Assembly (NCBI GenBank): GCA_015178975.1
Contig: WHVD01000032.1
Coordinates: 558,001 to 622,000, forward strand
DNA length: 64,000 nucleotides
DNA from: Hysterangium stoloniferum
Taxonomy: Eukaryota; Basidiomycota; Agaricomycetes; Hysterangiales; Hysterangiaceae
Reading direction: 5' to 3'
Shown here: one piece after another, positions 1-64,000 of the stretch
Position numbering within the stretch: the first letter of the stretch is position 1
Layout of the letters: every line of letters starts with the position of its first letter
The notes under the pieces: generated by a model
Databases searched by the model: none
Told to the model about the DNA's origin: nothing
The model's input: the letters and a program-made list of their open reading frames with translations, nothing else
Position numbers and translations under genes: made by a program

Positions 1-231
1 ATGCTAACTGTAGCTGTTGTTGCTGTTGTTGAGCTTTCCAGGTGGATGATGATGCTGTGGTGGTGCTAACTGCAAAATGGGTACCTGTGCCTGGAGTTGT
101 GGAATGGCAGGAGGTAATGCTAACTATAGCTGTTGTTCTGTTGTGGAGCTGGATTTCCAGGTGTATGATGATGCTGTGGTGGTGCTAACTGCAAAATGGG
201 TGCCTGTGCCTGGAGTTGTGGAATGGCATTA

Positions 232-443
232 CAGTGCCTCAAAAAACCCTTCTCATGTTTTATACTTTAGATGTATATTCCACGTAATTCAAAGAATAAA
301 AATGCAAAATATCAAAGATATTTGTGAATATGCTCTATCATATCTAGATTGTAAAAGTACAATACCATTACATAATCTCCAAATATGGAAATACTACAAA
401 TATTTATATACAAGAGATTCATGAGAAGGGTTTTTTTGCTGGC
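232..443 (+). repeat. Left terminal inverted repeat of TcA
   Basis: About 210 bp, matched in reverse by 3246-3451. Its outer tip (CAGTGCCTCAAAAAACCC, then TTCTCATG) reappears inverted at its inner edge, where CATGAGAAGGGTTTTTTT lies at 420-437. The two tips inside one TIR therefore face each other. Confidence 0.85.
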
Positions 444-1169
444 AGGTTTGATGACTATAAGTGCTTATAGTCATGTGACTTTGTTGATTTTTTACTTCCA
501 GTTGGGTCCTATCAACAAAATCACATGATGTCACATGATGTCACATGACCATGTTGTACTGGAGTGTAAATATATGGCTTTTAGTAACCAGCAATGCCCC
601 AATTCCCAAAATCCGCACTTTATCTCTTGCCAGCCAGAATCATATCCTCTCATTGCTTGATGTTGGCCATTCAGCTAGCCACATTGCAGCTTCTACTGGT
701 CATAGCATTTCCACAGTCTCTAAGCTTTGCTCTAGGCATCGTTCTCATCTCTCAAAGTCCATTGGTGGTTGTCCCTCAAAGCTTTCCCCTACCAACATTC
801 ACTATGCACAGCACCTCATCAGTTCTGGGAAGGCTGACACTGCTGTTGATGTGACCAAAGCCCTTAGGAATCTCACCAACCAGTGCATCTCTACGCAAAC
901 TGTGCACAGTAGTCTCAAGATGGTTGGGATGAAGGCTGTGATGAAGAGGAAAAAGCCCCTTCTCGGCAAAAACCATAGGAAGGCAAGGATGGACTTTGCT
1001 ATAGCACATCAGCATTGGACTGTGGAGGACTGGAAGAAGGTGGTATGGTCTGATGAAACCAAAATCAACAGGTTGGGGTCAGATGGGAGGAAGTGGGTCT
1101 GGAAAAAGGCTGGGGAGGGCTTGAGTAACAGGCTGGTTCAGGGGACTCAGAAGTTTGGAGGAGGATCTA

Positions 1170-1388
1170 CAGTGGGTCAAAAAACTGCCCCAATGTTTGT
1201 GCATTTTAGAAAGATTGATATTGTGTGAAGGAATGATATCAGCAAAAATTCTGAACAATTCACATGATATACTAGAACATGTTGGCTATCTACCAACTTA
1301 AGAAATTATGTGATTCTGATCAAAACTCTTTGCTCAATAAATCAAACAAAATAATCACTCATTGGGGCAGTTTTTTGACCCTCTATTA
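1170..1388 (+). repeat. Left terminal inverted repeat of TcB
   Basis: The outer tip CAGTGGGTCAAAAAACTG followed by CCCCAATG is repeated inverted at the inner edge, 1360-1382 (CATTGGGGCAGTTTTTTG then ACCCT). The intervening 165 bp matches 2596-2740 in reverse. Confidence 0.88.
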
Positions 1389-1529
1389 TTTTCTCTGCTT
1401 TTCAATGTTACACACTAGTATAAGGTAGGGGTGGGTCATGTGAATCATCAACATGTCATGTGACCTTATTTGTATCAATTTAGCATGTTGAACTTTGTTC
1501 ATTCATCTCCTTGACTCCTTACCACCACT

Positions 1530-2547
1530 ATGAAATCCATCTCTGCTGAAAAGCATTCTTCTGTTGTTTCTCTCCTCAGTGAGGGGTATTCCCATTGTCA
1601 AATTCAACCTAGGACTGGCCTGGGGAAGGGTACTATTGGCAGAATCAGTAGGGAGGTAGAGAGGGATAAGGAAAATCATCCTGGCGGCCATTCTTCCAAG
1701 CTTTTCCCTTATGATAAACAGTCAATTATCTGTCAAATCAGCTCTGGGAAGCTTGACAATGCTGTCCAAGCCACCCAATTCATAAATTCCATCATATCTA
1801 CCTTTGTCACTCCTCAGACTGTTAGGAATGTGTTGAAGGAAGCTGGCTTTAGGTCAGCAACAAAGAAGAAAGTCCCTATGCTCAAGGGGTCTCATCATCA
1901 GCAACATCTAAAGTTTGCCCAATACTATAAAAATTGGACTATGGAGGACTGGAAGAGGGTGTTGTGGACTGATGAGACAAAAATGAATAGGATTGGGTCA
2001 GATGGGAAGGTATATGTTTGGAAGCAACAAGAGGAACCAGTATCAGATGGGACCACCACACCAACTGTCAAACATGGAGGGGGAATAACTTGATGGTTTG
2101 GGGGTTGATGGGCTGGAATGGGGTGGGGAAGCTGATAGAGATGCAGGGGAACATGGATGCAGTGCAGTATTGTGAGATTTTGGAGGAGGGAGTGGAGGAG
2201 AGCATTGAAAGTTTGGAGATGGCTGAGGATAACTGGTACTTCCAACAAGACAATGATCCAAAACATACCTCAAAAAGGCAGACCAGTGGTTTTCTGACAA
2301 TAACATAATTCCCATGAAGTGGCCTGCCCAATCCCCTGATCTAAATCCCATTGAACACCTCTGGCAACACCTCAAGGCCAAACTCCAACAATATGACATA
2401 CCACCCAAAGGAGTACATGAATTATGGGACAGGGTGGCAAAGGAGTGGACTGAAATACCACCAGAGACATGCCAGAAGCTAATAGAAAGCATGCCTAGGA
2501 GGATACAGGCAGTTTTAAAGGCAAAGGGGGGTCATACAAAGTATTAG
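1530..2547 (+). pseudogene. TcB transposase with two frameshifts
   Basis: Tc1 transposase reading from ATG 1530 (MKSISAEKHSSVVSLLSEGY) through an N-terminal helix-turn-helix and the first catalytic Asp in VLWTDETKMN. The frame shifts near 2080 in a G-rich run (GGAGGGGGAATAAC), continues from there as NLMVWGLMGWNGVG to the second Asp in FQQDNDPKHTSK, then shifts again in an A-run near 2272. It resumes at 2314-2547 with WPAQSPDLNPIEHLW (catalytic Glu) and the family ending LKAKGGHTKY. Both lesions are single-base changes in homopolymers, so they are recent or could be sequencing errors. The predicted intact length is about 340 residues. It is most similar to the TcD transposase among those in this window (shared block GKLDNAVQAT). 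Confidence 0.85.
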
Positions 2548-2555
2548 ATTGTAAA

Positions 2556-2766
2556 ATAATAGAGGGTGCCCCAATGAGTGATTATTTTGTTTGATTTAAT
2601 GAGCAATGAGTTTTGATTGGAATCACACGATTTCTTAAGTTGGTAGATAGCCAACATGTTCTAGTATATCATGTGAATTTTTCAGAATTTTTGCTGATAT
2701 CATTCCTTCACACAATATCAATATTTCTAAAATGCACAAACATTGGGGCAGTTTTTTGACCCACTG
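2556..2766 (-). repeat. Right terminal inverted repeat of TcB
   Basis: Inverted partner of 1170-1388. The inner tip here (AGAGGGTGCCCCAATGAG, 2561-2578) has lost about 9 bp compared with the left inner tip. The outer tip is intact. Confidence 0.85.
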
Positions 2767-3245
2767 TATGATGGTATGGGGGTGCATGTTGTGGAAAGGA
2801 CCTGGGTATGCTTGTAAGATAGATGGGAGGATGGATGGAGACCTTTATCTCAATATTATGGAGGAGGACCTTCAAGCCAGCCTCAACTATTATGGAAAAT
2901 CTGTGGGTCATGTCATCTTCCAGCAAGACAATGACCCCAAATATACCTGCAAGAAGGCCCAGACTTGGTTTCAAAATAATAATTTCAATGTCCTCCCATG
3001 GCCAGCACAATCTCCAGACCTCAACCCCATTGAACGCTTGTGGGATCATATCAAGAGGAGGCTGGGGAAGTATGAGGTTGAACCAAAAGGGATACTGCAG
3101 TTGTGGGAGAGGGTGGAGGAGGAGTGGAACAAGATTGATGCAGAGGTGTGTCAGAATTTGATTGGAAGTATGCCTAGAAGGGTTGCAGCTGTGTTGAAGG
3201 CAAAGGGTGGCTATACCAAGTACTGAATATAAGTAGTTTTGTGGG

Positions 3246-3451
3246 TCAGAGTGGTCAGAAAAAAAACCCTTCTCATGAGTCTCTTGTATATACAATATTT
3301 GTAGTATTTCCATATTTGGAGATTATGGAATGGTATTGTACTTCCACAATCTAGATATGGTAGAGTATATTCACAAATATTTTTGATATTTTTGCATTCA
3401 TGGAAGATACATCTGAAGTATAAAACATGAGAAAGGTTTTTTGAGGCACTG
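3246..3451 (-). repeat. Right terminal inverted repeat of TcA
   Basis: Inverted partner of 232-443. The inner edge (3255-3279) carries AAAAAACCCTTCTCATGAG and the outer edge ends in GAGGCACTG. It is about 85-90 percent alike to the left copy by eye, with small indels. Confidence 0.82.
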
Positions 3452-4239
3452 TAATAGGTAGATGATCATAGTGCAGTTGTGGGGCTGGATGTCCAGGTGG
3501 ATGGTGAAGCTGTGGTGGTGCCCACTGCAACATAGGTTGTTGTTGTTGTTGTTGTTGTGGAGCTGGATGTCCAGGTGGATGGTAATGCTGTGGTGGTTGT
3601 TGCTGTGGATGGTGATACTGTAGTGGTACAGATACATTTCCTGGTTGATGACCATGCTGTGGATGTGGTGCTGACTGTAAAATTTGTGGCTGCAGTTGAG
3701 CAGGTTGGTCTAATGGTGGTAAAGCAGCATACTGAGCATACAGAGCAGCTACTGCAGCAGAGCCAACTGCAGGCTGGACAGCTTCATCTGCAGGTGCACC
3801 CTGTTGTATATGTGGTGCTAACTGAAGAATTGGTTGCCACAGTTGAACAGCTACATTGCCTCATACATGACCTGGTGCCTGTGGCTGAACAGGTGCATTT
3901 GCTGGTTGATGACCCTGCTGGATATGTGGTGCTAACTGCAAAATTGAGCAGCTGAATTTCCCCGACCCCGACCCCACCTAAGAGGTTGTAATGGTGGCAA
4001 ATCTTCATTGCCTATGCAAAAGAGCCACTGCATCAGAGCCAACTATAGCAGAGCTGCCTGCAGTAGAGCCACCTGCAGCAGAGCCACTTGCAGTAGAGCC
4101 ACCGGGCTGAGCAACCAAGAATGGATTATCAGATTGACCTCTACTGACAAGGAGATGGAGATGTCAGAATGGTTGATCAGGGGGTGGTATATTAGAATTC
4201 ACAGCTAAATGCTGATGACAATCAGATGAAGATGTCATT

Positions 4240-5530
4240 TGCAATTGTGCCCTATGCTGCCTTCACTCCACCTCCCAATTACACTCAGGTGTTCGATCCA
4301 TAATAATATAGCAATCACAGCAGCAGCAGCAGAGAGAGAAACCCTGCAAGAGAGGGGGAAGAGAGGAGGGGCAGAAAGTTGTAGTGAATTAGGCTAAAAT
4401 AAGCCAAAGAAATTTACAGGGAAAGGACTCACTTTCAATACTCCACTTATACTTATAGGGAGTGGTCACAAACACAGTAGAGACTGGCAGGGAAAAGAAA
4501 TGCAGACAAATGGGTCTAAAATAGCCCAAAAACACGAAAAATAATGCATAAATAATTTTTAATAGTATGAGGGAAGGTACCAATACAAACCTGGAGATAT
4601 GTTATATCTTCCAGTAACAATAGAAACAGCAATCAAGGCAAAACGGCCCAGAATAGAACATCAATTTCACTGTAAGAACAATATTTGAACAAAAAAAGGT
4701 AAGATTAATTACAGGGATGGGAATCACCTTCAATACTCCACTTATAATCATAGAGAGGACTCACCAGGCAGTGGAGAGTCCCAGGGAAAGGAAATTCAGA
4801 CAACTAGGTCTAAAATAACCCAAAAATGGGAAAGATAATGCATAAATATATTACAACAGCATGAGAAAGCCCAAAACATACCTGATATTATAGGATAGTC
4901 TTCAGACCGTGTATTTAAAAATTATGAATGAGAAGAATACCCAGGAAAGGGTAATTCCACTGCAAATAGATTATTTAATCATTAAAAAAAGCGAAAATTA
5001 ATTAATAATTGGTAGGAGCTCACCACACATTTTATATTGCCTGAGGAGGTGGGGAATGCTTCAGAGAAGATAAATGTTCAATATTGGGGGGTCCAGGGCC
5101 AGTGGATAGCCAGACTCCAACTACATAACAATATATTTAATTATTAAAAAAGTGAAATTTAATATAATTAAATAGAGGCCTCAACACACCTTGGTATTGG
5201 TCCAAATCCCTTGAGAAATATTCCAAAGAGCAGCCCCTCACAATTAAGGAGGACAAAGCTGGGAGAGGGAGAGGGAAAGGAAGAAAGTGTGGCAGCCTCA
5301 AGGCTTTACAGTGGGCTTCTGGGCTTCCCGCAGCTATGGCCAAAAATGTTCCCACACATCGCAAAATAGTTCCGGGTGTGTCACAAATGTCACGACAAAG
5401 CTCCCGCAGCATTGAAAAGGCTCCTGCACATGTCACACCATATCACATAATGCTCCTGCCATGCCAAAATACTCCTGCGAATGCCAAAAAGCCTCCGGAA
5501 ATGCTCCCATGCTGACTAAGAACAACCTTT
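4240..5530 (-). other. Spliced 5' leader of the repeat-protein gene with duplicated exon/intron pairs
   Basis: No long ORF fits, but the minus strand shows alternating exon-like blocks with clean splice signals. Leader block 1 ends at 5190 with donor GTGTGT. Intron 5189-5121 ends ATGTAG. Exon 5120-5024 has donor GTGAGC. Intron 5023-4960 ends TTGCAG. Exon 4959-4882 has donor GTATGT. Intron 4881-4810 ends TTTTAG. Exon 4809-4765 has donor GTGAGT. Intron 4764-4670 ends TTACAG. Exon 4669-4591 has donor GTTTGT. Intron 4590-4516 ends TTTTAG. The pair near 4959-4765 and the pair near 4669-4440 are clearly homologous, so an exon-intron unit of about 290 bp was duplicated in tandem. All blocks contain stops, so they are leader rather than coding exons. 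A (CTG)n stretch lies near 4318-4332. Confidence 0.5.
5128..5520 (-). repeat. Dispersed repeat covering leader exon 1; second copy at 48980-49370
   Basis: This stretch and 48980-49370 align along their length in the same orientation, from the A/T-rich intron (AGAGGCCTCAACACACC) through the CTCACAATT block to GCTCCCATGCTGAC. It covers the first leader exon and intron of the minus-strand repeat-protein gene, so the second copy is probably a fragment of a paralogous gene. Several short imperfect GCTCC(C/T) repeats occur near 5300-5515. Confidence 0.7.
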
Positions 5531-5709
5531 GGATGCTAATGTGCCCTCAGCTTAGTCACACACTCACATGCACACGATTAGCACAAAACCTTATTGATTA
5601 TCTGCCAATAAGGTTTTGTTTAATCATGTGACCTGTCAAAATTAGATATGTATATATAGCTGTTCACTTTCTAGTTCAACAACATCCCCACAACTCAACG
5701 TTCTACACC

Positions 5710-6696
5710 ATGAAAGCTCTTACAGTTAGCCACATTCTCACTTTGCTCAATAAGGGCAAGTCTGCTTCTCAGATCTCTGCAATCACTGGTAGAGGTCTGT
5801 CCACTATATCCAGAATTCACTTTACCCATTGCCCATCACTTCTGGTGGCCATCCATGCAAGCTTTCTCCCTTAGATACTCATTATTCCATCCAACAAATC
5901 ACTTATCAGAAGGCAGAACATGCCACTGAGGTAACCAAAATTCTTCAAAATATGACTGGAGAGTCCATCTTAGTGAAGACTGTTCATAGAGCACTCAAGA
6001 AGGCTGGAATGAGGGCTGTGGTAAAGAGAAAAAGGCCTTTACTCACTAAGAGGCATAGGAAGGCAAGGATGGACTTTGCTCTGGCACATAAGGACTGAAC
6101 TGTGGATGATTGGAAGAGAGTTGTTTGGTCAGATGAGACAAAAATCAATCATTTGAGGTCAGATGGGAGGAAATGGGTGTGGAAAAGGGCAGGAGAGGGG
6201 CTCAGTCATAGGCTGGCTGAGGGTATGGTCAAGTTTGGAGGAGGAAGTCTGATGTTGTGGTGTTGTATCTTGTGAGAAGGACCAAGATATTCCACCAAGA
6301 TTGATAGAAGGATGAATGCCAACCTTTATGTTAACATTCTGGAAGAAGCAACCTTGGAGTAATATTGCAAGAACACAGAAGATGTGGTCTTTCAGCAAGA
6401 CAATGACCCCAAACACAAGAGCAAGAAGGCCACCAATTGGTTTAAAGACAATGGATTTGTGGTCATGGTATGGCCACCTCAGTCTGTTGACCTTAATCCA
6501 ATTGAACACTCTGGTATTACCTCAAAAAGAGGCTGGGAGAGTATGAAGTGGCACCCAAGAGTATTCATAAGTTTTGGGAGAGGGTTCAGACAGAGTGGGA
6601 GAAGATCCCTGCCTCTACTTGTCAGAACCTGATAGGGAGTATGCCTAGAAGGGTTGAGGCTGTTTTTAAGGCAAAGGGAGGCTATACCAAGTACTA
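5710..6696 (+). pseudogene. TcC transposase, heavily broken
   Basis: Starts MKALTVSHILTLLNKGKSAS at 5710 with the usual N-terminal helices, then shifts frame near 5830. From 5829 it continues in a new frame through HPCKLSPLDTHY and RKARMDFALAHKD to a stop at 6096. Past the stop the same frame carries VVWSDETKIN, the first catalytic Asp. Another stop lies near 6274, and a deletion lies near 6505, where the Glu block reads LNPIEHSGITSKR instead of LNPIEHLW. The second Asp motif FQQDNDPKHK is visible at 6390-6420. The ending GKAKGGYTKY-like block ends at 6694. At least five breaks are visible, so this is clearly older than TcA and TcB. Confidence 0.8.
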
Positions 6697-6717
6697 GATT
6701 GTTTGATTTGTGTTCTT

Positions 6718-6935
6718 TTTATACCAGGGACAAAACCCTTCCAATGTGATTTTATTAGTGTTTTATTTATAGCATGGGAAATACTAATTCTTATGTCATA
6801 ATATTTTAAGGGCATATAGATAACATATTGACCTAACCAACCACCAAATGTCAGGTCTATATCTACAGTGGTTCTTGAGTTATTCAAGCATATTTGCACA
6901 ACTAAAAATCATTGGAAGGGTTTTGTCCCTCACTG
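6718..6935 (-). repeat. Right terminal inverted repeat of TcC
   Basis: About 215 bp with GGGACAAAACCCTTCCAATG at the inner edge (6728-6747) and its inverse, CATTGGAAGGGTTTTGTC, near the outer edge (6910-6927). This gives the third subfamily with the same facing-tips design. Confidence 0.8.
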
Positions 6936-7047
6936 TATTCTGCTGCTAAACACTACAACCCACATGACCCTGGAGCACCTTCTGACTCAAGGCACAGGTG
7001 ACAAGAGGGATGTATTGGGGATGGTTCATGCCATAGTTGTGAAGGTA

Positions 7048-7129
7048 CAGTGCCTCAAAAAACCCTTCTCATGTTTTATACTTCAGATGTATATTCCACA
7101 TAATTCAAAGAATAAAAATGCAAAAATAT
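7048..7129 (+). repeat. Isolated TcA terminal repeat fragment
   Basis: CAGTGCCTCAAAAAACCC and the following 80 bp match the left TIR of TcA (232-313) almost exactly, preceded by TA. The match ends abruptly at ATATCAA, so this is a truncated insertion. Confidence 0.85.
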
Positions 7130-7567
7130 CAACTGTACATATTGTACACACATGTGCCAGCTCATACTCTTGGTATCACTGTTGCTATTGCTCATATTGT
7201 GCATACTAGCAGCCCACACTAGAAATATCTCATCTAACACAAGCAAAGGTATGACGAGATATGTAAAACATTAACATTTTGATGTACTGGGAGTAGAGAA
7301 AATAATAACTTACATACAAAGACTTCCCCCTTGTGTATGAGGTATTATTCCATTTTGATAATAAATTTAGGAATCACATACTTCATTTAGATATCACAAC
7401 AAGTATATTGTCAAATTTAATCCTAATATAGTTCAATTGGGGTGGTTCAACAGGCAAATACTATGCAACTCATCACTGTGGTAATAATTCATGGACTCTG
7501 AAGTCTCTGGTACTGTTTGAAAGAGAGAATGATGAGGAGGCAAGTACTTTGAATCCATTGCATTATT
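7130..7567. other. AT-rich stretch without recognisable content
   Basis: No ORF, repeat partner or structured element was seen here. Confidence 0.4.
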
Positions 7568-7800
7568 CTACTAAAAATAGTATGAGTTAACTTATTGTAA
7601 TACACAATCTACAAGTGGGTAATAGACTTGTAATAATAGTACTTGTTTGTCAATCAATGTGTCAGTTAGTGAATCACCTTCTGACATGATTCATAGGGTG
7701 CTAGTTTAGGTGTACACGGGTTCTGGCATGCATTAACCTCAGAAAACATGGTCCACAATTAGCATCTTCCTATGAAAAAGTGAAGAAATGGGTGAACCAC
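7568..7800 (+). repeat. Dispersed repeat, second copy at 33893-34118
   Basis: From AAAATAGTATGAGTT to GAAAAAGTGAA this is about 85 percent alike to 33893-34118, which lies just upstream of a minus-strand gypsy gag fossil. It may therefore be an LTR or leader fragment of that gypsy family. Confidence 0.65.
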
Positions 7801-7856
7801 TGAAAAGGGTGGTTCCATCACCAATTCCAACATATTCACCAGTTACCCTTTTGGGG

Positions 7857-8045
7857 GAGAGGGTCACTCCTTCTGAAAGAGGGCTGGTCTACGCATTTAA
7901 TCGTCAGACACGTCCATAAGCAATCCCTAACATTTCAACATGGTTGATACTTTCACCGACTATAATATTAAATTTATGACATGCGGGAGAGGAAAGGTGC
8001 TGATACTCTGCATTCATTTCACAATAAGTGTCAGTGATTCACAGA
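7857..8045 (+). repeat. Segmental repeat block a, first copy
   Basis: Matches 21440-21630 closely, sharing for example GAGGGCTGGTCTAC and CATTTAATCGTCAGACACG. It marks the left edge of the duplicated region. Confidence 0.75.
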
Positions 8046-8462
8046 GTGAGTATAGCATCGTGACATATGGGTAGAGAATTCACGATACCAAGGAAGGTGT
8101 CGAAAAAACGAGTCAAAAAAAACAAGGTTTCTGAATGTAGTGAGGACTAATTGGTGCTAAGGGGGCTTCAAGTCCCATTTCACTCCCACCTTTTCACATT
8201 TTTATCTCTCCATGGCACAGCCAGTTTACTAACATCTGACATTGCGTAGAAGCGGTGCGCGCCTTTGCCTGTTTCTTAACGTTCCACAAAAGGAAAACTT
8301 GAAATGACTCCAAGTGAATGACGTAACTAGATTCGAGTTCAATCTTATTAATTTACCAAATAGCAGGCCCAGGCTAGCATCAGAGCTCTGCATGTTTCGA
8401 GGCTCGCAGATATTTACCAACAAAGTTTGTCCCGGTTGCATTCTGGACCCCAGCATATTTGC
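8046..8462. other. Single-copy stretch between repeat blocks
   Basis: No partner elsewhere in the window. A 75-codon minus-strand ORF (8229-8456) has no recognisable feature and is not called. Confidence 0.35.
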
Positions 8463-8720
8463 ATAATAATAATAATTTTTCCATTTCGTGTCCCCTCACA
8501 TTCCTACTCGATAGTCTTTAAATACCTCGGGCTTTTCCTCTCACTCACTCGTCCTTGTCTCTTTCTTATGTTAGTTTATTATTGGTTCCCTTTTGTGTAT
8601 TTTCGCTTCCGCCGGCCCGGGCTTGAGTATGAAGCGGCTTTACCTCCGGCTACACAAGAGAGCGGTGGGGACGCAATATAGCTCGCTTACTCGCCTCAGC
8701 CACGAAGGACAAAGATATGT
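8463..8720 (+). mobile_element. DIRS/Ngaro-like terminal-repeat remnant
   Basis: Contains the palindromic block CTCGATAGTCTTTAAATACC and the downstream signature CGCTTCCGCCGG...CTTGAG...GAGAGCGGTGG..GACGCAATA. Both are found in the split direct repeats of the DIRS-like elements at 29371-29733 and 30892-31393. It is a fossil fragment with no coding part. The same fragment recurs at 15277-15520 as part of the segmental duplication. Confidence 0.65.
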
Positions 8721-8924
8721 ACTCCGAATCTAATTAATTCCCACGTGGAAAAACTTTCGTTTCCGAAGCTCTTGCGAGGCGCAGTGAGGGTCAATGTTAG
8801 CCCAGTTATGGCCAGTTTCTCCATCGATCAAAGCCACGAGACGAATCACGCTTCAAATTTAATATCCTATATATTGGTACAAATTATAACGTGGGTAGCA
8901 TCTCCTGTTCATGTTCACACCCAC

Positions 8925-9676
8925 CGTAACCACCCTGCTCCCAGCCACCGATCACACTCCCGCTTGTCGAGATCCTGCTGCACTGCCCGCTCGTCAGCCC
9001 TGTTATACCGATCCAGATACACCGGAGGACCATATCAGATCTCCATAGCCAAGTCCAGGTAAGTCTTGCAGATCAGTTTTCGCTGGAGCTCTGCACACTC
9101 TGCACATTCTAGCCGAGGCTCCGCTTCTATAACGCAAGCTTGGCAGCGAGCGAGTTTGGAACACTCCCGACTGCACTTGACATGTTGGCGGACCTGCTGT
9201 GGTCCCGAGAATGTCTGTTGGCAACCAGGGCAGAAGTCGGTGTTAATTCTTTCTGCTATTCTCGAATGTTTGATCCCGTATGGACAATTGATTGTCATCG
9301 GGTTTGGGATCATCAAGAAGAGCAGACAGGAATTTTGAAGAGTCGAATGACTACGACTTATGTGGTGGCTTCTCAGAAGGTCTTGGCAGACTCCTCTTTA
9401 CGCGGGCAGCTTTAGAATGAATCTGCGACTGTTTTGGTCCATTGTGGTTTAGCGCCTTTTCTTTCTTTGGCGGGAACACCGGCGACATTGCTGAAAGATG
9501 GGAAGTAAATTCAGTGGATGAATACTCGCCTGCCCGCTGGTTGTTGTTGCTCCCTTGTCTATGGCCAGGAAGACTGTCGCTTCCCGCCAATAGTTCGGGA
9601 TCTCTGAAATTTTGTGGGTTTGCGAGTACGCTCCTGTTATGAATCTTATAAATAATTTGTCATTTATATGGGACAA
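8925..9676 (-). pseudogene. First copy of the C2HC zinc-finger-like ORF, internally deleted
   Basis: This is the counterpart of the intact 270-codon ORF at 15719-16531. The zinc-finger-like part (CPGCQQTFSGPQQVRQHVK...C) reads at 9035-9316. The N-terminal Lys/Pro/Ser-rich part reads separately at 9351-9590. Relative to the other copy about 155 bp is missing near 9260 and the frames no longer join. It probably became inactive after the segmental duplication. Confidence 0.6.
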
Positions 9677-10126
9677 AATAATAACTACTTATGCATCTCG
9701 TCAACCCGTATGGAGGCCGGTGGCCAGTGTTCTCTCAGAATTTCATGTCTATAACCTGATCCGGACGTCAAACTACACCGCAACCATGAGTGGATGTAAG
9801 CTGAACCTCAAGTTACAGAATCCTACCTGTCCAAGCGACCTTGGCTTGTAAACGCGGGAGCAGTCGCATGTACAATGCTACCCAGATTTATGGAACTTGT
9901 AGGAGTTGAACTGCTCCTGGTGGCGGTAGAATTAGAAACCCTAGATGTAAAATTGAAAGTGAATTAACGAGGTATCCGAGTTCAGGTTATATCCCACATA
10001 CCCGTTCCATCCACTGAGAGACGAATACGACGAGATTTCCGGCCTGAAACTCTGTTGTATCCCAAATGGGGATGTTATGTTGTATGGCTGCTGTGGGCGA
10101 CTTGGAGACCTCGTAGGACGTGTCGG

Positions 10127-11426
10127 TACTGAGGCTGAGGGAGTGTAGTGGCCATGAGAGGGAAAATGGTTATCAGATGACTCGTCAAATGTATATTGGT
10201 TCTGCGGAAGACTACAGAGGAAACAACTAATTAGAAGCGGACGCCTCTTTCATCCTTAGTCACACACGCACCTGTACTCGTGTGATTGACTGGAGAGATC
10301 TAAAACAGCGATAGGGGCTTCCGCGGTGATTCGATCGTGGTATTCCTCCTTGCGAGGACGATGCTTGTCCAGGAGAGACATTGGGCCCAGGATGTGTGAG
10401 GCTTTGAAATAGTCAGATAAAATAAGCTGACGATAAGCCTCTGACTCACCATCCGCAGTAACAAGACGAGTTGGCCTGGGGGGGGTCTGAGAGCTACTGG
10501 TGCTCGAGCAAAGTTGCAACAATCATTGGCATCGACAGCTGGTCCAGCCCTAAGACCAAAGGGATCTATGTGAATAGTGCAAAATGTTACATTACATCTA
10601 GATAGTTGCAACGTGCAGCACCTGGCCGACAACTAACCTCTGGGAAACATGACCAGGGACGGGAACTACACCAGTAGTTTTCGCATCGCGCTACTTGGCT
10701 TGAGAAATGTGTATAGTTTGAGCGCTTTGTCGATCACAATCCAAATTGTGAACTGAGGTGCAACTTTGATCGTGATGGAGCCCGAGTCGTGATAAATTAA
10801 GAGTGGGGCCATGGTGAGGACCGATGAGACTACGCTTGGGATCGAAGACAGGAATGCGGAGCGAATCCCTGCACAATGTTAAATATAAGTTGATACAACA
10901 GAAGATTCAAAGCACGTACCCATTTTGAGAACTCTGATCACCAATGGGGCCAGGACGACCTAAACCCGCTAAAGGAGGATTATGAAAATCCGCCAGCGGA
11001 TCACTGCCAGAAAGCCCACCTTGGAGCGGCCGCGTATACTTCTGAATACCAATCGGATCTAAGAGGTGATTTTGGACTGATTCGCGCGCCGGGTCACTGT
11101 CGAAGCCCACTAGATTATTCCCATCAGCTGGTGTGTACACGACATGACTATACGACGATCGATGAGATGACACTGCAGACGATGTCAACAGCATAATACA
11201 CACCCAAAATGACCACCTGGTTTCCGTCTGCGGAGGAAAGCCCGAGCATGGGTAACATGCCATCCGCCATCGCAGTCCTATAGTAGACAAATATATTAGA
11301 CTAAGCTTAACTGTAGCCGTAAATGAAACCCACGTGTAGTAGGTATTGCCAACATCCGTGTGTGGATGATCATTACAACCTGCTTCATTATAAACGAGGA
11401 CAATCGTTGACAACCTTACATAACCC
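10127..11426. repeat. Segmental repeat block c, first copy
   Basis: Matches 22563-23140 in two pieces. 10127-10560 pairs with 22563-23016 and 10995-11115 pairs with 23018-23140, so the second copy lacks about 430 bp. Confidence 0.75.
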
Positions 11427-11443
11427 GTAGAGCAACGACTCAC
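10256..11443 (-). other. Gene-like minus-strand stretch of unknown function
   Basis: Three open stretches suggest a multi-exon gene or its remains: 11443-10907 (ending GPIGDQSSQNGYVL), 10876-10691 (RIPVFDPKRSLIGPHHGPT) and 10522-10256 (PRPTRLVTADGESEAYRQL). A donor-like GTACGT follows QNG at 10918 and an acceptor-like TGTGCAG lies near 10873. The segments PLQGGLSGSDPL, ARESVQ and DGESEA are kept at protein level in the second copy near 22726-23140, which hints at past coding use. No domain was recognised. It could equally be an old retroelement stretch. Confidence 0.3.
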
Positions 11444-12945
11444 GACATGTTCTTGTTGAGTAGGGTGTGCATTTTTAAAATGGTGGGGAGTATCAAAAAT
11501 TTGAAAATTTGAGCGGTAGGCGGTGGCAAGTAGATTACGATGATGCGAGAGGAAAGCTGGTGGACAGTGGACGCAGTGAGAGTTAGGGCAAATTTATAAT
11601 ATGATCGTCGATTGACATCAGCAAACCAAAATAACAGAATCAAGATTACATTCATTTCTTGCTATTGGTAGGAATGTAAACTCATACATAACAACCGTTG
11701 TATTGATTCCGTCACGAAGTCTCCCATAAGGATGAATTGGGGAATGAATCGGTTCGAGACAGTGGTATTTGACAGGCCTCCTGCGTTCTGATATAGACAA
11801 GAAGACGGACTGTACAGCCACCGACAAGACTTAAACAGATTGACCACGTGCTAATTGAATGAATATGCCTGCCTGTTGCATTAGACTTCTATAACAAGCG
11901 TGCGGAAGCTGCGCTCCTCTTTTGGGGATGGTTGAATCCAAGCCTTCGGGTTCAACGCCACACGGCACAGGACACACGCCTCATTCCTCTGCACCACTAA
12001 TATTGGGGCTAATGTGTTCAGCAAGTCATATCAGGACCCATAGTCGGACTTGCACTTTGTAGTTTTCACGAGTACTTCTCAGGGGGAAGTCTAATCCAAA
12101 TATATTACAACTGGCGAGTTGATATAGTCGACCCTGAGTGCAATAGATATCACCTCCAACTTCTTTCGCTCTCCGCATTGATCGACCCTGCATCTTCGTT
12201 GTATCGTGTTCATAATTTGTTAAAAGGGCTCTCCCTCCAGAGAAAAGTGTTGGAAAGCATCATGGACAACAGTGTCTATTCTTAGAATGACAAAGGGGTG
12301 GTTTCTGGAACTTGTGGACACACGGGGATGTAGGGCCGCATCACCTTGTATAAATACTAAGAGTCGGTTACTATGTTACTTAGTCTGTTCTACTTATCCA
12401 TGACTCCCTAATAATATGGTCTTGAATTTTAACAGGAAGTCGCTAGCGGGCCCCGATCGTCAATGTTGGAATCTACATAAGAATAATCGCTAATACTGCC
12501 AGCGTGCTCCTGTCTTCCATGAATGTCAATTTTGTGCCAAATATGAAGGGAAATGAATCTATCAGGAAAGGCCAAGTCGCGTGAGTGACTGTGTACACAC
12601 TAAAAGGACTTCTCGAATCACGTGTGGAAATAATTAGTTTGGGGTAAATGCTGCACCGCACCAATGCAGATCATGTACATCGAGCGAGACTGGGTTCAAC
12701 GCACGGGAATTGCCTGCGCCTAGGTATCTAATTAACCACGTGGCGAAAATTCTCACATCAAATGTGAAACCTTTGCCGGATTAAAAGTTTAAATTTCAGG
12801 GAATACTGACCGATCCAGACGGCATGTGTCAAGCGACTGAGTCCACAGCAATCCACTGCTTATAAGTATGAATAATAGACTATCGGATCCAGTAGATTAT
12901 CAGAAGTGATCACATCATACCTTATAGGGGCGTCATTTGTTGCGA
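11427..12945. repeat. Segmental repeat block d, first copy
   Basis: Matches 17089-18440 with several indels. Shared landmarks are GTAGAGCAACGACTCACGAC, GGCCTCCTGCGTTCTGAT and CACTAATATTGGGGCTAATG. No convincing gene is visible, only short open stretches. Confidence 0.85.
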
Positions 12946-13480
12946 TGTAAATCGAGTGACATTACATCTGCGGTTGGGCTCACCTCCTCATTTCCCAAGT
13001 TGAACCCACCTTTCGCAGGGGGAGATCGCGAGATCATTCATTTATTAATCGTGCGAAAAAAAGCATCATCTTTCAATGCAAAAGTGAGAGCCTTGCAGGC
13101 AGTCCAGGCATCCAAACCAGTTGTAGTCCTGGCTATGGCACGTTTAGAGGGCCCGGATGCACACGCTTCGCAAGGGCCAAGGGTCAAGGCATGTTCATTT
13201 CACCAGACATTCAGGGCGTCGTTGTCTTCAATGTTAGAATTCAAGACCCATATTATTAGGGAGTCAAGGATAAGTATAACCGACTACTTGTCACTATACA
13301 GTAGTTGCCTCATTTATATACGTTTTCTCGATTATGTAGGCGCTGGGGGAGTCGGGTGATATGCCCGAGAACAAAGGGCGGAAGAACCTTTATGTCTCAG
13401 GTCATATTGCCCCCTGATCGGGAAAAGCAGAACGGTGTTTTCTTCACCTTCCAACATTCAATGACCGTGCGGGTTAATCA
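12946..13480. other. Copy-specific stretch e with an unassigned ORF
   Basis: There is no counterpart in the second unit (18441-19472 differs). A 140-codon plus-strand ORF (12937-13359) has no recognisable motif and starts inside block d, so it is not called as a gene. Confidence 0.35.
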
Positions 13481-13481
13481 T

Positions 13482-15263
13482 TTGTCATGCCACTACCAGG
13501 GTCCTTGATTGAGGGAAAGGCTGAAGATGCTCCCGTGCGGGAAGTAGGTGGCTGGATCGGAACAGACACGGACATGATATAGTTATATATATGTTGTATG
13601 CAGGAAGGAACACGAGGGAAGTGGAGGGTGGAATATATAGTGTGCGTTGTTGAGGTTGCAGGTTAGCAGTGTAGAATGGTGAGAAGGATGTGGGTAATCT
13701 TGAGTGGATGCCGGGGGGGTGTTGTAAGCCAGTTGTGTGATATTTACCTATTTTTATGTGATTTCACTCATTGGTTCAGATTTCCAGGTTTGTAAGAGGC
13801 CAGCGCGGATGGTGGGCTTGCCACAGACCAAAGGCATATCAAGTGGGAAGAGACATGGGATTCATGCTGGCCTTCCTGGCCACCGAAGGACAGAGGAATA
13901 GATCCGGTAATGCTGGCACTGGAAGTCGAACGCATGAAATACAGAACCGTGAATGCGTCTGAGAAGGCGGTTTCGATGCCTTGCGGGCCGGCATTGGGCG
14001 GAATTGTTTCGACGGAGTGTCCTGCATGAGGGGCGACGGGTGGCTAAACCGGAATCAAGAGTATTGACACCTGTTGTACTGGGACAGACGTGGGAAGTGG
14101 AATAATCGTGGCAGTGGTCTAACAAAACAAGGAGTGTATAGGACTGACGTTTCTGGGGCCAGGACAGTTTCGAGGTTACCGTTGAATTTGGCGTGTGAGG
14201 GCGCGGGAAAGTTCATTTGGATCAAGGGTGACTTGGCGCCAGCTATCAAGTGCCTTTACACGTTCTTCGATAAAATGTGCAAGACTAGGAAGATGAGATA
14301 GTTCGGTTCTGTTTAGAGAGGTTGGAACGAAAATGTAGCGGGGTGGGTTTGAACGCATTGGTATTCCAACAGACGCGCTTCGCTTGAGAAGGTGGGCGAA
14401 GAACGCATGTGTGGCATTGATGCGGAAGAGTCAGAGGTTTGATGAGACGAGACGCTGTAGGAACCATCTGACGGGATGGGGGACAATGAGCCTTTGTCGG
14501 CGTCCAGTATGGCAAACGCATAATCCAGAGCAGGGAGAAGATTATTATTCATGAGGTCGATAACAAATGGTCTCCCATTTAATGTTGCGAGTGTTAATGC
14601 TTCTGGACTGCCTGGCTGGCAACGGATGCGAGCTCGACTACTGGAACGGAACGGTTGGCCCTGTGAGACGAGGTTAAGTTACGGCTCCCTTTTGTGAGCT
14701 TCCTTAGACATCGTTCCAACTTGGAAAAACGGTAGATGTATTTCTAGTGTTAATTAATGCAAATCGTATTCGGAGCAGCTGTGTTGTTCATCCCTTCTGA
14801 TGTATATTGATGTAATAGCGAATCATTTGGTTTAATGTCTTGTTGCTGCATTCACTGGTCATCACTTGGGGCGTCGATATTTTCAGTTTAATGCCAGAGA
14901 GCTTGTACAATGTATTCCAGAGGTCGGATGAGAAGAGACGGTCGGTCGATTTCGCCGGGTTTTTTTTCACCGAACTTCATGTATCGACGACAGGCTATAG
15001 ACTAACTTTGATGGACTATTGGTGTGTATCGTCCAGTGGTAAGCATTTGACATTATTTCAGTTTGCCGACCATGACTTCAGCTATAGGTTGTCTGGTTCG
15101 GTTTGTGGCATCCTTAACTTCTTGGCTTGTTTTGTCGGTGAAGCCTTGAAGGGTGCAGTGTACGTTTGAAAAGTTGTGTATTCAGTGCAAGTTTCTGTTT
15201 GTGTTTCTGAGGGCTCCGAAGCAGTCGGGTTGGCCGATGTGGTTGTGGCGTCCGTGAAGGGAG
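13482..15263. repeat. Segmental repeat block f, first copy
   Basis: Highly similar to 19473-21260, starting at CATGCCACTACCAGGGTCC and ending at GTTGTGGCGTCCGTGAAGGGA. Small indels break reading frames differently in the two copies. Confidence 0.85.
14560..15115 (-). mobile_element. Ty3/gypsy integrase fossil (first copy)
   Basis: The minus strand carries a fragment recognisable as the C-terminal half of a fungal Ty3/gypsy integrase core, with blocks resembling DRLFSSDLWNTLYKLSG and SNKTLNQMIRYYINIHQKG. It is broken by several lesions. The same fossil recurs at 20560-21110, so it predates the segmental duplication. Confidence 0.6.
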
Positions 15264-15276
15264 GCATATATTTGAA

Positions 15277-15520
15277 TAATAATAATAATTTTTCCGTTTC
15301 GTTTCCCCTCACATCCCTACTCAATAATCCTTAAATACTTCGAGTCTCTCCTCTCATTCACCCGTCCTTGTCTCTTTCCCATGTTAGTTTATTATTGGTT
15401 ACCTTTCGTGTATTCTCGCTTCCGCCGGCCCGGGCATGAGTACGGAGCGGCTTTACCTCCGGCTACACAAGGGAGCGGTGGGGACGCAATATAGTTGGCT
15501 TATCCGCCTCACCCACGGAT
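15277..15520 (+). mobile_element. DIRS/Ngaro-like terminal-repeat remnant, second copy
   Basis: Counterpart of 8463-8720, carrying the same GAGCGGTGGGGACGCAATA signature. It travelled with block b. Confidence 0.65.
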
Positions 15521-15718
15521 ATGTACTCCGAATTGAATTACTTCCCACGTGACAAAACTTTCGTTTCCGAAGCTCTTGCGAGGCGCAGTGAGGGTCAATG
15601 TCAGCCCAGTTATGGCCAGTTTCTTCATCGATCAAAGCGACGAGACGAATCACGCTTCAAATTTAATATCATTTATAGTGGTACAAATTATAACGTGGGT
15701 AGCATCTCCTGTTCATGT

Positions 15719-16531
15719 TCACACCCACCGTAACCACCCTGCTCCCAGCCACCGACCACACTCCCGCTTGTCGAGATCTTGCTGCACTGCCCGCTCGTCA
15801 GCCCTGTTATACCGATCCAGATACACCGGAGGACCATATCCGATCTCCATAGCCAAGTCCAGGTAAGTCTTGCAGATCAGTTTTTGCTGGAGCTCTGCAC
15901 ACTCTGCACATTCTAGCCGAGGCTCCGCTTCTATAACGCAATCTTGGCAGCGAGCGAGTTTGGAACACTCCCGACTGCGCTTGACATGTTCGCGGACCTG
16001 CTGCGGTCCCGAGAATGTCTGTTGGCAACCAGGACAGAATTCGGTGTTAATTCTTTCTGCTATTCTCATTTTAACGTCGGTGTTAACGATCTGGCCATGC
16101 TGAAGCTCCATGTGACCGAAGCGGATGGCCTTCAACTCGTCCCGCATGTGTACAAGCCAGTGTGGAAATGGTTTTTTGAACACCGTCGCAAGGGAGCAAG
16201 GGCGATTGGAGGAATGTTTGATCCGGTATGGACAACTGATTATCATCGGGTTTGGGATCATTTCAAGGAGAGCAGACAGGAATTTTGAAGGAGAGTCGAA
16301 GGACTGCGACTTAGGTGGTCGCTTTTTAGATGGCCTTGGCAGACTCCTCTTTACGCGGGCAGCTTTAGAACGAACCTGCGACTGTTTGGGTAAATCGCGG
16401 TTTAGCACCTTTTCTTTCCTTGGCGGGAACACCGGTGCCAATTCTGAAAGATGGGTGGATGAATACTCGCCTGCCCGCTGGTTGTTGCCGCTCCCTTGTC
16501 TATGGCCAGGAAGACTGTCGCTTCCCGCCAA
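15719..16531 (-). CDS. Putative C2HC zinc-finger protein of unknown function, 270 aa
   Basis: This is the longest intact ORF in the duplicated region. The N-terminal about 90 residues are rich in Ser, Pro, Lys and Arg (VRSKAARVKRSLPRPSKKR), which looks like a basic, possibly nuclear, disordered tail. Residues about 165-192 show CPGCQQTFSGPQQVREHVKR followed by SREC, a Cys-x2-Cys-x12-His-x6-Cys pattern that could bind zinc. A second Cys cluster follows (CQDC...CAEC...C), then a conserved-looking stretch KTYLDLAMEIGYGPP. The start taken is the first ATG. A reading from copy three (21682-21903) suggests the true N-terminus may begin upstream with MTIIYKIHNRSVLAIP, but this copy has an extra base there. 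Copies at 8925-9676 and 21682-21903 are damaged. I do not recognise a family, and a retroelement origin is possible. Confidence 0.45.
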   Translation of the reverse strand: MAGSDSLPGHRQGSGNNQRAGEYSSTHLSELAPVFPPRKEKVLNRDLPKQSQVRSKAARVKRSLPRPSKKRPPKSQSFDSPSKFLSALLEMIPNPMIISCPYRIKHSSNRPCSLATVFKKPFPHWLVHMRDELKAIRFGHMELQHGQIVNTDVKMRIAERINTEFCPGCQQTFSGPQQVREHVKRSRECSKLARCQDCVIEAEPRLECAECAELQQKLICKTYLDLAMEIGYGPPVYLDRYNRADERAVQQDLDKRECGRWLGAGWLRWV

Positions 16532-17061
16532 TAGTTCGGGATCTCTAATATTTTGTGGGTTTGCGAGTACGCTCCTGTTATGAATCTTATAAATAATTTG
16601 TCATTTATATGGAACAAAATAATATCTACTTATGCATCTCGTCAACCCGTATGGAGGCCGGTGGCCAGTCTTGTCTCAGAATTTCATGTCTATAACCTGA
16701 TCCGGACGTCAAACTACACCGCAACCATGAGTGGATGTAAGCTAAACCTCAAGTTACAGAATCTTACCTGTCAGAGCGACCTTGGTTTGTAAACGCGGGA
16801 GCAGTGGGATGTACAGTGCTACCCAAATTTAAGGAACTTGTTGAACTGCTACTGGTGGCGGTAGAATTAGAAACCCTAAATGTAAAATTGAAAGTAAATT
16901 AGCGAGGTATCCAAGTTCAGGTTATATCTCACATACCCGTTCCATCCACTGAGAGACGAATACGACGAGATTGCCGCCCTGCCACTCTGCTGTATCCCAA
17001 ATGGGGATGTTATGTTGTATGGCTGCTGTGGGTGACTTGGAGACCTTGTAGGACGTGTCGG

Positions 17062-17089
17062 TTTTAGGGTTTAGGGTTTAGGGTTTAGG
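17062..17089 (+). repeat. Interstitial telomere-like tract (TTTAGGG)~4
   Basis: Four tandem TTTAGGG units (the last one short) lie exactly where block b (ending GTGTCGG) meets block d (starting GTAGAGC). In the first unit these blocks are separated by block c (10127-11426), so the tract marks a deletion or fusion junction. Confidence 0.9.
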
Positions 17090-18440
17090 TAGAGCAACGA
17101 CTCACGACATGCTCTTGTTGACTAGGGTGTATTTTAAAATGATGGGAATTATCAAATTTTTGCAAATTTGTGCGGTGGGTGGTGGCAAGTACGAAGATGC
17201 GAGAGGAAAGCTGGCGGACAGTGGACGAAGTGAGAGTTAGGGAAAATTTATAATATTGTCGTCGATTGACATCAGCAAACTCAAATAACAGAATGAAGAT
17301 TACATTCATTTGTTGCTATTGGTGGGAATGTAAACTCATATCACATCACAACCATTGTATTGATTCCATCACGAAGCCTCCCCTGAGTATTAATTGAATC
17401 GGTTCGAGAAAGTGGTATTTGACAGGCCTCCTGCGTTCTGATCTAGATAAGAAGCGGAACTGTACAGCCACCGACAGGAATTAAACAGATTGTAACGGAC
17501 CGCGTGCTAATTGAATGAATGTTGGATCAGACTTCTATAACAAGCGTGCGGAAGGTGCACTCCTCTTGTGGGGATGGTTGAATCCAAGCCATCGGGTTCA
17601 ACGCCACACGGCATACGGCACACGCCTCATTCCACTGCACCACTAATATTGGGGCTAATGGATTCAGCAAGGCATATCAGGACCCATAGTCGGACTTTCA
17701 CTTTGTAGTTTTCACAAGTACTTCTCAGGGCTCGACAAAATATATGGGTGGGAAGTCTTAACCAAATATATTACAACTGGCGAATTGATATAGTCCACCC
17801 TGAGTGCAATAGATATCACCTCCAACTTCTTTCGCTCTCCGCCCATTGATCGACCCTTTATCTTCGTGGTATCGTGTTCATAATTTGTTAAAAGGGCTAT
17901 CCCTCCAGAGGGAAGACGTTAGCGAGCCCCGATCGCCAATGTTGTAATCTACATCAGAATAATCGCTAAGACTGCCAGCGTGCTCCTGTGTTTCATGAAT
18001 GTCAATTTTGTGCCAAATATGAAGGGACATAAATCTATCCGGAAATGCCAAGTCGCGTGAGTGACTGTGTATACGCTAAAAGGACTTCTCGGATCACGTG
18101 TGGATGTAATTTAGTTTGGGGTAAATGCTGCACCGCACCAATGTAGATCATGTACATCGAGCGAGACTGGGTTCAACGCACAGGAATTGCCTGCGCCCGC
18201 CTAGGTATCTAATTAACCACGTGGCGAAACTTCTCACATCAAATCTGAAACCTTGGCCGGATTAAAAATTTAAATGTCGGGGAATACTGACCGATCCAGA
18301 CGGAATGTGTCAAGCGACTGAGTCCACAGCAATCGACTTTTTATAAGTATGAATAATAGACTATCAGATCCAGTAGATGGTCAGATGTGATCACACCACC
18401 AAACATGACGTGGCTACGTTATACGGGCGTCATTGGATGC
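17089..18440. repeat. Segmental repeat block d, second copy
   Basis: Pairs with 11427-12945 but is about 170 bp shorter because of scattered deletions, for example one near 17905-17930. It holds no convincing gene. Confidence 0.85.
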
Positions 18441-19472
18441 ACACGTCAATAGACGGCGACAGATGCCACCTAACGATTCTTTCTCATCGCTGGTAGACGT
18501 GACCATGTGTAAAGGACGCGGGAGCGGTGCTCGGCGTTAGATATAGTCGAAAGTAGCTTTGAAGCTGTGGGTGACATTTTGAATAGACATAGGGAAATGG
18601 TTTACAGTTCCGCTAACCTAGTCTCAAAGACCGAGGGAAAATATGAAGGTAAAATTGTGACACTCGGCACTCAGTCAGAGTGTTCGGCGAAACTTCTACA
18701 TTTGCGCATGTGCAAGATAGCGACTAAGAAACAAAAAATGTTTGTACTCGGGGAAGTGCATCGGAGGCTCCCTTGAGTTTGTATTGCATTGCATACCATT
18801 CCACTCGTCTGTAGAGGCTAATTTTCGACGTAGATTATAAATTTATCCTCCCATTGGAAACTAGCACATTTTCTTCCGAAAATGATGGTTCAAGAGAAAG
18901 AGTGATTCAGAAATACTAAATAGTTTTGGTTTGAAGCTGGCAGTGACGTCAGGCCGAGAATCGCGGTAATTCTCTGCGCGTACCAACGTGTCGCGTCCAA
19001 GTATGCTAATATGCTTCTAGATGTATGATATCCTTAGCCAACACTTTCTCACTCAGACAATATATACTTGGTATTCTATTATGTACTTTCTGCTCTTCAA
19101 GTACTCACTCCGTCGATCATCGATCTCGACAGGATGCATTCTGGCTCTTGGGCATTACCTTTGATAAGTTTGTACCAGCCGATGGGATTAGTATGGGTCA
19201 CTGACAAAACACATGATCTCACCATTGTCTTGAGCTATTGTACAATAGAGGTGTGTAGGTGAATACCAAACCTCATCCCTCAACATTTCTGTATAAGATA
19301 CATGACGTTTAACCTGTACTAATGAAAGGCTGTCATTATCAGCCTCACTCGGTCAACACGGAAAGGACTAAGTTTTCTTTATTTTAATAAGAGTATGATA
19401 CAAGATAAATGTGAGGCTCCCTATGGAAGAATAGGAAAGGATTTTATGGTCAAAAGGATTCTCCTCTTCATT
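18441..19472. other. Copy-specific stretch with no recognised content
   Basis: No repeat partner in the window and only short open stretches (for example 18567-18776 and 19068-19262) without motifs. Confidence 0.35.
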
Positions 19473-19756
19473 TGTCATGCCACTGCCAGGGTCCTTGATT
19501 GTGGGAAAGGCTGAGGATGCTCCCGTGCGGGAAGTAGGTGGCTGGATCGGAACAGACACGGACATAATATAGTTATATATACGTTGTATAGAGGAAGGAA
19601 CACGAGGAAGTGGAGGGTGGAATATATAGTGTGCGTCGTTGAGCTTGCAGGTTCGCAGTGTAGAATGGTGAGAAGGATGTGGGTAATCTTGAGTGGGTGC
19701 CGGGGGGGTGTTGTAAGCCAGTTGTGTGATATTTACCTATTTTTATGTGATTTCAC

Positions 19757-20509
19757 TCATTGGTTCAGATTGCCAGGTTTGTAAGAGGCCAGCGCGAATG
19801 GTGGGCTTGCCACAGACCAAAGGCATATCAAGTGGGAAGAGACATATGATTCATGCTGGCCTTTCTGGCCACCGAAGGACAGAGGAATAGATCCGGTAAT
19901 GGTGGCACTGGAAGCCGAACACATGAAATACCGAAGTGTGAATGCATCTGAGAAGGCTGTTTCGATGCCCTGCGGGCCGGCATTGGGAGGAATTGTTTCG
20001 ACGGAGTGTCCTGAGGGGCAACGGGTGGCATGCAAGAAGGGTGGCATACCCGGAATCAAGAGTATTGACACCTGTTGCACTGGGACAGACGTGGGAAGTG
20101 GAATAATCGTGGCAGTGTGGCCTAACAATAACAAGGAGTGTATAAGACTGACGTTTCTGGAGCCAGGACAGTTTCGGGGGTACCGTTGAATTTGGCGTGT
20201 GAGGGCGCGGGAAAGTTCATTTGGATCAAGGGTGACTTGGCGCCAGCTATCAAGTGCCTTTACACGTTCTTGGATAAAATGTGCAAGACTAGGAAGATGA
20301 GATAGTTCGGTACTGTTTAGAGGGGTTGGAACGAAAATGTAGTGGGGTGGGGTTGAACGCATTGGTATGCCAACAGACGCGCTTGAGAAGGTGCGTGTGT
20401 GGCATTGATGCGGAAGAGTCAGAGGTTTGATGAGACGAGACGCTGTAGGAACCATCTTACGGGATGGGGGACAATGAGTCTTTGTCGGCGTCCAGTATGG
20501 CAAAGGCAT
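19757..20509 (-). CDS. Unassigned 250-codon ORF in block f
   Basis: Open from ATG at 20509 to a stop at 19757. The middle contains a helical-looking stretch (SLAHFIQERVKALDSWRQVT then LDPNELSRALTRQIQ) more protein-like than its surroundings. The C-terminal part is Ser/Ala-rich. The first copy of block f has this ORF broken into pieces (14176-14358, 14285-14521 and 13862-14125), so it is either a recently surviving gene or a chance ORF downstream of the gypsy integrase fossil. No family recognised. Confidence 0.25.
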   Translation of the reverse strand: MPLPYWTPTKTHCPPSRKMVPTASRLIKPLTLPHQCHTRTFSSASVGIPMRSTPPHYIFVPTPLNSTELSHLPSLAHFIQERVKALDSWRQVTLDPNELSRALTRQIQRYPRNCPGSRNVSLIHSLLLLGHTATIIPLPTSVPVQQVSILLIPGMPPFLHATRCPSGHSVETIPPNAGPQGIETAFSDAFTLRYFMCSASSATITGSIPLSFGGQKGQHESYVSSHLICLWSVASPPFALASYKPGNLNQ

Positions 20510-20559
20510 AATCCAGAGCAGGGAGAAGATTATTATTCATGAGGTCGAAAACAAATGGC

Positions 20560-21110
20560 CTCCCATTTGACGTTGCGAGTGTTAATGCTTCTGGACTACC
20601 TGGCTGGGAACGGATGTGAGCTCGACTGGAACGGAACGGTTGTCCCTGTGAGACGAGGTTAAGTTACGGCTCCCTTTTGTGAGCTTCCTTAGAGATCGTT
20701 CCAACTTTGAAAAACGGTCGATGTATTTCTAGTATTCATTAATGCAAATCGTATTCGGAGCAGCCGTCTTGTCCATCCCTTCTGATGAATATTGATGTGA
20801 TAGCGAATTATTTGGTTTAATGTCTTGTTGCTGCATTCACTGGCGTCATCACTTGGGGCGTCGAGATTTTCAGTTTAATGCCAGAGAGCTTGTACAATGT
20901 ATTCCAGAGGTCGGATGAGAAGAGACGGTTGGTCGATTTCGTCGGGTTTCTTGTCACCGAACTTCATGTATCGACGACAGTCTATAGACCAACTTTGATG
21001 GACTATTGGTGTGTATCGTCCAGTGGTAAGCATTTGATATTCTTTCAGTTTTCCGACCATGACTTCAGCTATAGGCTGTCTTGGTTCTGTTTGTGGTATC
21101 CTTAACTTCT
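20560..21110 (-). mobile_element. Ty3/gypsy integrase fossil (second copy)
   Basis: Counterpart of 14560-15115, with blocks resembling SNKTLNQIIRYHINIHQKGW on the minus strand. Broken by several lesions. Confidence 0.6.
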
Positions 21111-21260
21111 TGCCTTGTTTTGTTCGATGAACCCTTGAAGGGTGTAGTGTACGTTTGAAAGGTTGTGTATTCGGTGTAAGTTTCGGTTTCAGTTTCTGAG
21201 GGCTCCGAAGCAGTCGGGTGGGCCGCTGTGGTTGTGGCGTCCGTGAAGGGATTGACAAGG

Positions 21261-21439
21261 ATAGAAGGTAGTCTAAGTTGACGTCTCCTTCTTGTCTCCG
21301 ATCGAGTGCGCAGTGGCGTCGGTGGAGATAGTGACCGAGGCACAGTGGATGTAGTGGTGCGGTATTGGCGATGGATGCTGTAGCAGTGGATACGGTAGTA
21401 CTTCGAATCCACCGCATTATTCACCAGTTAACCCTTTGG
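21261..21439. other. Short tail of block f specific to the second copy
   Basis: The minus strand is Ser/Thr/Pro/Arg-rich in translation (part of the open stretch 20875-21424). No family recognised. Confidence 0.3.
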
Positions 21440-22335
21440 GGGACGGGGTCGCTCCTTCTCAAAGAGGGCTGGTCTACCCATTTAATCGTCAGACACGTAC
21501 GCAAGGAATCCTTAACATTTCAACATGGCTGATACTTTCACCGGCCATGATATTAAATTTATGACATGCGGGAGAGGGAAGGTGCTGATACTCTGCGTTC
21601 ATTGCGCAAGAAGTGTCAGTGGTTCCGGGGGAAGGGATTTCATTGTGGAACGAATCTGCGACTGTTTTGGTCCATCGCGGTTTAGCACCTTTGCTTTCCT
21701 TGGCGGGAACACCGGTGCCAATGCTGAATGATGGGGAAATACTGAAGTAAATTCAGTCGATGAATACTCGCCTGCCCGCTGGTTGCTGCTGCTCCCTCTC
21801 TCTGGCCAGGAAGGCTGTCGCTTCCCGCCAATAGTTCGGGATCTCTTTCACTATGTGGGATTGCGAGTACGCTCCTGTTATGAATCTTATAAATAATTGT
21901 CATTTATATGGAACAAAATAATATCTACTTATGCATCTCGTCAACCCGTATGGAGGCCGATGGCCAGTGTTGTCTCAGAATTTCATGTCTATAACCTGAT
22001 TCGGACGTCAAACTACACCGCAACCATGAGTGGATGTAGGCTGAACCTCAAATTACAGAATCCTACCTGTCAGAGCGACCTTGGTTTGTAAACGCAGGAG
22101 CAGTGGCATGTACAGTGCTACCCAAATTTATGGAACTTGTAGAGTTAAACTGCTCCTGGTGGCGGTAGAATTGGAAACCCTAAATGTAAAATTGAAAGTG
22201 AATTATCGAGGTATCCGAGTTCAGGTTATATCCCACATACCCGTTCCATCCACTGAGAGACGAATACGACGAGATTTCCGGCCTGAAACTCTGCTGTATG
22301 CGACATGGGGATGTTATGTTGTATGGCTGCTGTGG
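21440..22335. repeat. Segmental repeat blocks a and b (partial), third unit
   Basis: 21440-21630 matches 7857-8045 (block a) and 21646-22335 matches about 9412-10100 (right part of block b). The DIRS remnant and most of the zinc-finger ORF that should lie between them are missing, so about 1.4 kb was deleted in this unit. Confidence 0.82.
21682..21903 (-). pseudogene. Third, truncated copy of the zinc-finger-like gene
   Basis: Only the N-terminal 70 or so codons remain (MTIIYKIHNRSVLAIP...ELLAGSDSLPGQ). It reads through a start that is frameshifted in the second copy, so it shows the probable ancestral N-terminus. The zinc-finger part has been deleted. Confidence 0.5.
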
Positions 22336-22346
22336 GCGACTGTGTG

Positions 22347-22373
22347 GTGTAAGGGAGTGAGACTCCCTTACAC
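22347..22373 (+). other. Perfect 12-bp hairpin at the solo LTR edge
   Basis: GTGTAAGGGAGT (22347-22358) and ACTCCCTTACAC (22362-22373) are perfect inverted repeats around a 3-base GAG loop. Confidence 0.85.
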
Positions 22374-22560
22374 TGTAATTTGGTAATAGTTAGTTCTATT
22401 GTTGTCCACATCCCATTGTAGTCCACATCCATTGTTGCTCACATCCCATTGTTCTCCAATAGTATATGTTATGTATATGTGGATTTCAATACAGGAGTGG
22501 TTTATTCCCCATCACTCGTTCTAGTGACTGTCTGCACCTGCAGCAGATACTAGTCTTACA
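22348..22560 (+). mobile_element. Solo LTR, probably Ty1/copia-like
   Basis: A 213-bp insertion relative to block b/c of the first unit, with TGTAAG...CTTACA ends (6-bp inverted tips). It contains three spaced copies of (T/C)CCACATCC(C)ATTG-type sequence. A clear target duplication is not visible. A stretch of about 23 bp present in the first unit (10102-10124) is absent, so a small deletion accompanied the event. It looks like a fossil with no internal part. Confidence 0.55.
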
Positions 22561-22562
22561 GC

Positions 22563-23140
22563 CGGTACTGAGGCTGAGGGAGTGTAGTGGCCATGAGGGG
22601 GAAAATAGTTATCAGGTGGTTCGTCAAATGCATATTGGTTCTGCAGAAGACTACAGAGGCAACAACTAATCAGAAGCGGACGCCTCTTTCGTCCGTAGTC
22701 ACACACGCACCTGTACTCGTGTGATTTACTGGGGAGATCTAAAACAGCGATAGGGCTTCCGCGATGATTCTATCGTCGTATTCCTCAATAAGTACTTGCG
22801 AGGACGGTGCTTGTCCACCCGAGCCGTTGGTGAGGCTTTGAAATAGTCAGATGACCTAAGTTGACGACAAGCCTCGGACTCACCATCCATAGTAAGAGGA
22901 CGAGTTGGCCTGGGGGGGGGGGGGGGGGGGGGGGGGTCTGAGAGTTGCTGGTACTCGAGTACAGTTGTTACAACAGCCATTGGCATCGACAGCTGGTCCA
23001 GTCCTAAGACCAAAGCAGCGGATCACTGCCAGAAAGCCCACCTTGGAGCGGCCCCGTATACTTCATAATAGCGATCGGATCGAAGAGGTGATCTTGAACT
23101 GATTCGCGCGCCAGCTCATTGTCGAAGCCCACTAAGGGAG
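22563..23140. repeat. Segmental repeat block c, second copy (partial)
   Basis: Pairs with 10127-11115 with a deletion near 23017. It ends at CGAAGCCCACTA, where a gypsy fossil begins. Confidence 0.75.
22912..22936 (+). repeat. Poly-G tract of 25
   Basis: Twenty-five consecutive G at a place where the paired copy (near 10478) has eight. On the minus strand it would be a proline run. Confidence 0.9.
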
Positions 23141-24915
23141 GGGAAGAGCTTGATTTTATATAGGCGTTCTTGAAGTATCCGTCCTGATTCATCCAACTGT
23201 TTACCCAAATTCCTAATCCTAGCACATCATCCACCCACCCATCGTACTTATCTTCAATATCTCCTTCCACACCTCTCCTCCTAGATAATCCATCGGGTCC
23301 AGCGTGGTCCTTTCCAGGAATGTGTGTATTAGTTCAAATGTAAATAACAAAATCGTGGCGATCCAGCGATTCACATCCGGCATGCTTCATCTTATGGAAG
23401 ACTCGGTTGACATCCAAGAAGTGCTCCCAAACAAAACAGCGAATACCAGGATTCTCGAGAATTGTTTCGTAACTGCCATCAGCCAACTCATACGCGTCTG
23501 GGGTCCCAGGATAGGTATATCGTCAAGAAAAGGAGGCCCAATGTTTATTTAAGCTTGCAAAATAAAGGTAACGTCTCCCTAAAAAATGGAAACCGAATTT
23601 GACCACCCCACGGGTAGGCATGTGAGACGGTGTGGCCCGAGGGGGGTTTGAAAGGTAATGAGGTCGCATGACAGTTTTGCTAATGGTGCATGGTCATAAC
23701 CTACGTATAAATCGCCTAGTGTGTAAATTGACCGTCCAGCACAGTGCTCAGTGTAGGGCTCGACATTCGGAGGAATACCCGCATCTTTGATGGTAACGAC
23801 GTTAAGTGGTTGGAGGTCATGGACAATGCGAAATTTTCCATTTTTCTTGGGAACACAAAACCATCTTGACCTATAAGATGACCCAGATGGCTCATAAACA
23901 CCACTTGATATCTTCGTCTTAATGAGTTGAATTACTTCCTCTTTGAGTCCAAAAGAAATCGGAATATTTTTGAGTGCCCAAGGCGAGTGTTCAATGGTTG
24001 GATGATGATTGGTTCAAAATAGTCAGTGCGGAATGTTCCGCATTCAGAGTCATCCCAGGCCAAGGCCAATTCGTTGCTTATGAGAACATGGAATGCCAGC
24101 TTCAATTCTTCATCAGTTAGGAAACTCTTGCCAATCTTGAGCTCCCTCCATTGGTTCTCAGTAAGCCGCGAGCAAAAAGTTACAATGTCAGGTGTGGAGT
24201 GGGGGAGATGGTAGGCAGGGAGTCGAGGGGGTTACCAGGAAATCGCCGTTTTGCTACGGCATCGGCAGGCATGGTTGTAGCAACAGGATGAACCTTCCTG
24301 TCAACTGGCTTGTACTTTAGACTTAAGGCAGGTGAAGAGAGATTATAAGTCTTGCAAAAAATACAGCTCAGCAAAACGAGACTGGACTGAGAGGAGCCCT
24401 GGCGGGTTGCTAGTAGGATACTGTGCACAAGTGGGGGAACGCAAGAAGAGCTCCGATAATGAAGGGACGGTAGGCCGACATGTGTGTTCATGAGTAAGTA
24501 ATAAATGTGATGATGCTTCCGGAGCATTTGGTGGATGTGTATGGGTTGCATGGGAACACATAGCTTAAATCCAGGTCGTGAGGGGTCCTGAAGCAATAAC
24601 GTCTCAGCGATATCCTCTGTGTCAGCTTTCGCAGAGATCTGGGAGGGGCGCCATAAAAGAAGACGAGAAGGTGCATTTTGAATGATCCAAGCATGAATGC
24701 TGATTGCAACGCCACCAATAATGAGCTGCAAGTTTTCAATGATACCAAAGGTTGTACGAATGTCACCATTTGCATCACACATGTTAAGCTTCATATCAGT
24801 GCTGAATGGCAGTGCTATATCTTTGGCAGCCATTTCACTGACACCATCAAGTTCCGAGCGAGGGTCATAAAGCCCCACCTCCAAAAGTTTTCCCTGAATT
24901 TTAACGCCCAATTCC
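23140..24915 (-). mobile_element. Ty3/gypsy pol fossil (protease and reverse transcriptase region)
   Basis: On the minus strand, 24992-24180 resembles a retroviral-type protease region (an NLQLIIGGVAISIHAWII-like block followed by NAPSRLLLWRP). Reverse-transcriptase-like blocks follow at about 23900-23580 (FCVPKKNGKFRIVHDLQPLN, TFQTPLGPHRLTCLP). The arrangement is typical of fungal Ty3/gypsy elements. The copy is old and carries many breaks. It stops at 24915, exactly where a DIRS-like element begins. A gag fossil in the same orientation on the far side (31394-33890) suggests both belong to one interrupted element. Confidence 0.75.
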
Positions 24916-24920
24916 ATAAT

Positions 24921-25206
24921 TGATTTGGACAAAAATAATTTGTCCATGTTCTCTGAAGGAGGCACGTGATATGGACAACAATGCCCGATCACTTTTTACG
25001 CCACTCATCGTTCTTTTGTTCCCTTTTCTCTTTGTTCTCCCTCATTGTTCTTTATCCTATATATCCCGCATTCCTAGTTCCACACTCCCCATCTCGTCTC
25101 GTCTCAATTCCGCACTCGATAGGTACTTGTTTTCCCTTTCTCTCATCTCGTCTCGTCTCAATTCCGCACTCGATAGTCTTCAAAGACTTCGAGTTCTGCT
25201 TATATT
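24921..25206 (+). repeat. A1 repeat of element I
   Basis: Shares GATTTGGACAAAAATAATTT through TCGAGTTCTGCTTATATTTT with A2 (29371-29612). It contains a CACGTG box (24964-24969), a TATATAT stretch (about 25060) and a 54-bp duplication that A2 lacks. Confidence 0.88.
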
Positions 25207-25228
25207 TTCGCAGATTCCTCGGTAGTGC

Positions 25229-26461
25229 ATGTTTGGACGGAAACAGCTGGCTACTCCCAAACCACCTACCACGCTTCTTCCATCGCAACCTAAAACTAAG
25301 GACAAACAGAAAGCCACCATACCTCCCTCTACTCGTGCGCTTCGCAGTCGACCTTTGCCTAGCACTTCCGCCGATATCGAGCCTGACCCATTCGCCGAGT
25401 CTGATTTTTCTGATTTCCTTTACACCCCTAGGTCGCAATCCACAATGTCTAATCCCATTCCCTTGGGCTCTGGCCCCCACCAGTGCTCCGACACAGCACC
25501 CAATCCTGACGAGATTCGTGCCCCTCCCCCCATCACATCTGCTGTGCAGCCCCCACCGACAAACTCAGAGCTTTTTGCCATCCTCCAGAACATGGCTTTG
25601 CAAATTGCATCTCTCCAGCAGCAACCTCAGCCTTCCACCGCGCCACTCCAACCGCTCCCCCTTTCCCAGCCTGGCTCTGGTCCACCACTACCCCCTCCCA
25701 CCCATGCCATCCCCCCGCAAGTCCCCTATGCTTTTCAATCCACCTCTCCGCCTTCAACTATGGGCGGTTTCTTGCCTCCACCAGGGCATTCGAGCTCTGG
25801 TGCGTCATCTTCTTTGATCTCCCTTTTCCCCGATATCGAAGAGACGATGCTGCTGGCTATCATCCGGCATTCCTTCCGGCCTAATCAACTTGCTAAGCTG
25901 GACACACGCATTCATACCAAGCCGAAAAAACCTACTTATGAGTTTCAGGATGGTGTATATGTGCAAGCAGAACGCGCATCAACAAAGGATTTTCCCAATT
26001 TTGAGTCCCTCTACTACCCTCTCTCACGCTACTTCGGCGTCCTCCACGCTCATGTGCTTTCGGGTCCCCCCTCCCCTTCGATAACTTCCTTTATCCTCGG
26101 CACTTCAAGCTACCTCTCTTTGCTCTGCTCCTGGTACTTGGAGTATGACTGGATGGCATTATTAAACTACCATTTCGCTTTTCACTCTAAGCGCTTGGCC
26201 GAGATGGCTAGGGGCGATTTCTCCCATTGGGGAGAACTGGATGCCTACCTTCAGGGTCAGTATCTTCTCGGCCACCCCCGTATTCGGCCAGGAAAGTCTT
26301 CCACCCCTCGCGCTGCTAATGATACTTCGAAGTCTTCACCTTGCGGAGACTTCAATTACCGAAAGTGCCTTAGGGAGAAATGCTATTGGGTCCACAAATG
26401 CAAACTTTGTGACAGTAGTGACCATGGGGCTTCCTCTTGCCCCTCTAAGAAGTCCACTTAG
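25229..26461 (+). CDS. Gag-like protein of element I
   Basis: 410 codons from ATG 25229. The first 200 residues are Pro/Ser/Gln-rich and look disordered. A more ordered middle follows (about residues 205-340). The C-terminus has a Cys/His cluster, CGDFNYRKCLREKCYWVHKC then KLCDSSDHGASSCP, resembling zinc knuckles that bind nucleic acid in gag-like proteins. It sits directly upstream of the RT region, as in other DIRS-like elements. Open throughout. Confidence 0.75.
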   Translation: MFGRKQLATPKPPTTLLPSQPKTKDKQKATIPPSTRALRSRPLPSTSADIEPDPFAESDFSDFLYTPRSQSTMSNPIPLGSGPHQCSDTAPNPDEIRAPPPITSAVQPPPTNSELFAILQNMALQIASLQQQPQPSTAPLQPLPLSQPGSGPPLPPPTHAIPPQVPYAFQSTSPPSTMGGFLPPPGHSSSGASSSLISLFPDIEETMLLAIIRHSFRPNQLAKLDTRIHTKPKKPTYEFQDGVYVQAERASTKDFPNFESLYYPLSRYFGVLHAHVLSGPPSPSITSFILGTSSYLSLLCSWYLEYDWMALLNYHFAFHSKRLAEMARGDFSHWGELDAYLQGQYLLGHPRIRPGKSSTPRAANDTSKSSPCGDFNYRKCLREKCYWVHKCKLCDSSDHGASSCPSKKST

Positions 26462-26473
26462 GGGCATGGCACG

Positions 26474-28596
26474 GTGGGGAAATTAACCTTGCCGTCTCCT
26501 CACCATAGCCTTCTTGGCATGTCAATTACCCAGTCACCGGCTCACTCGTCCCTGCATCCCCTCCCTTTTCCTGATCTGTTTACTCCGCACTCCCTTCCAC
26601 CTCTCCGCCCCAACTCTGACCCCCGTTGCAATCGTGTACCCTCATCACCCCATATGCTCCCCACCATTTCCTCCCCACTAAATTTGCACGCATGGGACTT
26701 CCATCTTCGGGACTACCCTGACCGCACATTTGTCACTTCATTACTTCACATAATACAACATGGTGCTCTTATTGGTTTCAATGGTGACGATAATGAGCAA
26801 TATTGCAAAAACTTAGCATCAGCCTTTGAGCATCCGCAGGAAGTTTCTTCCTTTATTAACAAGCTTTTATTGAATTCGCATGCTGTGGGCCCGTTCCCCA
26901 CTCATCCCCTACCCCACTTCCACTGCTCTCCTCTAGGAATTGCTACGCGTAAACGCAGCTCCAAACTCCGGCTTATCAACCACCTTTCATGGCCTACATT
27001 GTCATCGGTCAACCATGGGATTCCCGATTCCGAAGCCTCTATCACTTACGAATCCTTTGAAGCAGCACTTCAAGTCATTCGCCAATTCGGTCCTGGGACC
27101 CTTTTAGCTAAACTTGACCTTAAAGAAGCATTCCATCATATTCCGGTTGCTCCATCACAATGGCATCTCCTCGGTTTCCACTGGGAAGATAATTTCTATC
27201 ACGCGATAGTTCTTATTTTCGGCCTGCGTTCGGCCCCTTATATATTCAACCTGTTTGCCAAAGCCTTACACTGGATCATTGTGCGCCACATTCCAGCTGC
27301 TCTTCGCCACTATCTCGACGATTTCCTGCCCATATTTCGTCCTGGCACATCCCTACCCATTGCTAATGCCGCTATCGATTGGTGCCAAGCACTTGGCCAC
27401 CAACTCGGCCTCTCATTTCAACATGAAAAAACAATCTGGCCATGTACAACACTAGAGTATCTAGGGTTGGAATTGATACTATTGCCATGGAAGCACGCTT
27501 GCCAGCTAACAAACTGACCTATCTCCGCGATATTCTCAGTGCTGCTCTTATCGCCCCCACCTTTACATTGAAGCAAGTTCAGGAACTCATTGGGTTCCTC
27601 CAGTTCTCCGTGCAGGTTATCCCTCATGCTCGAGCATTCATCCGACGCCTTATTGACTTCTCTATGTCATTCACTTCTCCATTCTCGCGCCGCCACATAC
27701 CGGCTTACGCTCGGGGTGATATTCGATGGTGGCACACCTTCTCTCATGCCTGGAATGGCATTGCCATCATCCAGCCATCCCTTCCCACACTGCATGTGTA
27801 TACTGATGCCAGTGGTCGAAAAGGCATTGGTGGTATATTTGGCAACCAATGGTATTCTGCACACATACCTCGTCGTTTTCGTGAGCACGATATCCAATTC
27901 AAGGAGATATACGCAGTTCTCCAGGCCATTACACGCTGGGGTTCTCTTTGGTCCGGCCATCATATTGTGTTCCATGTTGATAACTCTGCCATTGTCGCTG
28001 CACTCACACAGGGGACCACCAGAGCACGCTTTGCAATGTCCATTGTCCGCGATATTGCCATGCTAGCATCATTTCTGAGATTCTCCTTGTCTTCCTCTTG
28101 GCTTTCTTCTGAGATGAATGCCCTTGCTGATTCTGCCTCTCGTTTTCAATATGCACGCTTATTTACTCTTAACCCTTCTTTGTGTAAACAGAACTGCTCG
28201 AACAACCCCCGGCTCATTGGTATCAGACGAACGCTCACCTCTCCCCACCGGTCGCCTTTTTCCTTTGGTATGGCCTCGCCAGCAGCACTAGACGAACATA
28301 CACCATGGGGCAACGTTCATTCATTGACTTCATCACCCTCCGCCCTCATCTCCTCAACCACGATCGATCCTTCCTCCCATCCAACAAGAATGCCGTCGTT
28401 GAATGGGTTGCCCATCTCGGGCTCACCAGGCGACTCAAAGCATCGACGATCAAGTCATACCTCGGTCACCTCAAGTCTCTCCACATCGACGCGGATCTCT
28501 CCTTCACAGCTGTCGAGGCTCCCCTCGTCCAGCATGTCATCAGGGGCATCAAGCGCTATTTTGGCGAGTGTGCCCGTCATCCCGTTGCGCCTATAA
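26474..28596 (+). CDS. Reverse transcriptase and RNase H region of element I
   Basis: Recognisable DIRS-type RT blocks include KLRLINHLSWP, GTLLAKLDLKEAFHHIPV, FGLRSAPYIFN and the polymerase box HYLDDF (about 27310-27330). The RNase H domain follows (LHVYTDASGRKGIGGIF, HVDNSAIVAAL, NALADSASRF; about 27795-28150). The region spans two overlapping open stretches (26474-27517 and 27442-28596). It would copy element RNA into DNA. Confidence 0.8.
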
Positions 28597-29267
28597 CCCT
28601 TCCTATTCTCCAACACCTCATTAGGTTCTCCTTCCCGCACTCATCAATCCAAGCTGCAACGATCGACGCAGCCATTAAACTGGCTTTCGCAGGTTTCTTA
28701 TGCTGTGGCGAATTCACCGTGAAGGGGAGTAAATTTAAGACCTTCGATCCTTCTGCTCACTTGACCAGAAGCGCCATTTCTTTCTTGCCTACTTTCGAGA
28801 ACCCCTCCGACATTACTATCACTTTCCCTGCCTCCAAAACTGACCCCTTTCGGAAGGGCATTACCACTTATGTTGCCGCCATGGCTGCCGCCACTTGTGC
28901 CGTGCATGCCCTCAGATACCTTTTTATCGCAGACCCACGCCCTCCTAATTCACCCCTATTTTGCAACGACGATGGATCCCCCCTCCAGTATTCTCTCTTC
29001 ATGTCTTCTCTCCGATCCCTCCTCCACACCGCTGGTTTCGATCCTACCGACTTCGTGGGTCACTCGTTTCGGAGGGGCGCAGCTTCTTCTGCTGCTGAAG
29101 CAGGGTTTACTGATTACGAAATTCAACTGATGGGGCGCTGGCGCAGTGACGCCTACAAACTTTACATCAAATCCTCCTGCACACGCATTCTTCACCTCTC
29201 TGCTAGGCTTCATTGGGCCGTTCCCACCGCTCAACCTCCCAGTCCGCTGGACCTTCATCTCACTTAA
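28305..29267 (+). CDS. Tyrosine recombinase of element I
   Basis: 320 codons. It would replace a DDE integrase by inserting a circular DNA copy through a covalent tyrosine intermediate. The C-terminal catalytic signature is clear: GHSFRRGAASSAAEAGFTDY holds the His-x-x-Arg pair, followed by MGRWRSDAYKLYIK with the Trp and the candidate nucleophilic Tyr. An upstream conserved Arg lies in LCCGEFTVK/ TRSAISF. The N-terminal SAM-like region (KASTIKSYLGHLKSLHID) fits DNA binding. It is about two-thirds identical, by eye, to the recombinase at 30005-30895. Confidence 0.85.
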   Translation: MGQRSFIDFITLRPHLLNHDRSFLPSNKNAVVEWVAHLGLTRRLKASTIKSYLGHLKSLHIDADLSFTAVEAPLVQHVIRGIKRYFGECARHPVAPITLPILQHLIRFSFPHSSIQAATIDAAIKLAFAGFLCCGEFTVKGSKFKTFDPSAHLTRSAISFLPTFENPSDITITFPASKTDPFRKGITTYVAAMAAATCAVHALRYLFIADPRPPNSPLFCNDDGSPLQYSLFMSSLRSLLHTAGFDPTDFVGHSFRRGAASSAAEAGFTDYEIQLMGRWRSDAYKLYIKSSCTRILHLSARLHWAVPTAQPPSPLDLHLT

Positions 29268-29269
29268 CC

Positions 29270-29370
29270 ATTTGGCTTGAGCACGGCCCGATTTATTTCT
29301 GGTTGCGCAAAAGAGCGGTGGCAACGCAATAGACTCTATTTGCTCGCCCAAACTCACGAACGAACACCAG
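29270..29370 (+). repeat. B1 repeat of element I
   Basis: GGCTTGAGCACGGCCCGATT through CAATAGACTCTATTTGCTC, repeated as B2 at 29650-29733. Confidence 0.85.
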
Positions 29371-29733
29371 AGATGATTTGGACAAAAATAATTTGTCCAC
29401 GTTCTCTGAAGGAGGCACGTGATATGGACAACAATGCCCGATCACTTTTTACGCCACTCATTGTTCTTTTGTTCCCTTTTCTCTTTGTTCTCTCTCATTG
29501 TTCTTTATCCTATATATCCCGCATTCCTAGTTCCACACTCCCCATCTCGTCTCGTCTCAATTCTGCACTCGATAGTCTTCAAAGACTTCGAGTTCTGCTT
29601 ATATTTTCGCACCTGCCCTTCCTCTTACCCTATTTACGCTGCATGTATTTCGCTTCCACCGGCTTGAGCACGGCCCGATTTATTTCTGGTCGCGCAAAAG
29701 AGCAGTGGCGACGCAATAGACTCTATTTGCTCA
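29371..29733 (+). repeat. A2 and B2 repeats of element I
   Basis: A2 (29371-29612) repeats A1 but has a single copy of the stretch ending CTCGATAG before TCTTCAAAGACTTCGAG. B2 repeats B1 with two or three differences. The element's right end is taken at TTTGCTC (29733), where homology to element II's RNase H starts. Confidence 0.82.
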
Positions 29734-31393
29734 ATGCCCTTGCTGATGCCGCTTCTCGCTTTGAATTTGCTCGACTATTTCGTCTTGCTCCTTCTTTGCC
29801 TTTACAGAGCTCCAAGACTTCCCCCCACCTCACTGGTATCAGGTCCATTCTCACCTCCCCCATACTGTTGCCTTCTTCCTCTGGTATGGACTCGCACCGT
29901 CCACACGTAGAAGCTACCGCACGGGCCAGCGCTCCTTCTTCGACTTTGTCATCCTCCATCCCTACCTCCGAAATCAGGATGGCTCCATCCTGCCCGCTTC
30001 CAAGATGGCCGTCCTCAAATGGGTCGCGTACCTTGGATACTCCAAGTGTATTCTCGCCTCTACTATCAAGGCCTACCTTGGCCACCTCAAATCCCTCCAC
30101 ATTGACTCCGACCTCCCATTCGACTCTGTTGAAGCCCCTCTTGTCCAGTGTGTCATCCGCGGGATCAAGAAATTCTTTGGTGACAGAACCAGGAAGCCGT
30201 CTGCCCCTATCACCCTTGACATCTTGCAGCGTCTCATCCAAGTTTCCACCCCCTCCACATCCCTCCATGCCGCAAACATGGATGCTGCAATCAAAGTCGC
30301 ATTCGCTGGGTTCTTGCGGTCAGGGGAATTTACCATCAAATCAGGAAAACACAATGCCTTTGATCCCTCCTGCCATCTTACCCGGAGTGCAGTTTCCTTT
30401 CTCCCATCCTTCGACAACCCCTCCAGCATTAGCATCACTTTGCCCGCTTCCAAAATGGATCCCTTTCGAAAAGGGGTCACAATCCACATTGCCGCTGTTG
30501 ACGCTCCCACCTGTGCTGTCCAAGCCCTCCAATTCCTCTTCCACACTGACCCCCACCCCCCGTATGCCCCTCTCTTCTGCAACATGGACGGTTCCCCCCT
30601 CCAGTACTCCACCTTTGTAGACAGCCTTCGGAGCCTCCTTTTTTCAGCAGGCTTTGACCCTACCCCATTTTCTGGACACTCCTTTCGCAGGGGAGCAGCT
30701 ACTGCTGCGGCCAATGCTGGTTTCACAGAATACGAAATTCAATTGCTCGGACGATGGCAAAGCGATTCATACAAATTATATGTCAAATCCTCCCACTCTC
30801 GACTTCTCAATCTCTCAGCACGACTTCATTGGGCCGTTCCCATTGCTCACCCTCCCGGGCATCCAGCCCTTCAGCTCACTCCCTCTTTGGCTTGAGCACG
30901 GCCCGGGTCTTTCCGACGGTGCAAGAGAGCGGTGGCGATGCAAAAATAGATTTGTTGCTTGCCCAACGCACGAAGGACAGAGATAGATCGAACAAATGCC
31001 TTTGTTCGGTTTCTCTGGATGAGGCACGTGACACATGCTTAGGGCCGCAAGGCCACACTTCCATTGTCTCCTCACTCCCATTGTACATTGTCCTCTATTG
31101 TCCCGCATTCATTATATATAGCTACTGTCTTCATGGTCATTCCCCATCTCCCATAGTGCTCACAGCACCACTCGATAGGTACATAGTTCACTTCTAGTAT
31201 CATCTCCCATAGTGCTCACAGCACCACTCAATAGTCTTAAAAGACATCGAGTTGAGTTTTCTTTTCACCCACCCTTTCCGCTTCCCACTTTCTAGTGCTT
31301 TTCTTTCTCCTTGTCGGCTCCCCTCATTGTATTTCGCTTCCGCCGGCTTGAGCACGGCCCGGGTCTTTCCGACCGTGCAAGAGAGCGGTGGCG
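29734..31393 (+). mobile_element. DIRS/Ngaro-like element II, right half only
   Basis: It begins inside RNase H (NALADAASRFEFARLFRLAP), then a recombinase (30005-30895), B1 (30892-30985), A2 (about 30986-31285) and B2 (about 31325-31393). The terminal sequences differ from element I, with GGCCCGGGTCTTTCCGAC in both B repeats, so this is a separate family. The left half is absent on either side of element I. Confidence 0.8.
30005..30895 (+). CDS. Tyrosine recombinase of element II
   Basis: 296 codons, open. Same architecture as in element I: SAM-like start (LASTIKAYLGHLKSLHID), catalytic GHSFRRGAATAAANAGFTEY and LGRWQSDSYKLYVK. The start is taken at ATG 30005, but the upstream frame suggests the original began earlier, as in element I. 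The ORF persists although the rest of its element is gone, so the loss of the left half was recent. A long antisense ORF (30073-30726) is a shadow. Confidence 0.8.
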   Translation: MAVLKWVAYLGYSKCILASTIKAYLGHLKSLHIDSDLPFDSVEAPLVQCVIRGIKKFFGDRTRKPSAPITLDILQRLIQVSTPSTSLHAANMDAAIKVAFAGFLRSGEFTIKSGKHNAFDPSCHLTRSAVSFLPSFDNPSSISITLPASKMDPFRKGVTIHIAAVDAPTCAVQALQFLFHTDPHPPYAPLFCNMDGSPLQYSTFVDSLRSLLFSAGFDPTPFSGHSFRRGAATAAANAGFTEYEIQLLGRWQSDSYKLYVKSSHSRLLNLSARLHWAVPIAHPPGHPALQLTPSLA

Positions 31394-33890
31394 AATCCAG
31401 GGGCCACAGGCTCCATTGCGCAAAACATGCTGATGGGGACATGAGCGAGCCCCAACAGCATGCCAAACTAATAGTAAATACATGAAAAATCAATCTAAAC
31501 TACGAGTTTTAGGGCAATAAAGGAGCAGGAAAGGGTGGGATGGTGGGAAAAAGAAAATTACTCATGGAAAGCCTGGGCAATCCTTGAGGGCCGGCCACTC
31601 AGACAATGGTGGCAAGAGACAAAAGGCGGCGGGAGCTGACTCCACGATGGCGGAGCTTAAAAAGGGGAAACATTCCCATTACAAAGAACACGAACTAACG
31701 GAATTAGTCCGTTCCATCTTTGTCTTTGTCCATGTTTGGGTGAGTGGACCCCTGGTGGACGTGAATCCAGGGGCCACAGGCTCCATTGCGCAAAACATGC
31801 TGATGGGGACATGAGCGACCCCAATGAAAGAATGGAGCGGAGGCACGGAGGGCCGGGAGCGAACATATCATGAATGTCGCCAAAAGAATGCAGTTGAAGG
31901 ATCCTGCCAGGATGAGGAGAGGGAAGACAGAGAAGCTGTGTCTTCAAAGAGCCACTGAATTGTCATAGGAACATGGGTTGCAAAGGACCGACGCGGTTGG
32001 CATAGTGTAGGGTAGCCATTATGGTTCAATCATAGGAACATGGCAGTGATGGGGTGACGAAGTCGTAGTATAAGCCATTATGGTTCAAAGATCCGGAGTG
32101 GTTTTCAGAAAGGCAGGATGGACTTCAAAAGGGATGAAGGATATCTGAGCCACCCATTTTCCGAATGCTGGGAAGGACGAACGGACCCCTCTATGGGCAG
32201 TGCCAAAACTAGAGTGGTGTCCGGGTGGAGATTCCAAGAAAAAAGAAAATTACTCAAGGAAAGCCTGGGCAATCCTTGAGGGCCGGCCACTCACTGATTG
32301 AACAAGCAAAGACGTGGAGATGACAGGAAGTTCAGGGGTTGTGATGGTGCGGAAAATACAGGTTGTGTGATACCTGCATCTTCAACTTTTGCTTTGTATT
32401 GGAATTGTGGAAGCTTCCTATCAGTGGAAGTCACTAGGACACTGCTGGGTAGATTGGCACTGGATGAGGAGGCTGTAGGAGGACTGGCCTGACCCTTGTA
32501 GTTAGCCAAAGCAAGCTGATTTGATGTCAAATTGTCCTCAGCTGAGCACAGTTGTTGACTACCTCCTCGATAAGATTTGCCATCATTCCTAAGGGGGGCT
32601 GTGCAGCTGGAGATACCTCAAAGAACAGTGTAGTGTTTTGATCAGGTGAGGGAGTGAGATTACTTCCCGAAATATGAGCTTGTTCTTGGTCAATGATGAA
32701 CTTAATGTCCCATGGATGATTTGGCAACTGGTGGCCATGAAGCCATAGCCAGAAACCATCAATAATGGTAACTTTACTGGTGCACAAGCAGTCCTGGCTG
32801 ATGGGACAATGTCAAGTCCAATGGACATCAGTAGGATCTTTGCAAAAGAGGCAAACTGGTGGATCCATAGAGGCTTGAGTAGCCTGAGGAGGAACTGAGG
32901 CAGAAGTAGGGGACAGGAACAAACTTCACAACAAGTGGCAATGTGGTGTACAAGTGAGCATATGTTGTTGCATAGTCTTTGTGATGGACAGTTAGAGACT
33001 CTAGGTGTTTCATAAGGGTATCCAAATGATTGGAAAGGTAGTGTGAAGTTGGAGGGAGGGTGATTGCCCGAGTGATGACTGTGGCGTCAGAAGGGGCTCC
33101 TTGGGGCTTAGATACAGAGGGAAATATAGGAGTTTCGAAGCCCTCTGGGGGGGTTCTATCAAAAGCATTGATGTCAAAGATATACTTTACAGTGCCAAAG
33201 ACATCTTGCCAATCATATGGCTTTGTGCAGGGGTGATTTGGGTGGTCATTGACAGCCATTGCTCAGGTTTTTGCCTAGTACCTTCATGGAAATCAAACCA
33301 GAAATAATGGTCATATTCCTCAGCAGTAATGACTTTCTCTGCAATTAGTTAATGGGAAATTGCCTGAAAACTCAATTTGTAAGTATGCAGCTCAACATCG
33401 GTCAATATAAACTGGCCAAATTGCTTTCATATGAGCTTAATGAGAGACTGCCATGTATAACACTTCTCCTTAAAGGCTCCCTCAAATGCATCTTCAATTG
33501 CAGCTTTAAGGGTAGGCCAGTCTGAAGAGAATAGCCCTCAAAGGTTTTGAAAGACATCCCACTGCTGCCTGGAAAGGTAACAGAATAAAAAAAGTGACCC
33601 TGTCACAGCCTGGCAGCTGAGCATCATCAGCACAATTTTCAAAACTGCTCTAAGAACTCTGCAATATCATCCTCATTTCCATCAAATATTTTTGGAGCCT
33701 GGTTAGATCCAGGAGCAGGCATCATGCCTTTTCCAGTCAAGTCATCTGTTCTACATGTAAATGTTATTTGCCACCTCACACCTTTCAGAATTCTTTCCTA
33801 TGTTGTATTTAGTCTCATTTGGATCCCCACTCGTTCCCCTACTTCTTTTGATCCATCACGACTTCCACTTCCTTAATTGGACCTCTGACT
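31394..33890 (-). mobile_element. Ty3/gypsy gag fossil
   Basis: On the minus strand a gag-like start (MMPAPGSNQAPKIFDG followed by an acidic helix, about 33725-33650) leads into long broken stretches. A Cys/His cluster (PPVCLFCKDPTDVHW, about 32860) lies next to KVTIIDGFWLWLHGHQLP. The copy has many breaks and is old. Short segments are repeated inside it: 31394-31448 with 31763-31816, and 31550-31605 with 32240-32297. It faces the protease/RT fossil across the DIRS-like elements in the same orientation and correct order. Confidence 0.65.
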
Positions 33891-33892
33891 CT

Positions 33893-34118
33893 ATTAAAAA
33901 TAGTATGAGTTGACTTATTGTAATACACAATCAACAAGGTGGTAATAGTCTTGTAATATAAGTATTTATGTCTCAATCACTGTGTCAGTTAGTGAATCAC
34001 CTTCTGACATAGTAGGTAGGATGCTAGTTTAGGTGTACACTGGTTCTGGCATGCATTAACCTCCAAAAACATGGTCCACAATTAGCATCTTCCTATGAAA
34101 AAGTGAAGGAATAGGTGA
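33893..34118. repeat. Dispersed repeat, partner of 7568-7800
   Basis: Lies immediately upstream (minus sense) of the gypsy gag fossil. It is probably an LTR or leader fragment of that family. Confidence 0.6.
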
Positions 34119-34269
34119 ACATTCCTCTTAATACTCTTCACTCTACAACCTTTAGTATTTTTGGCCCTCCAGTCAATTGAGCTAAGTGTTGTCTTTAGCT
34201 TTTATTGTACTATCCACTCTGTTCGAAATACCAGACCACCCTAACAGTGTAAGATATGTTGTGCTGTGA

Positions 34270-35009
34270 TGTTAAGAACTAAAAACTGACTAATGTTGGT
34301 TGGCCGATGGGGACCGATCGGAAGGACTTGGTTTCAGCTTATGTGCTGCGCCCTCACAATTATCCATCGGGTGTCCTTAAATTTTGGGCAGGCGAAAGAC
34401 TAGTCCTAATGATTTCCTCTCGGTGAGTTACCGATCAGGACTGAAGGATAAGTTCAGTGTCGGGCAAGGGGGGTCGGAAACTGAGAGTGGGCGAGTGCAT
34501 GCGAAGGCGGATAGCAGAGTACTTAGTATGCAACTTCTAGAGGTGTAAGAGGGTATTCTGAGTCGATATTCTGATTGCCTGGTAACTAGAACTACAGTGG
34601 GTTCATATACAAATATTCGGCATCTAGAATTACTAACTAGGAGAAGAGCAGAAAACAGTATTGACAAATAAGCTTGACTAGGAATGGGAGGTTACAATTA
34701 GTTCGGAGGCTGTGAGATAACTGAGAGTGGAATTATGAGAAAAGGAAATAGTCTGAGGGTTACAAGTATATATAGACATATGTGAAACATAGAGTAGAAT
34801 GGATCATCATAAAAAAGGGACATATCAGAGTTTAACCAGATAGTACGAGTATATTTTGATGGGGGCGTAAATGGAGTTTGATCACCACAAAGGCATACGT
34901 CAGCATCGGGAAACCAATGGTTTCCGATGTGAGGACTTGAACAATGACTTGAATCGTCAATAGGAGGCAATAACCTTGGGGACCGTCGGGTTGTGACACA
35001 GTCGTAACA
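34270..35009 (+). mobile_element. Solo LTR, family B
   Basis: A 740-bp sequence, TGTTAAGAAC...GTCGTAACA, flanked by a 5-bp target duplication TGTGA (34265-34269 and 35010-35014). A diverged copy in reverse lies at 50111-50853. It contains GGACTTGGTTTCAGCTTATG, a block shared with families C and D. No internal region remains. Confidence 0.88.
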
Positions 35010-35017
35010 TGTGAGCA

Positions 35018-35561
35018 TGTTATGACCCGTTCCTGGATGTTTCAATATCCGACTTCCAACCTCCAACTATGGAACATCATAGTTACCATATCTTCTGCAT
35101 TCTTCCCTTGTTCTGCATTTGGTAATTTGTCCATTGACAAGTATTCACTCGTTTGTCTATTATATTCCCGTTTCGGAATATTGTCTCCCCGATATGTCTT
35201 ATTGTATTTCTGTTTTAGAAATACTCCTATTTCCATCTTATTATGGTCTTAGTTTGTAGTACAATAACAAGAAGACTTATATTAGTTTCCGTGAATTTGT
35301 ACTTTACTTTAGATCTGATATCGACTTAGTTTCTTATTCCCTCTTCCATCTTTCTGTATGCTCGATATTCAGAACTCTTCGGAACTCTGAATATCTGTAT
35401 CTTCCATCGTAAGTCTCACCTCTGAAATTAAGGACTTTGAGTGTTTGTGTAGAGGTGCAGCACATAAGCTGAAGCCAACGTCCTGACCCTATCCAATAGT
35501 TTCCGACTTCCCGGTGACTTTCCAATAGTTCTGGAATAAGTTTCCGACACGGCACTTAACA
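35018..35561 (-). mobile_element. Solo LTR, family D
   Basis: A 544-bp sequence with TGTTAAGTGCC at its minus-strand start and CGGGTCATAACA at its end, flanked by the 5-bp target duplication GAGCA (35013-35017 and 35562-35566). It shares the AGCTTATGTGCTGC block with families B and C in the opposite orientation. Confidence 0.85.
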
Positions 35562-35566
35562 GAGCA

Positions 35567-35867
35567 CAAAATATCTAATGTGAAAAGATGAGTAAAATCT
35601 CATGATATTCTAGGGAACTTGGGAGGCTTTATATACAGCAAAACTATGAGTGGTGCAATCTTAAAGAACAAAAGCGTATGTTGAGGACAATGGGAAAAAG
35701 AGGAACAATGGAGGTGGAATATTCTAGCGGATGACAAATATAATTAATGATATAGAACAAAGGACATATAGAAATGAGAAAGAAACACGTGGCTATTACT
35801 GCTCGACACAATAGGATGTGTGATGTCACGCATATTGATGACATAATCGCAGTGTAGGGAGTCTCAC
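35567..35867. other. Gap between solo LTRs and the large LTR element
   Basis: AT-rich. Nothing recognised beyond TTTATATACA (about 35630), which resembles a TATA box in a further LTR-like sequence. Confidence 0.3.
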
Positions 35868-36320
35868 TGTTATGTATTTCTAAGTTTTTTCCAATTTTTA
35901 AACAATTTCCCCTAACAAATTGCGAAAACAAATATTCAAATGTAATTATATTGCGACGATTAAATTGTACAATATTTGTTTGATTTATCCTGAATTTATA
36001 CAATTTATTTTGTATTTTTATCTAATAAATTGAACAAGTAATTGAATTTCTACTTTTTATTCTTTTTTGATTAATATGTCGGCGACTCAGCGCTTATTCA
36101 CAACGCGCGAGTAATCATGTGACATTCACATGATATTTCAAGCTCCGACGCCGACAAAACGCGATTTGAAATACTCGCGCATTATCAAGGCGAAATATAT
36201 ATATATTTTTATATTATCATAATAAAATATTATATTTATAACTAACTAAAAGTAAATATAATAATTATATAATAATATAAAACCGGCCTTCTGGCGCTTA
36301 TTGCACAACGCGCGGGAATA

Positions 36321-36572
36321 TTCGTCACAACGGTGACATTCGTCACAACGGTGACATTCGTCACAACGGTGACATTCGTCACAACGGTGACATTCGTCAC
36401 AACGGTGACATTCGTCACAACGGTGACATTCGTCACAACAAGTGACTGTCGTCACAACGGTGACTGTCGTCACAACGGTGACTGTCGTCACAACGGTGAC
36501 TGTCGTCACAACGGTGACTGTCGTCACAACGGTGACTGTCGTCACAACGGTGACTGTCGTCACAACAAGTGA
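36321..36572 (+). repeat. 18-bp minisatellite in 5' LTR
   Basis: Seven units of TTCGTCACAACGGTGACA followed by seven of CTGTCGTCACAACGGTGA. Each unit contains the dyad GTCAC-n4-GTGAC. Confidence 0.95.
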
Positions 36573-36889
36573 CCGTCGTCACAAAATGCGACGACTTGTC
36601 ACAAACGCGACACGCGCGGGAAAATTATGTAATCAGCGCGCGCACGAAATCAGCAACTTCGCGACGCACGAGAACATTACATCAGCATATATGCTACAAT
36701 GGAAAGTAGCAGAAACTCCTGGAATATTCCAGCAGATTCCAGGTAAAATAGCTAAAAATAGGTAAAACAAGTAGCTAGAACATTCTCCCATGTCTCAGAT
36801 TTTACTGTATATAAGGAGCTCTGCTCCACCACTGAAATATAACTCATTTTAACCCATTTACTACACCACATCAGTGTGCCACTGCATCA

Positions 36890-37140
36890 GCAGTTATATT
36901 CCACCCCTAGTTGGGCTGTTGGATAAATAAATACAAACACTTAGTCACCTCTAGTTGAGCTGCTGACCTAAGCTATCTCAGGATCCCTTTGCCACCTCTA
37001 GTTGAGCTTCTGGTAATAATCCTACCCCCTTGTCACCTCTAGTTGAGCTTCTGACAAACAACTTGTTCCTCTTTTTGCCACCTCTTAGTTGAGTAGCTGG
37101 CTATCCTTTATTACTAATCCACCTCTAGTTGAGTTGTTGG
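36890..37140 (+). repeat. Spaced array of CACCTCTAGTTGAGCT units in 5' LTR
   Basis: Six irregularly spaced near-copies of (C)CACCTCTAGTTGAGCTnCTG occur about every 40-60 bp downstream of the TATA box. They are also kept in the 3' LTR (44510-44750) and in the older LTR (48010-48260). Confidence 0.85.
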
Positions 37141-38015
37141 CTATAAATTAAAGTAATAAATATTTTAGGTTATATTGAGATTAGAAATACATATATTCTA
37201 ATTTCTACCCGGTTTTTGGCATAAACAAATACTGAGAATATTCTTGCAGAATCCTTAAGACTACATTAAGATCCTGATAAGTTAGTATCACAGTAGACCC
37301 TGTAGGTTAGTGTAAATAAAGCATATATTAGCCAAATAGCGTTTTATTCTATATCTAATCTTTTGACCTGTTTATAAATATTTTTACTGTTTGATAAATA
37401 GTATAAAATATATATAAACTAGCTAGAATCGAAGTCGAATCTAGTTTCGGAATCAGTGAATTGTTATTCATATTTTAGTAGTGTTTTTACAGAAAAAGAA
37501 CAAGCTTGCACAAGCAGCTCTCAAAACCTTCTTTGCGAAGTAGGGTGCATATATTCAAGTAAACTCTTGACTTCAGGGGTTCTAAGTCTATTTAGGCTGC
37601 CACTGATTAATATCAAATACTTAAATTATTTTACCTTGCAGTGAATTGAGTATTTGCACATTTTGATAGAGCATTGGACTCCTTTTTCGGAAAATAGTAT
37701 TAAAATAAGGCTAATACATCACAAATTGGTGGACGTTCTGGGAAATACTGTGATTAACTAGCAGTTTAGTTTCTTAAGTAGTTTACCGATTGTCAAGGAC
37801 ATTCTTATCTGTTTCATAACACCAACTGTTGGGACTGATTCTCTAATTGAGACAGTCTTTAGTTCTCCAGAAAAGAACCAGGTAGTCACTCCTGTGCTTC
37901 TGGGATTAGGCTATTGCAGCTGACAACTGAGTGTTAAATAAATTAGCTTGTAGTTTACAATAGTTACATTTTAAAACAAACAAAAAACTTACTTACATCC
38001 AACTCCTATACATCA

Positions 38016-40494
38016 ATGTTATCTACACCAACTCTTAAAGCAGAAATGGCTCAAGAACTATCTTCCATAACAGAACAAGTTTCTGAAAGGGATGAAAGGT
38101 TCTTGAATGTTACTATACCTGCTTCACCAATTCAGCGTTTCAGTTTTGAACCAGTAAAAGAAGTTACTGACAGAGAGGATATAGCTAAGGACAAGACTTA
38201 CTTGTATCCTGGTACTGTTAGATTGAGAAGAACTTATGATGGTGATCCAAGAATGAATCACCGCCGAGATATTATGTTGGCATTAGCCATGTCAGAATTT
38301 CCAAATGAGGAAAGAGTGAACTTAGGGTATCTACCTCGTTATGCTGAAAAGTTCTTTCAGCCACTACTGGATGCATTAGAAGACTTGTTAGTTGGAACAC
38401 CAACTACTAGTGATTCTAGTGACTTAATTGGATATTACTTAGATCCAATTAAGTTTGAAAACTTCACTCATATGTTAGAAAGGCATTTGGTCAGATCAAT
38501 ACCTATTCTAAATAAAAATAAAGATTGGATTCCTAGTATGCCTAGTTGGGGATCTGACAACAATCCACTCATAGCATGGAATGCTAATGATTTTGAAATA
38601 ATATCTGTTTTGTATAGAGAAGAAGTTGAAAACTTGTTAGCTTATTTCTATGATCATAAGACAATGATGCCATCAGAAAAGAAAGAAAAAGAATTGAAGT
38701 TACCTTCAAGAGGCCCTAGCCCTACAGTCGAATTTGAGGGGATTGAAGCTTCAACACCAGCTCATCCTACTGAAATTCAGTCAATTCCCCAAGAATCAGA
38801 ACCCATGAAGCCACCTCATGAGGAGCATGGCTTTGAGTCTATTAGAAGAAGACTAGCAGAAGTAAAGATTGAACCAAGAGTCACTTCTAAAAGATCACCT
38901 TATCAAGAACATCCAATACATCTGACTGAATCACGCCGATTATCTGATATCTTTGAAGATAATAAGCAGTACTTAGGGAAAAAGTCAAGAGCCTATAACT
39001 TACCAAAGCCAAGTTCAATTCCTAAGTACACTAAAGCTAGTTTTCCACCTGATGAGCCATCATCTGATAGTGACTATGGTCCACCACATTCACCTAGTCC
39101 TCACCCAAAGCTTGGGCCAACCTTGAGACGTCATCAGAGGGGATTACCTAGTGAGAAAGAGTCAGAGAAATCATAGATCAGGAAGTCCTCAGCCTCCTGG
39201 AGATCCAGGAAGTAGTGATAGCTCCTCTGATTATAAAGCCAATATGGCTAAATATAATAGGAGATTGTCAGAATTATCTAGGGCTAAAAAAGAAGATAAA
39301 GGAGCTCACTTTGATCTTAAGTTGAAGCCTGATGTTGTACCCAAATGGGATGGAGATCCTGACACTCTTGCCAAATGGGTTTTGAAGATAAACAACTTAT
39401 CAGAGCGTAGTACAAGCATATATAACCAGCTAGGAGAAGTTGTACCTACTAGACTTGAGAAGGATGCAGACTTATGGTTCTGGTCTTTACCAAGTAGCTA
39501 TAGAAGAGAAGCAATGCAGAATTGGGGTACACTTAGAGATGTAGTATGCACATACTATATGAACCGAGCCTGGCTTGACAGACAAAAAAGCCGAGCGAAC
39601 AGAGCATACTACAGAGAAGCTGGATATACAACAGAATCACCAAGCAATTACTATATCAGAAAATCCGAATTACTTAGTCTAGTGTATAGCATGAGTGATT
39701 CAGAAGTTATGATGGAAGTAATGAATGGAGCACCTAAATTCTGGACAACTATCTTAGATGTACACCGTTGCAAGGACTTAGTAGACTTTGCAGCAGCAAT
39801 TAAATATCATGAAGAAGCATTGGAGCATACTCCATTCCCAAGTCATGATAATGTACTAGATAGAAGAGTAAGGCAGCTTGAACAAATGATGCGTGATGCA
39901 CCAAGGACTACTAGATCTAATCTACCAGGTCCTGATCAAGGTTCAAGCAAGAGGAATTTCTTCCGGTCTGCCAGAACTAACCTTATTGGTGCTTCACCTA
40001 CTATAGGCAAGCCTCAATTCCCTCGGGATGATGGAACAATTTCCAAAGGGTCTACTCCTGAAAGTAAAGGAGCTAGACCATGTAGACATTGTGGTAGTCC
40101 TAAGCATTGGGATAATGAGTGCAAGTATTCTAGAAAGGGTTCTAGAAATGCCAAGGCAAATTTAATTGTCCATGATGAAGAGTATATTAAGGCCATGGAA
40201 GAATATGAAGAAGCCTATCTAAATACTAGTTCAGAAGATGAAAATCCCCCTCAAAATGATTCTAATAAAGACTTGATAAGTTTAGAATCATCAGATAGTT
40301 TAAAGGAGGAGGAAAAACCGGATTTTCATAAGGCCCTTCAGCTGAATGCTGTAATGGATGTGGAGTGTGGCTCAGATACTTTGAAAATGAAGCCACAGTC
40401 TTCTCTGAGGGGATCCCTAGATTCTAATGAATCACTGAGCAAGTTAGAAGCCAGACAAACCTTTGAAAAAACAAAACATATCTCAGAAATTTAG
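38016..40494 (+). CDS. Gag-like region of the large LTR element
   Basis: Two open stretches (38016-39176, 386 codons; 39151-40494, 447 codons). The first is acidic and Pro/Ser-rich with no domain recognised. The second contains a helical gag-like part (WDGDPDTLAKWVLKIN, WNWGT-like block) and a C-terminal zinc knuckle CRHCGSPKHWDNECKY of the CCHC type, which binds RNA in Ty3/gypsy-like gag proteins. The position after the 5' LTR fits. Confidence 0.65.
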
Positions 40495-40909
40495 AAATGG
40501 CATGTTCAAGACCAAATCTTATGTTTCTCAACTTATTTCTGAGACTAAAAAGAATATATCATCATTAAAGAGGTTAATGTCATGCCCACCCAGATGTGCC
40601 TTTCTTGGTGTGCAGGCTATGGCTACAAAGGCATGGCTTAATAATTATGGACAAAATCAAATCAGAATCACAATAGACTCTGGAGCAGATATCACCCTGA
40701 TATCTCAATCAGCATTCAACAAAATAAATAATCCACTGAAGATAATAACTGGACAAAAGATCAATTTAATTCAAATAACAGGATCTTCTACCATATCAGG
40801 ATTTGTATCAGTACCAATATATTTTGATACAAATGAAGGACCTGTAGAATTAAAGATTGAAACTTATGTAGTTGAAGGAATGAACTACTCCATTTATTTT
40901 GGGAAATGA
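40463..40909 (+). CDS. Aspartic protease of the large LTR element
   Basis: 148 codons with the catalytic motif IDSGADITLISQSAF (about residue 68) and a C-terminal IYFGK/ILGND-like ending typical of retropepsins. It directly follows gag. The protein would process gag and pol. Confidence 0.7.
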   Translation: MKKQNISQKFRNGMFKTKSYVSQLISETKKNISSLKRLMSCPPRCAFLGVQAMATKAWLNNYGQNQIRITIDSGADITLISQSAFNKINNPLKIITGQKINLIQITGSSTISGFVSVPIYFDTNEGPVELKIETYVVEGMNYSIYFGK

Positions 40910-41546
40910 TTTTGCTGATCAATATGCTCTGTCTATTATGAGAAATAAGGAGGGAGCTGAATTGATATTTAGTTTCTGTGATAGGAAATTAGAAGTTGAA
41001 AACTTAATCAGATCAAGGATTTCAAGATCAATGTTAAAGTATGGAAGAACATATTATATGTGTCAAAAGTCCAAAGTAAAGGGAAATGTCCCTGTAGGAT
41101 TTTTACAGTCCATTCCAATCTCAACCTGGACATTTAAAATAATAACTATGGACTTCACTCCAAAATTGCCAGAAAGCCAAGGTTATGATAACATATTAGT
41201 AACTGTTGATAACTTAACTAAATATGAAATTATCATACCCAATAGAATCACTGTCATTAAGGAGTACATTGGCAATTTATTGTTAAAACATATAATAATA
41301 TACTATAACTTCCTAAGTCAAATCACTTCAAATTGGTATAGAAAATGGACCGGAATATTTTGGAGAGCAATCTGTGCTCGATTAGGAATAAAGAAAGCGC
41401 TTACCACGGCCTATTACCCACAAACTGACCGCCGAAAAGAGATAATCAACCGAATTCTCACAAGGGCACTTAGAGCTTATTTAGGATCAAAAAGAAACTA
41501 TTGGGTTGTTATTCTAAATAGTTTTTTTATTTGCATTCTATACTAG
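40899..41546 (+). CDS. Integrase-like region of the large LTR element
   Basis: Contains integrase core blocks: ITMDFTPKLPESQGYDNILV (first Asp), then ARLGIKKALTTAYYPQTD followed by RRKEIINRILTRALRAYLG (the YHPQTDGQ-E type segment). It follows the protease with no recognisable RT in between. Broken, with a few lesions. The downstream part to 42185 is open only in short pieces. Confidence 0.55.
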   Translation: MGNDFADQYALSIMRNKEGAELIFSFCDRKLEVENLIRSRISRSMLKYGRTYYMCQKSKVKGNVPVGFLQSIPISTWTFKIITMDFTPKLPESQGYDNILVTVDNLTKYEIIIPNRITVIKEYIGNLLLKHIIIYYNFLSQITSNWYRKWTGIFWRAICARLGIKKALTTAYYPQTDRRKEIINRILTRALRAYLGSKRNYWVVILNSFFICILY

Positions 41547-42459
41547 TAGATATTCTATAACGAAATTCGTCATATGTTTTTTGTTATTCAACTACCGGCC
41601 ATTGTCACAGCTTAGTCACCTACCCCTAAAGCCGGAAAATATACTAAGCTCTAAAAATGAAGTAATTAGTGACAGAAATATGGAAACAAATGACTCACGG
41701 ATGTCAAAAAGATTTTGCGACTCCAATGAGCGAATTGTCGAAGAATCTGAGACAAATCAAAATATAAGCAGAAGGGCGCTTAATTTGAGTCATATATGCG
41801 GGAAGAAATACAATAATCGAATTCGACTTACATTCAAGCAAGAAATTTAGTACAATAATTTGGAACTATCTAAATTTATTGCAGAATGTAAAAAGAAAAG
41901 TTCTGAAGTCATTTAATGAGATACGATGAACTGTTCGCGATTCTAAAGAAAATAAATTCGTTAGCATATAGACTGCGAATGCCAGTCTCATACGGCACTC
42001 ACCTAATTTTGAATATTGCGCATTTAGAATCTTATCGAAACTTACCGAACAATTATGTAAGTCGACCGAGAAAACATTTGAACCGGGAAGATTTTAAACA
42101 AATGCCTAAATATGAATTCGAGGCAATAATTGACCAAATGTGGTCAAGATCCCGAAGCGGTCGCAGAAATCTATTATACAAGTAACATTCATAGAGTACT
42201 TACCTAATTCTGATGAATAGTTAACCCGAAAAGTTCGAGAAGATGCGCGAAAGATCTTGAGAGCCTGGAAAATGATACACCGGGCCAAGAACTATCTAAA
42301 ACACTAAGCAGTCTCACATATATGCTAGAAGATTCTTTAGTATTCTTTATAATGACATCATAAAACATAAAAACAACATAAAAGGAACTCAAAAACACGA
42401 AAAACAAACAATCTAAACCGCATATATGAGCCTTTCGTCTCAGAAAACCTACTAAAAAA

Positions 42460-43128
42460 ATGGTGTTTATCCCTTTCCCTACCCGTTTTGACTATGCTCT
42501 TGATTGGAGCTCATCTATTCCTAAACAACACGACGTAGTTACAGCTCTTACTCAAGAACCGACTAACAACCCGTTCGCGTACCTTCCTCGAGATGAGGAT
42601 TGGGGGCACGTTACTGTAAACAGTCATTTTTATGATTTTCTTGATCCCAAGATTATTGACCGGCTATGGCTTACGCATCTCGAAAATATAAAGGAGGTTT
42701 GTGTAGCCGCTAACGGTCATGATGACTACGTTATAGGAGATATCAAAAGTTGTAACATTTCTTTAAAACATTTATTGGAAATTCGTATGATTGCTCCCAC
42801 GTTTGGGCCTATCTCGTCCCTCGTTCACAATCCACTCCACATTTCTGGAATTAAAGAAGATATATTACAAGAATACAATTCTTTTCAGCAAAGAGGATTA
42901 CAACTAGTTGCCTGGATCGAGGAGGCGAAGAACCGTTCTCAAGATTTCGAACACGTCGAAAGTTGGAATTGGCCCAAAGATCCACAACCGCCTTTGCCTT
43001 ATGTCCTACGCCCGTATTGGGAGTTGAATCGACAAGAGCGTCCTGAAACATGGACCTTTGAAGATGTTTGGGGTATGCATAAACCGGTCATAATCCCACA
43101 GCCCCTGGGTATGTTCTATTATTTTTGA
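42460..43128 (+). CDS. Extra ORF between integrase region and 3' LTR, unknown
   Basis: 222 codons, open, MVFIPFPTRFDYALDWSSSI to the end, rich in aromatic residues and prolines (FAYLPRDEDWGHVTVNSHFY, PLPYVLRPYWELNRQERPE). I recognise no family. It looks well formed (balanced composition, no repeats), unlike chance ORFs in this AT-rich setting, so it may be an accessory gene carried by the element. A second short acidic ORF (43251-43526) follows and may be its spliced continuation or a separate ORF. Confidence 0.5.
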   Translation: MVFIPFPTRFDYALDWSSSIPKQHDVVTALTQEPTNNPFAYLPRDEDWGHVTVNSHFYDFLDPKIIDRLWLTHLENIKEVCVAANGHDDYVIGDIKSCNISLKHLLEIRMIAPTFGPISSLVHNPLHISGIKEDILQEYNSFQQRGLQLVAWIEEAKNRSQDFEHVESWNWPKDPQPPLPYVLRPYWELNRQERPETWTFEDVWGMHKPVIIPQPLGMFYYF

Positions 43129-43529
43129 CTTATATGCGCATTTTTTCCTTATATATGCGCAATAGAACGTCTCAATATTATGAACAAGGCTTTGAAAAAG
43201 TTGTATAAGGATGCAAAAGAAGGTATATCGTTGTATTTAAAGCCTAAACAATGTTTCTTATTATTTTTAAAGTCGGGAACTTCAAAGCTTCAAACGAAAA
43301 ATCCATTAATTCCCCCTTCGACTTCTCTTTCGAAATGAAGCATCCCGACAGTAAGGATATAAGATCCAAATCTTCTCAATATTTGATCGACTACAACAAG
43401 AAGCATCACGCCGACTCTAGTTCCGGATCTGAGAATCTCCCAATCCTTATTGATGTCTCAGACGATTCTGAGAACTACAAAATGCAAGGAGATTCTAGCG
43501 ACAGTATTTTTGGAAATGACATCTGAATC

Positions 43530-43543
43530 AAAAAAGAGAGGGG
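43530..43543 (+). promoter_or_regulatory. Polypurine tract before the 3' LTR
   Basis: AAAAAAGAGAGGGG lies 4 bp upstream of the 3' LTR. Such tracts prime plus-strand DNA synthesis in LTR elements. Confidence 0.8.
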
Positions 43544-43547
43544 ATTT

Positions 43548-45330
43548 TGTTATGTATTTCTAAGTTTTTTCCAATTTTTAAACAATTTCCCCTAACAAAT
43601 TGCGAAAACAAATATTCAAATGTAATTATATTGCGACGATTAAATTGTACAATATTTGTTTGATTTATCCTGAATTTATACAATTTATTTTGTATTTTTA
43701 TCTAATAAATTGAACAAGTAATTGAATTTCTACTTTTTATTCTTTTTTGATTAATATGTCGGCGACTCAGCGCTTATTCACAACGCGCGAGTAATCATGT
43801 GACATTCACATGATATTTCAAACTCCGACGCCGACAAAACGCGATTTGAAATACTCGCGCATTATCAAGGCGAAATATATATATATTTTTATATTATCAT
43901 AATAAAATATTATATTTATAACTAACTAAAAGTAAATATAATAATTATATAATAATATAAAACCGGCCTTCTGGCGCTTATTGCACAACGCGCGGGAATA
44001 TTCGTCACAACGGTGACATTCGTCACAACGGTGACATTCGTCACAACGGTGACATTCGTCACAACGGTGACATTCGTCACAACGGTGACATTCGTCACAA
44101 CGGTGACATTCGTCACAACGGTGACTGTCGTCACAACGGTGACTGTCGTCACAACGGTGACTGTCGTCACAACAAGTGACCGTCGTCACAAAATGCGACG
44201 ACTTGTCACAAACGCGACACGCGCGGGAAAATTATGTAATCAGCGCGCGCACGAAATCAGCAACTTCGCGACGCGCGAGAACATTACATCAGCATATATG
44301 CTACAATGGAAAGTAGCAGAAACTCCTGGAATATTCCAGCAGATTCCAGGTAAAATAGCTAAAAATAGGTAAAACAAGTAGCTAGAACATTCTCCCATGT
44401 CTCAGATTTTACTGTATATAAGGAGCTCTGCTCCACCACTGAAATATAACTTATTTTTAACCCATTTACTACACCACATCAGTGTGCCACTGCATCAGCA
44501 GTTATATTCCACCCCTAGTTGGGCTGTTGGATAAATATATACAAACACTTAGTCACCTCTAGTTGAGCTGCTGACCTAAGCTATCTCAGGATCCCTTTGC
44601 CACCTCTAGTTGAGCTTCTGGTAATAATCCTACCCCCTTGTCACCTCTAGTTGAGCTTCTGACAAACAATTTGTTCCCCTTTTGCCACCTCTTAGTTGAG
44701 TAGCTGGCTATCCTTTATTACTAATCCACCTCTAGTTGAGTTGTTGGTTATCAGTTAAAGTAATAAATATTTTAGGTTATATTGAGATTAGAAATACATA
44801 TATTCTAATTTCTACCCGGTTTTTGGCATAAATAAATACTGAGAATATTCTTGCAGAATCCTTAAGACTACATTAAGATCCTGATAAGTTAGTATCACAG
44901 TAGACCCTGTAGGTTAGTGTAAATAAAGCATATATTAGCCAAATAGTGTTTTATTCTATATCTAATCTTTTGACCTGTTTATAAATATTTTTACTGTTTG
45001 ATAAATAGTATAAAATATATATAAACTAGCTAGAATCGAAGTCGAATCTAGTTTCGGAATCAGTGAATTGTTATTCATATTTTAGTAGTGTTTTTACAGA
45101 AAAAGAACAAGCTTGCACAAGCAGCTCTCAAAACCTTCTTTGCGAAGTAGGGTGCATATATTCAAGTAAACTCTTGACTTCAGGGGTTCTAAGTCTATTT
45201 AGGCTGCCACTGATTAATATCAAATACTTAAATTATTTTACCTTGCAGTGAATTGAGTATTTGCACATTTTGATAGAGCATTGGACTCCTTTTTCGGAAA
45301 ATAGTATTAAAATAAGGCTAATACATCACA
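43548..45330 (+). repeat. 3' LTR of the large LTR element
   Basis: 1783 bp. It has the same order of motifs as the 5' LTR, but its second minisatellite block has three rather than seven units, which accounts for the length difference. Confidence 0.92.
44001..44177 (+). repeat. 18-bp minisatellite in 3' LTR
   Basis: Seven TTCGTCACAACGGTGACA units and three CTGTCGTCACAACGGTGA units. Confidence 0.95.
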
Positions 45331-45689
45331 GGTTCTAAGTCTATTCAGGCTTGTTATGTATTACTAAGTTTTTTCCATTTTTTAACCAATCTCCCCTAAC
45401 AAATTGCAAAAAAGAAAATTTAAATGTAATTACATCGCGATGATAAAACTGTACAATATTTTCTTGATTTATCTTGAAATTATACAATTTATTTTGTATT
45501 TTTATCTAATACATTGAGAGAGCTATGAAATTTCTATCTTTTATTCTTTTTTGATTAACATGTCATACACTGGTGACTCAGTGCTTATTCACAACATGCG
45601 AGAAGTCACATGATACTCACATGACATTTCAAACTCCGAGAGCAACAAAATGCAATGTGAAATAATTATGCATAATCAAAGGCAAAATA

Positions 45690-46511
45690 TGTTAGGATAC
45701 ATACAGGGCGGGTCTCTGGAGAAACCCGCGGAATATCCGGTAGGACTTGGCTTCAGCTTATAGGCTGTGCCCTCACTAGATTGTGTTGTCCAATTTCAGA
45801 CAGGTGGACGGGAATCCCGGGGAGTCCGGGCAGGGGTCGTAGGTCAAGGGGTCATATGTAGGTCAGAGGTCGTGGTTCGAGAGTTGAGATTGAGAGAGAT
45901 AGATGTGCCGGAGCCTGTGGGCTCCGACTAGTGTGAGCAGTGTGATTCAAGTAGGAGTTTAGAGTGGAAAATGTATTAGATTACTAGGAGGAATCTAAGC
46001 CAATTTTCTGACTGGATTGTATGTACAACATCTGCCAGTTTAAATAGACCGTGGAGTGAATGTCATACCAAATCCAGTAATGATGAAATGAAACGAGCAA
46101 AACATAAAACGGGAATAGTAAACACCAATTTGGGGTTAGGAATGGGATAGAACGGAGTGGAGTCTGAATAGTGACAAATCATAAACCATAATGGGAAATG
46201 AAGTGGGAGCGAAGTCTGAATCATGACAGGTCATTTGACTAAAACGGGAATGGGAATAGGGCTCTGTTAGAGAGGTGACGGGTTTTACGAGCAGGGTCTG
46301 GTGACTGACTCGCGGGACGAGGTCGGATATAGACAGAGATGGAGTCCAGTGGGGTTTCCGGTGACTGAAACACAATGTAACGAAGACGAACATAGACAAG
46401 TCTGATGTATGGAGTCCAGTGGGAATTCCGGTAAACTGATAATGGGTGCATATAGGGTGCAGGTGCGTATAAGTTAGTGCCCAGAGTCCGGTGGGATTTC
46501 CAGTCGTAACA
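45690..46511 (+). mobile_element. Solo LTR, family C
   Basis: 822 bp, TGTTAGGATACATAC...CAGTCGTAACA, with target duplication AAATA (45685-45689 and 46512-46516). A reversed, Tc1-interrupted copy lies at 50854-53049. GGACTTGGCTTCAGCTTATA is shared with family B. Confidence 0.88.
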
Positions 46512-46725
46512 AAATATATATTTATATATTATTATAATAAAATATTATTATATTTATAATTAACTAAAAGTAAATATAATAATTATATAATAATATAAAA
46601 TCGGCCACCTGGCACTTATTACATAGCATGTGGGAAAATCATCACAATGAGTGACAGCCGTCACAACAGGTGACAGCCATCACAACAGGTGACAGTTGTC
46701 ACAAAGGTGTGTGACAGTCACAAAG

Positions 46726-47412
46726 GCACACCATGGTCACAAAGGTGCACCATGGTCACAAAGGTGCACCATGGTCACAAAGGTGCACCATGGTCACAAA
46801 GGTGCACCATGGTCACAAAGGTGCACCATGGTCACAAAGGTGCACCATGGTCACAAAGGTGCACCATGGTCACAAAGGTGCACCATGGTCACAAAGGTGC
46901 ACCATGGTCACAAAGGTGCACCATGGTCACAAAGGTGCACCATGGTCACAAAGGTGCACCATGGTCACAAAGGTGCACCATGGTCACAAAGGTGCACCAT
47001 GGTCACAAAGGTGCACCATGGTCACAAAGGTGCACCATGGTCACAAAGGTGCACCATGGTCACAAAGGTGCACCATGGTCACAAAGGTGCACCATGGTCA
47101 CAAAGGTGCACCATGGTCACAAAGGTGCACCATGGTCACAAAGGTGCACCATGGTCACAAAGGTGCACCATGGTCACAAAGGTGCACCATGGTCACAAAG
47201 GTGCACCATGGTCACAAAGGTGCACCATGGTCACAAAGGTGCACCATGGTCACAAAGGTGCACCATGGTCACAAAGGTGCACCATGGTCACAAAGGTGCA
47301 CCATGGTCACAAAGGTGCACCATGGTCACAAAGGTGCACCATGGTCACAAAGGTGCACCATGGTCACAAAGGTGCACTATGGTCACAAAGGTGCACCATG
47401 GTCACAAAGACG
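46726..47412 (+). repeat. 19-bp satellite array, about 36 units
   Basis: A near-perfect head-to-tail array of CACCATGGTCACAAAGGTG. It is flanked by degenerate units on both sides (46640-46725 and 47412-47590). It occupies the place of the 18-bp minisatellite in the young LTRs and shares the GTCACAA core. Confidence 0.97.
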
Positions 47413-47732
47413 CATCACGGTCACAAAGACGCATCACGATCACAAAGGTGCACTATGGTCACAAAGGCGCACCATGGTCACAAAGGCGCACCATGGTCAC
47501 AAAGACGCACAATGGTCACAAAGACGCATGACAGTAACAAGAGCGCGCAACAGTCGCAAAGGCACGCAACAGTCACAACATGTGACAGTCACAAGATGCG
47601 AAGGGTGTCATACACACACAGGCACAAGAGCATTATGTCATCATGTATGCTACTACAACAAAAACTGGAAACTCCCTGGAATATTCCAGTGGTTTCCAAA
47701 GGAACAGTAGATAATAGGTACTGATAGTAGAT

Positions 47733-47790
47733 AGAATATTCTAGAATATTCTATAAGATTCTAGAATGTTCTATTATGCAAAGAACATTC
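47733..47790 (+). promoter_or_regulatory. Heat-shock-element cluster
   Basis: AGAATATTCTAGAATATTCT (47733-47752) is four perfectly alternating nGAAn/nTTCn pentamers. TTCTAGAATGTTCT (47759-47772) and AGAACATTCT (47782-47791) follow at once, and further TCTAGAA sites occur near 47830 and 47881. This is the consensus bound by trimeric heat shock factor. It lies 125-190 bp upstream of a TATA box. Confidence 0.7.
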
Positions 47791-47913
47791 TATAGTGTCT
47801 TAGAAGTAGTTAGAACCTTCCGCAATGCTCTAGAAAATTCTAAATGACATCATTCCTCCCAGAATGACATCATTCAATCTTCTAGAATCTTCTAAATGTC
47901 TCAGACTAAAATG

Positions 47914-47922
47914 TATATAAGG
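47914..47922 (+). promoter_or_regulatory. LTR TATA box
   Basis: TATATAAGG followed by AGCTC, conserved at 36808 and 44415 in the young LTRs. Confidence 0.7.
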
Positions 47923-48842
47923 AGCTCAGCTCCAGCCTTGAATATGTACAGTAATATCATATAACTCAATTTAACTACATTTATCAGCCACATCAGTGTG
48001 CCACTAGTTATATTCCACCCCTAATTGGGCTGTTGGACAAACACAAACATACACTTAGTCACCTCTAGTTGAGCTGCTGACCTAAGCTAACTCAGGATCC
48101 ATTGTCACCTCTAGTTGAGCTTCTGACATAATAATCCTACCCCCTTGTCACCTCTAGTTGAGCTTCTGACAAACAATCTTGTTCCCCTTTGCCACCTCTT
48201 AGTTGAGTAGCTGGCTATCCTTTATTACTTATCCACATCTAGTTGAGTTGTTAGTTATCAATTAAAGTAATAAATATTTTAGGTTATATTGAGATTAGGA
48301 ATACACATATTCTAATTTCTACCCGGGTTTTGGCATAAATAAATACTGAGAATATTCTTGCAGAATCCTTAAGACTACATTAAGATCCTGATAAGTTAGT
48401 ATCACAGTAGACCCTGTAGGTTAGTGTAAATAAAGCATATATTAGCCAAATAGTGTTTTATTCTATATCTAATCTTTTGACCTGTTTATAAATATTTTTA
48501 CTGTTTGATAAATAGTATAAAATATATATAAACTAGCTAGAATCGAAGTTGAATCTAGATTCTGAATCAGTGAATTGTTATTCATATTTTAGTAGTTGTT
48601 TTCATAGAAAAAGAACAGCTTGCAAAAGCAGCTCTCAAAACCTTCTTTGCAAAGTAGGGTGCATATATTCAAGTAAACTCTTGACTTCAGGGGTTCTAAG
48701 TCTACTGTATTCAGGCTGCCACTGATTAATATCAAATACTTAAATTATTTTACCTTGCAGTGAATTGAGTATTTGCACATTTTGATAGAGCACTGGACTT
48801 CTTTTTCAGAAGATAGTATTAAAATAAGGCTAATACATCACA

Positions 48843-48976
48843 AGGCTGCCACTGATTAATATCAAATACTTAAATTATTTTACCTTGCAGTGAATTGAGT
48901 ATTTGCACATTTTGATAGAGCATTGGACTCCTTTTTCAGAAGATAGTATTAAAATAAGGCTAATACATACATCACA
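48843..48976 (+). mobile_element. Tail of a third LTR of the family
   Basis: AGGCTGCCACTGATTAAT to ACATCACA duplicates the end of the LTR at 45352-48842. Together with 45331-45351 it is what remains of the LTR that received the AGGCT-flanked insertion. Confidence 0.82.
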
Positions 48977-48979
48977 ATA

Positions 48980-49370
48980 ATATATTTAATTATTAAAAAA
49001 AGTGAAATTTAATACAATTAAATAGAGGCCTCAACACACCTTGGTATGGGCCCAGGTACCTTGAGAAATATTCCAGAGAGGATCCCCTCACAATTTAATG
49101 AGCACAAAGCCAGGGGAGGGAGAGGGGAAGGGAGAAAGTGTTGCAGCCTCAAGGCTTTATAGCAGGCTTCTGGGCTTCCCACAGCTATGACCCAAAATGC
49201 TCCCACACTACAAGAAATGCTCCTGTGGCATTAAAAAATGTCACAGAATGCTCCCATGGCACTAAGAAATACTCCCATGAGTGCTGAAAAGCTCTCACAG
49301 CATTAAAAATACCCCCACAAGTGCAAAAATACTTCCAGATTTGCTTCCATGCTGACATAACAATGAAAGC
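48980..49370 (-). repeat. Second copy of the leader-exon-1 repeat
   Basis: Partner of 5128-5520. It retains the donor-like AAGGTGTGTTGAGG (minus strand, near 49041). The exon beyond is cut off by the LTR tail at 48976. Confidence 0.68.
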
Positions 49371-49459
49371 TGAGTCACTAATAGTACCTTTTATTTTTCC
49401 AGTGTCTTTTTTCACCCAGTTGGGATTTCTGCATATTTTTGCACCCACAACCCACCAAG

Positions 49460-49585
49460 CAAAATTCATTTATATGGATGATAGACCTAACCACCCACCA
49501 CATTTTAGGTCTGTAGCTACAGTGGTTCTTCAACAATCTTTGCACAACTAAAAATCATTGGAAGGCTTTTGTCACTCATTGTATA
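49460..49585 (-). repeat. TcC terminal repeat remnant
   Basis: ACCTAACCACCCACCA to CATTGGAAGGCTTTTGTC, then ATTGTA, matches the right TIR of TcC (6825-6937). Confidence 0.75.
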
Positions 49586-49589
49586 TCCT

Positions 49590-49932
49590 CATTTGCATTA
49601 GTTCAAAGATCTATGTACACTTGTGGGTACATAGACTCTTGTAGGTGCACATGTACTATAGTCTTCTGTACACTAGTGGGCATATAAAATACTCAGACAC
49701 TTTTACCCCAAAACCATGACTTGCCAAAAACATCACTTGAGTGTCTATTGCAAGTGGGTATCATCTCAGCTGTCTCAAATCCCTACTACTTAGAACTACA
49801 ACACTTATCTCTCAGCTTCACACTTTACAGTTGAAGCTATGTAGAATGTATTGCTCAAACTTGCTCATCACTATCAATACTTCCTCATGTCCCTCTATTC
49901 CTTTCTGCAAACTGTCTCCTACCCTTACCCCA
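49590..49932 (-). mobile_element. Diverged LTR fragment, family G
   Basis: Similar to part of 62050-62320 (TTGTGGG..CACAC, ACTCAGACACTTTT, CATGACTTGCC). Old fragment. Confidence 0.5.
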
Positions 49933-49936
49933 TTGT

Positions 49937-50110
49937 GATGTATTAGCCTTATTTTAATACTATCTTCTGAAAAAGGAGTCCAGTGCTCTATCAAAATGTG
50001 CAAATACTCAATTCACTGCAAGGTAAAATAATTTAAGTATTTGATATTAATCAGTGGCAGCCTGAATAGACTTAGAACCCCTGAAGTCAAGAGTTTACTT
50101 GAATATATGC
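49937..50110 (-). mobile_element. Inverted tail of the large-LTR family
   Basis: TGATGTATTAGCCTTATT through AGTTTACTTGAATATATG is the reverse of 37540-37723. It is cut by the family B LTR that starts at 50111. Confidence 0.82.
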
Positions 50111-50853
50111 TGTTACAACCGTGTCGCAACCCTATTGGTCCCCGAGGTTACCGCCACCTATCGACAATTCAAGTTACTGTTTGAGTTACCACATCGGAAA
50201 CCATCGGCCTCCCGAAGCTGACATATGCTTTTGCGGTGATCAAACCCCGTTTATGCCCACATCAAAATATACTCGAACTATCTGGTTGAACTCTGATACG
50301 TCCCTTTCATTATGATGATCCGCTCTATCCTATGTTTCACATATGTCTATATATATTTGTAACCCTCAAACTATTTCCTTTTACCGTAATTCCGCTCTCG
50401 GTTATCATCGGCCTCCGAACTAATCACAAACTTCCCGTTCCTAGTCAAGTTTATTTGTCAATACCGTGTTCCGCTCTTCTCCTAGTTAGTATTTCCTAGA
50501 TGCCTGTTACTTGTATATGAACCCGCTGTAGTTGTAGTTACTAGGCAATCGAAATATTGACTCAGAATACCCTCTTATGTCTCCAAAAGTCTCATACTAA
50601 GAATTCCATCTTCCGCCTTCACGTGCGCTCACCCCCCTTCGGTCCCTGACCCCTTGGCCCGACACTCGACTCATTCCTCGATTCCAATCAGTAGTTTTCA
50701 CCGAGAGGTATTCATCAGGGCTAGTCTTCACCCACCCAAAATTTAAGGACACCTGACAGACAACTGCGAGGGCGCAGCACATAAGCTGAAGCCAAGTCCT
50801 TCTGATCGGTCCCTGTCGGTCCACTGATATTAGTCAGTTTCTAGTTCTTAACA
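50111..50853 (-). mobile_element. LTR, family B, reverse copy
   Basis: 743 bp, TGTTACAACC...TTCTTAACA, aligned with 34270-35009 reversed (about 75-80 percent alike). No target duplication is seen, so one edge may be rearranged. Confidence 0.78.
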
Positions 50854-51022
50854 TCCCACCCTGTTCCCATTATGGTTTAACAACCTGTCACAATTCAGAC
50901 TCTGATCTGCTCCATTCCATTCCTAACACCAAGTTTGGTGTTTACTTATCTCGTTTCATGTTTGCTAGTTTAGTTTTCATTATTACTGAATTTGGTATGT
51001 TATATATTCCACAGTCTATATA

Positions 51023-51240
51023 CAGTGGCTTCCAAAAATTGTCCCAATGTTTTGGTAATTCTCAATAAATGCTTTATAACCTACCAAATAAATTTTCTAA
51101 AATAGTGAAATTATTCTCACATATACCTTAGCATACTAGCTTTGATATACCCAAATATTACATAATATAGATGGATATTGGTGTCACAGTGAATATTTAA
51201 AAATGACCAATCATTGGGACAGTTGTGCAACCCTCTCTTT
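51023..51240 (+). repeat. Left terminal inverted repeat of TcD
   Basis: Outer tip CAGTGGCTTCCAAAAATTG then TCCCAATG. The inner edge has the facing tip CATTGGGACAGTTGTGCAAC at 51212-51231. The partner is 52407-52624. Confidence 0.88.
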
Positions 51241-51337
51241 TCACACATTTCATTATATCATATTATATTCTAGAGGGCCAGGAAAATTACAAGAAAGTTC
51301 ACATGACATCTATTTGATGTTCTAATTAATATGTGAC

Positions 51338-52385
51338 ATGAAACATAACATTTTAACTATCATTCTTATCATAAAAGCTATTTCCCCTCTCAAAAGAGAA
51401 CAAGCCATCTCCCTCCTACAAAATGGACTCTCCAATAGGAATGTAGCCTCTACAACAGGTCTTAGCAAATCTACTATCAGTAGAATTGCTCAGGAGATAG
51501 AGATAGACAAAGAAAACCTGAAAGGAGGATGTCCATCCAAGCTTTCTCCTACTGACCAAAGGAGGATCATATATCAAATCACCTCTGGCAAACTAGATAA
51601 TGCTGTCCAGGCCACACACTACATTAATTCCATCTATAAATATCATGTCTCACCCAAAATAGTCAGAAGGACCTTGAAACAGCATGGTTTAAAAGCTGTA
51701 GTCAATGCAAAAAGACCTTTGCTCAAGGCTCAACATAGAAAGGCCAGGTTAAGCTTTGCCCTCAAGTACCAAAACTGGACTGTGGATGATCAGAAAAGGG
51801 TCTTGTGGTCTGATGAGACCAATATCAATAAGATTGGGTCAGATGGACATCAATATGTGTTGAAGAAAGCTGGAGAACCACTTTCTGATAGGACAACCCA
51901 ACTTATAGTCAAGTATGGAGGGGGAGATATCATGGTGTAGGGCTGTATGGGTTGGAATGGAGTGGGAATGCTTGCAGAGATTGAAGGAAGGATGGATTCT
52001 GCATAATATGTGGAGATCATGGCTCAGCATTTGTCCCAGAGCATTGAAGATTTGGATATTCCAGCAGATGAGGCCATTTTTCAGCAGGATAATAACCTAA
52101 ACACATATCCAAGATGGCACAAAAATGGTTTTTTGAAAATTATATTCAGGTGTTAGACTGTACAGCACAGTCTCCTGACCTGAATCCCATAGAACATCTT
52201 TGATTCCACATGAAGAAACAGCTCCAGAAATATCCTTCACCATTAAAGGGAGTTTAGGGGTTATAGGAGAGGGTGGAAGTGGAATGGGCAAAGATTGAGC
52301 CTCAGAAGTGTCAGAAACTGATTGAAAATATGCCCAGAAGACTTGATGCTGTAATAAAGCCTAAGGGAGGCCATACAAAGTACTA
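51338..52385 (+). pseudogene. TcD transposase with several lesions
   Basis: Open for 200 codons from ATG 51338. N-terminal helices (KREQAISLLQNGLSNRNVAS), GKLDNAVQATHYIN, and the first catalytic Asp in VLWSDETNINKIG. A TAG at 51938-51940 replaces the Trp codon of MVWGCMGW. The frame then continues with another stop (SA*YVEIM) and a damaged second-Asp block (FQQDNN where DNDPKHTS is expected). The Glu block SPDLNPIEHL is present at 52175-52202, followed by two more stops before the ending PKGGHTKY. The start could alternatively be the next Met. The original was probably about 345 residues. It is closest to TcB in this window. Confidence 0.85.
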
Positions 52386-52406
52386 GAATAACAAGATATC
52401 TGATTC

Positions 52407-52624
52407 AAAAAGGGTGGTTGCAAAACTGTCCCAATGATTGGTCATTTTTAAATATTCACTGTGACACCAATATCCATCTATATTGTGTAATATTTGGGTA
52501 TATCAAAGCTAGTATGCTAAGGTATATGTGAGAATAATTTCACTATCTTAGAAAATTTATTTGGTAGGTTATAAAGCATTTATTGAGAATTACCAAAACA
52601 TTGGGACAGTTTTGAAAGCCACTG
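52407..52624 (-). repeat. Right terminal inverted repeat of TcD
   Basis: Inverted partner of 51023-51240. Inner tip GTTGCAAAACTGTCCCAATG at 52417-52436. Confidence 0.87.
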
Positions 52625-53061
52625 TAGTCTGGCAGATGTTGTACATACAATCCAGTCCGAAAATCAGCTTAGATTCTCCCCAGTAATCTCAAGTACATTT
52701 TCCACTCTAAAATCTGCTCTAAACTCCTCTTTGAAACACACTGCTTTACCTCATCGGAGCCCACAGGCTCCAACCCATCTATCACTCAACCTCTGACCTA
52801 TCTACATATCTCGACCCCCAACTCATCTCCACCTGACCCCTCAACTTCCATGGGATTTCCACAGTCAACTCCTCAACCTCTCAAGCCATGAACCCCTCCC
52901 AGACTCCCTGGGATTCCCATCCACCCATCTGAAATTGGACAACATGATCTCGTGAGGGCACAGCCTATAAGCTGAAGCCAAGTCCTACTGGCTTTCCTGT
53001 GGGTTTCTCCAGAAACCCTCTGATAAGCTCCATGCATGACTCTTAACACCCACTGTAATAA

Positions 53062-53368
53062 TACAGATAACTAATATACAATGGGGAGATATTCTGACTG
53101 AAGTCCTTCACTCTTCTGATTGCCCTTTTATGCCTTTCTTCATTAAACTATGATTAAACTATGACCTATGAATGAAATCATATATGATGTCAAAATGAGA
53201 CAAGTTGAATGTAAGTCAAATGAATTTGAGGGTGTCAAAGATGTCAAATAGAATGTCGAGTCGGAATTTTAGTCGAAGATAAATTGATGTGTCGAAGATG
53301 AGTTGAAGAGTTGTTGAAAGTTACCTTGAATATTTTGTGACAATTTTGTGACTGTGACTGTTGTGACA
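53062..53368 (-). mobile_element. LTR, family F, reverse and partial
   Basis: Diverged reverse copy of the chromovirus LTR. It contains GCCCTTTTATGCnTTT and ATGATGTCAAAATGAGAC, and ends TTGTGACA at 53368. Beyond it (53369-54061) lies a Zn2Cys6 gene in the position expected for the antisense region of that element. Confidence 0.7.
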
Positions 53369-54061
53369 GCAGCCCAGGTCACCGTGGAACATGCCAAGGC
53401 ATTCACAGTAGCCATGGGAAAGGTAGGTCAAACATATATTATTTGTTTAAGCCCATACTAACAGTCCTGATAGTGCAAAGCAGTGGACATTGAGACAGAG
53501 TCTGAAGGGGAGCAGGGGTGCCCTCAAAAGGTAAGTGGGTAGTCCACAGGTAATCTACAACTTACTTATGATTGACAGAAGGCCCAGAAAAATGCGCCAG
53601 TCCAGCTGGAGACCAAAAACAACCCACAGTGTTCCAGTTGTCATGACCAGAACATGGATTGTTTCTGGAAGGCCAGTTGGGGCCCAGGCTGCTGGCTGTA
53701 TGCACACTTGAAAGCCAAGTGCTCACTAGTGCAGGATGCCTTGGGGTCCAGTTCCCAGGAAATTAGTGGTCACATGGAAAGGCCAGGGGCCTTGGAGGAG
53801 GTTTTGGGACAGATTGTGGCAGGCATTGAGGCCCAGAATGTCTTGTTGCAAAAAGGCAACAATGTGTGGAGGACCTTGGTAGGCAGCATTCAGGACTTCC
53901 ACAGGTTATTCCAGGAGTTCCTGAAGGACTACAAGGACTATGAGGGTTCCAAGGGTTCTGAGGAGATGGACAGGTCTGTGGGGGCCAAGGAGGTCAAAGA
54001 GTTGCACAAGGAGTTTGTAGAGGTGGGACAACCAGGACCTGTAATAGTCATAGATGACTAA
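53369..54061 (+). CDS. Zn2Cys6-type cysteine cluster gene, probably spliced
   Basis: The last open stretch runs from 53579 to the stop at 54061, and the ATG at 53654 is internal to it. It encodes CSSCHDQNMDCFWKASWGPG followed by CWLYAHLKAKC. This matches the Zn2Cys6 spacing (C-x2-C-x6-C-x9-C-x2-x-x6-C) except that the fifth Cys is Tyr. A helical C-terminal part follows (GIEAQNVLLQKGNN, FQEFLKDYKDYEGSK, KELHKEFVEVG). Intron-like intervals with GTAGGT...CAG (53423-53483) and GTAAGT...CAG (53531-53578) precede it. The 53530/53579 join keeps frame. The 5' exon is less certain and no start codon is seen. The family function would be DNA binding. Its place beside a reversed family F LTR suggests it is the carried gene of a chromovirus relative rather than a host regulator. 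Confidence 0.5.
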
Positions 54062-54343
54062 TAATATGTTTTTCTTTTTGATATAGTAAGATGTGAAAAT
54101 GAGAAAACCCACGGAATATCCACTTTAAGACAAAATTAAACAAGTCAAAATCTGTAAAAACAAGAGAGACACAGGATGACAAGGAAGAATGAGATGAGTC
54201 AGGAAGCATCAGGATGGAAATGGGACAGAATGACCAAAAGGGTACTCTACAGAAAGACAGATGTTGGGAGGCTGCAGGCAGTGATACCATGGTCAGGAGT
54301 ACCAATAGTGGGGTGCTGGAGGGTTATAAGGGTAAAAACAAGT
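54062..54343. other. Stretch without recognised content
   Basis: Probably the interior of the element remnant. No motif seen on either strand. Confidence 0.3.
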
Positions 54344-55002
54344 TGTGTTAAGAGTCATTAAAATTCTAACCATTTAATATATGAAGAGTATCAACCTTCT
54401 AGGTATGATACAGGTGTACTGACTGACAAAGTACAATACAGATAGATTTAAAGTAGTAGTTGCCATCAGCAACTGTACAGTTGCTAGAGGTGACTAGAAT
54501 AAGGGAAAGTAGAATTGACCTTAACATTGTGATTTACAGTCAAATATATTAGATAAAGTAGAATAAAAGTGAAAGACTGTCTGCCAGAAGAAGTAGGATG
54601 AGCAAGTGTGAAGAGTGGTGGAAGTTCTGACTGTTCTATATATGAAGAAATGAGTAGAAGGGGAGGAAGAATGATTCAAGTGGAGGCCCTGACTGATACA
54701 GTTCAAGGCCAGAACTGTTAGATAGCTCAGATAATGCTACCTATATGGTAGCTGACAGGTTACCCTGATCACCACTTGCTGTAGACCTAGTTTATGTCTT
54801 ACGAGTGGTGGTGCTTGGGTAAAAGTGTCTGTCTTTATTTGGTGCTGAGAGCACCCACAAGTATACACAGAGCTTCGAACTAATGAAATGGTGCAATAGT
54901 CGAATGTAAAGGATAGGAAAATGTGAGTAAAATATGTAAAATATAAATGAAATAAAAGGAGTGTTTTACTACAATGAAACTGTGGTAAAAGCATACTCCT
55001 CA
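54344..55002 (+). mobile_element. LTR-like copies, family G
   Basis: A first partial copy (54344-54616) is followed by a second start, TGTGAAGAGTGGTGGAAG, at 54617, running to about 55002. Similar to 59935-60522 and reversed 62007-62594. Old. Confidence 0.6.
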
Positions 55003-55149
55003 CAGTGCCCCCCAGTTCAAAGGGATGTGCTATACAAAATTCTGGAAAGTTTTGGGGATGCCCCCCAGGTGTCTTGTGTGGAGCCTCCCAAACTGCAAGG
55101 TGCCAAGACCCCAGTATTCAAAGAGAGGTTGGTGGGTTTAGGGGTGGTG
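55003..55149 (+). other. Open flank interrupted by the chromovirus
   Basis: CPPVQRDVLYKILESFG is part of an open stretch that runs into the insertion site. Its possible continuation is on the other side (61782 onward). No family recognised. It could be a host gene fragment. Confidence 0.3.
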
Positions 55150-55579
55150 TGTCACAACCATCACATGTCACATATTGTCACAAACATTCAAAGGTAACTT
55201 TCGACAACTCTTTGACCTATCGAATTCAACTCGACAAAACCGAACATTATTCGACACCATCGAATCTCTTTCAACATGTCTCATTTCGATGTCATATATG
55301 ATTTCATAATTAGTTCATAACATAGTCATAACGATACGACAAAAAGCATAAAAGGGCTACGAAAGGAGCGAGGGAAGTCAGTCAAAATATCTGTATATTA
55401 GTGATATTAGTAATCTATCTTGTCGTAACTTCTTCGACAAATACTTCCATGAGTTCTCGCGACTGGTAATAGCCTCTTACTTCATCGACAGGGCGAATAT
55501 ATACTTCGTCGAACGAGGCTTTCGAGTTCAATTAGTAGAATATTATTCGACTCTATCGAAGAATAATCGATTCATGACA
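55150..55579 (+). repeat. 5' LTR of the chromovirus (family F)
   Basis: 430 bp, TGTCACAACCATC...TTCATGACA. TCGA is very frequent. Confidence 0.9.
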
Positions 55580-55789
55580 GTATATTTCGACTATCAACTG
55601 TTGATGAAGCCCAGGACGCGATCTGAGACTACCAAAGCATCAAGTTCCACAGCACTGCAATCCGTGGCTCCCACTCCTTTGCCGAGAGTTATTCGGCCAT
55701 CGTAAATTCCAGTTTCTCCTTTAACTAAAACTAGAAGAACTGCAATGTCTTCAACCCGAGAACCCGAAGAAGTTTGAGAAGAACCGATC

Positions 55790-56850
55790 TTGCCAATTCA
55801 AGAATCCAAATCCCCTTTAATGCCTTTGCCTGAATCTCCACACCCTGAACCTGTTACATCTGAAGATGAAACAATGTTTCGACATTTCGGAGATGCACTT
55901 GGAAAAGTATTGAAGGACCAGATAGCTTCGAAGGAACCCAAAATCACAGTGAATAAGCCCAAAGAGTTTACTGGAGAAGAACCTTCGATGTTGAAGAATA
56001 TTATTGCTCAATGTGAAATGGTCTTTCGATCTCGACCAAAATTGTCCGAATCTGATCAATCGAAAATTACGATGGTAACTTCGTATTTCCAGAAAACGGC
56101 TCAAGAGTGGTGGCAACCTTTTCTATTAAATCCCCAATTCCTCCGCCATCTTTCCTTGTGGATTATCTCGATTTTCTAGATGAATTATATGCTCAGTTTG
56201 GAGAAATCGATGCAGAAGGAGAAGCCGAAGAAAAACTCGATAATCTTCGAATGAAAACTCATCATCATGTTGTGAAGTATTCGATTCAATTTACAAGTCT
56301 CACTGCTCAAACTCGATATGACGAATTTGCTTTACGATGACGATTTTATAAAGGACTTCCAAATTGAATTAAGGATGAAATAGTGAAGCTTCAAGTTCAG
56401 CCCGAAAGTTTTGCTGAACTGCGAATGGCAGCCCTTTGACTTGATTCTTACTATTGGATGCGAGAGAATGAACGACAACGCGAAACAGAATCAAGTTCGA
56501 TTCCACAAAGATTTGAAAGAAGACAATTGACGATGCCTACGACTTATCCATCAACATCGCGAACACCTTTGACTTCAAAACTGACAACTTCGACTTCAAG
56601 AACATTTAGGCCTTCAACTCAAGTGAAACCATCTTCGACAATTTTAGGACCTGATGGACGATTACTTCCTGCCAAACGAGACAGAAGATTTAAAGAAGGG
56701 TTATGTATATTATGTGGGGAGAAAGGTCATTCGGTGAGGGATTGTCTAAAAAGAAAAACTCGTCAAATTGCAAAAGGACGAATCATTGAAGTCCAAGATT
56801 TGACAACTCAATCCGACCAGTCAAATCAAGCATCAAATGTTAAATCGGAA
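55790..56850 (+). CDS. Gag region of the chromovirus
   Basis: Open in pieces. It contains the capsid-like block ITVNKPKEFTGEEPSMLKNI and a zinc knuckle CILCGEKGHSVRDC (CCHC) near 56700-56745. Broken by a few lesions. Confidence 0.7.
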
Positions 56851-56852
56851 AA

Positions 56853-57635
56853 TTGAAAAGGGATACTCTTCAGGCATGTGAAGAGTATCGAAGAAGACTC
56901 GATCATGCTGAAAAAGATTCCTGTGTAATATTACGAGCAGTAACAATTTCTGATTCTTTAATCATTGAACTTAAATCGAATAAAATTCCGAAAATGAAAG
57001 CATTAATTGATTCAGGATCTAGTCATCATTTTATGGACAAAATGTTTGCACGACAAAATAATCTATCTTTCAACCGATTAAAAAATCCGTTATCATTAAA
57101 ATTAATTGACGGATCGACTCCAACATCGGGACAAATCACGTATACGACTACATTACAAGTTTACTTTCCATCCGGGCAAATTCAAGAATTACAATTCTTT
57201 CTAACCAATCTCAACTCGTCTTGTCAAGTGGTATTAGGACTCAACTGGCTGAAGCAATACAATCCTGCGATTGACTGGCGATCTGGCCGTATATTGTTCG
57301 AACCTACTTCGACACCTTTGACAAATCCGAATCCAATTCAACCGTCAATCGAAACATTATCAGAAGAGAAGCATGCTTCGACCTCGGCGAGTCATTCATC
57401 GACATCTGAGAAAATCCGTGAAGAATCAAAATCTGAGACTGTTAATCCGAATATCAATATAGTCAATCAAAAGACTTTCTTACAAGCTGTGAAAGCAAAA
57501 GACTCTCAAACCTTTGTGGTCTTTATTCACGATGAATCTTTCAAGACTTGTAAGGCCTCCGGTGCAAAAACTACGACTTCGACATCATTCGACATACCAA
57601 ACATTCTGACCGAATATTCTGACCGAATATTCTGA
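56853..57635 (+). CDS. Aspartic protease region of the chromovirus
   Basis: Retropepsin-like domain: [20 protein letters not shown] holds the catalytic DSG triad and [17 protein letters not shown] is the family's C-terminal block. Open over 260 codons. Confidence 0.75.
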
Positions 57636-57639
57636 CTTC

Positions 57640-58230
57640 TTGGATGTTTTCGACAAAAAAGAAGCTGAAGCTTTACCTCAACATCGAAGTTATGATCACG
57701 CTATCCCATTAGAAGAAGGAACTATTCCACCTATGGGTCCGATCTATTCGTTATCCGAGACAGAACTTCAAGTGCTACGAGAATATCTCCAAGAGAACCT
57801 TTCGAAGAAGTTTATTCGATCGTCGCAATCTCCCGCCGGCACACTGATTTTATTCGTTAAGAAGAAAGACGGAAGCCTACGGCTTTGCATCGACTATCGA
57901 GGACTTAATAAAATCACATGGAAAAACCAATATCCACTTCCTTTAATTCCTGATCTTTTGGATCGACTTCGAACGGCGAAATATTTTACAAAAATCGATC
58001 TCTGAGGCACATATAATTTAGTTAGAATTGCTCCAGGAGATGAGTGGAAAACAGCCTTTTGGACTCAATATGGATCTTTCGAATATTTGGTTATGCCTTT
58101 TGGACTGTGCAATGCTCTGGCAACCTTTCAACAATTAATGAATGAAATATTTTCAGATTTACTTGATATTTCGGTAATCATCTATCTCGACGACATACTA
58201 ATATTTTCCAACATTCTCGAAGAACATTTA
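57640..58230 (+). CDS. Reverse transcriptase region of the chromovirus
   Basis: Characteristic blocks [41 protein letters not shown] and the active-site box YLDD near 58185. Broken. The following connection and RNase H parts are not evident. Confidence 0.75.
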
Positions 58231-59522
58231 TGACAAGTTCGAGAAGTTCTTCGACGGCTTCAACAAAATCAATTATTTGCAAAACCCAAAAAATGTGTGT
58301 TATTTCTCCTCAAGGCGTATATATGGACGAAGAAAAAATCAAAGTTATTCAAGACTTTTTATGTTTCCGAAACAGAATTTACGTTCCCGATTATCAAAAT
58401 CTCCGACTTCAAGTTCTTCAATCACGACACGATCATATTACTGCAGGCCATTTCGGTCAAACGAAAATGTATCAAACAATATATCGAGATTTCTTTTGGC
58501 CACAACTCCGACAAGATATTCAAAGTTTCATTCAATCATGCGTAACGTGTACAAAATCGAAAACTCCACAACATCGACCCATTGGATTACTTAAGCAACT
58601 TCCGATTCCTCTTCGACCATGGCATTCAATCTTGATGGACTTTATCGAACAATTACCGACCTTGAATGGTTATGACTCAATACTCGTAATAGTCGATCGA
58701 CTTTCGAAACAAGCAATATTCATTCCAACTTATACTACAATCAATGCTCCTGAACTCGCTCGACTTTTTGTATTACATGTCTTTTCAAAACATGGAGTCC
58801 CCAGTCATGTAACTTCCGATCGAGGATCCGAATTCATATTGCATTTCTTTCGATCACTCGGAACAGCACTCAACATGAAATTACATTTCACTTCCAGATA
58901 TCATCCTGAAGGCGATGGACAAACTGAACGAGTTAATCAAACCCTCGAACAATATTTACAAATATATTCCAATTATCAACAAGACAATTGGGCCGATTTA
59001 CTTCCTTTAGCCAAATTCACTTACAACAATGCACCTTCCGAAACAACTGGTGAAACACCATTTTTTGCTAATAAAGGTTATCATCCATTGTTAGAAATTC
59101 ACCCTGAAAAAGATCTAGCTTCCGCTCTAGCTCACGATTATATGACAGATCTCGAAGCTCTATATAAACATCTCAAATCAAATATCCAGAAAGCGCAAAT
59201 ACGTTATCAAAAATATTTTGACATACATCGAAAAGAGTCTTTCGACTTTCCGATCCATTCTCAAGTCTTTGTACGATCCGACTTTATTCGAACAACTCAA
59301 CCATCGAAAAAATTATCGGAAAAATTATTAGGCCCATTCGAAATCATTGCTCAACCAGGATCTCATTCATATACATTAAAACTCCCCAATCATCTCAAAG
59401 GAATTCATCCCGTCTTCCACATCTCAATGTTAGAACCGTTTTATCCCAATACTTTCCCAAATCGAAAACAACCTCCTCCTCCTCCGATTTATGTTGAAGA
59501 AGAACCTGAATATGAAATTTGA
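58230..59522 (+). CDS. Integrase of the chromovirus
   Basis: HHCC zinc domain ([20 protein letters not shown]), catalytic core ([39 protein letters not shown]) and the GPF/Y-like module ([20 protein letters not shown]). Open through the whole integrase. The chromodomain follows. Confidence 0.85.
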
Positions 59523-59700
59523 GAAATTTTGGATTCAAAATTCAATAAAAGATATAAAGATTCATTACGATATTTAGTTGCTTGGTTAGGTTACGAAGGA
59601 ACAGACGAAGAAACTTCATGGTTAGGATCTCAAGATCTCAAACATGCTTTCGACCTTATCAAAGAATTTCATCAAAAATATCCAAATCTTCCACAACATT
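59490..59700 (+). CDS. Chromodomain at the integrase C-terminus
   Basis: Blocks typical of chromoviral chromodomains: YLVAWLGYEGTDEETSW and a preceding EILDSKFNKRY. Known to steer insertion toward modified chromatin. Broken at its start. Confidence 0.7.
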
Positions 59701-59806
59701 AAAAATTTCATTCAACTATCTTTCAACACTTATTTCGACATCTAATTGACAAAATCGAAAAACATATCAAACTGCAAAAACATCAATTAATCAAAATTTT
59801 AAGTAT

Positions 59807-61270
59807 CTACAAATCTTCAATTCCTTCCTCTCTCAATTCCTCCATCTTATCAAACCATGCCCTCCTAAACCTTCCACTATTCACACTAATATCAGTCTCT
59901 TCGTCAAAATCTCCGTTTTTGACCAGCTTCTTCATGTGAAGAGTGGTGGAAGTTCTAACCATTCTATATATGAAGAATATCGACCGTTTAGGTACGACAC
60001 CAGGATGTATTGACTGTCTAAGTCTAATACAGACTGAACGCATATTGACTGCTTAGTTCAATACAGTAGAGAGAAGTAGCTATCTAAAGTAAGGTAGAGA
60101 GCTAGAACGAATAAGTAGAATTGACTGTTAAGTGTGATTCTGAATGACTGCTCGAGTGCAAAGTAGAGTAACTAGAGAGTCGAATATAGAGTAGCGTGGA
60201 TGTAGTCCACGCAGGTTGAGATAAGGATTGAGTTTCGACTGGTACAGTTCGAAACTCTGATTGAGTAGATAGCTAAAGCCGTCTGTGACGGTCGAGATGA
60301 TACACCAATCACAACTTACAAGACACTAACGGGTGTCTGGGTAAGTCGTGGTTGCGGTGTAAAAGTGTCTGAGTTCTAAACTACGGGTGCTAGAATACAT
60401 AAGTCTGGTGTGTATGCACCCACAAGAGTCAATGTACCGCATACATAGGTCGTTGAACTAATTATAGATATATAATAAAAGAGAGAAAACAGAAATAATA
60501 AAGGGAATATAGTAAGAGCTCATCCAACTGTATGTATTTCGCCATACCTCTCACACTTCGACAGAATCGAAAAATCATCCCTCAACGCTTTAACCTCACC
60601 AATTAAATCCTCCATTCTTTCCTCCATTTTCGACATCCTTTCACCGATCAATTTGATTTCTTTTTCCAACTGATTATCCGACCGATGTTCCGACCTTCTC
60701 AACCGTCTAGAAAAATTCGACATTCTCGACATGACATTGCAACGACTATTTTTCCTTTGCCCAAGCTTTCAAATCTCTGGACTACCATTTTCGTTTTCAT
60801 CTTCCGATTCTTCGATCACGTTTCGACTCTTTTTTCCATTTTTATGCAGTTTTCTGGCTGGCCTATTTACGGTCCAATAACAGGCCCGATGCAACCGATT
60901 GCACTGATTGCAATTCGACGACGCATTACTTTTCTTGCACACGAAATTCGTGTTGAAACACATTGTGCAACTGGAAAAAATAAATAAGCAAAATTCGACA
61001 AAAATTCGACAAAACCGAAAAATTACGAATTTTCCGATTTTGCTTCAAATTCCCATTGCATTCCAATCCCCTTACGAGTCGCCTTATTGAACGGTTCTTC
61101 GCAGTCTTCTATCCGCTTTTTGGGAATTTCTTCTAAAAAAATAACTAATTAACTAATTTTAAAGAAATCCCAGAAATCGACTTACCAACTGCATTAACAA
61201 CCACATCTCTATCCTTGAAACCCAAAAACTCGGATCCTGATTCGAGTTGATCGACTTCTATATCAGACAT
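59807..61270 (-). other. Antisense coding-like region inside the chromovirus, with a Zn2Cys6 cluster
   Basis: On the minus strand between chromodomain and 3' LTR are several open stretches. 61270-61190 starts MSDIEVDQLESGSEFLGFKD. 60963-60769 carries CTMCFNTNFVCKKSNASSNC followed by NQCNRLHRAC, exactly C-x2-C-x6-C-x8-C-x2-C-x6-C, the fungal Zn2Cys6 pattern. 60732-60520 is a highly charged coiled-coil-like stretch (EKEIKLIGERMSKMEERMED). A last acidic stretch ends at 59807. A family G LTR is nested at 59935-60522. GT/AG pairs between the stretches suggest the region was spliced in antisense. Broken as it stands. Confidence 0.6.
59935..60522 (+). mobile_element. LTR, family G, nested in the chromovirus
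   Basis: TGTGAAGAGTGGTGG to AAGAGCTCA. The reversed relative is 62007-62594. No clear target duplication; edges are approximate. Confidence 0.65.
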
Positions 61271-61351
61271 TGATTGAGGAACATGAAAATAGACGATGAA
61301 AAAAACTTTTCAAACTCCAACCTCGTAGGCTCGGTCACAAAGGGAGGATAC

Positions 61352-61781
61352 TGTCACAACCATCACATGTCACATATTGTCACAAACATTCAAAGGCAAC
61401 TTTCGACAACTCTTTGACCTATCGAATTCAACTCAACAAAACTGAACATTATTCGACACCATCAAATCTCTTTCAACATGTCTCATTTCGACGTCATATA
61501 TGATTTCATAATTAGTTCATAACATAGTCATAACAATATGACAAAAAGCATAAAAGGGCTACGAAAGGAGCGAGGGAAGTCAGTCGAAATATCTGTATAT
61601 TAGTGATATTAGTAATCTATCTTGTCATAACTTCTTCGACAAATACTTCCATGAGTTCTCGCGACTGGTAATAGCCTCTTACTTCATCGACAGGGTGAAT
61701 ATATACTTCATCGAACGAGGCTTTCGAGTTCGATTAGTAGAATATTATTCGACTCTATCGAAGAATAATCGATTCGTGACA
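61352..61781 (+). repeat. 3' LTR of the chromovirus (family F)
   Basis: 430 bp, preceded by the purine tract AAAGGGAGGATA (61339-61350). Confidence 0.9.
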
Positions 61782-61786
61782 TGGTG

Positions 61787-62006
61787 AGGGAACATATTGA
61801 TGTGGAAAGGAGGGGGGGGAAATGGATCCATTCTTTTCCTTCCAGTCCTTAGTCGAGCACTCCTCCAGTCCTTGAATAGCAAATGGACTACTCGATAGCC
61901 TTCTAGACACTGCCACATTGTCTCCTTCCAGGATGCGAGCCATTCCTCATAGTAGATGTCCTGTTGTGAGAGGTATGGCAAAATACACTCAGGAAATATA
62001 GTCGGA
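61787..62006 (-). other. Right flank of the chromovirus insertion
   Basis: An open minus-strand stretch (61981-61745: MPYLSQQDIYYEEWLASWKE) runs into the LTR. No family recognised; possibly a host or element gene fragment. Confidence 0.3.
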
Positions 62007-62594
62007 TGAGCTCTTACTATATTTCCTTTATTATTTCTGTTTTCTCTCTTTTATTATATCTATAATTAGTTCGACGACCTATGTATGCGGTACATCGACT
62101 CTTGTGGGCACACACACGCCAGACTTATGTATTCTAGCACCCATAGTTTAGAACTCAGACACTTTTTACACTGCAACCACGACTTACCCAGACACCTGTT
62201 AGTGCCCTGTAAGTTGTGATTGGTGTATCGTCTCAACCGTCACAGACGGGCTTTAGCTACTCACTCAATCTGAGTTTCGAACTGTACCAGTCGAAACTCA
62301 ATCCTTATCTCAACCCGCATGGACTACATCCACACTACTCTATTATTCAACTCTCTAACTACTCTACTTGCACTCAAGCAGTCGTCCAGAATCGCACTTA
62401 ACAGTCGATTCTACTTATTCATTCTGGCTATCTACCTTACTTTAGATAGCTACTTCTCTCTACCGTATTGAACTAAGTAGTCAATACGCGTTCAGTCTGT
62501 ATTAGACTTAGACAGTCAATACATCGTGGTATCGTACCTAAACGGTCGATATTCTTCGTATATAGAACGGTTAGAACTTCTACCACTCTTCACA
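62007..62594 (-). mobile_element. Solo LTR-like sequence, family G, reverse
   Basis: TGAGCTCTTAC to CTCTTCACA, the reverse of 59935-60522 and about 90 percent alike. No target duplication was found. Confidence 0.65.
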
Positions 62595-63492
62595 CCTGTA
62601 GGCAGACAGGCTGTCATGTAACTCATTGGGCAGTGCATCTTGGGGTTAGGAAGGTAAGCTATTGTTAGAGTCCATCAGAATAACCTCCACCTTAAATGAG
62701 TGCCAGAGGAGGTTCATGATGCTTCACTGTGGCCAGGTAGTGTAAGACTCAGGATTAGGATCTTCCCATGCTGCTTGTCTATGGGAGATAGCAGCATACA
62801 TGATGCTGTGAGCCTTACTGGCCAGGATGTATACCCTATACCCCCTATACCACCCCCCATTTATGATATTGTGGTTCCACAACAATCTCGCAAATTAACC
62901 ATTATCCTGCACAGTTAGGTTGCAGTCTATGTTCCCAAAAGGTCTAGTCTGTGGTGGGTCTAGAATGTGTCCAGAAAGTAGGTGGGCAGGTCCAGAGGAA
63001 AAAGAAAAAATCACAAAATCGACTGAGTTCAGTGTGATTGTGATAGTGAACCCAAATATGGCACCGGGGTTGGGTGTGTACACTTTTCTCAGTTCCCTCC
63101 AGATGTATCCAGTCTAGGTGTTGCCCTGTGAGTTATTGGACCTTTTTCAGTTAGTCAACCACCAACAAAAGTAAAGTGGAGGGGGTGGAGGGGAAAGAGT
63201 CTGTGTTTGTTGGTGGGATGTTGTTAGGGCACAGTGTTGTGAAGGTCAGAAAGGCAAAGCTTCGACTATTTCAGTGTGAAGCTTTAGTGGAGGGGAAGGC
63301 TAAGAGTAGGTGACCTTGAAAGTCGAAACAGTGTGAAGGCTTCATTGTGAGGTGACATGGCCCTGTGTCCACATGTGTCCACAAGTTTTGGAGTCCTTTA
63401 CTTTGTTTCGTACTTGACTGTTGAACTGACACCATCTCCTCATTGTTGGAAGGACTGGGTAAGGTACCTTAGCACTGACATGTAGCAGTCAC
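62595..63492. other. Unassigned stretch
   Basis: GT-rich with several short open stretches on both strands, none with motifs. It is interrupted by the solo LTR at 63498 and resumes at 63928. Confidence 0.35.
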
Positions 63493-63497
63493 CCATC

Positions 63498-63927
63498 TGT
63501 CACAACCATCACAAGTCACAATATTGTCACAAACAATCAAAGGTAATATTTGACGACTCTTCAACTCATCAAATTCGACTCAACAAACCTGAACATTATT
63601 CGACAACATCGAATCTCTTTCGACATGTCTCATTTCGACATCATGTATGATTTCATTATTAGTTCATAACATAGTCATAACAATACGAAGAAAAGCATAA
63701 AAGGGATACAAAAGGAGTGAGGGAAGTCAGTTGAAATATCTGTAAATTAGTGAAACTAGTAATCTATCTTGTCGTAACTTCTTTGACAAATACTTCCGTG
63801 AGTTCTCGTGACTGGTAATAGCCTCTTACTTCATTGACAGGGTGAATATATACTTTGTTGAACGAGGCTTTCGATTCAATCAGTAGAATATTATTTGACT
63901 TTATTGAAGAATAATCGATTCATGACA
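63498..63927 (+). mobile_element. Solo LTR, family F
   Basis: 430 bp, TGTCACAACC...TTCATGACA, with target duplication CCATC (63493-63497 and 63928-63932). Many TCGA sites of the chromovirus LTR read TTGA or TCAA here, so it is an older or more deaminated copy. Confidence 0.9.
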
Positions 63928-64000
63928 CCATCTCTATGCAGCACCATGGGATGGCTCTTTGAAAGTAGGCCCACATCCGCTTCTCTGGCCCGATATTACG

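Follow-up and report, generated by a model that had tools for sequence, protein, structure and literature searches.

We describe a three-exon gene on the antisense strand of a Ty3/gypsy chromovirus of Hysterangium stoloniferum, between the chromodomain and the 3' LTR, and genes of the same arrangement in two other chromovirus families of this genome (A is hereafter the family of the element first analysed, B and C the other two). As far as can be told from sequence, the antisense gene is real, under selection and, according to its splice signals, spliced. It is best explained as a protein-coding accessory gene of the chromovirus, whose product is probably a nuclear protein that would regulate the element's own sense transcription or integration.

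Structure of the element and of its antisense gene

The window, i.e. the whole 64-kb stretch of DNA that was analysed (G000:C246:558001-622000; the searched assembly comprises 111 Mb in 554 contigs), contains an LTR element at 55150-61781. Its paired TG..CA LTRs, its 5-bp target duplication and the plus-strand order of gag, protease, reverse transcriptase, integrase and a chromodomain-like stretch are those of a Ty3/gypsy chromovirus, protease and integrase being above the Pfam cut-offs while gag and reverse transcriptase are weak in this broken copy. We take the stretch at 59523-59702 to be a chromodomain, as does an earlier note on this DNA. The features are the following (E-values refer to Pfam families).

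55145-55149, no strand: target-site duplication TGGTG, 5' copy, identical to 61782-61786 (read from the sequence)
55150-55579, plus: 5' LTR, 430 bp, TG..CA (LTR pair comparison)
55790-56856, plus: gag remnants with a capsid-like stretch, a CCHC zinc knuckle and stops (Retrotrans_gag 5e-4, Ty3_capsid 0.009, zf-CCHC 0.017, all below Pfam cut-offs)
56853-57635, plus: protease region (RVP_2, E 7.5e-11)
57640-58005, plus: start of the reverse transcriptase, the remainder partly deleted (RVT_1 6.6e-5, below cut-off)
58230-59522, plus: integrase with H2C2, core and SH3-like parts (Integrase_H2C2 1.3e-20 and SH3_Tf2-1 3e-17, above cut-off; rve 2.2e-7, just below)
59523-59702, plus: presumed chromodomain, after a TGA and with TAA at its end (59-aa stretch adjoining the integrase in relatives)
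59807-59934, minus: second part of exon 3, conserved C-terminus KKLV..EEGIEDL, stop codon at 59809-59807
59935-60555, no strand: solo LTR from another element family within exon 3, 621 bp (ends read from the sequence)
60556-60970, minus: first part of exon 3, with the six-cysteine cluster (60969-60880), a basic and acidic linker, the heptad stretch and a premature stop after SPEI
60971-61026, minus: intron 2, GTAATT..CAG (related copies)
61027-61132, minus: exon 2, with the KGIGMQWEFEAK block (related copies; dN/dS 0.18)
61133-61185, minus: intron 1, GTAAGT..TAG (related copies)
61186-61270, minus: exon 1, acidic, ATG at 61270-61268 (reading frame and related copies)
61339-61349, plus: polypurine-tract-like run ahead of the 3' LTR (read from the sequence)
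61352-61781, plus: 3' LTR, 430 bp, its U3 side 81 bp upstream of the antisense ATG
61782-61786, no strand: target-site duplication TGGTG, 3' copy (read from the sequence)

The window element is defective, with stops in gag and pol and about 0.9 kb absent between reverse transcriptase and integrase compared with its relative L044 (from the spacing of residues 22 and 41 of the integrase query). The two LTRs differ at 13 of the 430 compared columns; all differences are transitions and 12 of the 13 lie at CpG. Most stops within the cysteine-exon matches are TGA, and together with the LTR differences this looks like decay by cytosine methylation. LTR conservation between copies shows a gradient, in copies that were picked by similarity of the adjoining antisense gene. 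An operator motif, GTCAC, was considered at the end of the LTR, where it occurs three times in 40 bp; this 5-mer reaches three occurrences in none of 300 shuffles, but some 5-mer does so in 159 of 300, and the idea was dropped.

The antisense gene runs from 61270 to 59807 on the minus strand. An acidic start-like stretch, a perfect cysteine cluster, a coiled-coil-like stretch and intron-like borders had been pointed out there in the earlier note, and each has its counterpart in the gene model. An ATG opens the acidic exon 1, and two GT-AG introns, also present in related copies, separate the three exons. The cluster C-x2-C-x6-C-x8-C-x2-C-x6-C, from 60969 on the minus strand, has a single occurrence in the window, all six frames considered, and does not occur in 60 simulated windows of equal dinucleotide make-up. 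The coil corresponds to a 42-residue heptad pattern in an extant intact copy, which none of 2000 shuffles reaches. As for the span 59807-61270 given in the same note, its ends coincide with those of the gene, but 621 bp within it are foreign to the gene, because the solo LTR (59935-60555) splits exon 3. This LTR is bordered by the target duplication CTTCA (59930-59934) and CTTCG (60556-60560) and is missing from the intact related copies. The window copy is thus broken twice in exon 3, by a stop codon and by the solo LTR.

The uninterrupted gene was modelled from related copies in the same genome (30 loci among the matches listed, 40 of 137 candidates, the window being L001). It has exons of 85, 106 and 538 nt, i.e. 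242 codons and a stop, and two introns. Seven of the 29 non-window copies (L006, L010, L016, L017, L019, L020 and L022) are intact: they keep the ATG and both GT..AG introns and are free of indels and stops. Intron 1 reads GT..TAG in all 29 related copies. Intron 2 ends in AG in all 29 and begins with GT in 22, AT in 6 and TT in 1.

Association of the gene with its element

We then looked at the position of the gene relative to the chromodomain and integrase of family A. The comparison covered 97 chromodomain rows with at least 66% identity among the matches listed (150 of 1879 candidates), two of the rows coming from a single copy on contig C257. In 91 of them, at least one of the two exons sought is present on the opposite strand, no more than 4 kb downstream (cysteine exon, 84 rows; C-terminal exon, 90 rows). 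The median distance from cysteine exon to chromodomain is 450 bp. No same-strand gene was found downstream of these 97 rows, and no cysteine exon within 1.5 kb on their other side. Similarly, 62 of 67 integrase rows with at least 76% identity carry the gene, with the cysteine exon on the opposite strand in 60 and the C-terminal exon, for which strand was not recorded, in 56. Neither exon lies beside 6 of the 97 chromodomain rows and 5 of the 67 integrase rows. The proposal that a chromovirus carries the gene as an antisense accessory gene therefore holds for nearly all sampled members of the family, and presence in other family members had been set beforehand as a test of it. In the reverse view, 29 of 114 cysteine-exon matches have no family chromodomain match nearby, and a single one of the 114 has a same-strand chromodomain match within 4 kb. 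No relatives outside the genome were found in viral, prokaryote and plasmid contig collections, a result that says little about other fungi.

Selection on the antisense gene

Divergence was calculated over 28 copies of the family A gene, excluding the window and the rearranged L005. It amounts to 0.071, 0.064 and 0.179 at codon positions 1, 2 and 3, respectively (0.040, 0.026 and 0.130 in CpG-free columns), so that divergence at third positions is 2.5-2.8 times that at the other two. Across 378 pairs the median dN/dS is 0.24, and across the 21 pairs among the 7 intact copies it is 0.23. These values indicate the purifying selection on which the idea of an antisense gene had been made to depend. 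Over the whole coding sequence and all copies, the other frames give dN/dS values of at least 1.16, except the mirrored sense frame (0.34), which has its third positions in common with the antisense frame; in all 28 copies, exon 3 of this sense frame is interrupted by one or more stops. Exon 1 alone (28 codons) is indecisive, with a dN/dS of 0.49 in the proposed frame and lower values in two other frames.

Divergence is 0.082 in the introns (0.044 in CpG-free columns) and 0.086 and 0.096 in the flanks (CpG-free, 0.061 and 0.071). If transversions alone are counted, divergence in the 3' flank (0.042) is higher than at third positions (0.036). Overall, third positions are more diverged than introns and flanks, which therefore cannot serve as a clean neutral reference, and we base the case for selection on the differences between codon positions and between frames. 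As a benchmark, part of the integrase from 21 copies gives 0.044, 0.035 and 0.086 at the three codon positions: the antisense gene evolves faster than the integrase, but the coding signature is shared. Every readable copy has five of the six cysteines, and 27 of 28 have the sixth; their conservation is above that of random exon-3 residues (P = 0.02), but not above that of CpG-free residues (P = 0.10).

Antisense genes in two other chromovirus families

When the protein of the window copy was used as query, none of 53 more distant chromodomains had a matching gene, but this count is misleading because the query is too diverged. In two of these 53, the 1.2 kb past the chromodomain were read, and an antisense six-cysteine gene was found at the same place in L059 (family B, with a 1302-aa frame at the chromodomain) and in L060 (family C, 1237-aa frame). 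Both have the layout C-x2-C-x6-C-x10-C-x2-C-x6-C, near-identical to that of A, and each can be modelled with a pair of GT-AG introns whose places correspond (REGK|RK and GPSSPK|K). The model protein of B has 274 aa, or 270 aa by an alternative splice choice, while the start of C lies beyond the retrieved stretch. In one pair of each family, dN/dS is 0.17 (B) and 0.24 (C), with 74% amino-acid identity and the six cysteines kept in both.

These genes are repeated across the genome, which holds hundreds of copies (at least 114, 150 and 150 matches for A, B and C, respectively). The B exon has at least 150 matches among 478 candidates, many with 96-100% identity and an open exon of 164 codons, and the C exon at least 150 among 986 candidates. 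Among the distant chromodomains, 53 in all, at least 38 (13 in B, 25 in C) have the gene downstream on the opposite strand, as do at least 55 of 83 integrases at 60-63% identity (49 in B, 6 in C); no such gene was seen downstream on the same strand. Both counts are lower bounds, based on 87 of 150 and 32 of 150 matches that were partly picked by contig. Among the matches so used, 15 of 53 chromodomains and 28 of 83 integrases remained unmatched. On the same basis, no antisense gene was recognised in five chromovirus copies with a 1302-aa pol frame:

G000:C1:274549
G000:C3:193987
G000:C523:182747
G000:C221:53911
G000:C496:546134

Within the cluster, the sequences of B and C are related (E 6e-6). 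Between A and B or C, no sequence link was detected, with E-values of 0.036 and 0.021 over short stretches only, and an A versus B/C profile comparison is equalled in 26 of 120 cases when all residues are shuffled and in 77 of 120 when the cysteines are kept. Family A is joined to B and C by the place and strand of the gene, the number of its exons and the layout of its cysteines, from which we infer common descent.

Relationship to Zn2Cys6 domains

The family A protein consists, in order, of an acidic N-terminus, the six-cysteine cluster, a basic linker (8 K/R and no D/E over 19 residues), an acidic patch, a second basic stretch, the heptad coil (42 residues) and a conserved acidic C-terminus. 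Its cluster is probably of the two-zinc type. The basic linker resembles a nuclear signal, and the protein is likely nuclear. Basic runs occur where exons 2 and 3 join in B (PKKQKQ) and in C (PKKPKVK). Family B is a marginal case as regards the coil (22 of 500 shuffles reach 42 residues), and in C the coil is not significant (142 of 500).

Zn2Cys6 domains follow the PF00172 pattern C-x2-C-x6-C-x5-12-C-x2-C-x6-8-C, and basic residues between the second and third cysteines are one of their hallmarks. The spacing of A, B and C falls within this pattern. Between cysteines 2 and 3, A has no basic residue (FNTNFV and similar), B has three (TKRGRT) and C has one (SIRNMT). Pfam Zn_clus is absent from the matches of all seven family A members at E<=10, and B and C, with one protein each, remain below its cut-off (E 2.2 and 2.3; 8.9 bits vs. 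21). Compared by hhalign with five host Zn2Cys6 domains from four loci, A aligns all six cysteines with a probability of 12% and 5.5%, a similarity reached by 2 of 200 full shuffles and by 39 of 200 shuffles in which the cysteines were kept. The joint profile of B and C reaches 77%; no full shuffle out of 120 equals this, and 3 of 120 do so when the cysteines are kept. When six sequences from the three families are combined into one profile, its matches in PDB are weak, namely Pho7 (E 0.53), C27B12.11c (0.58), PPR1 (0.85), ZNF692 (2.8) and LEU3 (7.4); a single-sequence search with A gave 4 matches up to E 10, none of them Zn2Cys6. The seven intact proteins have only scattered coil-type matches in NCBIfam (best E 0.00056, in one member), and AlphaFold gives a pLDDT of 54 for the 67-aa cysteine piece of the window taken alone.

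The Zn2Cys6 identity put forward in the earlier note is therefore upheld as regards the exact cysteine spacing, but not as regards domain membership of A, which has no Zn_clus match and is no closer to host domains than many cysteine-kept shuffles. For the window family, in which it is the spacing that argues for Zn2Cys6, the name appears unproven; for B and C it seems fair as a likeness. Proteins combining a similar cysteine cluster with a PSKK-like stretch are common hypothetical proteins of Agaricomycetes. The host genome has 42 PF00172 matches above the Pfam cut-off. Some of them are clustered on contigs C56, C115, C113 and C209 (L052), with at least two in one frame on C56 and C115; these may also be genes of mobile elements.

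Possible role of the antisense protein

If the gene encodes a nuclear regulator of its element, the promoter of its antisense transcript would lie within or beside the 3' LTR, likely on the U3 side, 81 bp from the ATG, and the transcript would be spliced, as its splice signals predict. The protein would be imported into the nucleus, dimerise through the heptad coil and bind nucleic acid or chromatin, and hypothetically it would feed back on the element by regulating its sense transcription or integration. Introns on this strand can outlast retrotransposition because the genomic RNA is sense and the introns exist only on the other strand.

The protein might instead act mainly on RNA or particles, as a Gag partner, an RNA chaperone or a Rev-like export or packaging factor, its cluster and linkers binding RNA rather than promoters. 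The linkers are indeed rich in basic residues and A lacks Zn2Cys6 hallmarks beyond the spacing; however, the resemblance of B and C to Zn2Cys6 DNA-binding domains and the basic runs at their exon 2/3 joint speak against it, and we consider an RNA or particle function unlikely, without being negligible. We see a small chance that the protein works with the chromodomain as a targeting or silencing-evasion factor, steering integration or opening chromatin instead of regulating a promoter: this would suit a gene that in family A nearly always stands beside the chromodomain and families with so many copies (at least 150 of the 478 and 150 of the 986 candidates), but not the 15 chromodomain and 28 integrase copies of the other families in which, among the matches used, no gene was recognised. 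Recent capture of a host Zn2Cys6 fragment, or a nested insertion, functionless for the element, is very improbable. Although the host genome has 42 matches to such domains and the window gene does contain a nested solo LTR, the fixed place of the gene (median 450 bp, none downstream on the same strand, none within 1.5 kb on the other side), its selection and the shared layout in three families refute a recent capture. Finally, it is scarcely credible that the antisense RNA alone matters, through dsRNA or antisense control, with an incidental reading frame: a passage of PMC7264820 raises such control of LTR elements as a possibility, but purifying selection at codon level in one frame together with conserved splice sites, and likewise one pair each of B and C, leave this reading nearly refuted, as judged from dN/dS.

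For a regulatory accessory gene, three chromovirus families in one genome, with their splice sites, selection and domain layout, provide a testable case of a possible transcription factor encoded on the back strand of an element. Chromoviruses of this sort may carry an antisense regulator as a regular component. Such genes could also easily be mistaken for scattered host proteins, which would inflate host counts of Zn2Cys6 and hypothetical proteins.

Comparison with known antisense genes

Antisense genes in LTR elements are already known; the present case is a six-cysteine, three-exon gene in three chromovirus families. We compared it with the class of antisense accessory genes of LTR retrotransposons called aORF-3R. 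The antisense gene brtn of Boty/BcGypsy1 in Botrytis cinerea was reportedly described by Zhao et al. in 2011 (Virology 417:248). Boty appears in one passage as a fungal Ty3/gypsy element with a CHROMO domain (PMC4227169), and another passage places brtn in antisense between pol and the 3' LTR (PMC7264820); brtn of Botrytis is also mentioned in part of PMC8365987. The likeness, as far as these passages go, lies in a fungal chromodomain Ty3/gypsy element with an antisense gene between pol and 3' LTR. The present gene has three exons, a six-cysteine cluster and, in A, 242 aa, and it occurs in three families.

In plants, the gypsy element Retand carries antisense TRP28 ORFs with predicted DNA binding, for which a passage of PMC11963269 reports a proposed regulatory role. 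The antisense ORF gene23 of Grande is given a predicted nuclear location and a proposed regulatory role in part of PMC7264820, where antisense accessory genes of LTR elements are presented as having no established function. Retand differs by its plant host and its non-chromovirus lineage. No Pfam transposase-28 was found among the matches of the A, B and C proteins at E<=10, which leaves room for a distant kinship with TRP28 since HMMER filters drop most matches above about 0.1.

With fungal Zn2Cys6 (Gal4-type) factors of PF00172, the antisense genes share the cysteine spacing, the coil after the cluster in A and the profile similarity of B and C; they differ in that none of the three families has a Pfam match above cut-off and that A has no basic loop. 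Among the titles and abstract openings of the top-ranked literature results, we found no Zn2Cys6-like antisense gene in a fungal LTR element, and a word search in PMC3248453, PMC10799480 and PMC2864245 found none.

The HBZ gene of HTLV is an antisense gene beside the 3' LTR, encoding a nuclear bZIP regulator with a dimerising coil. A retroviral bZIP and a fungal six-cysteine cluster have a likeness of design only. Antisense genes of HTLV and an antisense promoter are mentioned in passages of PMC11963269 and PMC7264820. It is possible, although we hold this with some doubt, that in an entire clade of fungal chromoviruses a third gene, ancestral, antisense and spliced, encodes a nuclear regulator of Zn2Cys6-like type and is read from the side of the 3' LTR, the regulator being HBZ-like and independently evolved. 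Were this true, chromoviruses would hold a large reservoir of element-borne transcription factors.

Other repeats in the window

Just outside the element, 61996-62594 is an inverted copy (92%) of the solo LTR at 59935-60555 (TG..CA, 621 bp). At 63498-63927, 1.7 kb past the 3' end of the element, there is a solo LTR of the window element's own family (89%). Upstream, at 53065-53368, LTR fragments occur that are inverted and older (75-85%). Two ORFs at 28305-30895, beside an RT-like ORF, presumably encode DIRS-like tyrosine recombinases, and we take the broken ORFs at 545-3313 and 51338-51940 to be Tc1/mariner-like transposases. A long tandem repeat with a HGHKGAPWSQRCTMVTK-like unit occupies 46689-47724 and is open in three overlapping ORFs.
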